The notes beneath the pieces were generated by a model. That model made no database searches, had not been told where the DNA came from, and was given only the letters and a program-made list of their open reading frames with translations. 64,000 nucleotides of DNA from Tildeniella nuda ZEHNDER 1965/U140. GTDB taxonomy: Bacteria > Cyanobacteriota > Cyanobacteriia > Leptolyngbyales > Leptolyngbyaceae. The stretch lies in the NCBI GenBank assembly GCA_019358895.1, contig JAHHIG010000001.1:372001-436000 (forward strand), written 5' to 3'. Position numbers and translations under genes: made by a program. Below, piece after piece: positions 1 through 64,000 of the stretch; position 1 is the first letter of the stretch; each line of letters starts with the position of its first letter.

Positions 1-1
1 C

Positions 2-1642
2 GTCACGCTGATTCTGCTCGGACGCTTGTTTGAGCACCGTGCGAGAGGGCAAACCTCTGACGCAATTCGCAAACTGATCGGTCTACAAGCGAAAGATGCC
101 CGCATCATTCGCGATGGGCAAGAAATGGCAGTATCGATCGCCGACGTGCAGCTAAACGACGTTGTGGTCGTGCGTCCCGGCGAAAAGATTCCGGTTGATG
201 GCGAAATCATCGAAGGCATTTCCACGATCGACGAGTCAATGGTGTCTGGGGAAAGTGTTGCGGTCAAAAAGCAGGCTGGCGATGAAGTGATTGGAGCCAC
301 GATCAACCAAACAGGGAGCTTTAAGCTTCGGGCAACGCGCGTCGGTCGAGACACCTTCCTGGCACAAATCGTCAGGTTGGTGCAGCAGGCGCAAGGGTCG
401 AAAGCACCGATTCAACGACTGGCAGATCAGGTGACAGGCTGGTTTGTACCTGCTGTCATTGCCATTGCGATCGCCACTTTTATCATCTGGTTCACAGTCG
501 TGGGGAACATCACCCTGGCGCTGATTACGATGGTGGAAGTGCTGATTATTGCCTGTCCCTGTGCGCTCGGCTTGGCAACGCCGACATCCGTCATGGTAGC
601 CACAGGGAAAGGGGCAGAGCATGGCATCTTGATCAAAGGGGCAGAAAGTCTGGAACTGGCACACCAGCTTCAGACGATCGTCCTTGACAAAACGGGCACT
701 CTGACGCAAGGTCAACCCACCGTCACAGATTTCATCACAACTGTAGGCAACGCCCCTGAGAATGAACTCAAGCTTTTGCAACTAGCAGCCTCGGTTGAAC
801 GCAATTCTGAACATCCGTTGGCTGAAGCAGTCGTCCGCTATGCTCAGTCTCAAGAAGTCACGCTCATCGACGTGCAAGACTTCGAGGCGATCGCGGGTAG
901 TGGCGTGCAAGGCAGGGTGTCAAACACAGTGATCCACATCGGCACTCAGCGCTGGCTGCAAGAATTAGGCATTGATACCCAGGCATTACAACAAGACAGG
1001 GAACGTTTAGAGTCTTCAGGCAAGACTGCCATTCTCATCGCCATTGATGGTGCTCAGGGCTTGATGGGGATTGCCGATGCCCTTAAACCATCATCGGCTC
1101 AAGCAGTACGAGCCTTACAGCGTTTGGGCTTAGAAGTGGTCATGCTGACTGGCGACAACCGTCAGACTGCCGAGGCAATCGCCCGTGAAGTCGGTATCGA
1201 TCGCGTGTTTGCAGAGGTGCGACCCGACCAGAAAGTAGCTCAGATCGACAAGCTCCAGGCAGAAGGCAAAATCGTGGCAATGGTGGGGGATGGCATTAAT
1301 GATGCGCCTGCGTTGGCTCAAGCTCAAGTGGGCATTGCCCTTGGCACTGGCACTGATGTGGCGATCGCTGCCAGCGATATCACGCTCATCGCTGGCGACT
1401 TGCAGGGGATCGTCACCGCGATCCAACTCTCCCGCGCCACCATGCGCAACATTCGCCAAAATCTCTTCTTTGCCTTTATCTACAACGCGGCTGGCATTCC
1501 GATCGCGGCTGGCATTCTGTATCCCGTGTTTGGCTGGTTGCTCAGTCCTATCTTCGCTGGAGCCGCAATGGCACTCAGTTCCCTTTCCGTTGTGACCAAT
1601 GCTTTACGACTGCGGCACTTTCATCCCAAACCGTTGACATAG
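2..1642 (+). CDS. Copper-exporting P1B-type ATPase, C-terminal part (gene starts before the window)
   Basis: Integral-membrane ATPase that pumps monovalent copper out of the cytosol or into thylakoids. The frame is open from base 2, so the N-terminal metal-binding domain and first membrane helices lie outside the window. Visible in order: actuator-domain motif SGES, the copper-specific membrane motif CPCALG, phosphorylation motif DKTGTLTQG with the catalytic Asp, nucleotide-binding SEHPLAEAV motif, hinge [10 protein letters not shown], and two last helices ending in NAAG and [12 protein letters not shown], which carry the Asn, Met and Ser residues used for Cu(I). CPC with MxxSS is the P1B-1 signature. 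A cupredoxin gene follows after 40 bases, supporting a copper role. CopA, PacS and CtaA paralogues cannot be told apart from this fragment. Confidence 0.95.
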
Positions 1643-1682
1643 CTTGTTTCAAACCAGTGTTTCAAAACAAAGGAGTGCATCA

Positions 1683-2192
1683 ATGCGGCACAAACGTAAG
1701 ATCGGAGGCAGTTGTGCGATCGTGGGGCTACTTTTAGGGACAGCATCTGGACTCGTCGCTGCCGAGATGCCTATGCAACATCCAGCCTCTCAGGAAAAAT
1801 TTGAACGGCTTGAGCAACCGTTAGAGGTCAAGCTCGGTGTCGTGACAGGCGGACTGTTCCTGATTGGGCTGGAGCTTTGGTGGTTTCTCCTGAGCCAGCC
1901 AAAAGCGAAACAATCCACTCTAGACGAGGGCGTGCAAATGCTAACCATTCAAGTAGACGGGGGTTATCTACCTAGTCAAGTGGTGGTAAAAGCTGGACAG
2001 CCTGTGCAACTCAACTTTTTTCGCAGAGATCCCAGCAGTTGCCTGGAGAAAATCCTGCTGCCCGATTTTCGGATTGCCGCTGATCTTGCCTTGAATCAGG
2101 TAACGGCGATCGAATTTACCCCCAACAAACCAGGCGAATACAGTTTCACCTGTGGCATGCATATGTTTCGCGGTGTGGTTAGGGCAGAGTAA
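1683..2192 (+). CDS. Membrane-anchored cupredoxin-domain protein
   Basis: Probable copper-binding protein working with the upstream copper ATPase. The ATG at 1683 is chosen over the upstream TTG at 1644 because AGGAG lies just before it and the protein then begins with a basic, hydrophobic leader. The 169 residues hold a signal-like segment (about 11-27), a short His/Met-containing stretch (MPMQHP), a transmembrane helix (about 50-70), and a C-terminal cupredoxin domain (about 86-169). Candidate type-1 copper ligands are Cys120 (SSC) and the C-terminal CGMHM cluster (Cys157, Met159, His160, Met161). Family knowledge: such proteins often lie beside copA. The donor or acceptor role is inference. 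Confidence 0.75.
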   Translation: MRHKRKIGGSCAIVGLLLGTASGLVAAEMPMQHPASQEKFERLEQPLEVKLGVVTGGLFLIGLELWWFLLSQPKAKQSTLDEGVQMLTIQVDGGYLPSQVVVKAGQPVQLNFFRRDPSSCLEKILLPDFRIAADLALNQVTAIEFTPNKPGEYSFTCGMHMFRGVVRAE

Positions 2193-2287
2193 CTGCGCCT
2201 GGAATGCTGCTTTTATTCAGAAGTAGGCGATCGCGATCACTATCGGCAGATTCACCGTCAGCAGATTTAGAGTGCATCACTTTGTTG

Positions 2288-3244
2288 CTAACGTCGTTGA
2301 ACTCCGCTGAGCTTCAAAACATCGGTAAACGTGGCACAGTAAGTGGGCAGACCGAAGACTTCTGGGCTAACCACATAACGATGTGTAAAGTGGCGGTAGT
2401 GCATCGAAAAGCGATCCCATGCAGCCATTTTGATACGGAAGAGTGTAATGAGCACATTGGCAAGCCCTGGTGTGAGGGGAATGCGGAAATAAATGCGCTT
2501 ATTGAGGTAAAAACAGGTTTCTTCGATCGCTCCATTCACCGTCATCATTTGATTGCCCAACACCAATTCTCGGCTTTCACCGTCTGCTGGAGGATGATCC
2601 ACTAAATGACGTACGATCTGAGCAATGTCTTTTCCATGAATAAAATGGAAGCTACCCTCGGCTTTAAGGAATCGCAGTAGACCCGCCCAGTTAGCGACCT
2701 GCACAACACCCGACGAAACGTGCGATTGCGGTTTGTGAGCATCACCACCCAGCAGCAGTGTGGGAAACAGCGTTGTAATGCGGGGGGCAATTTTCAGTTT
2801 GCCAAGTTGCCGGAAACAGGCGTACTTAGAGCGAATGTAGTCGGTTCCGATCGTCTCTGCTTCTTTGAGTGGCTCGTTATTGCGGTCTAAAATGCTGGCA
2901 GTGGCAAAATAGATTGCCTGCTGGCAGACAGTTGGGTCTAGCAGGCTCAAAAGGCGGAGTGTTTTGACGACATTCACATCGTAAACCTCCTGCGTGCCAC
3001 CCCAAGCAGTTGCAATCAGCACTGCACAATCGATCGTTTTCAGCAGGTCGCTAAAGCGGTCGATCTCACGCATATCCGCCTGAAGGATCGTGATGCCAGG
3101 ACGAGCACGGTAATCAAACTTTAACTTGTCTGGATTCCGCACCAGCAAAAAAAGCTCGTGGTTAGTTTCTTGAATCAGAGCTTCGACAACGTAGTGACCA
3201 ATACAGCCACTGGCACCAGTCACAAAAATCCGCTTAAGCGTCAT
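2288..3244 (-). CDS. NAD(P)-dependent epimerase/dehydratase-like SDR protein
   Basis: Extended short-chain dehydrogenase/reductase family, 318 residues. The N-terminal Rossmann motif FVTGASGCIGHYV binds NAD(P). A YIRSK sequence near residue 155 fits the YxxxK catalytic pair. The substrate cannot be read from sequence; NmrA-like and sugar-epimerase-like relatives are both possible. The gene starts only 5 bases after the hemE stop on the same strand, so the two are probably co-transcribed. I know of no tetrapyrrole step for this protein, so any link to heme synthesis is inference. It converges on the cupredoxin gene, and no clear terminator is visible in the 95-base gap. Confidence 0.85.
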   Translation of the reverse strand: MTLKRIFVTGASGCIGHYVVEALIQETNHELFLLVRNPDKLKFDYRARPGITILQADMREIDRFSDLLKTIDCAVLIATAWGGTQEVYDVNVVKTLRLLSLLDPTVCQQAIYFATASILDRNNEPLKEAETIGTDYIRSKYACFRQLGKLKIAPRITTLFPTLLLGGDAHKPQSHVSSGVVQVANWAGLLRFLKAEGSFHFIHGKDIAQIVRHLVDHPPADGESRELVLGNQMMTVNGAIEETCFYLNKRIYFRIPLTPGLANVLITLFRIKMAAWDRFSMHYRHFTHRYVVSPEVFGLPTYCATFTDVLKLSGVQRR

Positions 3245-3249
3245 CGGGG

Positions 3250-4314
3250 TTAAGCATGAACGGCTAACAATTGATCAGCCTGTTTGCCAATTTCAAAAAA
3301 GAAGGCAGCGTTTTCTTCAGGCGTGTTCGGTAGAATACCATGCCCTAGATTCAGGATGTGCTTTCCGTTGCCAGCTTTACGGATTGTGTCGAGAATACGA
3401 TCACGAATGAATTCTTTAGAACCGAACAAAACACCTGGATCAAGATTGCCTTGCACAATGATGTCTTTACCCAGTCTAGCTCGTGCATCCGCCATGTCCA
3501 CCGTCCAATCGATCGTCAGAATGTCTGCTCCAGACTGCGCCATGCGTTCTAAGAGACCGCCACTCTCACTCACCAGTAGAATTAATGGCGTATCGGGGTG
3601 GGTTGCTTTGATTTGGCGAAAAACCTGCTGCTGATAGGGCAATGCAAAGGTATCGTAATCTTGCGGGCTGAGTTGACCTGCCCACGAGTCAAACATCTGC
3701 ACCACTTGAGCGCCACAGTCAATTTGATACCGGGCATAGATGGCGATCGCATCCGCTAACTTTGCCAACAGTTGGTGTAGCACAGTAGGGTTTGAGAACG
3801 CCATCTGCTTGATCACAGAATAGGTTTTCGATCCTTTGCCTTCGACTGCATACGCTGCCAGCGTCCAGGGTGCGCCCACAAACCCCAACACCGTGGATTG
3901 ATTCCCCACTTCTGCCCGTAGCGCTTGCAAAATTGGCTTGATGAAGGGCAAAGACGCTTCAGGTTCCAGTGCGTGCAACGCGTTGATCTGTGCTTCTGTA
4001 CGAATCGGATCGGCAATAATCGGACCTTTGCCTTCAGCAATATCCATGTCGATGCCCAGACCGGGCAGCGGAGTCACAATATCCGAAAACAAAATGACTC
4101 CATCCGGACGAAAGGCTCTCCAAGGCTGCAAGGAAATCTCGATCGCAACTTCGGGAATTTCTGAGCGATCGCGAAACGACGGATACTTCTCCCGTAGATC
4201 CCGATAGGCTTTCATGTAGCGTCCCGCTTGCCGCATCATCCAAACGGGAGGACGCGCTAACATTTCACCACGGGCGGCACGTAGCAAATAGGGAACCTGG
4301 GTTGACCCGGTCAT
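3250..4314 (-). CDS. hemE: Uroporphyrinogen decarboxylase
   Basis: Cytosolic enzyme of tetrapyrrole synthesis that removes four acetate carboxyls from uroporphyrinogen III to give coproporphyrinogen III, the precursor of heme and chlorophyll. At 354 residues it has the usual length. Diagnostic motifs are present: [13 protein letters not shown] near residue 21, carrying the Arg residues that bind substrate carboxylates; the conserved Asp in [10 protein letters not shown]; and [12 protein letters not shown]. The ATG at 4314 gives the normal N-terminus. The downstream SDR gene is 5 bases away, so hemE is the first gene of a probable two-gene unit. Upstream is a 225-base region shared with the divergent tRNA-Thr gene. 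Confidence 0.97.
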
Positions 4315-4539
4315 TTAAGCTTCTTCCTGGCATCTTGATTGCATTTGCTAGCTTATCATCCCAACAACACTGTTTAGACAATTGCCCCAAGTTCGTGGCT
4401 TCTAGACGTTACTCGACATCCATTAGACGCTGATAATGGTTAAACGCTCTACCGATGTTGAGTCTAAAGTATTGCTCTAGAGCTGGCGATCCACCGCAGG
4501 AGGGCAATAAAGTTTGCTATCATGCCGTATGGATAGAAC

Positions 4540-4612
4540 GCTGGTGTAGCTCAGTTGGTAGAGCAGCTGATTTGTAATCAGCCGGTCGCAAGTTCGAGTC
4601 TTGTCACCAGCT
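4540..4612 (+). tRNA. tRNA-Thr (anticodon TGT)
   Basis: Folded by eye. The acceptor stem GCTGGTG pairs with CACCAGC at 4605-4611, and the discriminator T is at 4612. The D-arm is GCTC..GAGC. The anticodon stem GCTGA/TCAGC encloses loop TTTGTAA with anticodon TGT. The T-arm GCAAG-TTCGAGT-CTTGT has one G-T pair. CCA is not encoded. The anticodon reads ACA and, by wobble, ACG. A MITE-like repeat begins 4 bases after the 3' end. Confidence 0.95.
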
Positions 4613-4616
4613 TTAA

Positions 4617-4803
4617 GAGGATGTTTTAACAGTCCGATTCCTTGTAGCGTTGGCGACTGAAGTCGCGGCTACACCAACGCTAGCGCAGCCATGCCCAAAG
4701 GGCTATACCCTGCTGAGGCAGGTTTTAAAGTCCTTTTGGTTCGGCAGTCCTTTTGTTGCGCTTGATCAATAATCTCTCCTCTCTTTGCTTCTCAAACACC
4801 CTC
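4617..4803. mobile_element. MITE-like repeat, copy 1 (GAGG..TGTTT ends)
   Basis: 187-base non-coding element with terminal inverted repeats. The left end GAGGATGTTTTAA pairs with the right end TCAAACACCCTC, and flanking CTTTAA/TTAAAG extends the palindrome. The interior shares TGGCGACTGAAGTCGCGGC, followed by TACAC, with the second copy at 8769-8939; the 3' halves differ. It contains no ORF. It fills the whole gap between tRNA-Thr and the stop codon of the DALR-domain gene. The end sequence resembles IS5/IS1031-type transposon ends (from memory), so it is probably mobilised in trans; no transposase is in this window. Confidence 0.7.
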
Positions 4804-5664
4804 TTAAAGCTCGATCGCGGGACAGAGATGCAGTCCGTCCGCCAGGAGCAAGAACAGAACGCGCTGGGTTGCCATTAGCAATCCTAATTGAGCCGTTAGT
4901 ACAGGCTTTTGCTCAGTCTGATCCCACAGTGGATGTACGCGATGAAAGGTCTGAAAAGCCTGTGATACAGCTTGTGCCGATCGCGCTAGTGTGGCTATGG
5001 TTCGTTTTTGGGATGGGTCATCAACGCGATCGAGTGCCTCAAATAACTGCACAAGCAAGTAACGATCGGCTGAGTGATGCAGGGAAAGCTGAGCAGCAGA
5101 TGTAAGCCAGGGAAACGGGATGGGGCTGCTGAAGCGCCAATAAAATGGCGATTCCTCAAGTCTCTCTAGCCTAATCAACCCCTCATGATGGGCTAGCCGT
5201 AAGAGTGAAGAGCAACGAGCATGAGCATATTGCGCTTCAAAAATTGCCGCTGAGTGCAGCATGGTCTGCCGTTCGCTTACAGCCAGTGGCGCTGACGGCA
5301 ATGTCCGTTGAGGTAGCGCATTGACAAGAAGTTGATCGAGCCACGCGGCGATCGCGCGATCGCCCACCTCAAAATGAATCAAGCCTGCTCCGGTTGCTTG
5401 AACAGAGACTCCTGGCGGCACTGCAACATCATCAGGTGAAGCTTGTAGCAACAGGTCAACTAATTGAGCGGCAATGGCGGCAGCATGTTGCGACTGAAGC
5501 GCTAAACGATGCGCGATCGCGCAAGTGTAGACCAGCGGTGTTGTCTTGCCAAAACGCTTGAGCGGTATCGCTTGAGCCGCTGGTACACTGCCCCCCATTG
5601 CTTCCGTAGAGGCGCTCCAGCGGCAGAGCGCTTGATACAGGCTCATGCGTAGCAGTGATAACAT
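4804..5664 (-). CDS. Stand-alone DALR anticodon-binding-domain protein
   Basis: 286-residue protein whose C-terminal half (about 150-286) matches the helical DALR domain that class Ia synthetases such as ArgRS use to bind the anticodon. Visible are the LLRLAHHEG start, the central LFEALDRVDD, and the terminal LGLLMATQRVLFLLLADGL helix typical of ArgRS C-termini. No synthetase catalytic motifs (HIGH, KMSKS) are present, so it is not an aminoacyl-tRNA synthetase. Cyanobacteria carry such stand-alone proteins. An RNA-binding role is inference and the target is unknown. A second in-frame ATG at 5646 is an alternative start. The stop codon touches the end of the MITE-like repeat, showing insertion right at the gene end. 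Confidence 0.75.
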   Translation of the reverse strand: MLSLLRMSLYQALCRWSASTEAMGGSVPAAQAIPLKRFGKTTPLVYTCAIAHRLALQSQHAAAIAAQLVDLLLQASPDDVAVPPGVSVQATGAGLIHFEVGDRAIAAWLDQLLVNALPQRTLPSAPLAVSERQTMLHSAAIFEAQYAHARCSSLLRLAHHEGLIRLERLEESPFYWRFSSPIPFPWLTSAAQLSLHHSADRYLLVQLFEALDRVDDPSQKRTIATLARSAQAVSQAFQTFHRVHPLWDQTEQKPVLTAQLGLLMATQRVLFLLLADGLHLCPAIEL

Positions 5665-6037
5665 CGCAAAAGTAGCTCAATGTTTGCCAGTTCTCTTTCC
5701 AACTCCGTGCTTCAAATGAGCCACTGATCATTCAGGTTGCTTACTGACGTTGCCTTCTTACTCGCAGCAAGGGCGTTGGAGACAACATTGATGGTCAGAT
5801 TCCTGAGTGACACGACGATCGCAACAGCACTTCGATGACTAAGGTAGAGTTATTAGTTTAATTAATGTATCCAATGTACTTGCGGAAGCCACAAGAGAAA
5901 TGTGAATGTAGACTAATAGTACCTTTCTGTCGTTGTGCCCTGACTTCGGCTCAAGGCGTAGAGTCTGACGTTCTAGTTGCAGTGAGTAATTTTACGTCTT
6001 CCCTGCTATTCCTAGTAAATCCTACAGCCTGTAGCCT
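5665..6037. other. Intergenic region between divergent DALR and Crp/Fnr genes
   Basis: 373 bases holding the promoters of two divergently transcribed genes. A short open frame at 5865-6050 has no family signature and no ribosome-binding site and is not accepted as a gene. I see no hairpin, repeat or clear regulatory site. Confidence 0.4.
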
Positions 6038-6733
6038 ATGTACTCAGTAACATCCAATTCAGAGGCATCGCGTCCGTTTCTCACCTGGCAGCGGATTATT
6101 GATTGGTCTCAGGAGCATTACCGTGTTCGCACATTTACTAAAGATGAGAAACTGCCAACACGACCTGGACTTGTTTACTTAGTACAGCGAGGTGCTGTGC
6201 GTTTAGTCGGTAGCGCTCAAGTCAATGCGATCGGCAGCAGTACCTCATCACGTCTCCCGCGCATCAGCCCAGAAGAAGCCTTTCTAGGCTTTGTTGGAGC
6301 AGGGCAACCGTTTGAAATCGTCGCTCAATCGCCTTTTACCCTCCAAAGCTATGCCCATGTTGACCAGACATCGGTGCTGTGGATGTATTGGCATGATTTG
6401 GATAACTGGCCCCATTTTCGTCGAGAGGTACTAGATGCCTTTCGTTATCAGCATCAACGCAAGCTGCTTTGGCTTAGTACGCTGGGGCAACGGCGGACGA
6501 TCGATCGCTTGCTTGGCTTTCTCACGTTGCTGATTGAAGAGTATGGTGAACCGACTGAACAAGGCTATTGCCTTCCGTTTCCGTTGACCCATGCCCAGAT
6601 CGGTAGCGCGATCGGCTCAACCCGTGTCACCGTGACTCGACTGATGGGCAAACTCCGTCAGCGCGGCATGATCCGCACTCAGGGAGACAACTTACTCTGC
6701 ATTCCCACAGAGGCTTCACTCACTCATACCTGA
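6038..6733 (+). CDS. Crp/Fnr-family transcription regulator
   Basis: 231-residue DNA-binding regulator. The N-terminal half has the layout of a cyclic-nucleotide-binding-type beta-barrel (about 30-125, including GLVYLVQRGAVRLVG), followed by the long dimerisation helix (about 125-150). The C-terminus is a winged helix with recognition segment IGSTRVTVTRLMGKL, as in NtcA and Crp. I cannot identify a complete cAMP phosphate-binding cassette (GExA..RxA), so the effector is unknown. It is not NtcA itself, because the barrel sequence diverges. The nearby genes give no obvious regulon. Confidence 0.85.
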   Translation: MYSVTSNSEASRPFLTWQRIIDWSQEHYRVRTFTKDEKLPTRPGLVYLVQRGAVRLVGSAQVNAIGSSTSSRLPRISPEEAFLGFVGAGQPFEIVAQSPFTLQSYAHVDQTSVLWMYWHDLDNWPHFRREVLDAFRYQHQRKLLWLSTLGQRRTIDRLLGFLTLLIEEYGEPTEQGYCLPFPLTHAQIGSAIGSTRVTVTRLMGKLRQRGMIRTQGDNLLCIPTEASLTHT

Positions 6734-6745
6734 TGCTCCAAACGC

Positions 6746-7618
6746 TTATGTTGCGCCTTCCGTCCGCATTGCCGCCAGGATTGCTTGCTGGCTAGCTGCT
6801 TGGTAAACGATTTTAAGGTAGTCTGTAACCGCTTGTGCATCGGTTTGGGCGATCGCAGCCTCAGCGATGGACTCAACCCTCAACGGTACGGAGCCGAGCA
6901 CATCTAAGACTGTCTCACTGGTAGGCGGCGGTGCAATGACGACTAGCGACGACTCTAGCTGCTCTGTGTAGTGCCAGAAGCGATCGATCGACAACGGTAT
7001 CGTTTCGGGTGATTGACGCTCTTCTGTAAACTGGGGCGCGCTACGTTCGTCGTGAGTAGTGTCTGCTCCATTGTCCTCACTGCCTGCACTTCTAATTTGC
7101 CGGAGGGCTTCGATGATTTGCGCTTTGGTGCGACCGCGTAGCTGAAATAGCACGAATGGGTCTTCGCTGAAGCGATCGCCCAACAAATAATACACAGCCC
7201 CGATATGCTTACAAGGGTTTGCCGGATCAGGGCAGGAGCATTTGCTGTGAATATCAAATTTGGTAAAGGGAAAAAGGCTTAAACCGTTTGCGGTGAAGAC
7301 TTCCTCAATATTTTGGGGCATCTCTCCCGCCAAGAGTTTGGCAGAAAAAATCGCCTGCTGTGCCATCGACTCAATCACGTAGCCCCACTGATCATCCCCA
7401 AAGGGATCGAGCGATAGGGAAACCTTGTAGGGTTCTGGCGCTGTACCTTGCACTCTCGCAGCGACTTTTGATCCCTTGAAATCAATATTGAGGACATTGC
7501 CTTCACGGGCGTAGGTACGGGCACGCGCCAACCGTCGCACCCAGCCGAACGATTCCAGGACATCAATCCAGCGCTGTGCCCACCATTCGCGGTTTGGTTG
7601 AGAGTAGGGGTCGGACAT
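6746..7618 (-). CDS. SWIM zinc-finger protein
   Basis: 290-residue protein with a SWIM-type zinc finger: the CxCx6CxH signature appears as CSCPDPANPCKH near residue 130. The N-terminus (WWAQRWIDVLESFGW, then RARTYAREGNVL) matches the conserved lead-in of bacterial SWIM proteins. SWIM domains bind DNA or protein partners and are often encoded next to Snf2-type helicases, but no helicase gene is in this window. The C-terminal 100 residues are low in recognisable motifs. It converges on the Crp/Fnr gene with a 12-base gap. Confidence 0.85.
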   Translation of the reverse strand: MSDPYSQPNREWWAQRWIDVLESFGWVRRLARARTYAREGNVLNIDFKGSKVAARVQGTAPEPYKVSLSLDPFGDDQWGYVIESMAQQAIFSAKLLAGEMPQNIEEVFTANGLSLFPFTKFDIHSKCSCPDPANPCKHIGAVYYLLGDRFSEDPFVLFQLRGRTKAQIIEALRQIRSAGSEDNGADTTHDERSAPQFTEERQSPETIPLSIDRFWHYTEQLESSLVVIAPPPTSETVLDVLGSVPLRVESIAEAAIAQTDAQAVTDYLKIVYQAASQQAILAAMRTEGAT

Positions 7619-7658
7619 GGGAGGAGAGGAGTGAGGGGTAAGGAGTGAGGAGTAGTGC

Positions 7659-8351
7659 TTAGAGGGTATCTGGATCGATGTTGAGTTCGCGTAGTTTGGC
7701 GGCTAGGCTATCGGCGCGTTGCTGTGAGGATAAAGCAGCTTCAGTGGGCGAGGGAACTAGGTCACCTTCGAGTGTAAAGTAACGCAGCTTGCCTTCGTGA
7801 AGACCCAAAAATAACTGTAGCTGCTGGCTCCAAAGTTGCCCTTGCGCGTTGGGCTGAAGCGGCTGATATTGACCGTTGACTAGGGAGAAGCCTGCAAATT
7901 CGAGGCTGTTGGGATCAAACCAGAAGTAGTCGTAGACTTTGAGCACATCTTGATAAAGCTGTTTCTTCAAGCCTCGATCAACATCTGCTGTACTTTCAGA
8001 CAGTACTTCAATAATCACGCTGGGTGTTCTGCCGTCTTCTGCCCAGACGACCCAGCTTTTACGCGGTCTGCGTTCTACACCTAAGACGACAAAGAAATCG
8101 GGTCCGCGAAAGTCTCGGTTGCGGAGTTGTTTTTCGCTAAAGTAAATCGTGCTGTTGGCGCTGGCGTAGAAGTCAGTGCGATCGCGCCACAGCCAGTTGA
8201 GGCATTCTAAAAACAGCACGATTTGCTGAAAATGAAGGTCAGTTTCCACTGGTGGCTCGTCGCTGTACAGATCGCAAGGCGGCAGCAGCACGTCCGGATC
8301 TGGTAGTGCGATCGCTGAATCTTGCACAGAAGACACCTGAACCAAAGACAT
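7659..8351 (-). CDS. Uma2-family putative restriction-like nuclease
   Basis: Member of the Uma2 (DUF820) family, a PD-(D/E)xK-fold group greatly expanded in cyanobacteria. Visible features are the DLYSDEPPVETDLH lead, RDFRGPDFFVVLG and the core PSVIIEVLSEST, where the Glu of the IIEV strand fits the catalytic site. The C-terminus has the usual QLFLGLHEGKLRYF segment. The ATG at 8351 (about 230 residues) is preferred over the upstream TTG at 8375. The in vivo function of Uma2 proteins is not established. The 7620-7655 gap to the SWIM gene is a short purine-rich GGAGTGAGGAG repeat. Confidence 0.85.
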   Translation of the reverse strand: MSLVQVSSVQDSAIALPDPDVLLPPCDLYSDEPPVETDLHFQQIVLFLECLNWLWRDRTDFYASANSTIYFSEKQLRNRDFRGPDFFVVLGVERRPRKSWVVWAEDGRTPSVIIEVLSESTADVDRGLKKQLYQDVLKVYDYFWFDPNSLEFAGFSLVNGQYQPLQPNAQGQLWSQQLQLFLGLHEGKLRYFTLEGDLVPSPTEAALSSQQRADSLAAKLRELNIDPDTL

Positions 8352-8546
8352 GACAAACACCTGTTCTACTGTCAATGCATATCAGCGTAGCAAACTTACA
8401 GTAGCAGTGAGCTGAGAGTAAGCGTGGTGCGATCGCGCCGCGTCAGTAAGGACATTCAAATAAAAGCAATGTGCTGGAAGCGAATCTCATGTTGCAATGC
8501 ACAATGCTAATTTAGTGAGAAATAGCCTCTGAAGCATTACTAACGT

Positions 8547-8768
8547 ATGACTAATCTACTGACAGAAGCATTTAGGAAGGCACAAGACTTACCGGAGCAT
8601 TTACAAGATGAGCTTGCTGAACAATTAATTGACGATATTGAGAACGAATGGAAATGGCAAAAACAATTAGCTCAACCCCAGAGTCCGTTGCTGGACGCTC
8701 TGGCAGAGCAGGCACTGAGCAATTCTCTACAGGGTAAGACTCAGTTAAAGGGCTTTGACGAGCTATGA
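8547..8768 (+). CDS. Small antitoxin candidate
   Basis: 73-residue acidic helical protein (LTEAFRKAQDLPEHLQDELA then EQLIDDIENE), resembling short antitoxin-side proteins paired with RelE/ParE-type toxins in cyanobacteria. It ends CTATGA. Removing the following 171-base repeat and one TGA copy restores an ATGA overlap with the toxin gene at 8951. This supports an original antitoxin-toxin operon. No DNA-binding fold is obvious. Assignment as an antitoxin rests mainly on the neighbour. Confidence 0.65.
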   Translation: MTNLLTEAFRKAQDLPEHLQDELAEQLIDDIENEWKWQKQLAQPQSPLLDALAEQALSNSLQGKTQLKGFDEL

Positions 8769-8939
8769 GAGGATGTTTTAAAAGTCAAGATGCGTGTAGC
8801 TCTGGCGACTGAAGTCGCGGCTACACGCACAAAACCTGCCTACGCAGGTTCCAAAACCCTCGTGCTGAGGTAGTCCGCGCAGGCGGACTTTGTTGATGTA
8901 GTCGCGGTTTTAACCGCCAGACACTTTTCAAACAGCCTC
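8769..8939. mobile_element. MITE-like repeat, copy 2, inserted between antitoxin and toxin
   Basis: 171-base non-coding element. The left end GAGGATGTTTTAAAAGT pairs with the right end ACTTTTCAAACAGCCTC as an imperfect terminal inverted repeat. TGA at 8766-8768 and again at 8940-8942 fits a 3-base TNA-type target duplication. The interior shares TGGCGACTGAAGTCGCGGC, followed by TACAC, with the copy at 4617-4803. The insertion lies exactly on the stop/start overlap of the toxin-antitoxin pair. Confidence 0.8.
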
Positions 8940-8950
8940 TGAAGTCGGAG

Positions 8951-9211
8951 TTGACGGATGAGTTTGTTCAATATTTTGCCAAGCTGCCCGAAAGGGTTCA
9001 AAAAACATCACGAAAAAACTACAAGCTTTGGAAGCAAAACCCTAACCACCCAAGCTTAGAGTTTAAGAAGCTCAACACAAAACAGCCTATTTACTCAGTA
9101 AGAGCGGGGATCGGCTGGCGTGCCGTAGGGGTCTTAAAAAATCCAGACACTATCGTATGGTTTTGGATTGGTTCACACAGCAACTACGACAAACTGCTAA
9201 AAAACCTATAG
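8951..9211 (+). CDS. RelE/ParE-type toxin homologue with displaced start
   Basis: About 86 residues from TTG 8951. The RelE/ParE fold is suggested by FAKLPERVQK, NYKLWKQNPNHPSLEFKKL, YSVRAGIGWRAVGV and WFWIGSHSNYDKLL, the usual pattern for cyanobacterial cytotoxic-translational-repressor-like proteins. The frame continues upstream to CTG AAG TCG GAG at 8939-8950. Without the MITE insertion the CTG would be ATG, giving an original start MKSELTDEF. The present gene therefore lacks its ATG and its translational coupling to the antitoxin. It may use TTG 8951 or CTG 8939, or be silent. Confidence 0.75.
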   Translation: MTDEFVQYFAKLPERVQKTSRKNYKLWKQNPNHPSLEFKKLNTKQPIYSVRAGIGWRAVGVLKNPDTIVWFWIGSHSNYDKLLKNL

Positions 9212-9271
9212 GTGAGCGAGTGCGATTGAATCGAAGTTCCTTGTGGTTAGTTGAGGTGGAAACCCGATGTT

Positions 9272-10906
9272 TCAACCCGCGAAATACAGGCGTTCTTTTT
9301 GCTTAGGTGACCCTGGTTTGTAGTAGCCTTTGAGCCAGGAGTCGTTGGGTTTGAGGTGAAACGATCGCACTTCGTCGGGTTCTGTCGTTTGCATTGTGGC
9401 GACATAGCGGGCGTAGTAGTGAATGAAAAGCCGCATGAATTCGCCCAGGTAAATGTCAGCTACACGCCGATCGCCCCGAATGATCAGCATATTCTCGTCG
9501 TTGTTCTTGGTTGAGGCATTGCTGAAATTGGCGGAACCTGTAATGACGATCGCATCATCACTAAGGGGATCGATCAACATATATTTGGTGTGAATGTACC
9601 TGACGTGGGTGTTGAGTCCCGTCGTTTTTTCTTTGAGGAAGCGATCGAAGGCACTACCTTTGGCAGCGGCTCCCGCAGCAATGCGATTATCCGGGTCACG
9701 GCGCAAACTTTCCACGTTGCCGTCTTCTTTTTCAAGCAAAACATAGCGCAAGTAGTCTTTGTCTTTCGCCAACACTGCCGCCAGCAAATCATTCACGCCA
9801 AACGCAGCCGTGAGGAATACCGCTGTGTTTGCTGCTTCCATGCGATCGGCGTACCATTCCAGAGCTTCAAGTGAGCCACGGGGACTGAAGATGGTGGTCG
9901 TTGCAGTGGGTGGCAACTCAGTTGGAACAGGTGTTTGCTCATCATTCCAGGGGCGCAGTTTGGCAGCCGTGGGATCCTGGCTAAGTTGTTCCCAGTAGGT
10001 GAGGTAACTGGCAGCAACAGTCGCGTCGCGCACAACATGCCCCACATTGGAATGTCCAAAGATGCCGCCATCGGTGATGTTAGTGGAACCCGTCCAGACC
10101 TGAAGGGGTTTGCCGTCTTTGAGCAAGATGATGAACTTGTTGTGGGCGATGTAGCTGGGGTTCGTGGTGCGAGGAATGGTGAGGGCTTCGATGTTGGCTT
10201 CGGCGATCGCCGCCTGGTTTGCCTGGTTAGGATAGTTCTGGCTATTTGGCTTGGCATCGACGATGATTTTGACGGCGGCTCCCGTTTTTTTTGCGGCACC
10301 AAACGCTTGTAAGACGGGCAAGTACTGAAATTCATACAGCGCTGCCCGCAGTTCATACTGACGACCGTTCGCCTGCTTGATAAAAGCCAGCAGCGCTTCG
10401 ACCAGCCCACGAGACAGCCATTCCCAGGCTTTGCCTTTAGGCACTTTGTCGGGCGACACATTTTTGAACTTGCGGGCGTATGCCTGTGACCCTGCCACCC
10501 CCCGGTTGAAGTACACCGTATGGGTGCCAACCGTTTCATCCTCAGTCTCAACCTTGACTTCTACCGTGTCGCTCTGCTCTAGCTTCCTGGGTTTGCCGCG
10601 CAGTGCGACGATGCGATAGGTGTAGTCGTGGTTGGGCTTGGCGGTGAAGTCGCCCCACAAAAACGCCTGAATAGGATGTTCTAGAGACGAAACAAGGCTA
10701 CCAGGCGGCAAGCTGGGATCGGTTTCCTCAAAGGTGCGAAAGCCCCTGAGCCAGTAGCGTTCGTCTTCGGTGTGATCGATGCGCTCGATCGCAAACCCCA
10801 GCACACCCGCACTACTCGATTCTGCTAAATCAATGCCCAGAAGGACAACATAGGAGCCTGCGATCGCCTGGACTGCGATCGCGCCGTTCGTCTCTTTTTT
10901 TCGCAT
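9272..10906 (-). CDS. Phospholipase-D-fold protein
   Basis: 544 residues with two PLD-superfamily active-site motifs: HNK near 255 followed by GSTN at 273-276, and HTKYMLID near 439 followed by GSANFSN at 457-463. The second is a full HxKx4D motif; the first lacks the usual Asp. The N-terminal 130 residues look like a fibronectin/Ig-like beta domain (DYTYRIVALRGK). No signal peptide is seen. PLD-fold enzymes cleave phosphodiesters in lipids or nucleic acids, and the substrate here is unknown. The gene follows the EndoU-like gene after 6 bases on the same strand, so the two are probably one transcript. Confidence 0.85.
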   Translation of the reverse strand: MRKKETNGAIAVQAIAGSYVVLLGIDLAESSSAGVLGFAIERIDHTEDERYWLRGFRTFEETDPSLPPGSLVSSLEHPIQAFLWGDFTAKPNHDYTYRIVALRGKPRKLEQSDTVEVKVETEDETVGTHTVYFNRGVAGSQAYARKFKNVSPDKVPKGKAWEWLSRGLVEALLAFIKQANGRQYELRAALYEFQYLPVLQAFGAAKKTGAAVKIIVDAKPNSQNYPNQANQAAIAEANIEALTIPRTTNPSYIAHNKFIILLKDGKPLQVWTGSTNITDGGIFGHSNVGHVVRDATVAASYLTYWEQLSQDPTAAKLRPWNDEQTPVPTELPPTATTTIFSPRGSLEALEWYADRMEAANTAVFLTAAFGVNDLLAAVLAKDKDYLRYVLLEKEDGNVESLRRDPDNRIAAGAAAKGSAFDRFLKEKTTGLNTHVRYIHTKYMLIDPLSDDAIVITGSANFSNASTKNNDENMLIIRGDRRVADIYLGEFMRLFIHYYARYVATMQTTEPDEVRSFHLKPNDSWLKGYYKPGSPKQKERLYFAG

Positions 10907-10912
10907 GGCTTT

Positions 10913-12064
10913 TTACCGGGTAGGTTGGTCACACGGTGCATTGCGGTTGGTGTCGGGCGTAGCATCGGGGTAAAACGTGCGAATGGCACCTGCTTTTTTG
11001 ACAAACACGGCTTGATACGGTGCCGTGCCTGGTACGGCGATCGTCAGCAGACAACCCTTCGATTCTTTAGAGTTGGACTTGAACAGCTTGAACCCGCGTG
11101 TGCCTTCCAGCAGAGTTTCCTGGGCGTTAAGCGTGTAGGGATAACCTTTGATGGGATTGTCTACAATCACTCGACCGTTTTGCACGATCGCCACACCAAA
11201 GGTGTAAATTTCACCATCTACCACTTCTTGCGTTGCCTTTCTGCCATTGCCAGTGCGGAGAATGCGCCCACCGATGCCGTTCTGCTGCAACTCCAGGTAA
11301 CGACCGACAAAATGCAGCCCGCCGATGCTCTTGCCATCCTTCTCGCCGCAAAAAATGTGCTTAAAGCCCTTCTGCTCAAACCAGATGGCGGTTAAATCAT
11401 CTAAAAACTGGCTGTCGGAGTTGCGATTGGGCTTTAGCTCACCACCCGTTGCCTGCTTGAGCTTGCGAACGACATCGGGATAAAACGTCATCAACTGCCG
11501 AAATTTGGTGTCGCTCACAGGAGCATCAAATCCAGCGCCGCAAAGTGCCAGAACCTTGCGATCGAAATCATTCAGCTCCGGCGGACGCGGCGAAATGTCC
11601 TTCTGTTCATCTCTGGGAAAGTCCACTGCAACCGGATTCGTCTCTGTATCAAAAAACGGCAGCAGTGATGAATTTGATGGGTTCGCGGGTTCTGGCGTAG
11701 GCGACGTATCAGGTGACGCATCGGGCGATGGGGAAGGCGTTACAGGGCTGCCGTCACTGGCTTGAAAGTCACCACAGGTTGCACTCACCCAGCGTCGTTC
11801 GGGTGTTGCTCCTGGCACTGTTACAAAGACAAACTTCCGCTGCGGACTGTTGAAGCCAACAGCGGTATAGCTCGTGCCTACTGTAAGCTGAACGCTGCCA
11901 GGATTTTTGCCGTTAATGGCTTGGGTTGCAGGACAGGCTTGTGTCGCTGTAAAAGTGCCCGATGGCGGCACCTGGGCATGAATCGTTTTAACAAAAAATG
12001 CTGATGTAGCGCCGATCGAGAGGCAGGTAACCCCGATCGCGATTCGTTTGGAGAGGGGGGGCAT
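10913..12064 (-). CDS. Probable secreted EndoU-type endoribonuclease
   Basis: 383 residues with an N-terminal signal peptide ending near AQV (about 1-31). A small beta-rich domain follows (about 35-100), then a Pro/Ser/Asp linker (about 105-130), then a C-terminal domain. The segment GFKHIFCGEKDG near 233-244 and GGLHFVGRYLEL near 248-259 resemble the EndoU signature, with two His (236 and 251) 15 residues apart as in EndoU enzymes. A candidate third catalytic Lys is in GNGRK. EndoU proteins cleave RNA at uridines; bacterial members include secreted toxins. No immunity gene is obvious. The family call rests on motif recognition only. It is co-directional with the PLD-fold gene. Confidence 0.6.
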   Translation of the reverse strand: MPPLSKRIAIGVTCLSIGATSAFFVKTIHAQVPPSGTFTATQACPATQAINGKNPGSVQLTVGTSYTAVGFNSPQRKFVFVTVPGATPERRWVSATCGDFQASDGSPVTPSPSPDASPDTSPTPEPANPSNSSLLPFFDTETNPVAVDFPRDEQKDISPRPPELNDFDRKVLALCGAGFDAPVSDTKFRQLMTFYPDVVRKLKQATGGELKPNRNSDSQFLDDLTAIWFEQKGFKHIFCGEKDGKSIGGLHFVGRYLELQQNGIGGRILRTGNGRKATQEVVDGEIYTFGVAIVQNGRVIVDNPIKGYPYTLNAQETLLEGTRGFKLFKSNSKESKGCLLTIAVPGTAPYQAVFVKKAGAIRTFYPDATPDTNRNAPCDQPTR

Positions 12065-12733
12065 GAAAACAACTCCTAGTGCGTGGCTGTGTGCAAGACT
12101 GACAGCAAATCAATACAACAGGTCATAGCACTAGTCCGAACGCTTTTCAGAAAAATTTATGTTAATTGCTATGAGCGATAACCTTTTCTTAACTAAATCC
12201 TCTTGAACGGAGAAAATTTGTGCGATCGCTCATTAACATCTGACAACCAGCTATTGAATAATCCTTAATCTTCAAGCAAATAGAAATGTAAAGTGACTGT
12301 CTAAAGGGACATTGAGCCATTTCCTACCAAGCTTGTGCTTGCAAACTCGCAATGGCGTTGCTGAGATAAGCTTTTCTAATCTCAAAGTTTTCTCATTTTC
12401 AAAGAGCCACGCGATGTGCGACTTTCCTGAAAAGCTTGCCAAAACTGCCCTCACCCTAGCCCTCTCCCATCGGGAGAGGGAACCGGAACGGTCTGGAAGC
12501 CCTTCTCCCCAGGGAGAAGGGTGGGGATGAGGGCGAATTAGTTGCACATCGCGTAAGATCCACGTGTTTATACAAGTGTTTATACAAACGCAAATGGCAC
12601 TATTGAGCGGATTCTGCGTCTAATCGAGTTCCGCAGCAATTGAGAGCAGCAGCCATCCTGTCACGATCGGTTGATATGCTGTTCAACTGACCGTTGGTCT
12701 CTCTAATGCTTTTACACAAATAGGCTTACAGGT
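12065..12733. other. Intergenic region upstream of the SLH gene
   Basis: 669 bases between divergent genes, holding the promoters of both. The middle is occupied by a double-hairpin repeat (listed separately, 12409-12554). The remaining sequence is AT-rich, and I see no gene or clear operator in it. Confidence 0.4.
12409..12554. repeat. Double-hairpin palindromic repeat with terminal inverted repeat
   Basis: Terminal arms ACGCGATGTGCGAC (12409) and GTTGCACATCGCGT (12541) pair. Inside are two hairpins: CCCTCTCCCATCGGGAGAGGG and, further on, CCCTTCTCCCCAGGGAGAAGGG, within an outer CCCTCA..TGAGGG pairing. This is a dispersed, MITE/REP-like element without coding capacity. A related double hairpin with different ends lies at 23061-23195. 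Confidence 0.75.
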
Positions 12734-14197
12734 ATGGCAGCTTTAACACAATCTCGCCTTGCATCTCTAGTGGCGGCTCTGGGCATTACGTCTCTTAGCC
12801 TGCTACATCCGGCAAAAACGGCGATCGCGGCAGTGTTTGGACAAACAGAAGTTGACCCTGGCAAATTTGTCGTTGTGGCTTCTCCTTACAGCACTAACGC
12901 TTATCAGCTTTTGATTTTGGAGCAGCTTTCTGATCAGCGTCTCTGCTGGAGTGAAAGTGGCTCTAACCCAACTATCATCGATCCACTGCTGCTGACTTTT
13001 GACTTTACGCGCATTTGCGGGCGTAGCAACGATAGCAACGGTTATTCTGTCCGTCTGGCTGATCGAGACTTTGGCTTGCTCTTGCAGCTCAGTGTGCTCA
13101 GACGTGACAATGATTTGGTCTTGCTTGCAGTTGACTTGACCAATCGTGATGCACCGCCGATCGAAATTGGTAGAACAAACGGTCTGCCGCCTGCTGGTGC
13201 CTTTGCCAAAATTAACCTCAACCCTGAGTGGCGGTTGACCAAGCGCACTGATAAAGATGGCAACGTGCTGAGCTTTGTTTATCTAACCAGCGAGACAATT
13301 CCCTCTAGCATTAAGCTGACGGCGTTTGTCGATACGCAGTCGAGTTGGGCAAAGAACTACATTGACGCATTATCTGCCCAAAAAATCATCAGTGGGTTTG
13401 AAGATGGAACGTTCCGTCCTGATGAGCCAGTAACACGAGTGCAGTTTGCCGCGATCGTCAGTAAAGCCTTTGCCGCTTTGGAATCGCAACGTGCTGGTAT
13501 CACTTTCAAGGATATTCAACCGAATTTCTGGGGTGCTCAAGCCATTCAGACGGCGTATCAAAAGGGGTTTATGTCAGGCTACCCAGACAGCACATTTAAG
13601 CCGAACCAACAAATTCCCCGCGTAGAGTCGCTGGTTTCACTAGCGAGTGGTCTGAAGCTAAGCAGTACCACCACGGATGCCCTGTCCTTTTATCAGGATG
13701 CAGCACAAATTCCGAGTTGGGCGAATGGCGCGATCGCGGCGGCTACCGATCGTCGTTTGGTCGTTAACTACCCTCGCGTCAAAGAGCTAAATCCGACTCG
13801 TCCAGCCACTAGAGCCGAAGTTGCTGCCTTCGTTTATCAAGCGCTGGCGGATGCGGGTCAACTGCCTGCTATTCCGTCTCCCTATGTTGTGTTCGTCGGT
13901 TCCCAAACGCCTACTGAAACACCATCGCCCATAGCACCGACACCACCCGCCACAGAGCCGCCGACAACACCGACACCGACACCATCGCCCACTTCATCGC
14001 CAACACCCTTACCATCGCCAATACCGACACCAACACCGATACCTCTACCATCGCCCACTTCATCGCCAACACCCTTACCATCGCCAACACCGATCCCCCT
14101 ACCATCGCCCACTTCATCGCCAACACCCCTACCATCGCCCACTCCATCACCAACTCCAGGATCAGTCGTTGTACCGACAACACCAGTAAATCCATAG
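12734..14197 (+). CDS. SLH-domain surface protein with DUF3747-like N-terminus and Pro-rich tail
   Basis: 487-residue exported protein. An N-terminal signal peptide ends near residue 33. A DUF3747-like region (about 33-200) includes [18 protein letters not shown]. Three S-layer-homology repeats follow (about 205-385), with [40 protein letters not shown] and [16 protein letters not shown]. The tail (about 390-485) is a low-complexity Pro/Thr/Ser repeat built on [13 protein letters not shown] units. SLH domains bind peptidoglycan-linked polymer, so the protein probably sits in the cell envelope. The tail is encoded by imperfect tandem DNA repeats (about 13975-14160) and may vary in length between strains. 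The ATG at 12734 is preceded by ACAGGT. Confidence 0.88.
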
Positions 14198-14317
14198 AAC
14201 GCAGAAGCACTTCTCCGAATCGTGGTGTAATCTCTCTCAAGAGGCACACTTTTTGTTGGCTGCTCTGCGTATTCTAAAGAGTAGTTAGTGTGCGATCGTC
14301 GTTATCCATCTATTCAT

Positions 14318-14749
14318 ATGAAAAGTCCAGCTCCCACTGCTCAGCCTCACGTGACAGCGTCTCCTACTCTGACGATCGCGGGTGTGAACGAGCCAGTGAT
14401 TTTACGCTACTTTGAAACCCTCAACGAAGGGGCGTTCCAGGCAACAGGTCAACTCTTTGCGGTTGATGGGGAGATGCAGCCACCGTTTGAGCAAGCGGTG
14501 GTGGGGACTGACGCGATCGCATCCTACTTGCAGGCGGAGGCAAAGGGCTTCAGCTTGCAGCCTCGTGAAGGCACAGTGAAGCTGTTAGACAGCGGCTACA
14601 CCGAAATAGAGGTCGCTGGCAAGGTGCAAACACCGTTGTTTTCAGTCAACGTCTCTTGGCTCTTCCTTGTGGATTCCGAAGAAAAATTACTACTGGCAAA
14701 AATCAAACTTTTGGCATCTCCTCAAGATTTGCTCAGCCTGCGCGGTTGA
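14318..14749 (+). CDS. Orange-carotenoid-protein C-terminal-domain homologue (CTDH)
   Basis: 143-residue NTF2-fold protein matching the C-terminal domain of OCP: LTIAGVNEPVILRYFETLNE, QPPFEQAVVG, GKVQTPLF, NVSWLFLV and the end KLLASPQDLLSLR. The Tyr (Y31) and Trp (W114) that hydrogen-bond the ketocarotenoid in OCP are conserved. CTDHs are known to carry or transfer carotenoid to the helical N-terminal-domain homologues and to quench singlet oxygen. No HCP or full OCP gene is nearby. With the ATG at 14318 the protein has no Cys, unlike CTDHs that form disulfide dimers. A GTG at 14288 would add ten residues including one Cys, but matches the family less well. Confidence 0.88.
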   Translation: MKSPAPTAQPHVTASPTLTIAGVNEPVILRYFETLNEGAFQATGQLFAVDGEMQPPFEQAVVGTDAIASYLQAEAKGFSLQPREGTVKLLDSGYTEIEVAGKVQTPLFSVNVSWLFLVDSEEKLLLAKIKLLASPQDLLSLRG

Positions 14750-14792
14750 AAAAGACAGCTAAAATTGATGCAGTCAAACCTCAAATGGTCGT

Positions 14793-15326
14793 ATGACCAA
14801 CAAAATTTTATTAACGTCTTTTGATTGTTGGGAAGCGCACCATACCTCAAATGCTTCGGACGATTTAATGACAGCGATGGCTCAGCAGGATCTGTTTGCT
14901 GCATGGCATGACAAGCTGTTCCTGCTGCGCAAATTGCCCGTTGATTTTCAATTAGCGCCTCAATATGTGATTGCTCAAATGGATGTTTTGCAGCCGGATT
15001 TGGTTATCTGCTGCGGTATGGCTGAGCATCGATCGCTACTCACTGTAGAGTCAACTGGCAGGCACAAAACGGACGCGCTTTCAACAGCGGTTGCGGTCGA
15101 TCGACTGGTAAAACGTTTAGAGTTTACTGAAGTGAGTCATGACGCTGGAACGTTTGTTTGCAATCACCTTTACTACGCAGTCTTAAAATACATTCGCGAT
15201 CGTGGCTTAAACTGTCGGTGCCTCTTTGTTCACGTACCTGTTCTCAATGAGATGAACCTTGCGCCTGTCTTGAAAGACTTTTTGGCGATTCTACACTTTT
15301 CTCAACAAGCCTCAAGAAAGCAATAG
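14793..15326 (+). CDS. Pyroglutamyl-peptidase (peptidase C15)-like protein
   Basis: 177-residue cytosolic protein of the C15 fold, which removes N-terminal pyroglutamate in characterised members. Catalytic-triad positions are visible: Glu within CGMAEHRSLLTVE, Cys in SHDAGTFVCNHLYY, and His in CLFVHVPVL. The N-terminus KILLTSFDCWEAH replaces the canonical LVTGFEPFGG with reduced similarity, so substrate specificity may differ. The gene follows CTDH by 43 bases on the same strand; no functional link is known. Confidence 0.82.
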   Translation: MTNKILLTSFDCWEAHHTSNASDDLMTAMAQQDLFAAWHDKLFLLRKLPVDFQLAPQYVIAQMDVLQPDLVICCGMAEHRSLLTVESTGRHKTDALSTAVAVDRLVKRLEFTEVSHDAGTFVCNHLYYAVLKYIRDRGLNCRCLFVHVPVLNEMNLAPVLKDFLAILHFSQQASRKQ

Positions 15327-15379
15327 ACAACTCTATAATATGAGCGCTACTAAAACGCGCTTACCCAGGAGAACCTGAG

Positions 15380-15790
15380 ATGAACCAGGAGCCGAATAAC
15401 CAGGATAATTTAGAGCGAAGACGCGAACTGCTGCGAGAGGAAGAGGCGTTTCGACTTCAACAAGAGCAGGGACGTTTAGAGTCGGCTAAAAGAAATACGA
15501 CGTTTGCGTGGATCATTAATAGCATCTCCTTTTTTGTTGGGCTGCTTGAAATCCTCTTAGCTTTAAGATTTATTTTACGTGTCTCTGGAGCGAATAACAA
15601 AAACGCCTTTGCTCAGTTTATCTACGATATTTCCGAACCGTTTGTTGCCCCTTTTTCTACGCTTTTTGTGAGTCCTGTAACAGGGGGTGGCTCAAATATC
15701 TTTGACCTCAATGTTTTGGTTGCGATCGTGGTCTATGCACTCTTAGGCTGGTTGGCGATCGCCTTTGTACAGTACATTCGAGGGCGATAA
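15380..15790 (+). CDS. YggT-family membrane protein
   Basis: 136 residues. A charged N-terminal coiled segment (about 1-35, rich in Glu, Arg and Gln) is followed by a YggT domain with two hydrophobic segments (about 40-65 and 105-130). Family motifs are LLALRFILRVSGAN and ISEPFVAPFSTLF. YggT proteins act in membrane organisation or ion homeostasis; in cyanobacteria and plastids homologues affect thylakoid or nucleoid distribution. An AGGAGAACC ribosome-binding site precedes the ATG at 15380. The charged N-terminal extension makes it longer than the E. coli-type domain. Confidence 0.88.
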   Translation: MNQEPNNQDNLERRRELLREEEAFRLQQEQGRLESAKRNTTFAWIINSISFFVGLLEILLALRFILRVSGANNKNAFAQFIYDISEPFVAPFSTLFVSPVTGGGSNIFDLNVLVAIVVYALLGWLAIAFVQYIRGR

Positions 15791-16006
15791 CTTAGAATTC
15801 ACGGTCATCAGTTAACACCTGAAAAGCGATTGACTCACGTCTGAACGCTAAAGTAGCTTAGAACCCAAACCTTTTCCTCACCCTCTCACCGCATTTCGCT
15901 ACTATCACTACCACCCGTCTCCAAGGATCTGTGTAATGCTGACGCTTGGCTAATCGTTTTGTCTTGTTCTTTAGCCATCAAGTCTCTTGCATTTATTGAC
16001 ATCCTT

Positions 16007-17362
16007 ATGACTGCAACTAAGCTACCTATAGATCTTGGGCAATTTGCTGCCGAACTGAATGGATTGGAGATTATTACTGATCTCACCCAGATCACCAAGC
16101 TTTCTCAGGACTACTACACCTTTAGCCCCATTCTGCAACCGCTATTGAGCGACAAGCGCGGCGATCTTGTGGTGCGCCCAAGCAGTGAAGCAGAGGTGAT
16201 TCAGGTTGCCGCTGCCTGCGTCAAACATAAGCTGCCGCTGACGGTGCGCGGCGCTGGGACGGGTAACTACGGTCAGTGTGTGCCGCTTCAAGGTGGAATT
16301 ATTCTTGATCTGTCTCGGATGCAGGCGGTCAAATGGGTCAAGCCTGGGCTGGCATGTGTCGAACCAGGGGTCAAACTGGCAGCGTTGGACAAGCAAACTC
16401 GCAGCAGTGGTTGGGAAGTGCGGATGCTGCCCTCAACCTATCGCACAGCGACGATCGGTGGCTTTATTGGAGGTGGCAGTGGTGGCATCGGGTCGATTAC
16501 CTATGGGCAAATTCGCGATCGCGGCAATCTTCTAGCAGTGCGCGTAGTCACCATGGAAGACGAACCCCGTGTGATTGAGCTACGCGGCGACGATGTTTAC
16601 AAAGTTGCTCATGCCTATGGCACTAACGGCATCATTACCGAACTGGAGATTCCGCTTGCGCCTGCCTACGCCTGGGCAGAGGCGATCGTTGCTTTTCCCG
16701 ACTTTATGACGGCGGCTCGATTTGGTCAGGCATTCAGCGATAGCGACGGCATCATCAAAAAGCTCGCGTGCATTTGCGCTGATCCCATCCCCACCTATTT
16801 TGCCGCGTTCCGTAACGTCATTCCGGCTGGTAGCCACTGTGCCCTGGTCATGGTTGCCGAATCAGCGCTAGAACCCTTTGCCGAACTGGTAAAGGCATAC
16901 AGCGGCACGGTTTGCTTACAGAAGAGCGCCCAAGAAGCCAGCAAAGGCACCACTTTAGTTGAATACTCCTGGAATCACACCACACTACACGCTCGTAGCG
17001 TTGATCCGTCTTTGACCTATCTCCAGACGATGTTTCCGCCAGACAAAGAGATGAAGCTGGTTGAGCACATGTATCAACATTTTGGTGATGAAGTCATGAT
17101 GCACCTGGAGTTTATTCGCATCGGTGGCGAAGCCGTTCCTGCTGCTCTGCAAATTGTCCGCTATACCACTCCAGAGCGTCTTGCCGAGATTATTCATTAC
17201 CACGAAGCGAACGGTGCGTTCATTGCCAATCCTCATACCTACGTTCTAGAAGATGGGGGGAGAAAGACCGTTGATCCAGAGCAGTTGCGCTTCAAAGAAC
17301 AGGTCGATCCCTATGGCTTGCTGAATCCTGGAAAAATGAGAGCCTGGGAAGAAAGGGAATAA
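16007..17362 (+). CDS. FAD-binding oxidase (GlcD/PCMH family)
   Basis: 451-residue flavoprotein with an N-terminal PCMH FAD domain: VVRPSSEAEVIQVAAACVKH, LTVRGAGTGNYGQ, and IGGFIGGGSGGIGSITYG, which binds the FAD pyrophosphate. The C-terminal substrate domain is longer and less conserved; the end VDPYGLLNPGKMRAW is typical for the FAD-linked oxidase family. The substrate, possibly a hydroxy acid, is unknown. The ATG at 16007 is chosen over the TTG at 15959 because the residues before MTATKLP are not family-like. A chorismate lyase gene follows after about 160 bases. Confidence 0.87.
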   Translation: MTATKLPIDLGQFAAELNGLEIITDLTQITKLSQDYYTFSPILQPLLSDKRGDLVVRPSSEAEVIQVAAACVKHKLPLTVRGAGTGNYGQCVPLQGGIILDLSRMQAVKWVKPGLACVEPGVKLAALDKQTRSSGWEVRMLPSTYRTATIGGFIGGGSGGIGSITYGQIRDRGNLLAVRVVTMEDEPRVIELRGDDVYKVAHAYGTNGIITELEIPLAPAYAWAEAIVAFPDFMTAARFGQAFSDSDGIIKKLACICADPIPTYFAAFRNVIPAGSHCALVMVAESALEPFAELVKAYSGTVCLQKSAQEASKGTTLVEYSWNHTTLHARSVDPSLTYLQTMFPPDKEMKLVEHMYQHFGDEVMMHLEFIRIGGEAVPAALQIVRYTTPERLAEIIHYHEANGAFIANPHTYVLEDGGRKTVDPEQLRFKEQVDPYGLLNPGKMRAWEERE

Positions 17363-17519
17363 GGAGTAGGGGACAAGAAGACGCGTCATTTGAACGCTGC
17401 CGCCCCCTGGCTTTCTGTCTCCTCTAGGCAACAGTCAGCCGATCGCCCTCCGACTCAAGAAACGAACTTTGCTAACGAGAGCGCTATGATTGTAGCGAGG
17501 TTAAGTTGTGTAAAGAAAG

Positions 17520-18137
17520 TTGACTACAACCGTCAGGTCTTCAGAGCATATTGCGCTGCCAGCGACGTGGCATCCTCTTAACCCAATCTGGCAAGGTGAT
17601 GAAACGATCGTGCAGCAGGGTTTACCTCATAGCAAACTAGCGCCTACCTGGCAGATGCTCATGCTGGGCGATGGTTCCCCAACCCGTCATTTACAGTTGT
17701 TGACCGGAGAGCCAACAGAAGTTGATGTCATTGATATGTCGGCGATCGGCATGGATGGCGATCAGGCACCGAGCCAACTTCAGGTCGTGCCGGGTCCACG
17801 CTTGCGGCGGCAGGTCTGGTTGCGAACTGCTTCAGGGCAGCGCCTAGCCTACGCTACATCCTGGTGGGAAGCCAGTCATGTGGATGAGTACCTGCAAAAT
17901 CGATCGCTCCCCATTTGGGCAAGCCTTGCCCGGTTACGTACAGAACTATATCGGGATGTTCAGGGTATCTGCTATGGTCATTCGACAGCGCTAGAGCAAG
18001 CATTTGGGCAATCGGGTCCGCTCTGGGGTCGCCACTACTTATTCTGGCATCGCGGACAGCCCCTCACGCTGATTTACGAGGTTTTTTCGCCTTACTTGAC
18101 AAGGTATCTGGGCGCGACACGCTTGGATGGTTGCTGA
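17520..18137 (+). CDS. Chorismate--pyruvate lyase, cyanobacterial type
   Basis: 205-residue enzyme of the DUF98/chorismate-lyase family. It converts chorismate to 4-hydroxybenzoate plus pyruvate, the first committed step to plastoquinone in cyanobacteria. Recognisable segments are RHLQLLTGEPTEVDVIDM, RRQVWLRTASGQRLAYATSW, a substrate-pocket region with PIWASLARLRTELYRDV, and the end GRHYLFWHRGQPLTLIYEVF followed by SPYL. A TTG start at 17520 gives the expected N-terminus; no ATG lies nearby in frame. Confidence 0.85.
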   Translation: MTTTVRSSEHIALPATWHPLNPIWQGDETIVQQGLPHSKLAPTWQMLMLGDGSPTRHLQLLTGEPTEVDVIDMSAIGMDGDQAPSQLQVVPGPRLRRQVWLRTASGQRLAYATSWWEASHVDEYLQNRSLPIWASLARLRTELYRDVQGICYGHSTALEQAFGQSGPLWGRHYLFWHRGQPLTLIYEVFSPYLTRYLGATRLDGC

Positions 18138-18265
18138 GTTGATGGCGCTGAATGAAGGTCGCGGCGATCGCGCTATTCAGTTCACATGCGGCTGCTTTAC
18201 AGAGATAGTTTTTGTCAACTAGGGCTATAATCTGTTCTCAGTGACAGTGCATACCATCCGCTAAG

Positions 18266-18556
18266 ATGTCTAACCCGACGACGCAGCAGCAGCTAGACCA
18301 ACTAATCAAGACAACCACTGCACTGATGCAGTCTTCTAGCCAGCATAATCATAAGATTGATGCACTGACGGACAAAATTGATGCGCTAACCGATCAAATT
18401 GGTCATCTCACTGAAGGCTTTGCGGACATTAAGTTAACAGCAGAGCGGCAGGCAGAAGCAGCAGAACGGCAGGCGGCAACAGCAGAACGGCAGGAACGCA
18501 ACATTGATCGGTTAGTTGGTATTGTTGATCGCCTACTCCAAGACAGGACAGTATGA
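18266..18556 (+). CDS. Small coiled-coil protein
   Basis: 96-residue soluble protein predicted entirely helical. It carries internal repeats: DKIDALTDKIDALTDQ in the middle and AERQAEAAERQAATAERQ near the C-terminus, both giving heptad spacing. I recognise no family with a known function. Such short cyanobacterial coiled-coil proteins occur widely. It lies between chorismate lyase and the Tic20 gene on the same strand with gaps of about 130 and 100 bases. Confidence 0.6.
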   Translation: MSNPTTQQQLDQLIKTTTALMQSSSQHNHKIDALTDKIDALTDQIGHLTEGFADIKLTAERQAEAAERQAATAERQERNIDRLVGIVDRLLQDRTV

Positions 18557-18653
18557 TCGATCGCGCCTCAAAGCTGGGCATCCCTACGCTAACTGCGCTA
18601 TCCTAAGCAGTAGAAAAGTATAAATAAACCACCCTACTTCTGGAGAATGCAAC

Positions 18654-19130
18654 ATGACTTGGCGCGGGTCTAACACGGCTCAGGATAGAATTTTTGCCTC
18701 CCTGGTTTATTTAGTTCCGTTACTGGATGTTCTGCCATTCGGTCAATCATTCCTTAGAGAATTTTTAGGCATCAACTTGAGCGCGCTGATGCGGTTTCCA
18801 CTTGTTCAAATCTACTACTTTCCTTTTGTCCCCTTTGTCGTTTTCTTTGCGCTGTTCTTGCTCGTCGTCAGAAACGAAGGCATCCATCACTTCATTCGTT
18901 TCAATGCTATGCAAGCAATTCTCATCAGCATCGTTTTAAGCTTGTTTGGCATTATTTGGCAGTACGTTCTCGGACCAATTTTAGGCGGTGGTTTACTGAC
19001 TCAAACGCTCTTCAATACAGTCTTTTTAGGAACTCTTGCAGCTGCTGGCTATTCTGTCGTTCAGTCTGCGTTGGGACGATATGCTGAGATCCCCACCATC
19101 TCGGACGCTGCATATACTCAGGTTCGCTAG
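18654..19130 (+). CDS. Tic20-family membrane protein
   Basis: 158-residue integral membrane protein with four hydrophobic segments. It resembles cyanobacterial relatives of Tic20, the chloroplast inner-envelope import channel component. Diagnostic parts are IFASLVYLVPLLDVLPFG near the start and HHFIRFNAMQAILISIVLSL in the middle. In cyanobacteria the function is not firmly established. A strong hairpin terminator lies 40 bases downstream. Confidence 0.87.
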   Translation: MTWRGSNTAQDRIFASLVYLVPLLDVLPFGQSFLREFLGINLSALMRFPLVQIYYFPFVPFVVFFALFLLVVRNEGIHHFIRFNAMQAILISIVLSLFGIIWQYVLGPILGGGLLTQTLFNTVFLGTLAAAGYSVVQSALGRYAEIPTISDAAYTQVR

Positions 19131-19167
19131 CAGTTGATCGACGCAGCAGAGCCGTAAGGACAAAGCG

Positions 19168-19199
19168 AAAGGCACCTCATCAGCAAAGGGGTGCCTTTT
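19168..19199. terminator. Bidirectional rho-independent terminator
   Basis: The perfect stem AAAGGCACC (19168-19176) / GGTGCCTTT (19190-19198) is flanked by A-rich sequence on the left and T-rich on the right. It sits between the convergent Tic20 and FAH-family genes and can serve both. Confidence 0.85.
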
Positions 19200-19203
19200 A
19201 CGT

Positions 19204-20004
19204 TCAGGTAGGGCTTGACGACGATTCTGACACTCGTACAGCCACCGTGTTGTTTAAGTAGCCGATACCCTCAATCTCTACTCGGACACGATCGCCCACC
19301 TGGAGCGGTCCCACGCCTTCCGGTGTTCCAGTCAGCACCACATCGCCTGGCAGCAAGGTGATCGCTTGGCTGATGTAAGATACCAAGACATCTGGTGAGA
19401 AGACCATTTGATCGATGAAAGCAGACTGCACAGGTTTGGGATCATCGTTGACAAAGGTTTGTAGCCGCGCTCCTGAGCTAACATCCCGCACAATCCAGGG
19501 ACCTAACGGACAGAACGTGTCAAAGCCTTTCGCGCGTGTCCACTGCCCATCCTTGCGTTGCAAATCGCGGGCAGTCACGTCGTTTGCGATCGTGTAACCC
19601 CAGATTTTCCCTTGTGCCTGTTCGGGAGTGCAATCGACGCAGCGATCGCCGATAATCAGCGCTAGTTCTCCCTCATAATCCACACGCTGCGACTGAGAGG
19701 GATACAGAATCATGCCATCTGTAGCGATCACGCTGGTAGATGGCTTCAGGAACAGCAGCGGTTCTTCAGGCACAGGCGTACCCATTTCTGCCGCATGATC
19801 GGCGTAGTTCTTGCCAACCGCTACCACTTTTGATGGCGCACAAGGTGCGAGGATGGAGTAGCTCTCAGCCGACAACTCTAAATCCGTTAATTGCCCATTT
19901 AACCAGGGAGGCGCATCTAAAACATGCACCTCTCGGCTAAGTTGGAGTAAACCGTAGTAGATCTGTCCGTCTGCTGTTTGAACCCGGACATAGCGCTGTG
20001 CCAT
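19204..20004 (-). CDS. Fumarylacetoacetate-hydrolase-family protein
   Basis: 266-residue FAH-fold enzyme. Metal-binding acidic residues are in QRVDYEGELALIIG and the later ANDVTARDLQRKDGQW region. PSKVVAVGKNYADHAAEMG opens the catalytic domain, and GDVVLTGTPEGVGPLQVGD closes it. Members hydrolyse or decarboxylate 2-oxo acids (acylpyruvates, oxaloacetate, hydroxyhexadienedioate); the substrate is not readable here. It shares a terminator with the convergent Tic20 gene. Confidence 0.9.
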   Translation of the reverse strand: MAQRYVRVQTADGQIYYGLLQLSREVHVLDAPPWLNGQLTDLELSAESYSILAPCAPSKVVAVGKNYADHAAEMGTPVPEEPLLFLKPSTSVIATDGMILYPSQSQRVDYEGELALIIGDRCVDCTPEQAQGKIWGYTIANDVTARDLQRKDGQWTRAKGFDTFCPLGPWIVRDVSSGARLQTFVNDDPKPVQSAFIDQMVFSPDVLVSYISQAITLLPGDVVLTGTPEGVGPLQVGDRVRVEIEGIGYLNNTVAVRVSESSSSPT

Positions 20005-20330
20005 AACTTAACTGATTCCTCACAGACCGAGAAAAATTTGAAAACACTCTGACTTGCGTAGACAGCTTGGTCGAGCCACTCTGCCCTTCACAGGAGTGTG
20101 TTTAAACCTATCACTACAGTTTCAGGTATGGCGGTATCGACGATGCATCACCAAAGCTGTTAATTTTTAACTAATCGCCGATCTACCTACTTGCAACCCA
20201 AAAGCGATAGAATTGTAAATCCTTGCTTCTGAAGACCGAAGCGATCGATGAACGGCAGGTAACCTAACACCTCCACCAAATTGTTCGCCATTGTGTCACG
20301 AAGCCACTAGTCCACAAGGAGACCTTCGAC
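20005..20330. other. Intergenic region upstream of rpsF
   Basis: 326 bases between the divergent FAH-family gene and rpsF. It must hold the rpsF promoter and leader. The leader ends with a good ribosome-binding site, AAGGAG, before the ATG at 20331. I see no autoregulatory structure that I can defend by eye. Confidence 0.4.
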
Positions 20331-20651
20331 ATGGAATATTTTTACGAAACGATGTACATTCTTCGACCCGATCTGAATGAAGAAGCAGTGGATCAGGCGA
20401 TCGAAAAATACCAAACGCTCCTACGCGAAAACGGAGCCGATGTTCTAGAAACACAGCATCGAGGTAAACGCCGTCTCGCCTACGAAATTCAAAACCACCG
20501 TGAAGGTATCTACATTCAAATCAACTACCAAAGCAACGGCAGCCAGGTAGCACCGCTGGAACGTGCGATGCGTTTAAGTGAAGAAGTAATTCGCTTCCTC
20601 ACCATCAAGCAAGAAGTCCCAGAAGTCGAAAAAGAAGCTGTAGAAGCCTAG
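20331..20651 (+). CDS. rpsF: 30S ribosomal protein S6
   Basis: 106-residue primary rRNA-binding protein of the 30S platform that pairs with S18. Typical S6 features are [19 protein letters not shown], the [20 protein letters not shown] beta strands and [16 protein letters not shown]. An acidic tail (EVEKEAVEA) is usual in cyanobacteria. The gene is solitary; rpsR and rplI are not adjacent, unlike the enterobacterial operon. Confidence 0.97.
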
Positions 20652-20746
20652 CTTCGAGATCCAAATCGTAAACTGCTTACACTGGAGAAGGCAGACGCTC
20701 ATGTTTGCCTCTCGTCATTGGTCTTAAGTGCAGTCAAAGCAAGCCC

Positions 20747-21769
20747 ATGAAGCTCTCTAAGAAAAATCTAGACCAGCGTTTAGAGCACGTTTACGATGTC
20801 ATTATTGTAGGCGGCGGTGCCGGTGGACTGGCAGCAGCAGTTTACTTGCAGCGCTATCGTCTCTCTTGCCTCGTCATTGAGAAAGGGCGGGGGCGATCGT
20901 TCTGGATGCAAGATTTGCGAAATTACCTGGGCTTGCCGCCCGAAACGCCGGGACGGACATTGTTGCAGCAAGGACAACAGCACGTTCTCTCACTGGGTGC
21001 TGACTACCTGGCTGGTTTTGTGGAAGCGGTGTATGACGAAGGTGAGACCTTTGCCGTCAAAGTCAAAGTGGGCAAGCAGGACAGCGTTTATCCTGTTTTT
21101 CGCAGTAAGTATGTGGTGGCGGCAAGCGGTATTATCGATCGCCTACCCCACCTCGAAGACATGCAAAATGTCTATGATTACGCAGGCTACAACTTGCATG
21201 TTTGCATGATTTGTGACGGTTATGAGATTGCAGATAAACAGTGTGGGCTATTTGTAGAGACCGAAGCGGCGATCAACACTGCCTTTGTGTTGAACTGGTT
21301 CACCCCATATATCACTGTCTTTACGCAAGGCTTATGCACTGTGGGCACAGAAATGCGCCAGAAGCTCAAAGAGCACGGCTACCCGCTGGTAGAAACACCG
21401 ATCGCTAAATTCCTTGGGCAAAATCATGAAATGACCGGGGTCGCGTTAGCCGATGGTGCGACGGTACATCTGGAAACGGGGCTGGTCGCTATGGGTTCAC
21501 ACTACTTCAATGAATATTTGAAAGCGCTGGACTTACAGTGGAACGGTGAGAACTTGGTGACGGATTCCATGTGCCGAACGTCTCACTCACGACTTTTTGC
21601 CATTGGCGATTTAAAAGAAGGGCTTAATCAGGTATCAATTGCAGTTGCAGATGGTACATTAGCTGCAACTGCAATTTGGCGGGAGATTCGCCGCGCCTCT
21701 GCCCCTCGTCGCTGGGAGTCTCATTTGAGCCAGCCTGATGTTATAGAAAATGGAGTTCTAAAGACGTGA
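20747..21769 (+). CDS. Thioredoxin-reductase-like flavoprotein lacking the NADPH site
   Basis: 341-residue FAD protein. The N-terminal FAD motif is GGGAGG (22-27), and the C-terminal FAD segment is LFAIGDLKEGLNQ. A redox CxxC is present as CMIC (153-156) followed by DG, as in thioredoxin reductase CATCDG. The NADPH Rossmann motif expected just after it (GGGNSA-like) is replaced by GLFVETEAA, so NADPH binding is unlikely. This fits the cyanobacterial DDOR-type group of thioredoxin-reductase-like proteins known not to use NADPH (Slr0600/Gloeobacter type, from memory). The ATG at 20747 is preferred over the TTG at 20705. The stop overlaps the next start (GTGA), so the genes are translationally coupled. 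Confidence 0.8.
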   Translation: MKLSKKNLDQRLEHVYDVIIVGGGAGGLAAAVYLQRYRLSCLVIEKGRGRSFWMQDLRNYLGLPPETPGRTLLQQGQQHVLSLGADYLAGFVEAVYDEGETFAVKVKVGKQDSVYPVFRSKYVVAASGIIDRLPHLEDMQNVYDYAGYNLHVCMICDGYEIADKQCGLFVETEAAINTAFVLNWFTPYITVFTQGLCTVGTEMRQKLKEHGYPLVETPIAKFLGQNHEMTGVALADGATVHLETGLVAMGSHYFNEYLKALDLQWNGENLVTDSMCRTSHSRLFAIGDLKEGLNQVSIAVADGTLAATAIWREIRRASAPRRWESHLSQPDVIENGVLKT

Positions 21770-22314
21770 CTTATTCTGAGAACCAAACCCTGCCTGATAT
21801 ACAAGTTGAAACTGCGCGTCTCCGCGAAGAGCTACAGATGCGCGACAACCTGGTGCAGCAACTATCTCAAGAGCTGTTTCGCCTGGTAAAAGGCAATGCC
21901 AGCTTTATGCCTAGTCCAGAAGTGTCTGAACGACATTTGTCCGAAGTGTGTGCTCTACGCGAACAATTGCAAGGTGTCGAACAGCAGGTCACGTTCTACC
22001 AGGAACAGATTACCGATCGCAATACAGAAGTTTACCAGTTACGGCAGTCGGTTCAAGAACTGACCGATCGCTCCCGTATGTTGGAGCAAGTCGTTCAAGA
22101 ACTCCCCAAAATTTATCGGCAGAAATTTGCTGAGCGGATGGTGCCCATTCGTGAAAAAGTAACTCAAATCCAACGCGAAAATCGTCAGCTCCACGCCGAA
22201 CTGCAAAGCGTTAGCTATCGGCTGGCAGTAAGAACCCGCCGTCAAACGCACCTCGATTTACCCAGCTTTCCCAAAGACATGAGCGCTTCTCTCCCCAGTT
22301 TTGGGCACGCTTAA
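21766..22314 (+). CDS. Coiled-coil protein of unknown function
   Basis: 182-residue mostly helical protein with long heptad-like segments, for example ETARLREELQMRDNLVQQLS and SEVCALREQLQGVEQQVTFY. There are no membrane or enzyme motifs. It starts with GTG overlapping the stop of the flavoprotein gene (GTGA), so it is made with it. The next gene starts 6 bases after its stop. Its role in that unit is unknown. Confidence 0.75.
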   Translation: MTYSENQTLPDIQVETARLREELQMRDNLVQQLSQELFRLVKGNASFMPSPEVSERHLSEVCALREQLQGVEQQVTFYQEQITDRNTEVYQLRQSVQELTDRSRMLEQVVQELPKIYRQKFAERMVPIREKVTQIQRENRQLHAELQSVSYRLAVRTRRQTHLDLPSFPKDMSASLPSFGHA

Positions 22315-22320
22315 ACTGCA

Positions 22321-23001
22321 ATGTCTGATGTACTCATTGTCGTCGATGTTCCTTCAGCCACAACGACTCAGATGGCATCGGCGCTAAAGCAAGCCATTTT
22401 AACTGAACGAGAGTCCAATGCTGAAGCACGGACGGTCGATATAATCGATTCGTCCGACCTAATGGCAGATGATGCGATACTGGACGATCGCTTGCTTTGT
22501 CCTCTCACCCTCAACTTACCCGAAACGTTACCGTTTACAGCACAGACACTTTACACCACCTGCCGCAACACTGACGCTCTACGTCAACAGCTTGAGTGCT
22601 GGCAATACCCTACAGGCGCAGGTGCCTTCTGGCTGCCGATCGTCCTTACAGCCAAAGGACCACTCTATGCTGAAGTCATTGGCGTGAAGGCAAATACAGC
22701 TCTGACAACGCATTCACTAGGATCATCCTACGAACAGCCGATCCATCTTTCAGACGTGCAGCGGCAGCCACTGTATGCCTTAGCTCAGCGGTTGCTGCGA
22801 TCGCTCAATGCATCACCAGCCGTCTACCTCATGCAGTTTGGCTGGCAGGGTGACACACTTTATTTTGATCGACTGTTGCCCTTTCCAGACGCGCCCGCGA
22901 TCGCCAGTCTTAATGTTCAAACGCCTGATTTGTTTACCTGTCACTGGTCATGCCTTATAGGTAAACCCCTTACTGACCTTACGATCAACTGTCTTATTTG
23001 A
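22321..23001 (+). CDS. Conserved-type hypothetical protein
   Basis: 226-residue protein starting MSDVLIVVDVPSATTTQM. It has no signal peptide and no membrane segment. The middle contains GAFWLPIVLTAKGPLYAEVI and the end YLMQFGWQGDTLYFDRLLPF, an arrangement reminiscent of the last strands of ATP-grasp-like folds, but no metal or ATP motif is clear. It is the third gene of the flavoprotein / coiled-coil unit (6-base gap), so a shared process is likely. Confidence 0.7.
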   Translation: MSDVLIVVDVPSATTTQMASALKQAILTERESNAEARTVDIIDSSDLMADDAILDDRLLCPLTLNLPETLPFTAQTLYTTCRNTDALRQQLECWQYPTGAGAFWLPIVLTAKGPLYAEVIGVKANTALTTHSLGSSYEQPIHLSDVQRQPLYALAQRLLRSLNASPAVYLMQFGWQGDTLYFDRLLPFPDAPAIASLNVQTPDLFTCHWSCLIGKPLTDLTINCLI

Positions 23002-23705
23002 TTCCGTAGAACCAGAATGAATACGGCTCACAACTAACGCACGGTCAGAGAGAAATCGGTCGTTGCTGAATAAAGGTATGAAAGGTCAAATCCCCCCTCA
23101 CTCTCTCCCGTTGGGAGAGGGGACTAGATTCTGGCTCCCTTCTCCTCAAGGAGAAGGGTTGGGAATAAGGGAAATCATACTTGCATTCAACAACGCTAGA
23201 AATCGGTCGTTTGCAACAATTAGACACTCTTAGACACTCAAACAGTATCTCCTTGCCGAAAAACTCAGTTTCTACTCAAGCCCTACGATTATTCAATCAA
23301 CCAAACTTTATTTGCTCTTCTATTTGCATTGCTTTATTGAGGAAAGTTATAAATATTAGATAAAGCAAGCAGTCAGCGACGAAGAGGGGGTGATCAAACA
23401 CTCCATAATTAGGTTGAGCTACTTGCTTCAGGGTGCATAAAGCGTGTTTTCGCTAAAGAATCTACTACCAGTCAATGTCGATCGAGTGGTCGCGCATCAA
23501 AGAGCAATAAATTTTTGAAACGGTCTGAAACGACCATCAGTCAAATGCTGCGCTCATTACTGGGTCTTTTAATAGAGTTTGCAAGGCTATAGTAGGAAGG
23601 TTTATGGAGGCAAGTTAACCAACGACTTGCCGCTTAGCTTTTCACTCACTCACGCTTGTACGCAATTTGCATCTTCACTCTCCCCTTTCACTAAGAGACT
23701 TCACG
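23002..23705. other. Long leader region of the exopolysaccharide genes
   Basis: 704 bases without an acceptable gene. It contains the double-hairpin element (23061-23195, listed separately) and AT-rich sequence that must hold the promoter of the Wza-like gene. I see no further gene here; I have not identified a specific operator. Confidence 0.4.
23061..23195. repeat. Double-hairpin MITE-like element flanked by 13-base direct repeats
   Basis: The ends CGTTGCTGAATAAAGGTATG and CATACTTGCATTCAACAACG are imperfect inverted repeats. Inside are two hairpins built on CTCTCCC..GGGAGAG and CCCTTCTCC..GGAGAAGGG. GAAATCGGTCGTT occurs at 23052-23064 and 23199-23211 on either side, like a target duplication partly overlapping the ends. 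No coding capacity. The hairpins are related to those at 12409-12554. Confidence 0.7.
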
Positions 23706-24851
23706 ATGAAGGGAATCAATCGTTCGATCACAGGTTTTTCTCTACTGGTGTTGGTCGGAGTAAGCTACTCCTTGCCAACAGCAGCACAGACAGCGCCTGC
23801 TCAAACCAATCTTTCTCAAACGGATGTTAACGCTCCGAAACCAATTGATACTGTACAGCCAGAAACCGCTTACACCCTAGGTGCGGGCGATCTACTCAGA
23901 ATCGACAGCTACGATACACCTGATCTTGTTCTAGAGCCGCGTTATCCAGTGCTACTAGACGGGACAGTCAATTTACCCTGGGTTGGCAGTATTCCCGTCG
24001 CAGGCTTGACGCTCAAAGAAGCGTCTGACCAGCTGAAGACCAGGTACGGCAGGTTTATCAAAAACCCAACTATCACCGTTAGCTTAATTGGCGCTCGTAC
24101 TCTAAAAGTCGGTGTGATTGGTGAAGTGACCCGTCCCGGCTCGTATGTTATTGCAAATAATCTCACCAGTACATCTGCGGTAAGTACAACGAATGCAGCT
24201 CAGAGTGGATTGAATACGCAGCAGCAGGGCACTACTGAGAGTGGCAGTCAATGGCCCACAGTCAGCAAAGCAATTCAGGCTGCCGGGGGTATTACTGAGC
24301 AAGCTAACATTCGTCAGATTCAGATTCGCCGTCCCCAAGGTTTAGGCGGGGACAAGACTTTGACGATCGACCTCTGGAAGTTTTTAAGCGCGGGCGATCT
24401 AACTCAAGATGTCCAGGTGCGTGATGGTGATACGCTCGTGATTCCGAAGGCGACTCAGGTCGATACAGCAGAGGCGCTTCAGATTGCCAACAGCAATTTT
24501 TCCCCGGACGCAATCAGGGTTAATGTTGTCGGAGAGGTCACGACCCCTGGAGCAGTTGCTGTCAAACCCAACACGACGTTGAACCAGGCAATCTTAGCTG
24601 CGGGTGGGTTTAGAAATGGTCGGGCGAAGAAGGATGTGGAGTTGATTCGGCTCAATCCCGACGGCAGTGTCGATCGACGAAGCATTGCCGTTGATTTTTC
24701 ACAAAAGTTAGATGAAAAAAATAATCCTCCCTTACGCAACAACGATGTCGTTGTAGTGAACCGGAATGGGCTTGCTAAGATTGGCGACGGTGTCAGTACT
24801 GTCTTAGGTCCACTTGGCGGTGTGTTAGGGCTGTTTACTATCTTCAGGTAA
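23706..24851 (+). CDS. Polysaccharide export protein (Wza-like, SLBB domains)
   Basis: 381-residue exported protein. A signal peptide (MKGINRSITGFSLLVLVGVS) ends near AAQ; no lipobox Cys is seen, unlike enterobacterial Wza. The Poly_export domain begins TAYTLGAGDLLRIDSYD. Two SLBB-type beta-grasp modules follow, opening at LKVGVIGEVTRPGSY and INVVGEVTTPGAV-like segments, each followed by an AI.AAGG motif. The protein should form or gate the periplasmic/outer-membrane channel for exopolysaccharide. A Wzc-like co-polymerase and a glycosyltransferase follow. The ATG at 23706 is chosen because it directly precedes the signal peptide. Confidence 0.9.
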   Translation: MKGINRSITGFSLLVLVGVSYSLPTAAQTAPAQTNLSQTDVNAPKPIDTVQPETAYTLGAGDLLRIDSYDTPDLVLEPRYPVLLDGTVNLPWVGSIPVAGLTLKEASDQLKTRYGRFIKNPTITVSLIGARTLKVGVIGEVTRPGSYVIANNLTSTSAVSTTNAAQSGLNTQQQGTTESGSQWPTVSKAIQAAGGITEQANIRQIQIRRPQGLGGDKTLTIDLWKFLSAGDLTQDVQVRDGDTLVIPKATQVDTAEALQIANSNFSPDAIRVNVVGEVTTPGAVAVKPNTTLNQAILAAGGFRNGRAKKDVELIRLNPDGSVDRRSIAVDFSQKLDEKNNPPLRNNDVVVVNRNGLAKIGDGVSTVLGPLGGVLGLFTIFR

Positions 24852-24921
24852 TTTTGGATACGCCTCCTAGGTAGGGTCAAAAGTTTTGATGCTCAGAGTC
24901 AATGAGGTAGAGAGAAAAACC

Positions 24922-27246
24922 ATGAAAGCTGAACAATATACTCACGATTCATCACTGAATGACCAAGAGCGATCGCGTGGAAATGGCATGTTAGGTGATG
25001 AAGCAGCAGACTTTACTCCTGGACAAAAGGGGCTAGATCTGTCGCCTCTAGTTAGGATGATCCAGCGAAATGCTCTTCTCATTGCAGGGGTTACCGTCGC
25101 TGGTGCGGCTCTTGTTGCCTACTCAACATTGAGTGGTACGCGGACCTATAAAGGGCATTTTCAGCTTTTAGTAGAGCCAATCACTTCTCAAGCTCGCCTT
25201 TCCGACCCTGCTTCAATTTCACGTCCAGGCGCACAACAGCCCGATGTCATTGACTATCCGACGTTGATCCAGGTCTTACAAAGCCCTGAATTGCTCTCCA
25301 AGATTGCTACAGAGATTCAACGTCGTTATCCTGATGTCACAGCCAATTCGCTTGCAGCCGCTGCCAGTAACAAATCACTGGTCATTAAGCGTTATGAAGT
25401 CTCTGCACAGCGCTTCGGGTCTGATGCATCAGACCCGACGAAGGTGATTGATGTCTTGTACAAAGGACAAGATCCTCAGAAAGTAGAATTTATCCTACAG
25501 GAACTTGCCAGAGGGTATTTGAGGTATAGCCTTGAAGACCGAAAAACTCGCATTGGTGGTGGTGTGCAGTTTATTGAAGACCAACTTCCCAGCCTACAGC
25601 GCCGCGTCAATGACTTAGAAGGAGAACTGCAAACTCTAAAGCAGCGTTATCGCATCGCTGATCCAACGACGGAAGGTGCTCAACTTTCTACGCAGGCTCA
25701 AGGGGTTCAGGCTCAGCAGCTAGAAACGCAGCGTAACCTCGCAGAACAGCAGGCACTCTTCGCACGCCTGCAGGCACAGCTTGGTATTACACCAGAGCAA
25801 GCACTAGCAGCGTCTTCTCTCAGCGAAAATACCAGTTATCAAACTCAGATTGCTGAATTGAAAAAGGTGCAGGCGCTGATTGCGTCCAAGTCCGCACGGT
25901 ATAGTGACGACAGTCCAGTCATTCGAGGTTTAACAGAACAGCAAACCAAGTTAGAGCAGTTCTTAGATAGGGAAGCCCGCAAGAATTTAGGGCTGTCTGG
26001 TTCTAACGTAGCTCTTGACCCTCGCATTCTGGCATTTCAAAATGCGCTTCGGGTTGACCTGATCAAGCAGCTCGTTACCGCTGCAAACACCACACAGCAA
26101 TTGCAGGTACGTAGACAGGCGATCGCTCAATCTCAGGCGTTCCTCAACCAAAAGCTGCAAGAGTTTCCAGTCGTTGTGCGTCAGTACACTGGCTTAAGCC
26201 AACGATTGGATCTTGCTAGAACGACACTCAACCAATTTTTGACGCAACGTGAAACGCTGCGGATTGAAGCGGCACAGAAAGAAGTCCCCTGGGAGATTGT
26301 TTCGGCTCCATCGATTGATCGAGATAGTAAAAACAATCCGATTCCATCTGCAAATATCGAACCAAAATTCCTGATCGCTGGCTTGGGTGCTTGTTTGTTG
26401 CTTGGACTGGCAGCCGCTTTGCTGAAAGAGAAAGCTAGGAATCAGTTCTACAGTGCAGAGGATATGGAAGGCGCGTTGAAGTTGCCGCTTCTAGCAACTG
26501 TTCCTTTCAGAACTGGTTTAACCCAAACTACAGCGATGACTGCTTCGCGATCTGATGCCTTTTCAAAAGCATTCAGTTCGCTCTACACAAATATTCGCTT
26601 CCTGAGTTCCAATCCATCGGTGCGCTCCATCGTCGTTGGCTCTGCAGAGTCTGGTGATGGCAAAACGACTGTTGCTCTCCATCTGGCACGAGAAGCCGCC
26701 TCAATGGGACAGCGAGTTCTATTAGTCGATACTAATCTGCGCTCCCCCCAGATTCATGCGCTCTTCAGTTTACCAAACTCGCTGGGACTGAATGAGGTGC
26801 TCTCAGGCAAGTCAGAGTTAGATCAAGTCGTTCAACGCACGTCTATCGATCACAACCTCTCGGTGCTAACGTCTGGTCAGACTTTGCCGGAATCGGGGAG
26901 GCTACTGGCTTCAACTGCGATGCAGGAACTAATGCAAAAACTGCAAGCTAAATTCGACCTTGTGATTTACGACACATCAGCGCTTGCAGACTTTTCTGAT
27001 GCCAATTTCCTGGCTGCTCAGTCTGATGGGCTGCTTATGGTTGCTGGCGTAGCAAAAACAAAGCGCTCTACGTTGACTCAAGTCATAGCAGAACTAGGCA
27101 AGTTTCGGCTACCTGTATTGGGTTTTGTTCCTAACCATCCCGGTAGAGGCACGGCAAATGCTTATAATCAGCCAGGTCAATACGGGCAGAACTTTAGTGG
27201 TAAGACCACTTCTGCTGGAAAACCCCAAAATGCTCAAGCCCAATAA
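24922..27246 (+). CDS. Polysaccharide co-polymerase / tyrosine autokinase (Wzc-like)
   Basis: About 774 residues. An N-terminal Wzz domain lies between two membrane helices (about 45-70 and 480-500), with a large periplasmic coiled-coil region between them. The C-terminal BY-kinase domain has Walker A ESGDGKTT, Walker A' RVLLVDTNLRSPQ and Walker B FDLVIYDTS. The usual C-terminal Tyr cluster is weak: only two Tyr in AYNQPGQYGQN. The protein controls chain length and export together with the Wza-like protein encoded 70 bases upstream. An upstream in-frame ATG at 24889 is an alternative start. The weak Tyr tail suggests reduced or different autophosphorylation control (inference). Confidence 0.9.
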   Translation: MKAEQYTHDSSLNDQERSRGNGMLGDEAADFTPGQKGLDLSPLVRMIQRNALLIAGVTVAGAALVAYSTLSGTRTYKGHFQLLVEPITSQARLSDPASISRPGAQQPDVIDYPTLIQVLQSPELLSKIATEIQRRYPDVTANSLAAAASNKSLVIKRYEVSAQRFGSDASDPTKVIDVLYKGQDPQKVEFILQELARGYLRYSLEDRKTRIGGGVQFIEDQLPSLQRRVNDLEGELQTLKQRYRIADPTTEGAQLSTQAQGVQAQQLETQRNLAEQQALFARLQAQLGITPEQALAASSLSENTSYQTQIAELKKVQALIASKSARYSDDSPVIRGLTEQQTKLEQFLDREARKNLGLSGSNVALDPRILAFQNALRVDLIKQLVTAANTTQQLQVRRQAIAQSQAFLNQKLQEFPVVVRQYTGLSQRLDLARTTLNQFLTQRETLRIEAAQKEVPWEIVSAPSIDRDSKNNPIPSANIEPKFLIAGLGACLLLGLAAALLKEKARNQFYSAEDMEGALKLPLLATVPFRTGLTQTTAMTASRSDAFSKAFSSLYTNIRFLSSNPSVRSIVVGSAESGDGKTTVALHLAREAASMGQRVLLVDTNLRSPQIHALFSLPNSLGLNEVLSGKSELDQVVQRTSIDHNLSVLTSGQTLPESGRLLASTAMQELMQKLQAKFDLVIYDTSALADFSDANFLAAQSDGLLMVAGVAKTKRSTLTQVIAELGKFRLPVLGFVPNHPGRGTANAYNQPGQYGQNFSGKTTSAGKPQNAQAQ

Positions 27247-27373
27247 GTAAGTGTCAATTAAGCGATCGAGCGACACGCTTTCAAGCCGCCGCGCAGCTCA
27301 AGCAGTCACTCGGACTTGTTTAGATTCGTTTACTTAAAGAGCCAGCCACGGTGGGAGCGCCGGAGACATCGTG

Positions 27374-28579
27374 ATGAATCAACTGCTCAATTTTTTCTTG
27401 TTGGCGATCTCGCTTCTCCTCTTCATTCCGACCATTGTGCTTTGGGTGGAATGCCTTGCGGCAGTAGTGCCAAAACGAAGCAGACGTAGGGAGCCATTAA
27501 TCACGCACCCGACGATCGCTATCCTAGTTCCAGCGCATGATGAGGCAGCAGGAATTAGCCTCACCTTAAAGACATTGCTACCACAGGTAAGCAGCCGCGA
27601 TCGTCTGGTTGTAGTGGCTGACAACTGTAGTGATGAAACAGCATCAGTGGCTCGGGCAAGCGGTGCGACAGTGCTGGAGCGGCATGACTCGGAAAGGCGC
27701 GGCAAGGGCTACGCTTTAGATTTTGGGCTGAAGTTTCTAGCCTCTGAGCCGCCCGATGTCGTAGTGGTGGTTGATGCTGATTGTTTGGTTGCAGAAGGTG
27801 CGATCGAGAAAATTTCACAGTTGGCAGCAGCAACGCAACGCCCGGTGCAGTCCAGCTATCTTCTCACCCAGCCCACGAACCCTAGTCCTGCCTCAGCGGT
27901 TTCACTCCTCGCTTTTACGGTCAAGAACTTAGTGCGTCCAGTCGGGCTGGCTCAACTCGGACTGCCCTGCCTCTTAACAGGTACTGGAATGGCATTTCCC
28001 TGGTCTGTTCTGCAACAGGTTTCCTTAGCCAGCGGCAACATTGTTGAAGACATGCAGCTTTCTCTAGACCTCTTAATTGCGGGTTATCCCACAATTTTCT
28101 GTGCAGAGGCGGATGTGTCTGGTTCGTTGCCAGAGAACGAAAAAGCCGCAGCCAGTCAGCGGACTCGGTGGGAGCATGGACACCTGCAAACTCTGCTGAA
28201 ACAGGTGCCACGCCTGCTAAAAGCATGGATTGACCAAAAGCATTTCAATTTATTGGCGATCGCGCTTGATTTGTGCGTTCCTCCACTATCGCTATTAGTG
28301 ATGTTCTGGTGCGCGGCTATGGTAGCTGCGATCGTGTCCGGTTTGACGCTTCAAATCTACGCACCATTAGCTCTATTGACGCTGGAAGGACTGTTAATCC
28401 TGGCTTCGATTACTATTTCTTGGGCAAAATTCGCGCGACATAAATTGCCTTTAAGCACGCTCTTAGCGGTACCGCTCTATGTCCTCTGGAAGGTGCCACT
28501 TTACATCGCTTTTTTGGTGAAACCTCAGACTAAATGGGTTCGTACAGAGCGCGATTTGGCAAAATCTCAAGAACTCTAA
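27374..28579 (+). CDS. Family-2 membrane glycosyltransferase
   Basis: 401-residue inverting glycosyltransferase. One N-terminal membrane helix (about 3-25) is followed by a GT-A domain: TIAILVPAHDEAAGI, VVVADNCSDETASVA, the metal-binding VVVDADC motif, and SQRTRWEHGH, which fits the acceptor Q/RxxRW motif. Several C-terminal membrane helices (about 290-390) complete the layout of processive or lipid-linked-acceptor synthases. It follows the Wzc-like gene by 125 bases on the same strand, so it probably adds sugars to the exported polysaccharide. ATG 27374 directly follows a GTG, and either may be used. Confidence 0.9.
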   Translation: MNQLLNFFLLAISLLLFIPTIVLWVECLAAVVPKRSRRREPLITHPTIAILVPAHDEAAGISLTLKTLLPQVSSRDRLVVVADNCSDETASVARASGATVLERHDSERRGKGYALDFGLKFLASEPPDVVVVVDADCLVAEGAIEKISQLAAATQRPVQSSYLLTQPTNPSPASAVSLLAFTVKNLVRPVGLAQLGLPCLLTGTGMAFPWSVLQQVSLASGNIVEDMQLSLDLLIAGYPTIFCAEADVSGSLPENEKAAASQRTRWEHGHLQTLLKQVPRLLKAWIDQKHFNLLAIALDLCVPPLSLLVMFWCAAMVAAIVSGLTLQIYAPLALLTLEGLLILASITISWAKFARHKLPLSTLLAVPLYVLWKVPLYIAFLVKPQTKWVRTERDLAKSQEL

Positions 28580-28851
28580 CTGGTTGCACATAGCTAATAC
28601 CCAGTCAATTCACGCCTATTATCGGAAACCTCAAAGCTCAGCCCTATAAGGGATTGAGTGATGATAAAACTGTGCGCTTCATACAACCATGTATCGCTCT
28701 TTGAGCATAGATGAGAGGCAAAAGCTGTTGCTTTGAATACAACCTCTGAGAGAGGGCTTAACTAGAAACCTTACGTACTATTGAAATGTGGAAAGAGATA
28801 GTTCTAGATGTCTCGTCCCATTCAAAAGTTCCTTAGAAACGGAGTACGAAG

Positions 28852-29040
28852 ATGAGTTTAGAAGAAAGAGCTAAAGCTGCTGCCAAGAACGTCGAAGGCA
28901 AAGTCCAAGACGCTGCAGGCAGAGTGACTGGCGATCCAGAGGATCAAGTAGAAGGTAAAGCGAAGCAAGCGGAAGCGCAAGCACGCAACGCTAAGGAAGA
29001 TCTGAAGGATGGCGCTAAGCGCACGGTAGATAACGTATAG
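28852..29040 (+). CDS. CsbD-family stress protein
   Basis: 62-residue, very hydrophilic CsbD-like protein: SLEERAKAAAKNVEGKVQDA, then GRVTGDPEDQVEGKAKQAEA. CsbD proteins are general-stress proteins of unknown mechanism. A good ribosome-binding site (ACGGAGTACGAAG) precedes the ATG. A very strong terminator follows 10 bases after the stop, so the gene is transcribed alone. Confidence 0.93.
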   Translation: MSLEERAKAAAKNVEGKVQDAAGRVTGDPEDQVEGKAKQAEAQARNAKEDLKDGAKRTVDNV

Positions 29041-29050
29041 CCAAGGCCTG

Positions 29051-29079
29051 GGGGACATCAGCTGATGTCCCCTTTTTTT
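29051..29079 (+). terminator. Rho-independent terminator of csbD
   Basis: The perfect 10-bp stem GGGGACATCA / TGATGTCCCC encloses the two-base spacer GC and is followed by seven T. Confidence 0.93.
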
Positions 29080-29161
29080 GGGCATTACTTTGCGGAAGTT
29101 GTTGGAGTACCAATGGTGTTGCCAAGCTAAGGGTCGTGAATTTGATAAAACCGAACGCTTG

Positions 29162-29239
29162 CGTAGGATGTGTTAGGCGCTAGCCGTAACGCATCGCTGC
29201 CAGAGTTTGATGCGTTACGCTGCGCTAACACATCCTACA
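29162..29239. repeat. Dispersed hairpin repeat (GTAGGATGTGTTAG type)
   Basis: Left arm GTAGGATGTGTTAGGCGCTA then GCCGTAACGCATC pairs with right arm GATGCGTTACGCTGCGCTAA then CACATCCTAC, leaving a loop of about a dozen bases. The long near-perfect palindrome lies in the 332-base csbD-trpD gap. Similar GGATGTGTTAGCG..AACGCATC hairpins are common in bacterial genomes (from memory). It has no coding role; the remaining gap sequence shows nothing else. Confidence 0.8.
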
Positions 29240-29372
29240 GAATTCGATCTTATTTAATTCTCATTCCTAAGGGTTTCGCTAGAGCGTCCCTCACGAAAAC
29301 ATCGTTGCTGTTGTTATGGAGCAGATCTTTAGTACGATGCTGTTTAGTGACTTAGCATTTTGTGGTTAACTC

Positions 29373-30485
29373 GTGGCACAAAGTTTCAACAATCCCGACT
29401 CAGGTACGTTAGCCCTAGAGACGTTAACCAATGTTGCTGGTAATCCAGGCGATTGGTCTGTTTTATTACAGCAGTTACTCGATCGTGAGTCTCTTTCTAC
29501 TGAGCAAGCCGCCACTCTTATGCAGGGTTGGTTGAATGATGCTGTTCCGCCTGTATTATCGGGAGCGCTTCTGATTGCAATGCAAGCGAAAGAAATTTCT
29601 GCCGATGAGTTAGTTGGTATGGCGCAAGTGTTGCAACGTTTAGCATCCCCGTTATCTGTGCCTCGCTACCCATCTTTAGCGACGATCGTTGACACCTGTG
29701 GTACTGGCGGCGACGGCTCTGGAACCTTTAATATTTCTACCGCTGTGGCGTTTGTGACTGCAGCCGCAGGTGTTCCCGTAGCTAAGCACGGCAACCGATC
29801 GGCTTCTAGTCGTGTCGGTTCCGCGGATGTACTGGAAGCCCTGGGTGTTAATTTGGCAGCACCTTCAGAGAAAATCCAGGCTGCGATTCATGAAGTTGGC
29901 ATCACGTTTTTGTTTGCTCCCGGTTGGCATCCGGCTTTGAAAGTCGTTGCACCGATGCGTCGTGCTTTAAAGGTGCGAACGATCTTCAATCTTTTAGGTC
30001 CGTTAGTAAATCCGATGAATCCGACGGGGCAGGTGTTGGGTGTGTACGCCACTGGCTTAATCGAGACGATCGCAGAAGCGTTGAACCGTCTGGGTGTACG
30101 GCGCGCGATCGTGCTGCATGGTCGTGAAAAGTTAGACGAAGCTGGCATCGGCGATTGGACAGACCTGGCGGTTTTGGCGAATCAGAGAGTGACCTTAACC
30201 AGCTTGAACCCAGCTGAGTTAGGCATTGCAGCTGCACCATTGAGCGCGATCGCGGGTGGCGACGTGCAGTATAACGCTGAAATTTTACGCTCAGTGCTGC
30301 AAGGTAAGGGAACGCAGGCACAGCGAGATGTCGTAGCACTCAACGCCGCTCTAGCTCTTCAGGTGGGTGACGCGTTGCCTCAAGCGGACAATCCTTACGC
30401 AACGGGTGTCATGCTTGCCAGGGAAATCTTGAGTAGTGGAGCTGCCTGGAGTAAAGTTGAGCAGCTAGTTCAGTTTCTCAAGTGA
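29373..30485 (+). CDS. trpD: Anthranilate phosphoribosyltransferase
   Basis: 370 residues. It transfers phosphoribose from PRPP to anthranilate in tryptophan synthesis. Key motifs are present: the PRPP site [17 protein letters not shown], the anthranilate/PRPP segment [20 protein letters not shown], and a downstream metal-binding DEAGIGD. A GTG start (29373) gives a short N-terminal extension of about 25 residues compared with enterobacterial enzymes. No other trp gene is in the window, as usual for cyanobacteria, where trp genes are dispersed. Confidence 0.96.
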
Positions 30486-30543
30486 GCTTAACAAAAGCTT
30501 CGAGTGTTTCATTCTGGGTGTTGTAGTGCGGAAATTTCCTAGC

Positions 30544-31455
30544 TTACTGAGGCTTGAATTCGACGACATCACGCTTGATGGTGACATCGTAGTCAGCGAA
30601 AAAGTCGTGACCTAGTAAGCCTATATCAAGGGCTGAGTTACCGATCGCAACCACAACGCCTTTAACGACTGCTCCACCCACCGCGATCGAACTGACATAA
30701 GCAAGAGGCACTTCCACGCCTTTGTCACTAGCCGTGTCTACCTTTGCTTTACCGATGACACTAACTCCTAAGGTCGATGCCATAGCGCTGGTAATGACAG
30801 TACCACTGGCTCCTGTATCGACAATCATTTCAAAGCTTCGACGACCGTTAAACGTGACATCAATAACGGGTGTGCCGCCCGCCCGCCGCTTGATTCTGGC
30901 TATGTAGACACGCCTTTTGCCGGACGCTGCGTTTGAAATGACTGCTTCAGGCTGGCTAGCAGGCACATTATCAGTACGAGGCGTGATGGGTAAAAAAGTC
31001 GGTTCAGAGGCAATTTCATTAGAACCTGCACGGGTCGCTTGTCGTTTGGCATAAGCAAGGTTACGTTGATATTCGGTCAACTTTGCTTTTGCCAGCGATC
31101 GATAAGGGCTGGTAGGTGGAATCGATCGCATGAATTGGATTGCCTGCTGCCAGCGGCTGGCAACCAAATTCCAATCGTCCCGTGACTGAGCTGAAACCGT
31201 AATATTACCAGCGCTATCAGCTTTCTCTAACGCAAGCTTGTAAGGGTCTAGATTGGTAGTGGCGGGCTGGGGTTTGAGAACAGATGACACCCCGCTAGCA
31301 TCGGGCGTAACATCATCAGAAGCAATGGGCGGAGACTTTTCGACACGCTCCACAGCCGTCCTGTCAGTAGTATGGCGGCTACAGGCAGTGCTTCCCAACA
31401 AAATCGTACCTGACAGTATGAGCAGAACGGCACCAGCGCAAGAGCGTTTTAGCAT
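30544..31455 (-). CDS. Lipoprotein with retropepsin-like aspartic-protease domain
   Basis: 303 residues. A type-II signal peptide has lipobox LGSTAC (Cys about 26), so the protein should be lipid-anchored in an envelope membrane. A Thr/Pro/Ser-rich linker and a helical segment (about 70-140, LALEKADSAGNITVSAQSRD) precede the C-terminal retropepsin-like domain. The catalytic motif is MIVDTGASGTVIT, and the flap-side end is IGLLGHDFFADYDVTI. Such single-domain proteases act as dimers. The target is unknown. It is divergent from carA. Confidence 0.87.
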   Translation of the reverse strand: MLKRSCAGAVLLILSGTILLGSTACSRHTTDRTAVERVEKSPPIASDDVTPDASGVSSVLKPQPATTNLDPYKLALEKADSAGNITVSAQSRDDWNLVASRWQQAIQFMRSIPPTSPYRSLAKAKLTEYQRNLAYAKRQATRAGSNEIASEPTFLPITPRTDNVPASQPEAVISNAASGKRRVYIARIKRRAGGTPVIDVTFNGRRSFEMIVDTGASGTVITSAMASTLGVSVIGKAKVDTASDKGVEVPLAYVSSIAVGGAVVKGVVVAIGNSALDIGLLGHDFFADYDVTIKRDVVEFKPQ

Positions 31456-31688
31456 GGGCTCAGAAAACTTATGAATGAGGTACGAATTGGAGGTGCATTT
31501 ACGCCTGTCAGGTTTAGATGCCTCACCTTAACTCTAGAGTGCCGCACTATAGGTACTCAACTAACTTACTCTATGAAAATAACAAACTGGACGGGGCTTC
31601 GCTTTGCCTTTCACATGCTTATGCTGAACTCCTGTCCCTGGTTGAGCATGGCATAATAAAACGTCAGTATCTGATTGCAAAAGTGATT

Positions 31689-32843
31689 ATGGTTTCTCCT
31701 ACTCAGCCCGCGTTGCTGGTTTTAGCGGATGGTACGTCTTACCACGGCTCGTCGTTTGGGGCAACTGGCACAGCGATCGGCGAGGTTGTGTTCAACACAG
31801 GCATGACAGGCTATCAAGAGGTTTTGACCGATCCCAGCTACTCTGGTCAGATCGTGACGTTTACCTATCCAGAACTGGGCAACACGGGCGTGAATGCGGA
31901 CGATGAGGAATCAGCTCAGCCACAAGTACGAGGAACGATCGCCCGCAATGTCTGCTTCAAGCCGAGCAACTGGCGATCGACGCAATCGTTACCTGACTAT
32001 CTGAAGCAACACCACATTTTGGCAATTTATGGCATTGATACGCGTGCCTTGACGCGTAAGCTCCGCTCAGCCGGAGCGATGAATGGAGCAATATCCACTG
32101 AGATTCTTGACCCTGCGGATTTGTTGGCGCATGTCCAAGATGCACCCAGCATGGCAGGACTCAATCTGGTACGCGAGGTGAGTACCAAAACGAGCTACGA
32201 GTGGTCGGGTGTCACGAACGCCGTTTGGGAGTTTGGACCCACTGCCCAGCCCGTCGATGCCGTCCCGCTTACGGTCGTTGCGATCGACTTTGGTATCAAG
32301 CGCAATATTCTGCGTCGTCTTGCTAGTTACGGCTGTCGTGTCATCGTCGTACCAGCCAACACGCCACCAGAAGAAATCCTCAAATACAACCCAGATGGCA
32401 TCTTTCTCTCAAACGGACCCGGTGACCCAGCCGCTGTAAGTGAAGGTATTGCGACGACCAAAGCGCTACTAGCTAGCCAAAAGCCGATTTTTGGCATCTG
32501 TATGGGACATCAGATTTTGGGGCTATCGCTTGGAGCAGAGACGTTTAAACTGAAGTTTGGGCACCGAGGTTTGAATCAACCCTGTGGGCTGCATCAAAAA
32601 GTAGAGATTACCAGTCAGAATCATGGCTTTGCGATCACTGCCGATTCACTGGCTACTGCTGATGTCGAAATTACTCACCTGAACCTGAATGATCAGACGG
32701 TCGCTGGCTTACGCCACAAGTCGCTGCCGTTGTTTTCTGTCCAATATCATCCTGAAGCAAGCCCTGGACCGCACGATGCTGATTACCTGTTCGAGCAGTT
32801 CGTGCAAACAATGCGAGCACAATTACCGATCGGTGCAAAGTAG
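31689..32843 (+). CDS. carA: Carbamoyl-phosphate synthase small subunit
   Basis: 384-residue glutaminase subunit that feeds ammonia to CarB for carbamoyl phosphate (arginine and pyrimidines). N-terminal domain: [16 protein letters not shown], then [18 protein letters not shown]. The class-I amidotransferase domain has the nucleophile Cys in [13 protein letters not shown] and the His-Glu pair in [13 protein letters not shown]. The ATG at 31689 is chosen over upstream in-frame codons back to 31518 because it starts the family-typical N-terminus. carB is not in the window. Confidence 0.96.
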
Positions 32844-32999
32844 AAAGGCAAAGAGAACGCAATTTCAGGCTTTCTTTTCCCTGTTCATCAACTATTCGCT
32901 AAGATAGCGGTACTTAAGGACAACCTCGCGGTAGCAGATTTGCTAGCCAGGATGTATACTTAAACGTCGAATCAAGGACTAAACAGCTAGGAGGGTTTT

Positions 33000-33368
33000 A
33001 TTCCTGAACAACTAACCCTGACGGTCAGCTTAAGAGGCGCACGCGAAGTTAGGGACAATTACCAGTTATTTCGCCTCACAGGTCTCTTGGATGCCTTCTC
33101 AGAGCCTACTTTTCGCAAGGTGCTAACTAAATGTGTGGAGGAGGGACCCAAGCACATCATTCTAGATCTATCCAAAATAGATTTTGTTGATAGTTCTGGC
33201 TTGGGTGCCTTGGTGCAGCTTGCTAAGAAAGCTCAGACCGCTGAGGGTACTTTGCAAATTGTCACCAACCCCCGTGTCACTCAGACAGTCAAGCTTGTGC
33301 GCTTGGAACAATTTCTGGCGCTTCAAACGTCGGTTGAGGTTGCGATCGAAAACGTTAAATCTACCTAA
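33000..33368 (+). CDS. STAS-domain anti-sigma-factor antagonist-like protein with apparent ATT start
   Basis: About 122 residues from ATT 33000. The STAS fold is shown by FRLTGLLDAFSEPTF, KHIILDLSKIDFVDSSGLG (Ser of DSSG is the phosphorylation site) and TVKLVRLEQFLALQ. The first recognised start codon in frame is TTG 33087, but that would remove the first STAS strand. The frame is open upstream to a stop at 32988 and contains no ATG, GTG or TTG before it. A strong Shine-Dalgarno AGGAGGG (32989-32995) lies four bases before ATT CCT GAA. The residues PEQLTLTVSLRGAREVRDN match the family N-terminus as I remember it. STAS proteins work in partner-switching regulation. Confidence 0.85.
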   Translation: MPEQLTLTVSLRGAREVRDNYQLFRLTGLLDAFSEPTFRKVLTKCVEEGPKHIILDLSKIDFVDSSGLGALVQLAKKAQTAEGTLQIVTNPRVTQTVKLVRLEQFLALQTSVEVAIENVKST

Positions 33369-33670
33369 GCTTTGGCTTCTGTTCACGGCGAAAGAGACAA
33401 CCAGGCGATCGCCAGTCTTCTGAAGCACCAACTAATTTAAGGCACCTGCTGAGCCAGACAATTTGCCCGTATTTGAGGGAGCTTGGTACTGCTTCTGAGA
33501 TGCTGTAATCCGCCGTTCTAATCAGAAGCTGTCCAAACTGCTTCTGATGTCTGACTTTTAAACTCGTTCACCACAGTTTGCTCCAGTTCAGTTTGTGGTC
33601 GCTTTTGCTAACGGTAGAGCTTGAACCAGGCGATCGAGCGCCATGCAATGACAGATTTATGAGCTAGCGT
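33369..33670. other. Gap with a 9-bp perfect hairpin
   Basis: 302 bases between the STAS and pterin-dehydratase genes. The only structure is ATCAGAAGC (33521-33529) / GCTTCTGAT (33540-33548) with a 10-base loop. It lacks an adjacent T-run, so it is not a clear terminator. No gene is seen. Confidence 0.4.
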
Positions 33671-34108
33671 ATGCGTTGGATTTGGCAAAGTAGCTTACAC
33701 AGGGTGTTTACCCTTTTCTTAGGGCTTTCAGTCATTATCTTCCTGCTCACCAGTCATTTGACCGCAGTTAACGCTAATCAAGTGACTGTCACCAAACCCC
33801 CTAAAAGCCATACTATGAGCATTCTTACGCCCCTCTCTAAAGAAGAATTGAATGCGGCGTTGGGGCAGCTCAACGGTTGGAGCATCAAGGACGGTAAACT
33901 TCATCGCCAGTTGCAGTTTCCGTCTTTCGTTGAGGCGTTTGGGTTTATGTCTAGCGTAGCGCTGGTAGCAGAGGCAGCCGGGCATCACCCAGAGTGGTCT
34001 AACGTCTACAACCGCGTCACTATAGACTTGACGACTCATGATGCAGGCGGCATTACAGCTAAAGATGTTGAGCTTGCCCGTAGAATAAATGCGTTAGCAG
34101 CAAAATAA
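33671..34108 (+). CDS. 4a-hydroxytetrahydrobiopterin dehydratase (PCD/DCoH) with signal-like N-terminus
   Basis: 145 residues. The C-terminal ~100 residues are pterin-4a-carbinolamine dehydratase, with active-site elements [14 protein letters not shown] and [10 protein letters not shown] including the conserved His residues. The enzyme recycles oxidised pterin cofactor. The first ~45 residues ([20 protein letters not shown], then IIFLLTS) form a hydrophobic signal or anchor segment not found in standard cytosolic PCD. An internal ATG at about 33814 ([12 protein letters not shown]) would give an ordinary cytosolic protein, so dual or later initiation is possible. A terminator follows at 34177. 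Confidence 0.88.
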
Positions 34109-34176
34109 GCGTGTTGCAGCTCGCTCGATTAGCCGCTCGATCGCACGATTGATTAGAACACAAGCAAGTTCAAAAG

Positions 34177-34206
34177 AAAGCCCCCAAAGGTTATTGGGGG
34201 CTTTTT
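34177..34206 (+). terminator. Rho-independent terminator after the pterin dehydratase gene
   Basis: The stem AAAGCCCCCAA / TTGGGGGCTTT has a 6-base loop (AGGTTA) and a T-rich end. The 331-base gap that follows holds only an unproven 53-codon open frame at 34220-34381. Confidence 0.9.
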
Positions 34207-34439
34207 GCATGAAGGAGTGATGAAGCGGATGGTTCAATTGTACTATTATGGCAATTGTTCGTCAAGCTTCTATGAATTTTTGAGCGGCAGGGATGAGTTT
34301 CCTAGCAAAAGGGGAAATTGTTACGGAATCACCGCTCACACGTGTGGAAAGTCTAGCAGTGGTTCAGCAGTCTCCACTTAGCTAATGCTTTGGCTACCAG
34401 ATGCTGCGAGTGCGCTTGCCCCAACCCAACAGATAGTCT

Positions 34440-34688
34440 ATGTTTTCTTTCTCCCCTGAAGCTCCAACTTCTACTCAAGCCCCAAATCCTGCATCAGCGA
34501 TGCCCACGACTGCGACCAAGCTGGCACCCGATGCTACTGTTACTGGCTTTCTGGTCATCGCGCTGACGCTCAGTCTGGCACTGATCCTCTTTGGAGCTAA
34601 AAAATATCGTGCTATCCAACGATCGCGCTTGCTAAAACGGCAAATTGCTATGTTAGAAGCCCTCTGGCGCATCAGTTCAACAAAATAA
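34440..34688 (+). CDS. Small single-pass membrane protein
   Basis: 82 residues. A Pro/Thr/Ala-rich N-terminus is followed by one hydrophobic helix (about 34-52, VTGFLVIALTLSLALILFGA) and a basic C-terminal tail (KKYRAIQRSRLLKRQ). No known family is recognised. It converges on the GAF/kinase-like gene at a gap of about 80 bases. The start at ATG 34440 follows ordinary sequence without a strong ribosome-binding site. Confidence 0.55.
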   Translation: MFSFSPEAPTSTQAPNPASAMPTTATKLAPDATVTGFLVIALTLSLALILFGAKKYRAIQRSRLLKRQIAMLEALWRISSTK

Positions 34689-34765
34689 GAGCACCAATTC
34701 CTTTTGCAGTAAGGCTTAGAAGCTCAAGGCGCTCATCGAAAAGCGGTTGCTTTTGGCAGCCTCGA

Positions 34766-36271
34766 TCAAGCGTTATCTGCTGTCGCCTCAGCCTTTTGTG
34801 GCAGGCTAATAACGTAGCGGTAGCCTGATTCAGAAACGCTTTGTGTGGTAATTTGACCCTTGTGCAGCTCAGCAAGTTGACGACTGAGCAGCAACCCTAG
34901 ACTTTTGTTGGGAGCCGTCAACGCCTCTCCTGTAGTACCGTTGAGCTGCTCTACTGGTTTTGCAGCTTTAGTTTTAGAACTGCTCTGGCTCAGCAGCACC
35001 TCTTTTGCTTCCAATGGAGACATAGAGCAGCTAGCAGCTAATTCTACACTTGACTGGTTAGCGATCGGCAGCGCTACAGAATGAGCACTGGCTTCCGTAT
35101 AGGGCAAGCCCTCGCCGAGCCACGGATGAGATACCCAGACAGCGAGACTGAGATTGCTGTTCCGGTAGGATACGTGGATGCGAACGATGCTGCCAGCGTT
35201 GGATGCTTGAATCACGCTGAAGATCAGGTGATAAAGCATTTGGCGGACTTTATCTTTATCGAGTAGCCAAATACGACGACCGGGTTCTACCGAGAGGTGG
35301 ATCTGCTGTCCGCGACGGTGGGCAGCCCCTTCTAGAGTACTAATAGCCTGTTGACAGAGCATCTCAATATCGACGGGGGCAAGCTGTAACTGGTTACTAT
35401 CGTTCAAGTTCGACAGTTCTAAAATTTCTTTGACCAGCGATAGCAAGTACTGTCCGCTGTGATGGATGATGTCTAGATATTCTTTTTGCTTGTTGGTGAG
35501 TGGTCCATAGATTTCGCGCGTTAAGACGCTTGCCATGCCCATAACGGATGTTAGGGGTGTACATAGCTCTTGCGTCAGTTGGCTGAGTAATTCGACTTTA
35601 AGCTGACTGGCGATCGACAGGCTAAGAGTAGCGGACGGTGTCTTGACAGTCGAGGCTTTGGCGCAGCTTTTACGAACGTCGCTCTTGGTCAACGTTGCTG
35701 GTACTGCTACTTGACTGTTGACAGCCTGCTGCCGCTCAAATTCGCTCATGCTCCAGCGGGCAGTCAGTTCCAAAAACTCGATATCCTTTTCAGTAAAGGG
35801 ATGCGACCTCAAGTCCATAGCAGCCAGAGTGCCAATACAGAAACCATGAGAGGTGATCAGCGGCACCCCAAGATATGCCCGTACGCCATATTGCTGTGTC
35901 AGCAGACTATTAGCAAAGGCGGGGTGAGTAAAGGTGTCCTCGATCGCCAGCACCTGATGGCTATCAACAACATGAACACAAAAAGACTCACCGCGAGGAA
36001 ACTGACGAGAGTTTGCCAGGTCACTCATTAACCCTAGCCGGGACAGCCCGACAAAGGACTTAAAGTGTTGACGTTGCTGATCCATCACGCTTAAGGTGCA
36101 GATAGGCATATTCAAAAAGTGCGCTGCTGTCTGAGTCGCTTCATCAAACACAGAGACATTCTTCAGCTCTACGATGCCTAGTTCTGCGATCGCTAGTATG
36201 CGTCGTTCCTCGCGTGCTGAGACGGTTTTACCGTCAAGGCGACAAAACAATCGATTGTCAGAGTCTATCAT
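34766..36271 (-). CDS. GAF-domain histidine-kinase-like protein lacking the phospho-acceptor His
   Basis: 501 residues. An N-terminal GAF sensor domain (about 30-180) contains FCVHVVDSHQVLAIEDTFTH, then AYLGVPLITSHGFCIGTLAA. A HisKA-like dimerisation region (about 225-285) has LTQELCTPLTSVMGMASVL where a kinase has SHELRTPL: Gln234 replaces the phosphorylated His. The HATPase-like region (from about 330) lacks a clear N-box Asn and has poor G-boxes. So it probably cannot autophosphorylate and may act as a GAF-dependent scaffold or partner. I recall related cyanobacterial proteins with the same TQEL sequence, so this may be a family trait and not a local mutation. Confidence 0.82.
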   Translation of the reverse strand: MIDSDNRLFCRLDGKTVSAREERRILAIAELGIVELKNVSVFDEATQTAAHFLNMPICTLSVMDQQRQHFKSFVGLSRLGLMSDLANSRQFPRGESFCVHVVDSHQVLAIEDTFTHPAFANSLLTQQYGVRAYLGVPLITSHGFCIGTLAAMDLRSHPFTEKDIEFLELTARWSMSEFERQQAVNSQVAVPATLTKSDVRKSCAKASTVKTPSATLSLSIASQLKVELLSQLTQELCTPLTSVMGMASVLTREIYGPLTNKQKEYLDIIHHSGQYLLSLVKEILELSNLNDSNQLQLAPVDIEMLCQQAISTLEGAAHRRGQQIHLSVEPGRRIWLLDKDKVRQMLYHLIFSVIQASNAGSIVRIHVSYRNSNLSLAVWVSHPWLGEGLPYTEASAHSVALPIANQSSVELAASCSMSPLEAKEVLLSQSSSKTKAAKPVEQLNGTTGEALTAPNKSLGLLLSRQLAELHKGQITTQSVSESGYRYVISLPQKAEATADNA

Positions 36272-36443
36272 TCTGCCCTGCGTCCCCCGTGTGTCACCGT
36301 AGAACCCTTGCCAAACCTCAAGGGCTTTAAACTATACACATCGTTCCCTAACACATGCTGGGATGAACGCTTGCAGGGCAGGAGAGATTACTGAACTTTC
36401 CGTCTGACCACTGCTGTAAGCAGGAAAGAATACGGAGGGGGCA

Positions 36444-37439
36444 TTAGCTGTTTGTTGTCCCGTCGGGTAACGTTGCGCCCTGAAGATTGGCTCCAGTTAA
36501 ATTAGCGCTACTCAGTTCTGCCTTTGCCAAATTAGCATCGGTCAGGTTCGCATCGCGCAAATCGGCTCGACCGAGATAGGCTTCGATCAGGGTCGCCTCA
36601 GTCAAATCAACGTTATGCAGGGTGGCGCGACTCAGGTCTGCCCGATTTAACCGCACTCGGCGCATGATTGACTGGGTAAGATTTACTTTGCTTAAAACTG
36701 CCTGGGTCAGGTTTGCTTCAGTGAGATTGACACTTTTTAGCGTGGCTTCAGTCAGGTTGGCGCGTTCCAATTTGGCGTTGGTCAAATCTGCCTGACTCAG
36801 ATCTGCCCCAGTTAGAATGGCATCGGTCAAGAAGCTATTTTGTAGTATGGCTCCCATCAGATTGGCTGCGGTGAGGTTAGCCTCCCGTAGGCTGGTTTCG
36901 GTCAGGTTAGCACCGCGCAAATCAGCTTTGGTCAAATTGGCACCGTTGAGATTGGCACCGCGCAGATCGGCGTTACGAAGGTCAACGCCGCGCAGATTAG
37001 CGCCGTCGTAACAGCGTTTTTCGTAGCGCAGATTAGCTCCACGTAGGCAGGCACCGCGCAGGTTGGCACTGCCCAAGTTGACGTTGCGCAAGTCGGCGCT
37101 GATCAGGTTGGCATCGAGTAAGGTTGCTAGGGTGATGTCGGCACCGCGCAGATCGGCTCCGTAGAGAATGGCACCATGTAGGTCAGCGTCTCGTAGTTTG
37201 GCGCTGATGAGGTCTGCCTGACTGAGGTTGGCTCCACTAAGCCGGGTTCCTGCCAGGTTTGCCTTGCTGAGATTGGCTCGATTGAGGTAAGCCAAGACCA
37301 GGTTGGCACCGCTGAGGTCAGTGCCGCTGAGATCAGCACCAATCAGATCGGCTCCGCTCAAGTCGGCACCGCTGAGATTTGCCCCCCGGAAGTCGGTTTC
37401 ACCTGTCTGGTAGCGTTGCACTAGCTCGATCGCGTCCAT
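36444..37439 (-). CDS. Pentapeptide-repeat protein
   Basis: 331 residues made almost wholly of A(D/N)Lxx pentapeptide repeats, for example GANLSGADLSGADLIGADLS. These fold as a right-handed quadrilateral beta helix. A short break near KRCYDGANLRG lies mid-protein. The first ~12 residues (MDAIELVQRYQTG) are a helical cap. No membrane or enzyme domain. Function unknown; cyanobacteria have many such proteins. It lies on the same strand as the cyclase gene, 120 bases away. Confidence 0.93.
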   Translation of the reverse strand: MDAIELVQRYQTGETDFRGANLSGADLSGADLIGADLSGTDLSGANLVLAYLNRANLSKANLAGTRLSGANLSQADLISAKLRDADLHGAILYGADLRGADITLATLLDANLISADLRNVNLGSANLRGACLRGANLRYEKRCYDGANLRGVDLRNADLRGANLNGANLTKADLRGANLTETSLREANLTAANLMGAILQNSFLTDAILTGADLSQADLTNAKLERANLTEATLKSVNLTEANLTQAVLSKVNLTQSIMRRVRLNRADLSRATLHNVDLTEATLIEAYLGRADLRDANLTDANLAKAELSSANLTGANLQGATLPDGTTNS

Positions 37440-37559
37440 GATCTGTTCACCCCAGAGGTTGTAAGCCGTTAGCTGCCGATTTGCGGTAAGGCAACGCTTT
37501 AGCCACTAGCACCCTTGTTAGTATGCCCATTGGTCGTTACAACTAATGATTGGATTGTC

Positions 37560-39854
37560 CTAATCGTTGGCTTTCTGAGCGACTGGCGGCTTTGAAGAAA
37601 GTTGGGTTGACGTGTTTTCGGTAGGGTCGCTGCTTTCTGCGATCGTAGTGGTTGGAAGCAGGGGGCTATCCTTTAGCAGGGAGCTGTCAAAGATTCCCGT
37701 TGGCTCGGCTGCGGGCGGCAACAGTTGGCAGGTGTAGTCATCTTCATCAGTGATGCTGATGAACTCCAGCGTAGTCTCTTCAAAGTCATCGAGCTTGAGT
37801 TGGGTAGGTTCGCTGAGATTAGCAGGCAGTCGGGCAGCACTGCTGTACAGGTAGAAAGAGCGCAAGCATTTGATGACGGCTTCGGCAGTTTGAACGGTTG
37901 TTTCTGGTTCTGACGATCGCCGTGCGGTTCCAAAAAGGCAAGCTTCCAGATCTGTATAAGTTTTGCAGACGCTTAACAGATGGCGCAGCAAGCTATCCAG
38001 ATCGTGCCGTTTAAGGTTGCTCCAGGCTTGACTGGTGAAATCAAAGTCGTCGTACAGAGTCGAGAAGAGCAGAATTTTTGCCTGTAGTGGGTTTGTGTAT
38101 TTCATGATGCCAAGCCGAAAATCAAACAGGCTTAGCGGTGACTCTTGCAGATGATGCGGTGGTTCAGGAGCAGCGGTCGATCGCGCCCCTTCATCTTCAG
38201 TCTCGACCGATTCTAAGCTTGGCTCGTTGGCGGCAGATGGTTGCTCGGGTTCGGACTGTGGCTGTGCTGGTTCTTGATCGCTAGGATAAAGTCTGCCAAG
38301 CCTGAGCACGATCGTTTGTGCGATCGTGCGATATTCACCTTGCTTGTTCAGCGTTTTGACCACGGCGTGTAGAGCTGCCTCTAGCTGTTCGACGGTACGT
38401 GTCATCTGATGAACATCTTGCAGCAAGCGGACGAGATCCAGGCTCTCTAATTTGGCGGCATCGCTCTCCCATTGGCGAGAGCAAATATAGAACAGTAGTT
38501 TTGTGATTCGCAGGCGATCGGGTTCTCGCTCCAGAATGCGAGCGATGCTAGTGTACGGCTCTGTCACCGCTGGTGGTGTGACCGGGTCGATCGGTGCTAC
38601 CTCTAAGGGTGCTAATGCCTGGGGTGGCTGAGGGGTGTCTACAATACTATCTGTAGACACACCATAGAGGCTCTGTAGCTTGCTGGTAAGCGCGTTGGCA
38701 AGAAGGGTATATTCTGCTTGTTTGCTGAGCGTTCGCACAAAGCCATTGACCGCGATCGTGAGCCGTTCAACCGTTGGCATCGACTGGTGCAGTTCGGCAA
38801 TGAGATCTTGGAGGCGAATGTTGTCTAAACGGCTTTGATCCGTTTCCCAACGCTGCCGACAGACGTAAAAAGCAAGTTTTTTGATGCGTGCCCCGTTGCC
38901 CGTTGCTTCCAGCTCAGTGGCAAGTTGTTCGTAGCGAGTGTTAATGGTCTGAGGTGATGGCGGTTCTGATGCAAGGTTGTAACAGGTCGGGTCGTCGTCG
39001 CGATCGTGCTCGGTGGGATAGATGCGACTGATCTCTTTGACAATAATGTTGGCAATGAGGGAGTACTCGGCTGGCTTACTTAGAGTTCTTACAGCAGCAT
39101 CCAAAAAAAAGCGGAGCCGCTCTGGTGTTGGAGCAAGCAGCATGACATCCTGAATCTGGTCAGACAGGTTGATCAGGTTCAGCTTGTTATGGTCGCTTTC
39201 CCAGCTATTTTTGCACGCATAGAACAACAGCTTCTTGACGCGCAGGAGGCTGCGGCTTTGCTCAAGATTGCGGATGGCTACCGTGTGTGGATTTAGAACC
39301 TTCGACTCTGGCGACATCAGAATCCGGTAGACGGGCACCACTTCACGGATGTTCTTCAGTTCACGCGGTCCGAGATAGTCACTTTCAACATGCAGACTGG
39401 CTTTAATGACATCAAAAACCGTTTGCGAAATGCAAATACCGCCCGGTTCCGCTTCGGTTTGCAACCGGGCGGCAATGTTGACACCATTGCCCATGACATC
39501 GGTTGCGGTGATGAACATATCGGCTAAATGAATGCCGATGCGATGCTCTAGCGCATCTTCAGGAGGCAGTGTAACGGCTTTCTCGGTCAAATTTTTCTGG
39601 ATTTCCATCGCACATTCGACCGCTTTGACCGCGCTGGTAAAGCACATGAGCAAGCCATCACCAGTAGATTTCAGGACTCGCCCTTCGTACTGTCCGCAAA
39701 GCTGCTTCATGTATTTGAGATCACGGCGAATCAGGTCAAGGGTGTGATCTTCATCGACTGACATCCTGGCACTGAAACCCACGCAATCTGTAAACACCAC
39801 AGTGGCGAGTGTGCGCTGTCCTCTCAGTTCTGATGTTAGTAAGTCGTTTTCCAT
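37560..39854 (-). CDS. Class III adenylate/guanylate cyclase with four tandem C-terminal repeats
   Basis: 764 residues from ATG 39854 (a start further upstream is open but not family-like). The N-terminal cyclase catalytic domain (about 12-180) has metal Asp in VVFTDCVGFS (D23) and STGDGLLMCF (D66), and the GNGVNIAARLQ motif. There is no membrane helix, so it is cytosolic. The C-terminal half carries four copies of a ~76-residue unit (about 205-280, 323-398, 449-524, 592-665), each with a K(L/I)LFY-like start, a (W)ESD region and VRTLSKxxEY-like middle. Acidic/Pro-rich linkers separate them. The repeat matches no domain I know. Confidence 0.88.
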   Translation of the reverse strand: MENDLLTSELRGQRTLATVVFTDCVGFSARMSVDEDHTLDLIRRDLKYMKQLCGQYEGRVLKSTGDGLLMCFTSAVKAVECAMEIQKNLTEKAVTLPPEDALEHRIGIHLADMFITATDVMGNGVNIAARLQTEAEPGGICISQTVFDVIKASLHVESDYLGPRELKNIREVVPVYRILMSPESKVLNPHTVAIRNLEQSRSLLRVKKLLFYACKNSWESDHNKLNLINLSDQIQDVMLLAPTPERLRFFLDAAVRTLSKPAEYSLIANIIVKEISRIYPTEHDRDDDPTCYNLASEPPSPQTINTRYEQLATELEATGNGARIKKLAFYVCRQRWETDQSRLDNIRLQDLIAELHQSMPTVERLTIAVNGFVRTLSKQAEYTLLANALTSKLQSLYGVSTDSIVDTPQPPQALAPLEVAPIDPVTPPAVTEPYTSIARILEREPDRLRITKLLFYICSRQWESDAAKLESLDLVRLLQDVHQMTRTVEQLEAALHAVVKTLNKQGEYRTIAQTIVLRLGRLYPSDQEPAQPQSEPEQPSAANEPSLESVETEDEGARSTAAPEPPHHLQESPLSLFDFRLGIMKYTNPLQAKILLFSTLYDDFDFTSQAWSNLKRHDLDSLLRHLLSVCKTYTDLEACLFGTARRSSEPETTVQTAEAVIKCLRSFYLYSSAARLPANLSEPTQLKLDDFEETTLEFISITDEDDYTCQLLPPAAEPTGIFDSSLLKDSPLLPTTTIAESSDPTENTSTQLSSKPPVAQKAND

Positions 39855-40183
39855 GAAGTTTCGACTGGCAAGCGCGTGCCGTCTAAGTGAGGTCAGACAT
39901 GACCGATCGCGGTGGGCATGATGCTTGTGAAACAGCCTGCTAAGGATGTGATAGGTCGGCGCGACGATCACGATCGCCAGTTTGCCACCTTAGAAGTTTA
40001 AAGGTTAGGTGAAGCTAGTCAATGGAGACAAACATCGTAGGCAACTCAATTGTAGACATTCCTCTTTTTAGTAGAGTGCCCTCATACCTGAAGTTTTAAA
40101 CGGCGCTAGGGAAATCGACGAAACGAGCTAGGGAAAGTAACGTTTTAAGTTTTGAGTCGAATTGCTTCTACCTCTCACACTCC
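39855..40183. other. Intergenic region between cyclase and CDF genes
   Basis: 329 bases. It contains the cyclase promoter and, near 40165-40195, a short pyrimidine-rich CTCCTCACTCCTCACCC tract of the simple-repeat type seen elsewhere. No gene is seen. Confidence 0.4.
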
Positions 40184-40876
40184 TCACTCCTCACCCAGAA
40201 CTCTCACGCTTTGCACCACAAGCGGTAACGCACTGCAAAGAATGATGCTGGCAACAACGAGGCTAATGACACCATCTGCCCAAAGCCAGTGGAGTGTGGT
40301 GACCGCGATCGCGGCAAGAATGACACCGATGCAACTCATTGCGTCTGCCAGCACGTGCAGAAAAGCGCCGCGCAGGTTGAGATCGTGATTGCTACCGCGA
40401 TGGAGGAGAGCGATGTTGATACTATTGACGACAAGTCCCACAGCGGCTGTAATCAACATAGGTAGGCTGGCGATCGCCTCTGGAGGCGTGTGCAAACGCT
40501 GAATGGCTTCCCAAGCAATCCAAAGGGCGATCGCGATGAGTACAAGTCCGTTGACCAGTGCTGCCCAGACTTCCCATACGGCTTCTGGTAGGGCTGGTGG
40601 AGACGATTCTGCCATGATGCCTGTCAGCGAATCACTCAGTACACTGATTTTTGGGCGGAGGGCGAACCGTGTAGCAACCAGTGCCAGCACCAGCGCCAAA
40701 CTGTCAGCAGTCATGTGCCCTGCTTCGGCAATCAGCGCTAAGCTGCCACTGGTCAAGCCAACGACCAGTTCGGCAGCAGCAAAGCTACCCAGCAGCAGCA
40801 GAGCGATCGTGAGTTGAGTTTGCTTGGTTTGCGGATCGATCGTCGTGTGTTGGCAGTCAGCAGAATGTTGATGCAT
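40184..40876 (-). CDS. Short cation-diffusion-facilitator transporter
   Basis: 230 residues from ATG 40876 (MHQHSADCQHTTIDP). Six-helix CDF membrane domain. The two metal-site motifs HxxxD are in AEAGHMTADSLAL and HVLADAMSCIG, as expected for Zn/Cd/Co exporters. A His-rich N-terminus (MHQHSADCQH) may bind metal. The protein ends directly after the sixth helix (VQSVRVLGEE); the usual cytoplasmic C-terminal dimerisation domain is absent. An alternative start at 41038 adds 54 non-family residues and is rejected. Its promoter lies beside that of the divergent acyl-CoA synthetase gene. Confidence 0.85.
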   Translation of the reverse strand: MHQHSADCQHTTIDPQTKQTQLTIALLLLGSFAAAELVVGLTSGSLALIAEAGHMTADSLALVLALVATRFALRPKISVLSDSLTGIMAESSPPALPEAVWEVWAALVNGLVLIAIALWIAWEAIQRLHTPPEAIASLPMLITAAVGLVVNSINIALLHRGSNHDLNLRGAFLHVLADAMSCIGVILAAIAVTTLHWLWADGVISLVVASIILCSALPLVVQSVRVLGEE

Positions 40877-41070
40877 GGATGACGGGACAGTAGAAAATAA
40901 AGAAGAGGGAATGGCAGCGATTACAGTGCTCCAGTCAATTTTACTCCCTGCTAACCTTTGACTGCTTCTATGTGCTGCTTTAGAGGTGGCACCTGAAGAA
41001 ACGGTATAACCGCAGTCGTCGATCGACCCATCAGGCAATAAGATAATGGCAAGGTTTTAGGAGTTGCGCG

Positions 41071-43086
<2,016 letters not shown>

Positions 43087-43234
43087 TCTGGCTCAGTACA
43101 AGCCGCAATACCTGATCGGTGGTGACTGCTGAACGGGTGGCATCAGTGTAATTTTTTGCTTCAAGACTTGTTTGCTCAAAGACTTGCCAACGAACACTCT
43201 GTCATTCCGCACACTTTTTCCTGACCCAACGTTT

Positions 43235-43684
43235 ATGGATGTTTCTCAATCTCATCTGCTGCTGAAGCGTACCGTCAACGTAAAGGCGATCGTCACGTCT
43301 CGCTGGAAAGAAGACGCACAGCAGCAATTACAGGCGCAGCTTAATCAGCTCGACAACCAACTCCAGCAGCTTGAAATGCAGGGGCAGCGCATGATTGCTG
43401 AAATTCAGAAGCAGAGCCTCAAGCCGCCTGGTCCCGAAACGCTTCAACAAATCGACAGCATTCAAATTCAGGTGAATGAAAAGAAAAGCGAGTTTCTGGA
43501 GCAAAAGAACCAGATCTTGCAGCAGCTTCAACAAATTCAACTGCTGGAACTCAACCAAGAAGTGCAGCAGGGGCAAATCGACAGTATCTTTCGAGTCGAA
43601 ACGGGCGACAACCTGATCGAAAAAATGCAGGTCGAAATTCTTCTGCGTGACGGCATTGTAGAAGCGATTCGCGGAGCCGTTTAA
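43235..43684 (+). CDS. YlqD-family protein
   Basis: 149-residue soluble protein. The start MDVSQSHLLLKRTVNVKAIV is family-typical. A Gln-rich coiled coil follows (about 25-120; repeated LNQL, LQQLEMQGQ, IQLLELNQ) and a C-terminal beta segment (ILLRDGIVEAIRG). The function of YlqD is unknown. ATG 43235 is preferred to the upstream open frame. It is co-directional with the E2 gene. Confidence 0.85.
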   Translation: MDVSQSHLLLKRTVNVKAIVTSRWKEDAQQQLQAQLNQLDNQLQQLEMQGQRMIAEIQKQSLKPPGPETLQQIDSIQIQVNEKKSEFLEQKNQILQQLQQIQLLELNQEVQQGQIDSIFRVETGDNLIEKMQVEILLRDGIVEAIRGAV

Positions 43685-43931
43685 ATAAACGCTCAACTTC
43701 ATACCGAATGAATAGTTCGACACATCAAGCGGATTGGTCGCTATGTCACAGTAAAGAGAAGCAGATCTAGCTGCCACGATCGCTCTCCTTCTTCTAGATG
43801 GTTTAGATGGTTGGTCCAAATGGGACTGGTTCAAATGGGTAGCCGATTTGCTCGGTTCACGATCGCTAGCCGTCAGCATCTCTTCGTCCACAAAACTTTT
43901 TTCACTCCATTTCAGACCTGGAACTCACTCC

Positions 43932-45242
43932 ATGATTTACGAAGTCTTCATGCCTGCGCTTAGCTCCACCATGACCGAGGGCAAAATCGTCTCCTGGACA
44001 AAAGAGCCTGGGGATAAGGTCGAAAAGGGTGAAACCGTTGTCGTGGTTGAGTCTGACAAAGCTGATATGGATGTGGAATCCTTCTATGAGGGCTATCTGG
44101 GCGCGATCGTTGTACCAGCCGGTGAAACTGCTCCTGTAGGAGAGGCGATCGCCCTCATTGTCGAAACCGAAGCCGAAATTGCCACTGCTCAGCAACAAGC
44201 GGTAGGACAAACTCCAGCCGCTCCTGTAGAAACCGCTGGCGCGATCGCTGACACGTCGTCGATCGGTGACCCAAAGCAAGAATCACTAGCAGCCGTTGCC
44301 GCACCAGCACTACAAAATGGTAGCTCTACCGCACCAAATGGTCGTGTTGCCGTGTCTCCCCGTGCCCGCAAGCTAGCGAAGGAACTGAAAGTTGACTTGA
44401 GTACGCTGAGAGGCAGCGGACCGCATGGGCGTATTGTGGCAGAAGATGTCGAAGCTGCTAGCGGACAGCCCGCTGTCAAAGCGCCTACGGCACCACCGCC
44501 ACCACCGCCATCCGTTACTCCTGCCGTGCCAAAACCAGCTGTCGTGGCTTCATCAACGCCCGCGATCGCGGGTCAGCAGGTACCGCTCACAACGCTGCAA
44601 AACGCGGTTGTCCGCAACATGATCGCCAGCCTGGACGTGCCCACCTATCATGTTGGCTATACGATCACAACCGATAATCTGGACAAGCTCTACAAGCAAA
44701 TCAAGTCCAAAGGCGTGACGATGACCGCGCTGCTAGCAAAAGCGGTTGCCATGACCCTGCAAAAGCATCCACTTTTGAACGCCAGCTACGTCAACCAGAA
44801 CATTTCTCATCCGGCATCGATCAACGTGGCAGTGGCAGTGGCAATGGAAGACGGCGGACTGATTACACCCGTGTTGCAGCAAGCCGATCAGCTTGACATT
44901 TATACACTGTCGCGCACCTGGAAGGATCTGGTCGATCGCGCCCGCTCAAAGCAGCTTCAGCCCGTAGAGTACAACTCTGGCACCTTCACGCTCTCCAATT
45001 TGGGCATGTTTGGAGTCGATCGCTTTGATGCCATTTTACCCCCTGGAACGGGCGCTATCTTGGCGATCGGTGCGTCCCTGCCTACCGTTGTCGCTACAGA
45101 GGACGGGCTGTTGGGCGTGAAACGGCAGATGCAGGTCAATCTCACCTGCGATCATCGCGTCATCTACGGTGCTCATGCCGCCGCCTTCTTAAAGGATTTG
45201 GCAACGCTGATCGACACCAACACGCAATCGTTAACGCTTTAG
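43932..45242 (+). CDS. Dihydrolipoyl acetyltransferase (E2) of pyruvate dehydrogenase
   Basis: 436 residues. A lipoyl domain (about 1-80) has the lipoylated Lys in VESDKADMDVESF. An Ala/Pro linker precedes the peripheral-subunit-binding domain (about 138-175, VSPRARKLAKELKVDLSTLR). A second Pro-rich linker leads to the catalytic domain (about 215-436) with the active His in CDHRVIYGAHAAAFL, the plastid/cyanobacterial form. It makes acetyl-CoA in the cytosol as the complex core. ATG 43932 is the first in-frame start with the conserved IYEVFMPALSSTMTEG. Confidence 0.95.
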   Translation: MIYEVFMPALSSTMTEGKIVSWTKEPGDKVEKGETVVVVESDKADMDVESFYEGYLGAIVVPAGETAPVGEAIALIVETEAEIATAQQQAVGQTPAAPVETAGAIADTSSIGDPKQESLAAVAAPALQNGSSTAPNGRVAVSPRARKLAKELKVDLSTLRGSGPHGRIVAEDVEAASGQPAVKAPTAPPPPPPSVTPAVPKPAVVASSTPAIAGQQVPLTTLQNAVVRNMIASLDVPTYHVGYTITTDNLDKLYKQIKSKGVTMTALLAKAVAMTLQKHPLLNASYVNQNISHPASINVAVAVAMEDGGLITPVLQQADQLDIYTLSRTWKDLVDRARSKQLQPVEYNSGTFTLSNLGMFGVDRFDAILPPGTGAILAIGASLPTVVATEDGLLGVKRQMQVNLTCDHRVIYGAHAAAFLKDLATLIDTNTQSLTL

Positions 45243-45391
45243 AAGCGGCGGCAAGAGGCAGAAGGCAGGAGGCAGAAGGCAGAAGGCAGAAGCAAAAAAG
45301 GGCTGCCTGTAGCTGCTAGATTGAAGTGCGTCTGCATGTCTTTAGCTAATAGCTGATAGCTAATAGCTGATAGCTAACCGCTCCAACCTCC
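45243..45391. repeat. GGCAGAAGGCAGAA and AGCTAAT/AGCTGAT tandem repeats
   Basis: Two simple arrays in the gap between convergent genes. 45249-45296 is built on GGCAGAA heptads with variants. 45344-45376 is AGCTAAT/AGCTGAT heptads, five units. No terminator-type T-run is seen. Confidence 0.85.
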
Positions 45392-46276
45392 TCATCGGAT
45401 GCCCCAGCGTCGTCGCCAAATGGACGTGGATTCTAGCGTCGAGAGTGCATGCTCTTGCTGATACCGCTCCAGGATGATAGCGGCTGCATCACATAAACTT
45501 GGGTCGCGGTATGGCACGGACGCGCGCGTGTGCAAGTGCTCCTGTTCCATTTGTGAGAGGGGATGCAGCGTTTGACCATCAAAACTGCCTACGGTTCCTT
45601 GTGACCATTCGTGCGATAAGTGTGTGATACCCAGAGGAATCGTCCCGATCGCCAACCCTGCTGCTTGCATTGCCGATCGCACTGCCGCCGATCGTGAATA
45701 GGTTGCCAGTTTGCCTTGTGGTGCTAAACAGCGTGCAACTAGAGAAAAAAACTCGATCGTCCATAGCTGTGGACAGCGGCGCGGCGAAAAGGGGTCAAAG
45801 AAGATAGCATCGGCTTGAAAATCTGACTGGCAAAGGGATTGTATTGTTTGACGTGCATCGCCAACGAGCAGCTTAGCGTTGAGGCAAGGCGTTGTACAGG
45901 CGTGTGCCAGAGCCATTTGCCGCAAGACCATCTGTACAACTGGCGACCAGCTATGAATGAGGGGAGGCGCGATCGCTGCATGGGGGATGGTCAAATCTAA
46001 CTCCAGCCCGTAAAGCTCTACCTCACAAGCCGGATTGACGTTCCAAATCGTTTCTAGCGCCGCAGCCGTGTTATAGCCCAAGCCGTAGCAAACATCGAGC
46101 AAGCGCAAACGGGGCTGCTGTGCCTTCTGTGTCAGCTCGGTCGCCTGGGCAAATTTGTGCATCGCTTCTGCCTTTGCTCCCTTACGGCTGTGAAACGCCT
46201 CACCAAAGGCTTCAGAGAAGAAGGTAAAAGAGCCATCGTCCGTTGGCTGTGGCACCCAATTTGTAGCGGTGATCAT
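45392..46276 (-). CDS. MnmC/MnmD-like tRNA methyltransferase
   Basis: 294-residue SAM-dependent methyltransferase of the MnmC family (DUF752). SAM site LLDVCYGLGYNTAAALE; the family motif IFFDPFSPRRCPQLW near the catalytic core. The N-terminus with SEAFGEAFHSRKGAKAEA is characteristic. Characterised MnmD/MnmC methylate 5-aminomethyl-2-thiouridine at wobble position 34 of tRNA. No FAD (oxidase) domain is attached, as in stand-alone MnmD. Assignment to mnm5s2U in cyanobacteria is inference. Confidence 0.85.
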   Translation of the reverse strand: MITATNWVPQPTDDGSFTFFSEAFGEAFHSRKGAKAEAMHKFAQATELTQKAQQPRLRLLDVCYGLGYNTAAALETIWNVNPACEVELYGLELDLTIPHAAIAPPLIHSWSPVVQMVLRQMALAHACTTPCLNAKLLVGDARQTIQSLCQSDFQADAIFFDPFSPRRCPQLWTIEFFSLVARCLAPQGKLATYSRSAAVRSAMQAAGLAIGTIPLGITHLSHEWSQGTVGSFDGQTLHPLSQMEQEHLHTRASVPYRDPSLCDAAAIILERYQQEHALSTLESTSIWRRRWGIR

Positions 46277-46474
46277 AACTGGTCGTAGAACTCAATTGGC
46301 AGCAACGCTTCAGTTGGTACAGTCCTCTCAAAGCCCGCATTAGACGAGCACAATCAAGACGATGTTCTCAAGGCAGCCCTTGTAGGATAACTATGCAACT
46401 GCTGATGATTATCCTTGATCTTCTAACAGGGTCTAATGTGGTGACTGTGCTTAACCAGATTTAGAAGGTTCAAA

Positions 46475-48166
46475 ATGTGGCACCCTTTGCGGGGCGATCG
46501 CCCCGTTTCGCTTCGCTCTAACCTGTTGCCCCTGACAGTCGCCTTTGGCAGCGGTCTCCTGATGGGCTTAGCGCCTGCTCCACTCAATGTGTTTCCGCTG
46601 GCATGGGTGGCGTTGGCTCCGCTATGGGTATTCATTGCACGGAGAGGAGCAGATAAAAGGACACCATTCACGCTTTGCCTTGCCCTTACCTGGGGTATAG
46701 GGTATCACGGGCTGGCTCTTTCCTGGATTACAGGGCTACATCCACTGACCTGGCTGGGTGTGCCGTGGCTGGCAAGCGTAGCGATCGTCCTCTTCTGTTG
46801 GGGCTTCATTACACTCTGGGGTGCAGCGCTGGTTGTCGTCTGGGCATGGCTCATGCAGTTGATCGAAGGTTTCGTGAACAGGGCACAACCGATCGCAGAA
46901 AAAAGCCCTTTAAACCCTACTCATCCCTCAGCCCCTCACCTGTATCGCTCTCAATTACCATTCGCTTCTCTCCGTCGCGTACTGGTTGGCACCGCGCTTT
47001 GGTGTGCCTTGGAATGGTTTTGGAGCCTGGGTCCGCTAGATTGGACGGCACTTGCCTACACTCAAAGTCCAGGAAACCTGGCATTGCTGCATGTTGGTCA
47101 ACTCTCCGGCACCTCTGGGGTGACAGCAGCGATCGTGGCGGTCAATGGGCTTCTGGCTGAAGCGTGGATGAGCGATCGGCAAGCGATCAGCCATCAGCGG
47201 TCAGCTATCAGCCGATTAAAACTTGAACCTGCAACACTACTATCTTTCGCCGCCGTGCTTCTCATGGCAGTTCATTTGCTTGGCTACACACTTTATGTTC
47301 GTCCGCTGGCTGCAACCAATGGAGCGGCACTCAAAGTGGGAATCATCCAAGGCAATGTGCCCACGCGCATCAAATTGGGAAATGAGGGCATTCAGAGAGC
47401 AACAGACGGTTATACCAGCGGCTATAAAACGTTGGCGGCTCAAGGGGTGGATGCCGTACTGACACCAGAGGGAGCGCTGCCATTTGTGTGGAATGAGCCG
47501 AATAAGCTCCGTAATCCCCTGTATCAAGCGGTATTGGAGCGTGGGGTCGTGCTTTGGCTGGGAACCTTTACAGCGCAAAAGGGCGGTATTGCCCGTAGCT
47601 TGCTGACGATCGCTCCTGATGGCACCACCACGAGTCGTTACGACAAAATTAAGCTCGTGCCGCTGGGTGAATATATCCCCTTTCAGAACGTTCTAGGGGG
47701 TATCATCAGCATTCTCTCCCCGATCGCTGAGAATGGACTACCAGGAACCTTCCAACAGCAGTTTGAAACGCCGTTTGGACGAGCGATCGCCAGCATCTGT
47801 TACGATTCTGCGTTCCCTGAGGTGTTCCGCTATCAGGCAGCAGCAGGCGGACAGTTCATCTTGACGGCATCGAACCTCGACCCGTACAGCGAAGTGCTAA
47901 TGGCACAGCACCAGGCACAGGACATCATGCGAGCCATTGAAACCGATCGCTGGGCAATCCGGGCAACCAACACAGGTTATTCCAGCGTGGTGACTCCTCA
48001 CGGCAAGGTTGAGTGGCGATCGCAACCGCGCACCTATCAAACCCACGCAGCGACAATTTTCCGCCGTCAGACACAGACGCTCTATGTTCGTTGGGGTGAC
48101 TGGCTCACGCCATCACTGTTGGGCTTGGGGGCGATCGTAGTGCTGATCACACGGCGGTTGATGTAG
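46475..48166 (+). CDS. lnt: Apolipoprotein N-acyltransferase
   Basis: 563-residue integral membrane enzyme that adds the third acyl chain to the N-terminal Cys of lipoproteins. Several N-terminal helices are followed by a nitrilase-fold periplasmic domain. The catalytic Glu (VLTPEGALPFV), Lys (RYDKIKLVPLGEYIPF) and Cys (ASICYDSAFPEVFR) are all present. At about residues 232-250 a loop contains DRQAISHQRSAISRLK, encoded by degenerate AGC(G/C/T)(A/G)TC heptads at 47182-47212. The insert is in frame and lies between the membrane part and the catalytic domain, where it should be tolerated. Confidence 0.93.
   Translation: MWHPLRGDRPVSLRSNLLPLTVAFGSGLLMGLAPAPLNVFPLAWVALAPLWVFIARRGADKRTPFTLCLALTWGIGYHGLALSWITGLHPLTWLGVPWLASVAIVLFCWGFITLWGAALVVVWAWLMQLIEGFVNRAQPIAEKSPLNPTHPSAPHLYRSQLPFASLRRVLVGTALWCALEWFWSLGPLDWTALAYTQSPGNLALLHVGQLSGTSGVTAAIVAVNGLLAEAWMSDRQAISHQRSAISRLKLEPATLLSFAAVLLMAVHLLGYTLYVRPLAATNGAALKVGIIQGNVPTRIKLGNEGIQRATDGYTSGYKTLAAQGVDAVLTPEGALPFVWNEPNKLRNPLYQAVLERGVVLWLGTFTAQKGGIARSLLTIAPDGTTTSRYDKIKLVPLGEYIPFQNVLGGIISILSPIAENGLPGTFQQQFETPFGRAIASICYDSAFPEVFRYQAAAGGQFILTASNLDPYSEVLMAQHQAQDIMRAIETDRWAIRATNTGYSSVVTPHGKVEWRSQPRTYQTHAATIFRRQTQTLYVRWGDWLTPSLLGLGAIVVLITRRLM
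47182..47212. repeat. Degenerate heptad array within lnt
   Basis: Units AGCGATC, AGCCATC, AGCGGTC, AGCTATC and a partial AGC. The same heptad family as at 42777, 48175 and 59553. Confidence 0.85.
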
Positions 48167-48171
48167 AGCCA

Positions 48172-48204
<33 letters not shown>

Positions 48205-48326
48205 AAAAAGCTGATCGCTAATAGCTGATCGCGTCTTAAAAGCTGAAATACGTCCGCACTGTTCAGCTATCAGGGCAACTAGAGGCGAACCAGTGGGTTA
48301 GGATGAAAGACTGAACAACATTAGTG

Positions 48327-48680
48327 ATGAGCGCTTTTTTGGGTAACTTCTCTATGGCTATGACTCCCCTGCTGGTATTCGCTACAACAGCCGCTGCACC
48401 AACGGCAGCCCCTTCGCGATCGAGCCAGGTAACTCGTCAGCATTATCCCAACTTCAAGATCATCGTGCTCAATGATGATTTCAACACGTTTCAGCATGTC
48501 ACCGAAAGCTTGTTAGAGCATATCCCAGGGATGACCGTCGATCGTGCCTCGGAGCTTACCAACCAGATTCATTTTGAAGGACAGGCGATCGTGTGGGTCG
48601 GTCCTCAAGAACAGGCAGAACTCTACCACATGCAGCTTGGCATGGAAGGTTTGACGATGGCTCCCCTGGAAGCAGCCTAG
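48327..48680 (+). CDS. clpS: ClpS adaptor of the Clp protease
   Basis: About 117 residues. ClpS delivers N-degron substrates to ClpC/ClpP. Core motif YPNFKIIVLNDDFNTFQHV with the substrate-pocket NDD, then the VTESLLEHIPGM helix and HFEGQAIVWVGPQEQAELYH. The N-terminal ~35 residues are variable. ATG 48354 (MAMTPLLVF) is another possible start. A DUF2103 gene follows after 47 bases. Confidence 0.93.
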   Translation: MSAFLGNFSMAMTPLLVFATTAAAPTAAPSRSSQVTRQHYPNFKIIVLNDDFNTFQHVTESLLEHIPGMTVDRASELTNQIHFEGQAIVWVGPQEQAELYHMQLGMEGLTMAPLEAA

Positions 48681-48727
48681 AGCTGTTTGACCGACTCTCT
48701 TTACCCTATCCATGAGCCGTTCCTCCT

Positions 48728-49024
48728 ATGAGTAGTGCCTCTGGCGGCAGACTTGTCCTCAACCATTCCACCCACATTCCAGGTTTGATTAAACTCCTGG
48801 AGCGGTTGACCCACCAAATGGGCATTCAGACGATCACGCCGGGTATAATTGCATCAACGCGTTCTCATGCTCCCAAAATGATGCTTAAGATATCCGTGCC
48901 AATCCGAGGCGGGTTCAAAGTCATCGCACGCCAGGGTAAGACGGTACAAGAAGTCTTCATTTTGACTGTCCTGCTGCAAGACCAGCTTGAGTCCGCCATC
49001 GATCGCGTGATGAAGCATCGCTAG
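48728..49024 (+). CDS. DUF2103 family protein
   Basis: 98 residues of the DUF2103 family, annotated as predicted metal-binding in cyanobacteria. It begins GGRLVLNHSTHIPGLIKLLE and continues TITPGIIASTRSHAPKM. There are His residues in NHSTH that could bind metal, but no ligand set is proven. Function unknown. Located after clpS on the same strand and convergent with maf. Confidence 0.8.
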   Translation: MSSASGGRLVLNHSTHIPGLIKLLERLTHQMGIQTITPGIIASTRSHAPKMMLKISVPIRGGFKVIARQGKTVQEVFILTVLLQDQLESAIDRVMKHR

Positions 49025-49055
49025 CAGGTTCGGTTGTCGATCGACGGCGCATTGC

Positions 49056-49718
49056 CTATGGAACCGTTGACCAAGCGTCTGTCAGGTCATACCCAAGCTC
49101 GTCTAACATTTGCCGCAGCAGCGGTAGGCTGAGACCAATCACATTGCTGTGGCAGCCGTCTAGCTTTTCGACAAACGAGCCGCCTTTACCTTCCAGGGCG
49201 AAGCCTCCAGCGCAGTGAAGTGGTTCACCAGTGGCAGCATAGGCAGCGATCTGACGATCGCTCACGTTCGCAAAGTGAACCTGGGTCTTCTGACAGCGGA
49301 CAAGAGAGTTGGGAGGGGGAAGAGGAGAGAGGTGAATGCCGCCTTCCATCCGGCTCAGTGGAGGAATGACGAGCAGCGCATGTCCAGTGTAGAGGCTACC
49401 GACCTGACCACGCATTTGCTGCCAACGAGCGATCGCCTCTTCTGCACTGGCTGGCTTACCATGAATTTCACCGTCAATTGCCAAGACAGAATCGCATCCT
49501 AAGACCAGCGTTGCGACAGACGTACCTCGATCGAGCTGTGCGGCGACAACGGTTGCTTTACTGAGTGCTAACGTTTCGACGAGTGCGACTGGATCAGCCG
49601 TTTGTACTTGCGACTCGTCAAAGTGACTGGGACGAACGATCGGGCTAATGCCCACACTTTGCAGCAACCGTAGTCGTGCAGATGATGCAGACGCAAGAAT
49701 GAATTGTGGTGTACCCAT
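49056..49718 (-). CDS. Maf-family nucleoside-triphosphate pyrophosphatase
   Basis: About 220-residue cytosolic Maf/YhdE-type pyrophosphatase that hydrolyses modified or excess NTPs to NMPs. Active-site motifs: [18 protein letters not shown] at the start, [12 protein letters not shown] in the middle, and [20 protein letters not shown] near the end. ATG 49718 starts exactly at the family N-terminus; the upstream frame to 49784 derives from a simple repeat (GGGAGGGGGATGAGGGG). Which subfamily (dTTP/UTP or m7GTP) is not clear. Confidence 0.93.
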
Positions 49719-49909
49719 TGGGAGGGGGATGAGGGGACGAGGGATGAAGAGGAAGAATGAAGAATGAAACAAAGCGAGAGCCAATAAGTTTTAACGTCTG
49801 ACCCTTGCCGAAGTTTTAAGCTACACGCCACTTTAAAGAGCTTTTTGAATTAATTCTGCGCTTTCCTACTCCCCACTCCCTACTCCCCACTCCCTATTTC
49901 TACTCACCC

Positions 49910-50452
49910 TCAATCGACCGAGAACGACTTCACAGTCCGTTCCATCAGCGTCTGCATTTTAGACCATCGATCTTCTGGCGTAGAGGCGTTGAAGGTGTAG
50001 AGTTTGCCTCGGCTCACGGCGACGCTTGCGAGATTGTGCCGTTCGCGATCGCCCACTTTGACGGCATACTCCAGCAGGTAATACAGCTTGTCACCAACGG
50101 TACGGGCTTCAGCGTTCACCAGTTCGGCAGTGCGTCCAGAATCGGGTGGCGCGATCGCGCTTTTGCCCAATTGATAGCCCACTTCGCCGGGGCTGCCCAA
50201 TTCAGTGAGCGTCTTATTGCCAGTGACGGGGTTGATGACCACGCTAACATTCTCAGTTTGCTCAATGATGTCATGAAAAACTACGTCGGGTCCACTCGTC
50301 ACACTAACGGGCAACCAACCGTTAGGATAGAGAAACTTGTAGCCATCAAGGCTGTCGATATAGGGCTTCAAGCCGCCAGTGGGTGTGGTGACACATCCTT
50401 GCAGGCTCAGGCTCATGACCACCAAAACCACTGCCAATATTCGTTTGAGCAT
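49910..50452 (-). CDS. PsbP-family lipoprotein (CyanoP)
   Basis: 180 residues. A lipoprotein signal has lipobox LQGC (Cys about 20), and the PsbP domain contains SLDGYKFLYPNGWLPVSV, VSVVINPVTG, and the end FNASTPEDRWSKMQTLMERT. CyanoP is a thylakoid-lumen lipoprotein associated with photosystem II assembly. It is encoded near maf, separated by a short simple-repeat tract (TACTCCCCACTCCC at 49867-49892). Confidence 0.93.
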   Translation of the reverse strand: MLKRILAVVLVVMSLSLQGCVTTPTGGLKPYIDSLDGYKFLYPNGWLPVSVTSGPDVVFHDIIEQTENVSVVINPVTGNKTLTELGSPGEVGYQLGKSAIAPPDSGRTAELVNAEARTVGDKLYYLLEYAVKVGDRERHNLASVAVSRGKLYTFNASTPEDRWSKMQTLMERTVKSFSVD

Positions 50453-50710
50453 CGCTTCAATTTCCCCTCAGCCGTCTTTGCAAGCAATGCACGCGATCGC
50501 CCCGTGCCAGCCTTGCTTCATTCTCTCACTACTGTGACGCGTTAGCATCATCGTATTGCCCCTCCTCGGCTGGGAACTTTTGACTAATTTCGAGCGTGGT
50601 GTCATAAAACGACGAGAAATCGTACACTATAAGGCTGCATGGTTCCAGCACGATCGTACTTAAGACGGTCGCTGCCCCATAAAACCCTGTCTATGTAACA
50701 ATCGTTCGCC

Positions 50711-51484
50711 GTGTCGATCCTGATTTCGTTAAAATTTGGCTGGATACTAAACCAGCAAAGTAGCAATCAGGACGCGCTAGAGCTAGAACTAGAGTTGCCG
50801 CGTGAGCGATCGCTACGCTCGGTGACTGCGTCTAGTTCACTATCTAAGCCAGTTGGAATGGATGTTCCCGTGAGTGTAATGCAGTTAAATAGTTCACCTG
50901 CCCAGTCAACACCGTTAGTTCTTGATAGTCTGCCAAGTCCGTCGCTTGCCGATGAGATGTGTCCCCGTCGTGCAAGGCTAGAAATTGATTTGATGCTGCT
51001 GGCGATCGAGGCGCTTGATTTGAGCGGTTCAGAAGCTATTCTGCTCATGGCAAGTGAATTGGAGCTTCAGAGCGTCATCAAAAATCGGGTTTCGTTATGG
51101 CGTTTACGCAGCACCAACCCGTTGCGGCGCTACAGCCAGCGTCGTCCTCTCACACTCACTGAGGCAAAAGCGCTAGTCGTCGTCGGTTGCTACCTGGCAC
51201 GACGGCTGACTGTGCTCATTCGGCAGCTTCTGCTGGCATACCAACAGCTCAGCGATAAGCAGCTATCCATGGAGCACCACTTTCGGCTCAATGAGTATCT
51301 GGAGCGGTTTCGTGCTCATTTCCGATCGCGCATGAACCCCAAACGGGCGCTCGTCGCCGCGTATAACTCTGACGAAAAGCTAGACGAACTGGCACTGAAT
51401 TTATTGACGCAACTGCTGTTTTGTACGGGCACTTACGGTATGCAGCGGTTTTGGGCAAGCCTGTTTGACGGAGAAGTGGCATGA
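50711..51484 (+). CDS. DUF3038 protein
   Basis: 257 residues (shorter if ATG at about 50861 is used, which is likely). The DUF3038 domain covers about 95-255: LEIDLMLLAIEALDLSGSEA, SLWRLRSTNPLRR, and the end LLTQLLFCTGTYGMQRFWAS. It is a cyanobacterial family of unknown function. Its last bases overlap the start of the next gene (ATGA), a DUF4335 protein. The two families are commonly neighbours in cyanobacteria (from memory), so they probably act together. Confidence 0.82.
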   Translation: MSILISLKFGWILNQQSSNQDALELELELPRERSLRSVTASSSLSKPVGMDVPVSVMQLNSSPAQSTPLVLDSLPSPSLADEMCPRRARLEIDLMLLAIEALDLSGSEAILLMASELELQSVIKNRVSLWRLRSTNPLRRYSQRRPLTLTEAKALVVVGCYLARRLTVLIRQLLLAYQQLSDKQLSMEHHFRLNEYLERFRAHFRSRMNPKRALVAAYNSDEKLDELALNLLTQLLFCTGTYGMQRFWASLFDGEVA

Positions 51485-52947
51485 GCATTCAGCGGCAATA
51501 TAGCTTACCGAACTGCACCCTTGTCCTGGAAGGATGGGGCGATACCGTTGTGACCAACCAGACGGAGGCACGCCCCTTGATGTCTCAACTGATGAGCGTT
51601 GAGTGTCATCTTGTGGGTGAAGAGAAACCGCTGTCCGGCGGACGTGAGTTTTTTGAAAGCCTGACAACAACAGTGAGCCTTTATGCTCAAGAACTGCTGA
51701 GCGGCATTCGTGCCTTCAAAAAAGCGCCCCAAGCTCCCACACAAATGGTGCAGTTAGAGCGGTTGGGTGAGAACCACCATCGGTTGAGCGTGCTGCCGCC
51801 TGATGCCGATCCTGGTTCTGGTATTACGACTCACCTTACCCGACAGGTTGACCTGACGACGGTGCAGTTGTTTGACCTGGTAGAAGCGGTAGATCAGTTT
51901 TTTGCCGATACCCAAACCTTGCCAGATTTGTCGCTCCACATCGCGCCTCTTGCTAAACGTGCTGTTCGCAGTAGCGAACCCGTCGCCAAACAAGCGGTGC
52001 CTGCTGCGATCGGAGCCTCCGGTTTAGCCTTAGCGGCGATCGCGTTCTTTTTTATCCCTACCCCTCAAGTACGCCAACCAGAGGATCTGGTGCCCAAAGC
52101 CAGCACAACCTCTAGCACAACAGGCACACCCTCGCCGAGCGCTAGCCCTCCAACGCCGATCGCTAGTGGTTCGCCGCAACCCAGCCCTACAACCGCAGCA
52201 ATCACTCCTAGCCCCACTCCAGCAACGACCACAACGACACAGCCCGATTTGACCGGGTTAGAAACGGCTCTAACCGCTGCCCCCGAAATTACAGATCCCG
52301 CGCAAGTGCAAACATTGCAGAAGCAGTTGGCGACTCAGCTTGATCAGGCGTGGAAAAATCGTACGTCCGTTAAGCAAGACCTTGTGTATCGCGTTGGTGT
52401 CGTGAGAGACGGTGCCATTGTTGGCTATAAACCGATCAATCCAGCCGCACTGACCGAAGCAAAGCAAACGCCATTACTCAACCTGCTTTACATTCCAGCG
52501 GCTGGTTCGCAGCCAACGTCAGAGCCGATCGCTCAATACAAAGTCGTCTTCACCTCTACAGGCATGGTTGATGTCGCACCCTGGAAGGAGGCAATGGCGA
52601 GTCCCCTGACTGGCATCACCGAAATTACTGATGCCGCTCAGATCAAAGACCTTCAACCCAAGCTTTACGACCAAATCGACAAAAACTGGAAAAGCAAACC
52701 GAGCTTCAAAAAAGATCTGGTCTTTCGGGTACGGGTCATGCAGGACGGCAAACTCGTGGACTATAAGCCAGATGTTCCACCAGCAGCCGATTACGTCAAA
52801 GAGACACCGCTGCCCCAGCTAGGCAAGCTTGCGGCTGACAGCGATACGAGCGCAGCGCAAACGCCCCTTGCCCTGTTCAAGGTTGTCTTCAAGCCAGACG
52901 GTAAGCTTGAAGTCAGCCCGTGGCGCGGTCGAAAAGATTCGCAGTAG
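51481..52947 (+). CDS. DUF4335 protein with single membrane helix and C-terminal repeats
   Basis: 488 residues. N-terminal DUF4335 domain (about 1-160), beginning [18 protein letters not shown] hydrophobic helix (about 175-195, [20 protein letters not shown]) is followed by a Ser/Pro/Thr linker. After that are two copies of a ~90-residue domain, each opening [15 protein letters not shown]- or [15 protein letters not shown]-like and containing WKN.., [14 protein letters not shown] or [18 protein letters not shown] overlap with DUF3038 gives translational coupling. Function unknown. Confidence 0.82.
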
Positions 52948-52999
52948 GGACGATCGCGATCGGGAAACAGGTTCTCCCCGCACCCGCAGCACCAACGGT

Positions 53000-54001
53000 A
53001 TGAATATCATCTTTTTCGGCACGCCTGCGTTTGCCGTCCCTAGCTTAGAGCGCTTGCTGGCGCACCCAGACTTTACTGTTCTCGGTGTTGTCACTCAACC
53101 TGACAAACGCCGGGGACGTGGTAACCAACTCACGCCATCACCCGTCAAGGCGATCGCTCAAGGGCACAATCTGCCGCTGTATCAACCCAAAAGCGTCAAA
53201 AAAGATGAAGACACCTTAAACAAGTTGCGGTCATCGCAGGCAGATGTTTTTGTCGTCGTTGCTTATGGGCAAATTCTTTCGCAGGCAGTTCTCGACATGC
53301 CGCGTCTGGGCTGCGTCAATGCCCACGGCTCAATTTTGCCAAAGTATCGTGGTGCCGCCCCGATACAGTGGAGTTTGTATCACGGCGAGGCGGAAACGGG
53401 CATTACCACCATGCTGATGAATGCTGGTATGGACACAGGATCGACCCTGCTAGAAGCGCGTACTCCGATCGCCCTCCTGGATAACTTCGACGATGTGGCA
53501 GAACGCCTTGCACATATTGGTGCCGATCTGCTCATTGAAACTCTGCTGAAGCTGAATCAGCAGGCAATTCAGCCGCTGCCGCAGGATGATACGCAGGCAA
53601 CCTACGCACCCCTCATCAAAAAAGAGGATTACTGGCTAGATTGGTCGCGCAGTGCGATCGCCCTTCACAATCAAGTTCGTGGTTTCTACCCTGCCTGTAA
53701 TGCCACCTTCCGAGGTGATCCCCTCAAAATTATGGCAACCGCGCCTCTAGGAGCTGCATACTGGACTCAACTGCCACCAGCACTGAGTGCGATCGCTCAA
53801 ACATGGTCACCACCAGCGCCAGCGGCACAACCTGGCGAAGTCGTCGGTTTGCTCAAAGGGGAAGGCGCGATCGTGCAGACGGGTGACGGTGAACTGCTGC
53901 TACGAGCCGTTCAGATGCCTGGAAAACGCCCTCAATCTGGTTGGGACTTTGCTAATGGCGCTCGACTAGCGTTGGGAGACGTGCTGGGAAATGGAGAATA
54001 A
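53000..54001 (+). CDS. fmt: Methionyl-tRNA formyltransferase
   Basis: 333 residues. It formylates initiator Met-tRNA with 10-formyl-THF. Motifs: [20 protein letters not shown], the formyl-transfer loop ending [20 protein letters not shown] (catalytic Asn/His), and the C-terminal OB-like domain with the [20 protein letters not shown] start. ATG 53000 is family-typical. A terminator-like hairpin lies 190 bases downstream. Confidence 0.96.
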
Positions 54002-54190
54002 AAGACAGGCTACAAATGATGCAAACTGCATAGGGATCACGGCTAGTAAAGTGAGCGCCTTGGGCACACTGTTTTATGAGTGTGATATAAATGTGTAGGT
54101 TTGTTACTAAATCAGCCCTTAGTTAGATGCCCTTTGAAATAGCACATTTATCTCGTTTGACCTTTCATTATTGAATCCGTCATAACCTGC

Positions 54191-54224
54191 AACCTGCTCA
54201 CTGCTTACGTATAGCAGGTTTTTT
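54191..54224 (+). terminator. Hairpin with T-run between fmt and desA
   Basis: The stem AACCTGC / GCAGGTT encloses about 20 bases (with ACTGCTTACGTATA) and is followed by TTTT. It is 190 bases after fmt and 49 bases before desA, so it could also act as a leader attenuator for desA. Confidence 0.55.
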
Positions 54225-54272
54225 CGTGTGCTTTTGCCCAAGCGACCTACACCTGGAGAAAACAATCGATTC

Positions 54273-55316
54273 ATGACTGCGACAGTAAGCCCCAATAACC
54301 TGACATTCACGCCGCTGAATGCTAATTTGCGCCTGAAAGACATTCTGAAAACATTGCCCAAAGAATGCTTTCAAAAAGATATGAGAAAAGCCTGGACAGC
54401 CGTTTTGACCAGTATTCTGATGGTCAGCTTAGGCTATGCCAGTATTGCGATCGCACCCTGGTTTTTACTGCCGATCGCCTGGTTTTTTACCGGAACGGCG
54501 CTCACCGGCTTTTTTGTGATTGCCCACGACTGCGGGCACCGATCGTTTGCGAAGCGGCGTTGGGTGAACGATTTGGTCGGGCATCTGTTTATGCTGCCGC
54601 TGATCTACCCCTTTCATAGCTGGCGGATTTTGCACAACCAACACCACAACCACACGAATAAGATGGATGTGGATAATGCGTGGCAGCCGTTTCGACCAGG
54701 TCTCTACGCCTCACTGCCCACGCCGATCCGGGGTGCTTACCAGGCGATGCGAGGACGCTTGTGGTGGCTTGCCTCGGTCGTTCATTGGGCAATCATGCAC
54801 TTTGATCCATCCAGAGTTGGGGCAAACGATCGGAGCAAAGTTAGGCTGTCAGTTGCAGTGGTCGTTGGCTTCGCAGTCATCTTTTTTCCACTGCTCATTG
54901 CCACGCTTGGCATCGGCGGCTTCATCAAATTCTGGCTCATGCCCTGGCTGGGCTACCATTTTTGGATGAGCACCTTTACGCTCGTACACCACACGGCTCC
55001 TGACATTGATTTCCAAGAGCCTGAGCAGTGGCACGCTGCCAAAGCGCAACTGGCTGGAACCGTTCACTGCGACTACCCTATGTGGGTTGAACGGTTGTGC
55101 CACCACATTAATGTTCATATCCCCCACCATTTGTCTACCGCTATTCCGTCGTACAACCTGCGAATGGCGCACGAGAGTCTGCGGGAAAACTGGGGCACTT
55201 ACCTCTACGAATGTCGCTTCTCGTGGTCGCTCATGAAAGCAATCACCGATCAGTGCCACCTGTACCATCCCGAAGAGTGCTATCAGTCATTTACGGCTTA
55301 CGAGAGGCAAAAGTAG
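54273..55316 (+). CDS. desA: Membrane fatty-acid desaturase, DesA (delta-12) type
   Basis: 347-residue thylakoid/plasma-membrane di-iron desaturase. Three histidine boxes are present: [17 protein letters not shown] and the C-terminal HIPHHLS. The N-terminus ([20 protein letters not shown]) and box sequences fit the cyanobacterial delta-12 acyl-lipid desaturase that makes 18:2 from 18:1. Family members are usually cold-induced. Four membrane helices are seen. The subclass call is from motif context and is not certain. Confidence 0.9.
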
Positions 55317-55527
55317 GCGGGCAACTTGTGCCGCATGTCGTGAAATGATTGCTCAGTGGTGGATGTGTAGGTGGGTCTTGCACTATACATCCACACCGCT
55401 GATCTAAACCTTTGACCCAAAACGAACAACCGCATCCAGCGCCGTCCTATTTTTTCTTTTAGCAAGATGAATCATTCTTGCTAACTGGCGTTATCCTGAG
55501 GCTAATCTCAGCCAAAGGGAACCAGGC

Positions 55528-56220
55528 ATGTACGCACGATCGCTCATCAGTTTTAGTACCGTATTGCTGCTAGCGGCTTGCTCCAGTGCGCCTAACAATG
55601 AACAAGCGGCTGTACCATCGTCTTCTGACGGTGGAGTGCCGAAACCTACAGCCGCCGCTCAAGACTTTCAGAAGCCTGTAGTAAACCCAGCTCCACTGCT
55701 TCCAGTGCCGACGATACCAGGACTGATTACGCCGACGAATGCCCGGATGCGAGTCCCGACGATCGTCACTGGACGAGCTGACCCCTTCGCTGCGGTTTCT
55801 ACAGCACCCATTCAGCTTTCTGCTGCTGCCACTAAGCCAGCGGTGACGCTTCCCAGCCCTTTACCTGCACCCAATCAGGGGCTGTTGCCGACGTTCAACC
55901 CACCGCCGACGCAGGTGCCGATCAACACTCCGCTACCGCCAACACTGCTGCCAACAGCTCCCGTATCGCGCACTGCTACAGCCGACGCGATCGAGGTGAG
56001 TGGCGTTATCAAAGTTGGCGGTAAGTGGAGCGTGATTGTCAAAGAGCCAGACGCTCAAACCAGTCGCTATGTCCATGCTGGTAGCTATTTGGCAAACGGT
56101 CAGGTGTTGGTGAAGCGGATTGTAGCGGGTGCTGGCTCCGATCCGATCGTGATTTTGCAGCAGAATGGAGTAGAGATCACACGATCGATCGGCGGCAGTG
56201 CCCGTCTTGCTAGCAAATAG
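55528..56220 (+). CDS. Pro-rich lipoprotein with PilP-like C-terminal domain
   Basis: 230 residues. A lipobox LLAACSS (Cys about 18) marks a lipoprotein. The middle (about 30-145) is Pro/Ala/Thr-rich, with GRADPFAAVS resembling the DPF motif of the pilus-assembly lipoprotein PilP. The C-terminal domain (about 150-225) has a small beta structure: VSGVIKVGGKWSVIVKE, YVHAGSYLANGQVLVKRI, and VILQQNGVEITR, as in PilP/secretin-partner proteins. No pilus genes are nearby, so the role is inference. Confidence 0.65.
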   Translation: MYARSLISFSTVLLLAACSSAPNNEQAAVPSSSDGGVPKPTAAAQDFQKPVVNPAPLLPVPTIPGLITPTNARMRVPTIVTGRADPFAAVSTAPIQLSAAATKPAVTLPSPLPAPNQGLLPTFNPPPTQVPINTPLPPTLLPTAPVSRTATADAIEVSGVIKVGGKWSVIVKEPDAQTSRYVHAGSYLANGQVLVKRIVAGAGSDPIVILQQNGVEITRSIGGSARLASK

Positions 56221-56332
56221 CTAGTGATGATCTGGAGCAAAGGCAGACAGCAAATGGGAAATGGTTAGTTGCTGATCGGTTGTCTTTGCCAGATCGTTCG
56301 CGTCCTTCTCTGTCCTTGCCTGGAGCGCTTCT

Positions 56333-56881
56333 ATGACAGAACTTAGCCAACGCGATGATGCAAGCAGTACTAAACCAGCCGTCGCCAAGCGGAAAACGCA
56401 GCAGGCGATCGAGTGGCGCGACCTTAACTATCAGGACAACTACCTCTGTCCGGTTTGTCGGCATGGGCAAATTGCACCACTGACGCTCATGGATGCTTTC
56501 GCCTGTGATTTCTGTCGCCACATTTTTACTGGCAATTTGCAGGAGCAATCGATTCATGTGGAAGATAGCTCCCAGCCAATGACCTGGCGCTGGAACGGGT
56601 ACAACTGGAAGGCTGCGAATCAAATGGACGTGGATCTCACTATTGTCGTCTGGCTGGTTGGTGTAGCGCTCGTGCTGCTGCCGCCTGCGCTCATCTGGCT
56701 GTCGTCTCATACGTTTCCGCCGCTGCACGGTAGTACCTGGGCTTGGTTTCCCACGGTCTGGATTAGCCTGACGTTTGGCGCTCATTTCACGTTCGTCGGC
56801 TGGCTATTAGCGGAGCATTACCAGGTGCCCGTTTACATTACCTATAAGATACGGCTGCGCGATGCTCTAGGCAGGCGGTGA
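56333..56881 (+). CDS. Zinc-ribbon membrane protein
   Basis: 182 residues. A treble-clef/zinc-ribbon has two CxxC pairs: CPVCRHGQIAP and CDFCRHIFTG. Two hydrophobic helices follow (about 105-125 and 140-160). The C-terminus is cytosolic and basic. No family with a known function is recognised. The gene ends 5 bases before a simple-repeat array that also forms one arm of a 65-base inverted repeat. Confidence 0.7.
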   Translation: MTELSQRDDASSTKPAVAKRKTQQAIEWRDLNYQDNYLCPVCRHGQIAPLTLMDAFACDFCRHIFTGNLQEQSIHVEDSSQPMTWRWNGYNWKAANQMDVDLTIVVWLVGVALVLLPPALIWLSSHTFPPLHGSTWAWFPTVWISLTFGAHFTFVGWLLAEHYQVPVYITYKIRLRDALGRR

Positions 56882-56886
56882 GTGAA

Positions 56887-57021
56887 GGGCAGAAGGCAGA
56901 AGGCAGAGGGAGCGGAGGAAGCAGGGGAAGCAGGGGAAGCAATTCAAAACTCAAGACTCTGACCCTACACCCCACACCCCACACCCCACTCCCTACACCC
57001 CACTCCCCACTCCCTCTTCAC
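56887..57021. repeat. Simple-repeat array, left copy of a 65-base inverted repeat
   Basis: 56887-56951 matches the reverse complement of 60278-60342 over 65 bases. The rest is CACCCCACACCCC and CTCCCCACTCCC tandem sequence. It spans the end of the zinc-ribbon protein gene region. Confidence 0.9.
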
Positions 57022-57039
57022 TGAATGCTAACTAGAGCT

Positions 57040-59457
57040 TTATTCAAAGTGCTTGCGTTTGGTGGACCAGCGCAGAAAGTGATAGCCTTTGGAACTATCG
57101 GCAACGATCGCAGTAGCTCCGCTATTGCCCAAGTCAGCGATCGCTAAGTAAGTTAGAGTCGCTTCGGTAGAGCATTCGCTGTACAGCAGGGTGCCAGTCG
57201 CTGAAAAAATTAGGGTGCGCGATCGCTTAGCAGCTTTAGCGGCTTGCCCGTGCAGTGCTTCAAAATTAACGGTCACAACTACATCAGGTTGGCTGTGATC
57301 GGTCAGTGTTGCTAACTGAACTGGACTGCTGCCAAGTTCTAACGACTCCAGTGCCTCCCATCTAGGTGAGTTTCCAGGGGGTGCGTTTCCAGAGGGTCCG
57401 TTTCCAGGGGGTGCAGTTCCAGGCAGCTTACCGACGCGCTTCAATTCTTGCATCAGCGTGGGCAGTGCGTTCGTTGCCCACTCAGGCTGTTGCTGTACCC
57501 AATCAGACAGTTGGGTCGTTTCTGGCGTTTGCCATTGCAAGGCAGATTCGGTGAATGCTAGTGGACGTGGTCGGTTGTTCGCCTGAGCGATCGACTTGGG
57601 CGCGACCTCGCCAGCAGCCAGCAACTCTAGTTCGCCAGCACGAATGCGGACGGCTTTGATACTGGCAGTGACGGTTTGCTGCTGTCCATCTGGTAGCCAG
57701 AGCACGATCGACAGAGGTGGATCAGCGATTAGCCCCAGTTGCTGCCAGAGGCGATCGACTGTAGAGTTGGCTGGTAGACCCAGAGACGCACCCGAAAAGC
57801 GCCAGCGTTTGCCATCTTGAAAGCCAGCTACTTGGACGCGATACCACGCTTGCTGTGCGTCTAGTTTGAGCGCCGGATGCTGCTTTGGCTTCAACCAGAC
57901 GGAAGCGTTGATGGCAGATAGTACTTCGGCAGTACCCACCAGTTGACCGGGCGGCAGATCCGCCAAAGACGTATTTTCAGCAGGCGGTGCAGTCAGGCGT
58001 GTGATGAGAGCCGTTACACGGGTAATCTCTGCGGGAGTTATGCGGGGCTGTTTTTTGAACCAGACGATCGCGGCATTGCGTCCTTGTCGTGCCCCTACTA
58101 ACAATGCTCCCCATGTTCTGACATCCATTTGCGACGGGCTAACCCGCAGTGCAGCATCAACCCGATTTTGCAACCGACCGGAGTCTGTCTTGAGCAGCGT
58201 AGCCGTTTCCAGGCTGTTTTCAGCGTTGGCAGCGAACACGGTCAAAGCGCGTCTCCACCGACCATCAATCAGGTTGGCTAACACCTGCTGGCTGGGGCTT
58301 GCCCAGGCTTTATTAGCTTGTCTCTGTGCTGCCTGCGCGTGCAGATGGATGAGTGCTCTTTGCGCCTGAGCCGCCGCTGACCACTGACCGCTGCGATCGC
58401 GCCGTTGCACTGATTGCAGCCACTGTAAGCCTGTAGACCATAACCCACTGCGAGCCAGCAGCAGCCCTTTGCTGTAGGTTTCGTTGTCGATCGCAGGCTC
58501 CAGCAGCAAAAGCGGCTCCAGTTGCAGCGGGCTGGCGAGAAACTTGCGCGGCTTTACCTGATAGATCTGGAACTGAGGCTCCATGCCCACCGTTTGATCG
58601 ATAATCAGTTCTGGCGTGCCAGTACCCGTCACGTTTTGCCAGAGGGGGTCTTGTCCCACCGGACTGCTCCACTCCAGCATCGGCTGCAGATGCACTCGAC
58701 TAGGATTGTAGTGCAGCACCTGCCCATAGGCGATCGTGCTGTCTCCTCGCAGCCAGCGTCCACTCAAGTTTAACCAAACGCCCTGAGACGGAACGTTGCC
58801 CTCAAACCGATTGAGCGTCATCAACGGCAACGATCGCGTTGAGCCTTGATGAGTATCACCTGCATTAATCAGCGGTGCCAGCACGAACGATTCATCAGAA
58901 CCCACGATCGCCAGTTGATCCAATAGCTGTAAGCGTTGCTCACGTGGATGAGTTGGCGTAGTTTGGTAGATCCGCAGTTCGACAATCTGTTCGCAGTTGC
59001 TCTGGCAGTTCGATCGTTGCGCCAGCACAGGCAGCAGCAGATCTGATACGGTTGTTTTGTGATCCAAAGCGCTAGTATTTTTCCCTAACGGGAGCGGTTC
59101 ACCGAGGTTGCGTCCTGCCTGAGCTAGTTCCTTACGCACCTCGTCCAGGGTCTGTGGCGGTTTCAGCCCGGTCACAGGAATGGGAATCCAATCTGGTAAC
59201 AGACGATTCATCCATAGTAATGTTTGTGGGTTCACCATCAGTTGAACGCCTAGCCAGCCAGCGCCAGCCAGTCCACTTCCTCCAAGAAATAGCATAGCGA
59301 TCGCTGACCAGGAAAATGCTCTCGGCAAGCTGCGTCTCAAGCCATCCCGTTTTGCGCGTGGGGCAAGTGGCAGTGCTGTAGCAGCCTGAGACGCTTTCTG
59401 AGCCTTTGTACCTGGTTGGGAACGCTTGAGCGCACGATCGCGCCGATCAATTGCCAT
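57040..59457 (-). CDS. Large single-pass membrane protein of unknown function
   Basis: 805 residues from ATG 59457 (AIDRRDRALKRSQ). A basic cytosolic N-terminus (about 1-45) is followed by one membrane helix (about 52-72, FSWSAIAMLFLGGSGLAGAG). The remainder is periplasmic, with no recognised enzyme signature. A 15-base DNA repeat at about 57370-57414 encodes PPGN-type residues, and the region reads GNAPPGN in the protein. The last ~80 residues contain VVTVNFEALHGQAAKAAKRS. Followed on the same strand, counting upstream, by a small membrane protein gene at 59666. Confidence 0.65.
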   Translation of the reverse strand: MAIDRRDRALKRSQPGTKAQKASQAATALPLAPRAKRDGLRRSLPRAFSWSAIAMLFLGGSGLAGAGWLGVQLMVNPQTLLWMNRLLPDWIPIPVTGLKPPQTLDEVRKELAQAGRNLGEPLPLGKNTSALDHKTTVSDLLLPVLAQRSNCQSNCEQIVELRIYQTTPTHPREQRLQLLDQLAIVGSDESFVLAPLINAGDTHQGSTRSLPLMTLNRFEGNVPSQGVWLNLSGRWLRGDSTIAYGQVLHYNPSRVHLQPMLEWSSPVGQDPLWQNVTGTGTPELIIDQTVGMEPQFQIYQVKPRKFLASPLQLEPLLLLEPAIDNETYSKGLLLARSGLWSTGLQWLQSVQRRDRSGQWSAAAQAQRALIHLHAQAAQRQANKAWASPSQQVLANLIDGRWRRALTVFAANAENSLETATLLKTDSGRLQNRVDAALRVSPSQMDVRTWGALLVGARQGRNAAIVWFKKQPRITPAEITRVTALITRLTAPPAENTSLADLPPGQLVGTAEVLSAINASVWLKPKQHPALKLDAQQAWYRVQVAGFQDGKRWRFSGASLGLPANSTVDRLWQQLGLIADPPLSIVLWLPDGQQQTVTASIKAVRIRAGELELLAAGEVAPKSIAQANNRPRPLAFTESALQWQTPETTQLSDWVQQQPEWATNALPTLMQELKRVGKLPGTAPPGNGPSGNAPPGNSPRWEALESLELGSSPVQLATLTDHSQPDVVVTVNFEALHGQAAKAAKRSRTLIFSATGTLLYSECSTEATLTYLAIADLGNSGATAIVADSSKGYHFLRWSTKRKHFE

Positions 59458-59552
59458 GCTAAAACAGCACTGACACAACGTCAGCAGGTAACATGCATCA
59501 CTGTAACCGGAAACACCAGCAGCGTCACGTAATCTTTGGAGAGATGGCTAAA

Positions 59553-59598
59553 AGCTATCAGCCATCAGCTATCAGCTATCAGCTATCAGCTATCAGCC
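59553..59598. repeat. AGCTATC heptad array
   Basis: Six to seven AGC(T/C)ATC units in tandem in the gap between the 805-aa protein gene and the small membrane protein gene. Confidence 0.9.
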
Positions 59599-59665
59599 CA
59601 AAAACGACTGCTGACCGCTACAGTCTATGACGTTATTCTTCGTAGCCTCTAAAGGCTAAGATGCC

Positions 59666-60079
59666 TTAGTCTACTTGCAAGTTTGCTTGCAAATATTGCC
59701 CCCACTTGGCGGCTAATGGCGGTTCTGTAAACGGAATGCGGATCGGTACAGCCCGATCGGCACAGGTCAACTCTAAAACAGCCTTTCCTCGACTGGGTGC
59801 CGATGCTAAAGCCGCTGGTTGCTCATTCACCAGCAGGCGAACTGTTTGCACATCATTCAACGAAACCGTTTCCAGATTCACTGCTCCCTTGCGAGTTGGC
59901 AACCCCCAAGTGAGGTCGCGTCCTTTCTGCCCTAACACGGCGTAAATGTCATATTTTGCCCGTTCAAACTGCGCCGCCCAGATTTTATATGCCTCCAGCT
60001 TTTGGTACTCGTTCCAGCCAGCCCAGGTTAGCCAGAGGAAGAGTGCCAGTAGAGGAAGCCAGAAGAGAGCGTGTGACAT
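59666..60079 (-). CDS. Small membrane protein of unknown function
   Basis: 137 residues. One N-terminal membrane helix (about 4-22, ALFWLPLLALFLWLTWAG) and a soluble domain with beta strands: DVQTVRLLVNEQPAAL and AVLELTCADRAVPIRIPF. No family recognised. It precedes the 805-aa membrane protein gene on the same strand, so the two may be co-transcribed. Confidence 0.65.
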   Translation of the reverse strand: MSHALFWLPLLALFLWLTWAGWNEYQKLEAYKIWAAQFERAKYDIYAVLGQKGRDLTWGLPTRKGAVNLETVSLNDVQTVRLLVNEQPAALASAPSRGKAVLELTCADRAVPIRIPFTEPPLAAKWGQYLQANLQVD

Positions 60080-60084
60080 GGGGG

Positions 60085-60360
60085 AGAGGAGTGGGGAGTA
60101 GGGAGTGGGGAGAGTAGTAGGAAGTAGGGAGTAGGGAGTGGGGTGTGGGGTGTAGGGAGTGGGGAGTGGGGAGAGTAGTAGGGAGTAGGGTGTGGGGTGT
60201 GGGGTGTAGGCTTCGACGTGAGCGCTCAGCCGAACGGGAGTAGGGAGTAGGGAGTGGGGTCAGAGTTTTGAGTTTTAAGTTTTGAATTGCTTCCCCTGCT
60301 TCCCCTGCTTCCTCCGCTCCCTCTGCCTTCTGCCTTCTGCCCTCTGCCTTCTGCCGCCTC
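60085..60360. repeat. Long simple-repeat tract with right copy of the 65-base inverted repeat
   Basis: Tandem GGGGAGTAGGGAGT and GGGGTGTGGGGTGT blocks (60085-60265), followed by the 65-base segment 60278-60342 that matches the reverse complement of 56887-56951. It ends 24 bases before the cdsA stop codon. No gene is seen. Confidence 0.92.
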
Positions 60361-60365
60361 GCTTC

Positions 60366-61298
60366 TCACTGCGGCAACAGCGGCAACACCAAAAGCACAA
60401 AATAGTACACCAACGGAGCGGTAAAGACATAGCTGTCGGCGCGATCGAGAATGCCACCATGACCAGGAATGAGTTGCCCAGAATCTTTCACGCCTGCATC
60501 ACGTTTCATCATCGATTCAGTCAGGTCACCTAGCAAACTGGCAATACCAATGAGCAAGCCGAGCGCGGCACCTGTGACGGGCCATCCTGACCAGTTCAAA
60601 TACCAGGAGCCGACGATCGCCACCACAATACTACCTGTCACCCCAAACACAGCACCTTCAACGGTCTTTTTGGGACTGATGTTTGAGAGCCGCGTGCGCC
60701 CAAAGATTTTGCCGAAAGCATACGCGCCAATATCTGCCGCCCAAATGCAGCCGAACGCCAACAGCGTGTTGGTTAAACCCTGCGGCAGGCTGTGTAAGTC
60801 TGTCCAGGAGTGAGGAAAGTAGCCGTCTAGCGGCAGGTTGCTAACATCAGCCTGCCCCAGCGATCGCAGCCTGACCCAGTAGCTCGGCAGGTAGCCACCG
60901 TAAAACAAGCCCAGGATTGAGGTTGAAATATCGGCGATCGTCGCAAGTTTGGGTTGAAACAGTAAATAGAAGCAAATAAATGTGCCTGCAACCGGGAAGA
61001 CTGCATCCGCCAATGTTGGCGAAACAGTCGCAATGAGCAGCAATGCCTGACTAACCGCCAGCGTCGTTTTGGCAGCCGGTGCAATGCCTTTAGCGTGGAC
61101 AAGCTGAAAGTATTCCAACTGCCCTAGATAAATGATGATGCCAAACCCAACTGTAAAGTACCAGCCGCCCAGCATAATCATGCTGAGTGCCAGAACGATC
61201 GCAATTACTCCACTTAAAACACGGGGTAAAGACATGAAACTGGTTTCTTTTGACCTGCTCTCTTTTGGCAGCGATTTGGTTGAATGATCCAACGTCAT
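60366..61298 (-). CDS. cdsA: Phosphatidate cytidylyltransferase
   Basis: 311-residue integral membrane enzyme that makes CDP-diacylglycerol from phosphatidate and CTP, a central step to phosphatidylglycerol and other glycerolipids. The C-terminal signature is VKDSGQLIPGHGGILDRADS, near residue 265. About eight hydrophobic segments are present. ATG 61298 has a good GGAG site; ATG 61235 (MSLPRVLSGVIAI) is an alternative. Confidence 0.95.
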   Translation of the reverse strand: MTLDHSTKSLPKESRSKETSFMSLPRVLSGVIAIVLALSMIMLGGWYFTVGFGIIIYLGQLEYFQLVHAKGIAPAAKTTLAVSQALLLIATVSPTLADAVFPVAGTFICFYLLFQPKLATIADISTSILGLFYGGYLPSYWVRLRSLGQADVSNLPLDGYFPHSWTDLHSLPQGLTNTLLAFGCIWAADIGAYAFGKIFGRTRLSNISPKKTVEGAVFGVTGSIVVAIVGSWYLNWSGWPVTGAALGLLIGIASLLGDLTESMMKRDAGVKDSGQLIPGHGGILDRADSYVFTAPLVYYFVLLVLPLLPQ

Positions 61299-61316
61299 TG
61301 ACGGACTCCACTTCAC

Positions 61317-61672
61317 AGGAACAAAGCGAAATGCTGTCAGAGTTAACTGCTTTGGCTGGCGTGCTCTTCAGTCGTCGGCTGAGGACACCAAAAGCCTTTC
61401 TAGAAAAGCTTCGGGTTATCGTTACACGTCACTTGATCGAGATGCTACCAACAGCCATTAAGGTTAGCTCAAGATTAAGAAGGTTAAGAATCCTTTGAAA
61501 CACTTTAGCTGAATCTCGGTAGCGCTCCCAGTAATTCTTCGCGTTTGCTGATCCAGTTAACAAAAACCAGACGAGCGTCAGCGGTTAGATTCCCTTAACG
61601 GTTGCAGACGATCGTCCCAGACATACGGTTAAATCAGCCTGTGCGATCGGACTTAGCCACTCACTCACCTTT
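61317..61672. other. Intergenic region upstream of cdsA and cbiT ends
   Basis: About 355 bases. A 55-codon frame from ATG 61331 exists but shows no family feature or ribosome-binding site. Otherwise no repeat or RNA gene is seen. Confidence 0.35.
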
Positions 61673-62275
61673 CTAGTCTAGTTTTTCTCCGCTGAGCACA
61701 AAGATTGGATCGATCGCTGCAAACGTTTGATTCATGCCTCGCTTCTCCAATCGATTCACTGCCGATTGCACCACTTCAATATTGCGGACTTGCAGTTCGG
61801 CAAAGCTCTCTGAAACCTGGTAAAGACCTTCCAGTGTTGCTGCCGTCGCCACGATGCGTCCCCGAGGCTGTAACCGTCGCCAGACCTCATGCAGAATCGC
61901 TTTGATCGATCGCCCCCCCTCAATGCAAACGCGGTGCGGCGACTCAGGCAATGCGGTCAAACATTCAGGCGCACTGCCTTCCATCACTTCGACATTGCCC
62001 ACACCAAAGCGATCGCAGTTCCGTCGAATCAGGTTTGCCACATCGTCATCACGTTCGATCGCAGTAATGCGTCCCTGCGGACACAGCAACCCGGCTTCTA
62101 CCGCGATCGTGCCCGTTCCCGAACCAATATCCCATAGGGTCGAATCGGCTTCTAGTCGCAAGGAAGACAGGATGAGCAGCCGCACTTCGCGTGGACTCAT
62201 TGGAATACCGGGCAACCGCTCAAACAGATCGTCGGGTATGCCGGGAGTAACGTAAGACCAAAGGGGGGAAGGCAT
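61673..62275 (-). CDS. cbiT: Cobalt-precorrin C15-methyltransferase (CbiT-like)
   Basis: 200-residue SAM methyltransferase of the CbiT family, acting in corrin (vitamin B12) ring synthesis: C15 methylation with decarboxylation of precorrin-type intermediates. Motifs: GIPMSPREVRLLILSSLRLE, the SAM loop WDIGSGTGTIAVEAGLLCPQ and AIERDDDVANLIRRNCDRFG. ATG 62275 gives the usual length; upstream residues are not family-like. CbiE and other cob genes are not in the window. Confidence 0.92.
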   Translation of the reverse strand: MPSPLWSYVTPGIPDDLFERLPGIPMSPREVRLLILSSLRLEADSTLWDIGSGTGTIAVEAGLLCPQGRITAIERDDDVANLIRRNCDRFGVGNVEVMEGSAPECLTALPESPHRVCIEGGRSIKAILHEVWRRLQPRGRIVATAATLEGLYQVSESFAELQVRNIEVVQSAVNRLEKRGMNQTFAAIDPIFVLSGEKLD

Positions 62276-62506
62276 GGGGAAGGGATAAAGGCTAAAGCAC
62301 AGCGTTTGTCGTTGCTGCTGACAGCTTAGAGCGTGAACACTGTTGCCGAAGTTGTCGCGTTGGTGGTGCTTGAGCAAAAACAAACGGCTGTGGCTTGCCC
62401 TTTGCATGAGTAGTGCGATGTCTCTTCCAAGCCTAGCGGATAACTCAAAACCCCGGTGTCCCAAACGTTACATCAGCAAAATTACATCAGCGCTGTCTCA
62501 TCACCT

Positions 62507-62995
62507 TTAAAAATCCGGTTTATGCAGCGATCGCTGCAATGCCCAAACGCCTGCTGCACTAATCGCACCACTCAGCAAACCGATACCAAGCTGATTGCGG
62601 TTCTCCAGCAGACAAATGATGCCAATGACTCCCAGCACTGTGGCTAAGCCTTTCGCTATCGTTAGCATGCGCTGCATAGCGCTGTTCGCAGACACAACCC
62701 GTTCCAGCAGATCGGCATCGTCGCCAAAGTGCGTGGATGTGGCGATCGTCTGTTCTAGCGATTGGTATTTCACCAAGTCAACCTGATAGTACGTGCCCAA
62801 TTCATCATCACGCAGACTGGCAACTGAGTGCAATCCAAACCGCTTGGCATGAGCGATCGCGGCGCTAATTTGCTTTTTCGTCGCCATGGGACGCAGCGCT
62901 TCAAACACCGATTCCCGATAAACACCTGACGTTGCCATCGTCAAAATCTGCTGGCTCAACTCTGGCACTGTTAATCGTCGCGTGATGACACTCAT
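62507..62995 (-). CDS. Membrane protein of unknown function
   Basis: 162 residues from ATG 62995. A helical N-terminal domain (about 5-105) starts TRRLTVPELSQQILTMATSG. Two C-terminal hydrophobic segments (about 110-155) end AAGVWALQRSLHKPDF. No known family recognised. It lies between cbiT and the ybaK gene on the same strand. Confidence 0.65.
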   Translation of the reverse strand: MSVITRRLTVPELSQQILTMATSGVYRESVFEALRPMATKKQISAAIAHAKRFGLHSVASLRDDELGTYYQVDLVKYQSLEQTIATSTHFGDDADLLERVVSANSAMQRMLTIAKGLATVLGVIGIICLLENRNQLGIGLLSGAISAAGVWALQRSLHKPDF

Positions 62996-63050
62996 GACCT
63001 TCCCTTCTGCCGCAGAACCCGTGATTATCATCGTAGTCTCGTACTAGAAA

Positions 63051-63527
63051 TTATGCTTTACTCTGTGAGATTGCGCCGATCGCGCCCTTAACGGCTTGCA
63101 AGTAGTCAGCCGGAGCGAGGAGAACTTGCAGCCCTCTCATGCCTGCGGAAATGGCGATCACATCAAAGACCTCAATGAGTTCATCAACATACACGGGATA
63201 GTCTTTTTTGCAGGCAAGGGCAGTGACCCCACCGCGCACGTAGCCAGTCAGCGATTGGACTTCTTTAAGAGGCACGGGTTGGGCGTTGCGATCGCCCGCC
63301 AGTTTTGCCAATGCTTTAAGGTCAAGCTGAGTATTGCCAGGAATCACCGCCAGACAAACACCCGTTCTATCACCCCGCACGACCAGCGTTTTAAACACCT
63401 GCTCTGGCGGTAGTCCCACTTTTTGAGCGACACTTTCGGCTGACAGGTCATCAGGGTTGACCTCGTACTCGCGCAGGGTGTAAGCAATGCCTAACGTATC
63501 TAAAAGACGAACAGCGTTAGTTTTCAT
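63051..63527 (-). CDS. YbaK/EbsC-type Cys-tRNA(Pro)/aminoacyl-tRNA deacylase
   Basis: 158-residue editing-domain protein that removes Cys from mischarged tRNA-Pro. Motifs: AYTLREYEVNPDDLSAESVA, FKTLVVRG, the conserved Lys/GxxxP-type core AVIPGNTQLDLKALAKLAGD, and the C-terminal YVRGGVTALACKKDYPVYVD. ATG 63527 follows an upstream GTG; either may initiate. Confidence 0.9.
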   Translation of the reverse strand: MKTNAVRLLDTLGIAYTLREYEVNPDDLSAESVAQKVGLPPEQVFKTLVVRGDRTGVCLAVIPGNTQLDLKALAKLAGDRNAQPVPLKEVQSLTGYVRGGVTALACKKDYPVYVDELIEVFDVIAISAGMRGLQVLLAPADYLQAVKGAIGAISQSKA

Positions 63528-63666
63528 CACAAATGACTCGTCATAGCAGATGATTAAAATCTGACAATCGGTTTCAAGATGGTGTCTTGACTCCAGGAAC
63601 GATCGTGTTCTGAATCTGAAGCGTATTGTGTCCCGAATCTAATCTCTGGTGCGATGGTGAACTGAC

Positions 63667-64000
63667 GTGAAAGCAATCTGGCTATGGAGCATCAGCGCGA
63701 TCGGGGTGGGAACGTTGGTTTGGGTCGTGCCTCGTTTGCTGTCTTCTGCACCTTCGCCGCTTTCGATCGCTAAAGTAACGCCTATCACCAAAGCGATACC
63801 TACAGCTACTGTGCCAGCGCCAACCATTGAATACAAGTCTTACACCCTAGCCGACAGCACCGTTTATACGTTGAAGATTCCAATGGAAAGCCCGTTTGTA
63901 GTGCTGCCTGCGGTGGTGGAGACGGTTGAGCTACCAGCCGCGATCGCCCAGCGTCAGAACGCGATCGCGGCTCTCAACGGCGGTTTTTTTGATCCTGACA
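63667..64000 (+). CDS. Exported phosphodiester-glycosidase-like protein (N-terminal part)
   Basis: 111 codons visible, continuing beyond the window. A GTG start (63667) gives a membrane/signal segment (KAIWLWSISAIGVGTLVWVV). A Ser/Thr/Pro linker follows, then YTLADSTVYTLKIPM and the NAIAALNGGFFDPD segment typical of NAGPA/phosphodiester-glycosidase-type proteins. Function of cyanobacterial members is not established. Confidence 0.75.
   Translation, partial: MKAIWLWSISAIGVGTLVWVVPRLLSSAPSPLSIAKVTPITKAIPTATVPAPTIEYKSYTLADSTVYTLKIPMESPFVVLPAVVETVELPAAIAQRQNAIAALNGGFFDPD

Follow-up and report, generated by a model that had tools for sequence, protein, structure and literature searches.

Partner switching that controls SigC has been reported in Synechocystis (PMC12329169). 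In that study, Kurkela et al. 2025 describe Ssr1600 as an anti-sigma antagonist for SigC that is phosphorylated by Slr1861. In high CO2, low Ssr1600 is reported to rescue a strain without the omega subunit and overexpression of Ssr1600 to slow growth; the native Synechocystis gene is reported to yield abundant phosphorylated Ssr1600. The ssr1600 gene was published with a TTG initiation codon (PMC12329169).

Among start codons, Belinky et al. reconstructed a single switch to AUU from 61,358 ancestral AUG starts and another single switch from 5,080 GUG starts (PMC5622118), which implies that AUU starts are rare. In E. coli and other bacteria, infC has an AUU-class start through which IF3 autoregulates its own synthesis. 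The infC start codon is reported to be ATT for E. coli, ATC for Streptomyces (PMC5472188), and AUA for S. aureus (PMC13009471), and pcnB is also known with a non-canonical start. Streptomyces sigR has a GTC start with AGGAGGTG and is reported to be repressed by IF3 (PMC5472188). The starts of S. aureus cvfC1 and ccpN have both been called conserved, that of cvfC1 among staphylococci (PMC13009471).

Results

The STAS locus of Tildeniella nuda

The window is the whole 64,000-nucleotide stretch of Tildeniella nuda DNA that was analyzed, and coordinates are counted from its first letter. The original prediction held that the frame of a STAS protein is open after a stop at 32988 with no ATG, GTG, or TTG until TTG 33087, and that AGGAGGG lies four bases ahead of ATT 33000. 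Both are seen in the sequence. Counted from ATT 33000, the frame has 122 codons and ends with TAA at 33366-33368; its earliest in-frame ATG, GTG, or TTG is TTG 33087, codon 30. The CTG at 33018 (codon 7), which the original prediction did not mention, is a permitted table-11 start too. The four bases of the spacer are TTTT. The features of the locus are as follows.

31518..32843, + strand: presumed carA-like gene that precedes the STAS gene (context only)
32988..32990, + strand: in-frame TAG stop, which overlaps the Shine-Dalgarno sequence and shuts the frame upstream
32989..32995, + strand: AGGAGGG, extended Shine-Dalgarno sequence (motif and spacing counted across 175 genomes)
33000..33002, + strand: ATT, near-certain initiation codon, presumably decoded as fMet (codons counted in 175, then 201 genomes)
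33000..33368, + strand: STAS-domain anti-anti-sigma protein, 122 aa, Ssr1600 orthologue by sequence (Pfam, TIGR00377, SpoIIAA structures, and model)
33018..33020, + strand: codon 7 (CTG), where the published ssr1600 TTG start most likely falls, rejected as start
33087..33089, + strand: TTG, codon 30, first ATG, GTG, or TTG in frame, rejected as start
33192..33197, + strand: Ser65-Ser66 in the DSSG motif, counterparts of the reported phospho-sites S59/S60 of published Ssr1600 (PMC12329169)

The upstream gene at 31518..32843, which we take to be carA-like, was matched in 70 of 80 loci, some of them with short flanks. Among the matches listed, 40 of 40 carA-like positions were upstream of the STAS gene on the same strand. 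This arrangement (31518-33368 with the STAS gene) is widespread, and an obvious functional link is absent. The downstream gene at 33671-34108, presumably pterin-4a-carbinolamine dehydratase-like, was matched in 11 of the 80 loci, and its product has a hydrophobic N-terminal stretch that suggests export or a wrong start. Scans for promoters and terminators yielded hit numbers no higher than in shuffled sequence.

We also asked how often the motif occurs by chance. AGGAGGG is found five times in the window against 5.5 expected from shuffles. In the genome of T. nuda, AGGAGGGNNNNATT occurs nine times and its reversed control once, and the frames that open from ATT at the other eight sites run for 21, 1, 246, 1, 501, 19, 405, and 4 codons. 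The site with the 246-codon open frame (L333) has no canonical start beside its Shine-Dalgarno sequence. By itself, a Shine-Dalgarno sequence followed by ATT is weak evidence; the ATT start of the STAS gene rises above chance because it is conserved at the homologous position across orthologues.

Protein family and relation to Ssr1600

The protein matched Pfam STAS (PF01740, 1.5e-18), scored 63.9 bits against TIGR00377 (cut-off, 53.45), and matched SpoIIAA-type structures. Its predicted model has a mean pLDDT of 88.7, and of 91 over the first ten residues, with predicted strands at residues 3-5, 11-17, and 21-30. In an alignment of 68 sequences selected from the 175, S65, S66, and G67 of the D-S-S-G loop were invariant in all 68, as were T8, S10, L11, and G13 near the N-terminus. 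Nine of 19 matches to the HATPase_c_2 kinase domain in the same genome scored above the cut-off. Four lie in short frames of 148-154 aa that could encode partner kinases.

Sequence comparison identifies the protein as the Synechocystis Ssr1600 orthologue. The peptide used to raise the Ssr1600 antibody, LHNSLAEAIAATTEG (preceded by C in PMC12329169), equals the C-terminus of the orthologue in two near relatives (G112 and G128). When the published numbering was mapped to the G112 sequence at offsets 0-15 from ATT, L24 and G43 fit only at offset 6, and with that offset the published S59/S60 land on S65/S66. Offset 6 means that the published TTG of ssr1600 is most likely codon 7 of the ATT frame. 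The published overexpression construct then probably lacks the first six residues, and the recombinant Ssr1600 proteins perhaps lack them as well.

The start codon across cyanobacteria

The searches covered 39 genomes including that of T. nuda, a phylum sample of 386 genomes (185 with matches), and a named-genome collection (best 80 of 155 loci). In the phylum sample, 146 of the 185 matching genomes were read, and at least four of the other 39 belong to family f2; in family f21, 41 of 49 matching genomes were read. A further family set of 32 loci contributed 25 after removal of seven genomes already counted. For tblastn matches starting beyond query residue 4, the ATT position was reached by ungapped extension.

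With a query that included the three codons before ATT plus the Ile, and could thus favor loci that keep them, the homologous codon of the 175 main genome loci was ATT in 139, ATC in 21, ATA in 13, ATG in one, and CTG in one. The 25 further genomes of one family had ATT (24) and ATA (1). Across all 201 genomes, which cover all 38 family codes with a match, the codon was ATT in 163, ATC in 21, ATA in 14, CTG in two, and ATG in one. ATT, ATC, or ATA thus stands in 198 of the 201 genomes read and 173 of the 175 in the main set, as also in 80 of the best 80 of 155 named-collection loci (ATT 73, ATA 5, ATC 2), whose genomes are partly the same as the 201. The exceptions are start codons too, ATG in one genome and CTG in two genomes of one genus, each behind a Shine-Dalgarno sequence. 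This conservation agrees with the original prediction of ATT as the start of the STAS gene, and it excludes a sequencing error at 33000-33002, the objection raised with that prediction. At the place of TTG 33087, the orthologues gave no sign of a conserved start.

The phylum-sample genomes with a match all belong to the class of T. nuda. One genome (G007, 82% complete) had no orthologue, its best match being 1.4e-7, and another (G140) had no match to the STAS query. In a third (G013, L268), the orthologue was split into two overlapping matches, query 1-82 and 78-124, and may be frameshifted or misassembled.

Evidence for initiation at the ATT codon

The Shine-Dalgarno sequence, usually strong and at a fixed spacing, was the only upstream element seen to be conserved. 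Of 175 genomes, 136 have AGGAGG in the 14 nt before the start codon and 88 have AGGAGGG, and the aligned spacing was 5 nt in 143. This resembles the infC/sigR class, in which the start is a codon other than ATG, GTG, or TTG (a likeness judged purely by comparison) and the Shine-Dalgarno sequence is strong and closely spaced, although most loci of family f2 have a weaker Shine-Dalgarno sequence. At residue 2, 169 of 175 genomes carry P, A, S, T, or V, against a baseline of 41% for small residues, which fits removal of an initiator Met.

The pattern of codon change also breaks at this point. In 713 related pairs, which are not independent, codons -12 to -5 were unconstrained and codons -4 and -3, which lie in the Shine-Dalgarno sequence, were almost fixed. 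In the same pairs, changes in codons 2-16 were mostly synonymous (codon 3, 0.37 synonymous and 0.05 nonsynonymous; codon 5, 0.63 and 0.00), with the exception of codon 4 (0.00 synonymous and 0.15 nonsynonymous). Taking these comparative data together, we consider it nearly certain that translation begins at ATT 33000.

We then weighed the other possible starts. The published TTG of ssr1600 (PMC12329169) would place initiation at codon 7, CTG 33018 here. The fit of L24 and G43 at offset 6, together with S59/S60, argues for that reading of the published numbering, and His-tagged Ssr1600 is reported to have bound Slr1861 and to have been phosphorylated (PMC12329169). However, codon 7 is CTA, TTA, CTC, CTT, ATC, or ATT in 81 of 175 genomes. 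The codon before TVSLRG, which is codon 7 in 172 of 175, was CTG in 60 loci, CTA in 58, TTG in 34, TTA in 12, CTC in seven, CTT in two, ATC in one, and ATT in one. Even in the two genomes whose C-terminus equals the antibody peptide, codon 7 is CTG (G112) or CTA (G128) and the AGGAGGG-ATT arrangement is intact. A start at codon 7 would also leave the Shine-Dalgarno sequence 22 nt away and would lose the amino acid constraint on codons 2-6 and the predicted strand there. We therefore give initiation at codon 7 scarcely any credence.

TTG 33087 is the first ATG, GTG, or TTG in the frame, which is what would recommend it as the start, with the part upstream being noncoding. The probability of this is practically nil. 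Four residues shared by all 68 aligned sequences, T8, S10, L11, and G13, lie upstream of it, and the synonymous pattern already begins at codon 2. The original prediction stated that this start would cut off the first STAS strand. A strand would indeed be lost, but the loss would be larger than stated: predicted strands 3-5 and 11-17 and most of 21-30. In the 124 of 175 genomes whose frame has no canonical start from the upstream stop to ATT, the next canonical codon downstream is scattered over codons 5-31, and 19 of them have none in codons 2-40.

The three main codons at the start position are exactly the Ile codons, and this would also be expected if ATT were internal, in some lineages or generally, to a frame opened by an upstream canonical start, a frameshift, or read-through. 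A canonical in-frame codon lies upstream of ATT in 51 of 175 genomes, within eight codons in 20, and a Shine-Dalgarno-like core precedes any such codon in one of the 51. Against this reading, the frame is closed by a stop upstream in 173 of 175 genomes, with the 124 noted above having no canonical codon between stop and ATT. A TAG stop stands at the equivalent place in 53 of 175, and in the window it overlaps the Shine-Dalgarno sequence. Codons -12 to -5 also lack amino acid constraint. An internal ATT is left with a negligible chance.

No conserved canonical start was found nearby, except for an upstream ATG in five small family f2 genomes (L271, L276, L278, L282, and L283). There, ATG lies seven codons upstream of ATC and is followed by similar residues (MPGGLEP, MPGGLDP, or MPGGVGP). 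The start in these five genomes may have moved to the upstream ATG, leaving ATC internal. ATC is the codon at 16 of the 18 loci read in family f2, a preference that may have its source in base composition, and its Shine-Dalgarno sequences are mostly weaker or differently spaced.

For the window itself, starts at codon 7, at TTG 33087, upstream, or via a frameshift are rejected by conservation, constraint, and predicted strands.

Probable selection on codon identity

By parsimony on the protein tree (175 loci), the start codon changed 17 times, compared with 48 changes (166 loci) and 25 changes (106 loci) for two internal Ile codons, and ATG arose once at the start position. ATT was in clear excess at the start when compared with one of these Ile codons (P = 5e-8), but the excess over the other was not significant (P = 0.06). 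The third base of the start codon is T, C, or A and almost never G. Any codon in this position would be read as Met at initiation, so the avoidance of G suggests selection on initiation itself.

We also considered that ATH is held as a DNA- or RNA-binding site or a structural element and not for its initiation efficiency, as the stretch from the Shine-Dalgarno sequence to ATT is the sole upstream noncoding DNA seen to be conserved. The tolerance of T, C, and A with near exclusion of G at the third base argues against this, as does the variation of the four bases between the Shine-Dalgarno sequence and ATT; Rfam gave no match within 31000-35000. Such an element is very improbable.

infC in cyanobacteria

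We parsed infC in 24 of 30 cyanobacterial loci, judging the start from in-frame codons; seven of 37 infC genomes gave no locus. All 24 carry ATG, GTG, or TTG in frame close to the N-terminus, and in most (L112-L141) the N-terminus has ATG, or CTG, TTG, or GTG followed by CCT-GTG. The infC gene of T. nuda (L139) has an ATG near the N-terminus. In these 24 of 30 loci, no ATT-class start was clear. In the parsed cyanobacteria, infC seems not to use ATT, and autoregulation of IF3 via AUU may be absent from the phylum.

Discussion

Our preferred explanation, which we consider probable, is that the ATT start is kept by selection on an IF3-discriminated codon and throttles the anti-SigC antagonist. 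The strong Shine-Dalgarno sequence at its fixed distance would position the 30S subunit, and the initiator tRNA would read AUU (AUC or AUA in relatives), presumably decoded as fMet. Selection across oxygenic cyanobacteria would hold the codon in the IF3-discriminated class and almost never at AUG. Repression of the AUU start by IF3, plausible by analogy with infC and sigR, would throttle the antagonist for a stoichiometric purpose. When IF3 discrimination is weak, antagonist output may rise and could lead to a growth-limiting state of RNAP-SigC. The near-universal retention of the codon suggests that poor initiation is itself useful. The abundance of phosphorylated Ssr1600 reported from the native Synechocystis gene implies that any throttle is not severe.

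The same sequence evidence would be expected if ATT were a constant low-efficiency start that sets dosage, with IF3 levels never varying enough to regulate. The S. aureus AUU and AUA starts are reported to give about 10% of AUG expression in minimal medium (RPMI), and in rich medium one of three starts rose clearly, one modestly, and the AUU start was unchanged (PMC13009471). For sigR, induction by oxidative stress was reportedly not demonstrated (PMC5472188). Nothing specific speaks against constant dosage, which is a weaker form of the IF3 throttle and overlaps with it, and its probability falls a little short of even.

A broader extension of the IF3 throttle is that the AUU-class start serves as a phylum-wide sensor tying a growth-limiting sigma switch to the status of initiation factors and ribosomes, with AUU control residing here instead of in infC since the last common ancestor. 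A shortage of IF3 relative to 30S subunits would then raise AUU initiation and antagonist levels and promote the growth-limiting RNAP-SigC program. We regard this extension as unlikely.

Our literature search found no earlier naming of an ATT start for the STAS gene, which is not proof of novelty, and two papers that mention both AUU start codons and cyanobacteria concern other genes. Proteogenomics of Nostoc 7120 is reported to have revised eight genes to ATA or ATT starts (PMC8557916), and these might include the STAS gene.

The protein made from the ATT start is a regulator that balances growth with inorganic carbon. A start of this kind is out of reach for gene finders that accept only ATG, GTG, and TTG. 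With a single-codon change in one tractable organism, it becomes possible to test whether genes beyond infC are regulated through IF3-discriminated codons. To our knowledge, few non-AUG starts other than that of infC would be as deeply conserved as the STAS start.

Compared with Ssr1600 of Synechocystis PCC 6803, the T. nuda protein shares its family, the role of an anti-SigC antagonist as judged by orthology, and the DSSG phospho-site; the antibody peptide matches the C-terminus of two near relatives, and the difference is the published TTG start, which corresponds to codon 7 of the present frame. With infC, the STAS gene shares an AUU-class start that would be under IF3 discrimination, but it is a regulator of a sigma pathway and not IF3. 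The parallel is plausibly with the mechanism of IF3 and not with infC autoregulation in cyanobacteria. Streptomyces sigR is reported to be similar in its non-canonical start, extended Shine-Dalgarno sequence, sigma/anti-sigma circuit, misannotation to a canonical codon, and in that one partner is kept limiting (PMC5472188). It differs in that its start codon is GTC and the gene, found in streptomycetes, encodes the sigma factor itself, whereas the STAS gene uses AUU, AUC, or AUA for an anti-anti-sigma protein in oxygenic cyanobacteria. S. aureus cvfC1 (AUU) and ccpN (AUA) share the extended Shine-Dalgarno sequence and were seen by ribosome profiling (PMC13009471), but they encode unrelated proteins in a narrower group. 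What is new among non-canonical starts is the depth of conservation and the circuit, that of an anti-anti-sigma protein.
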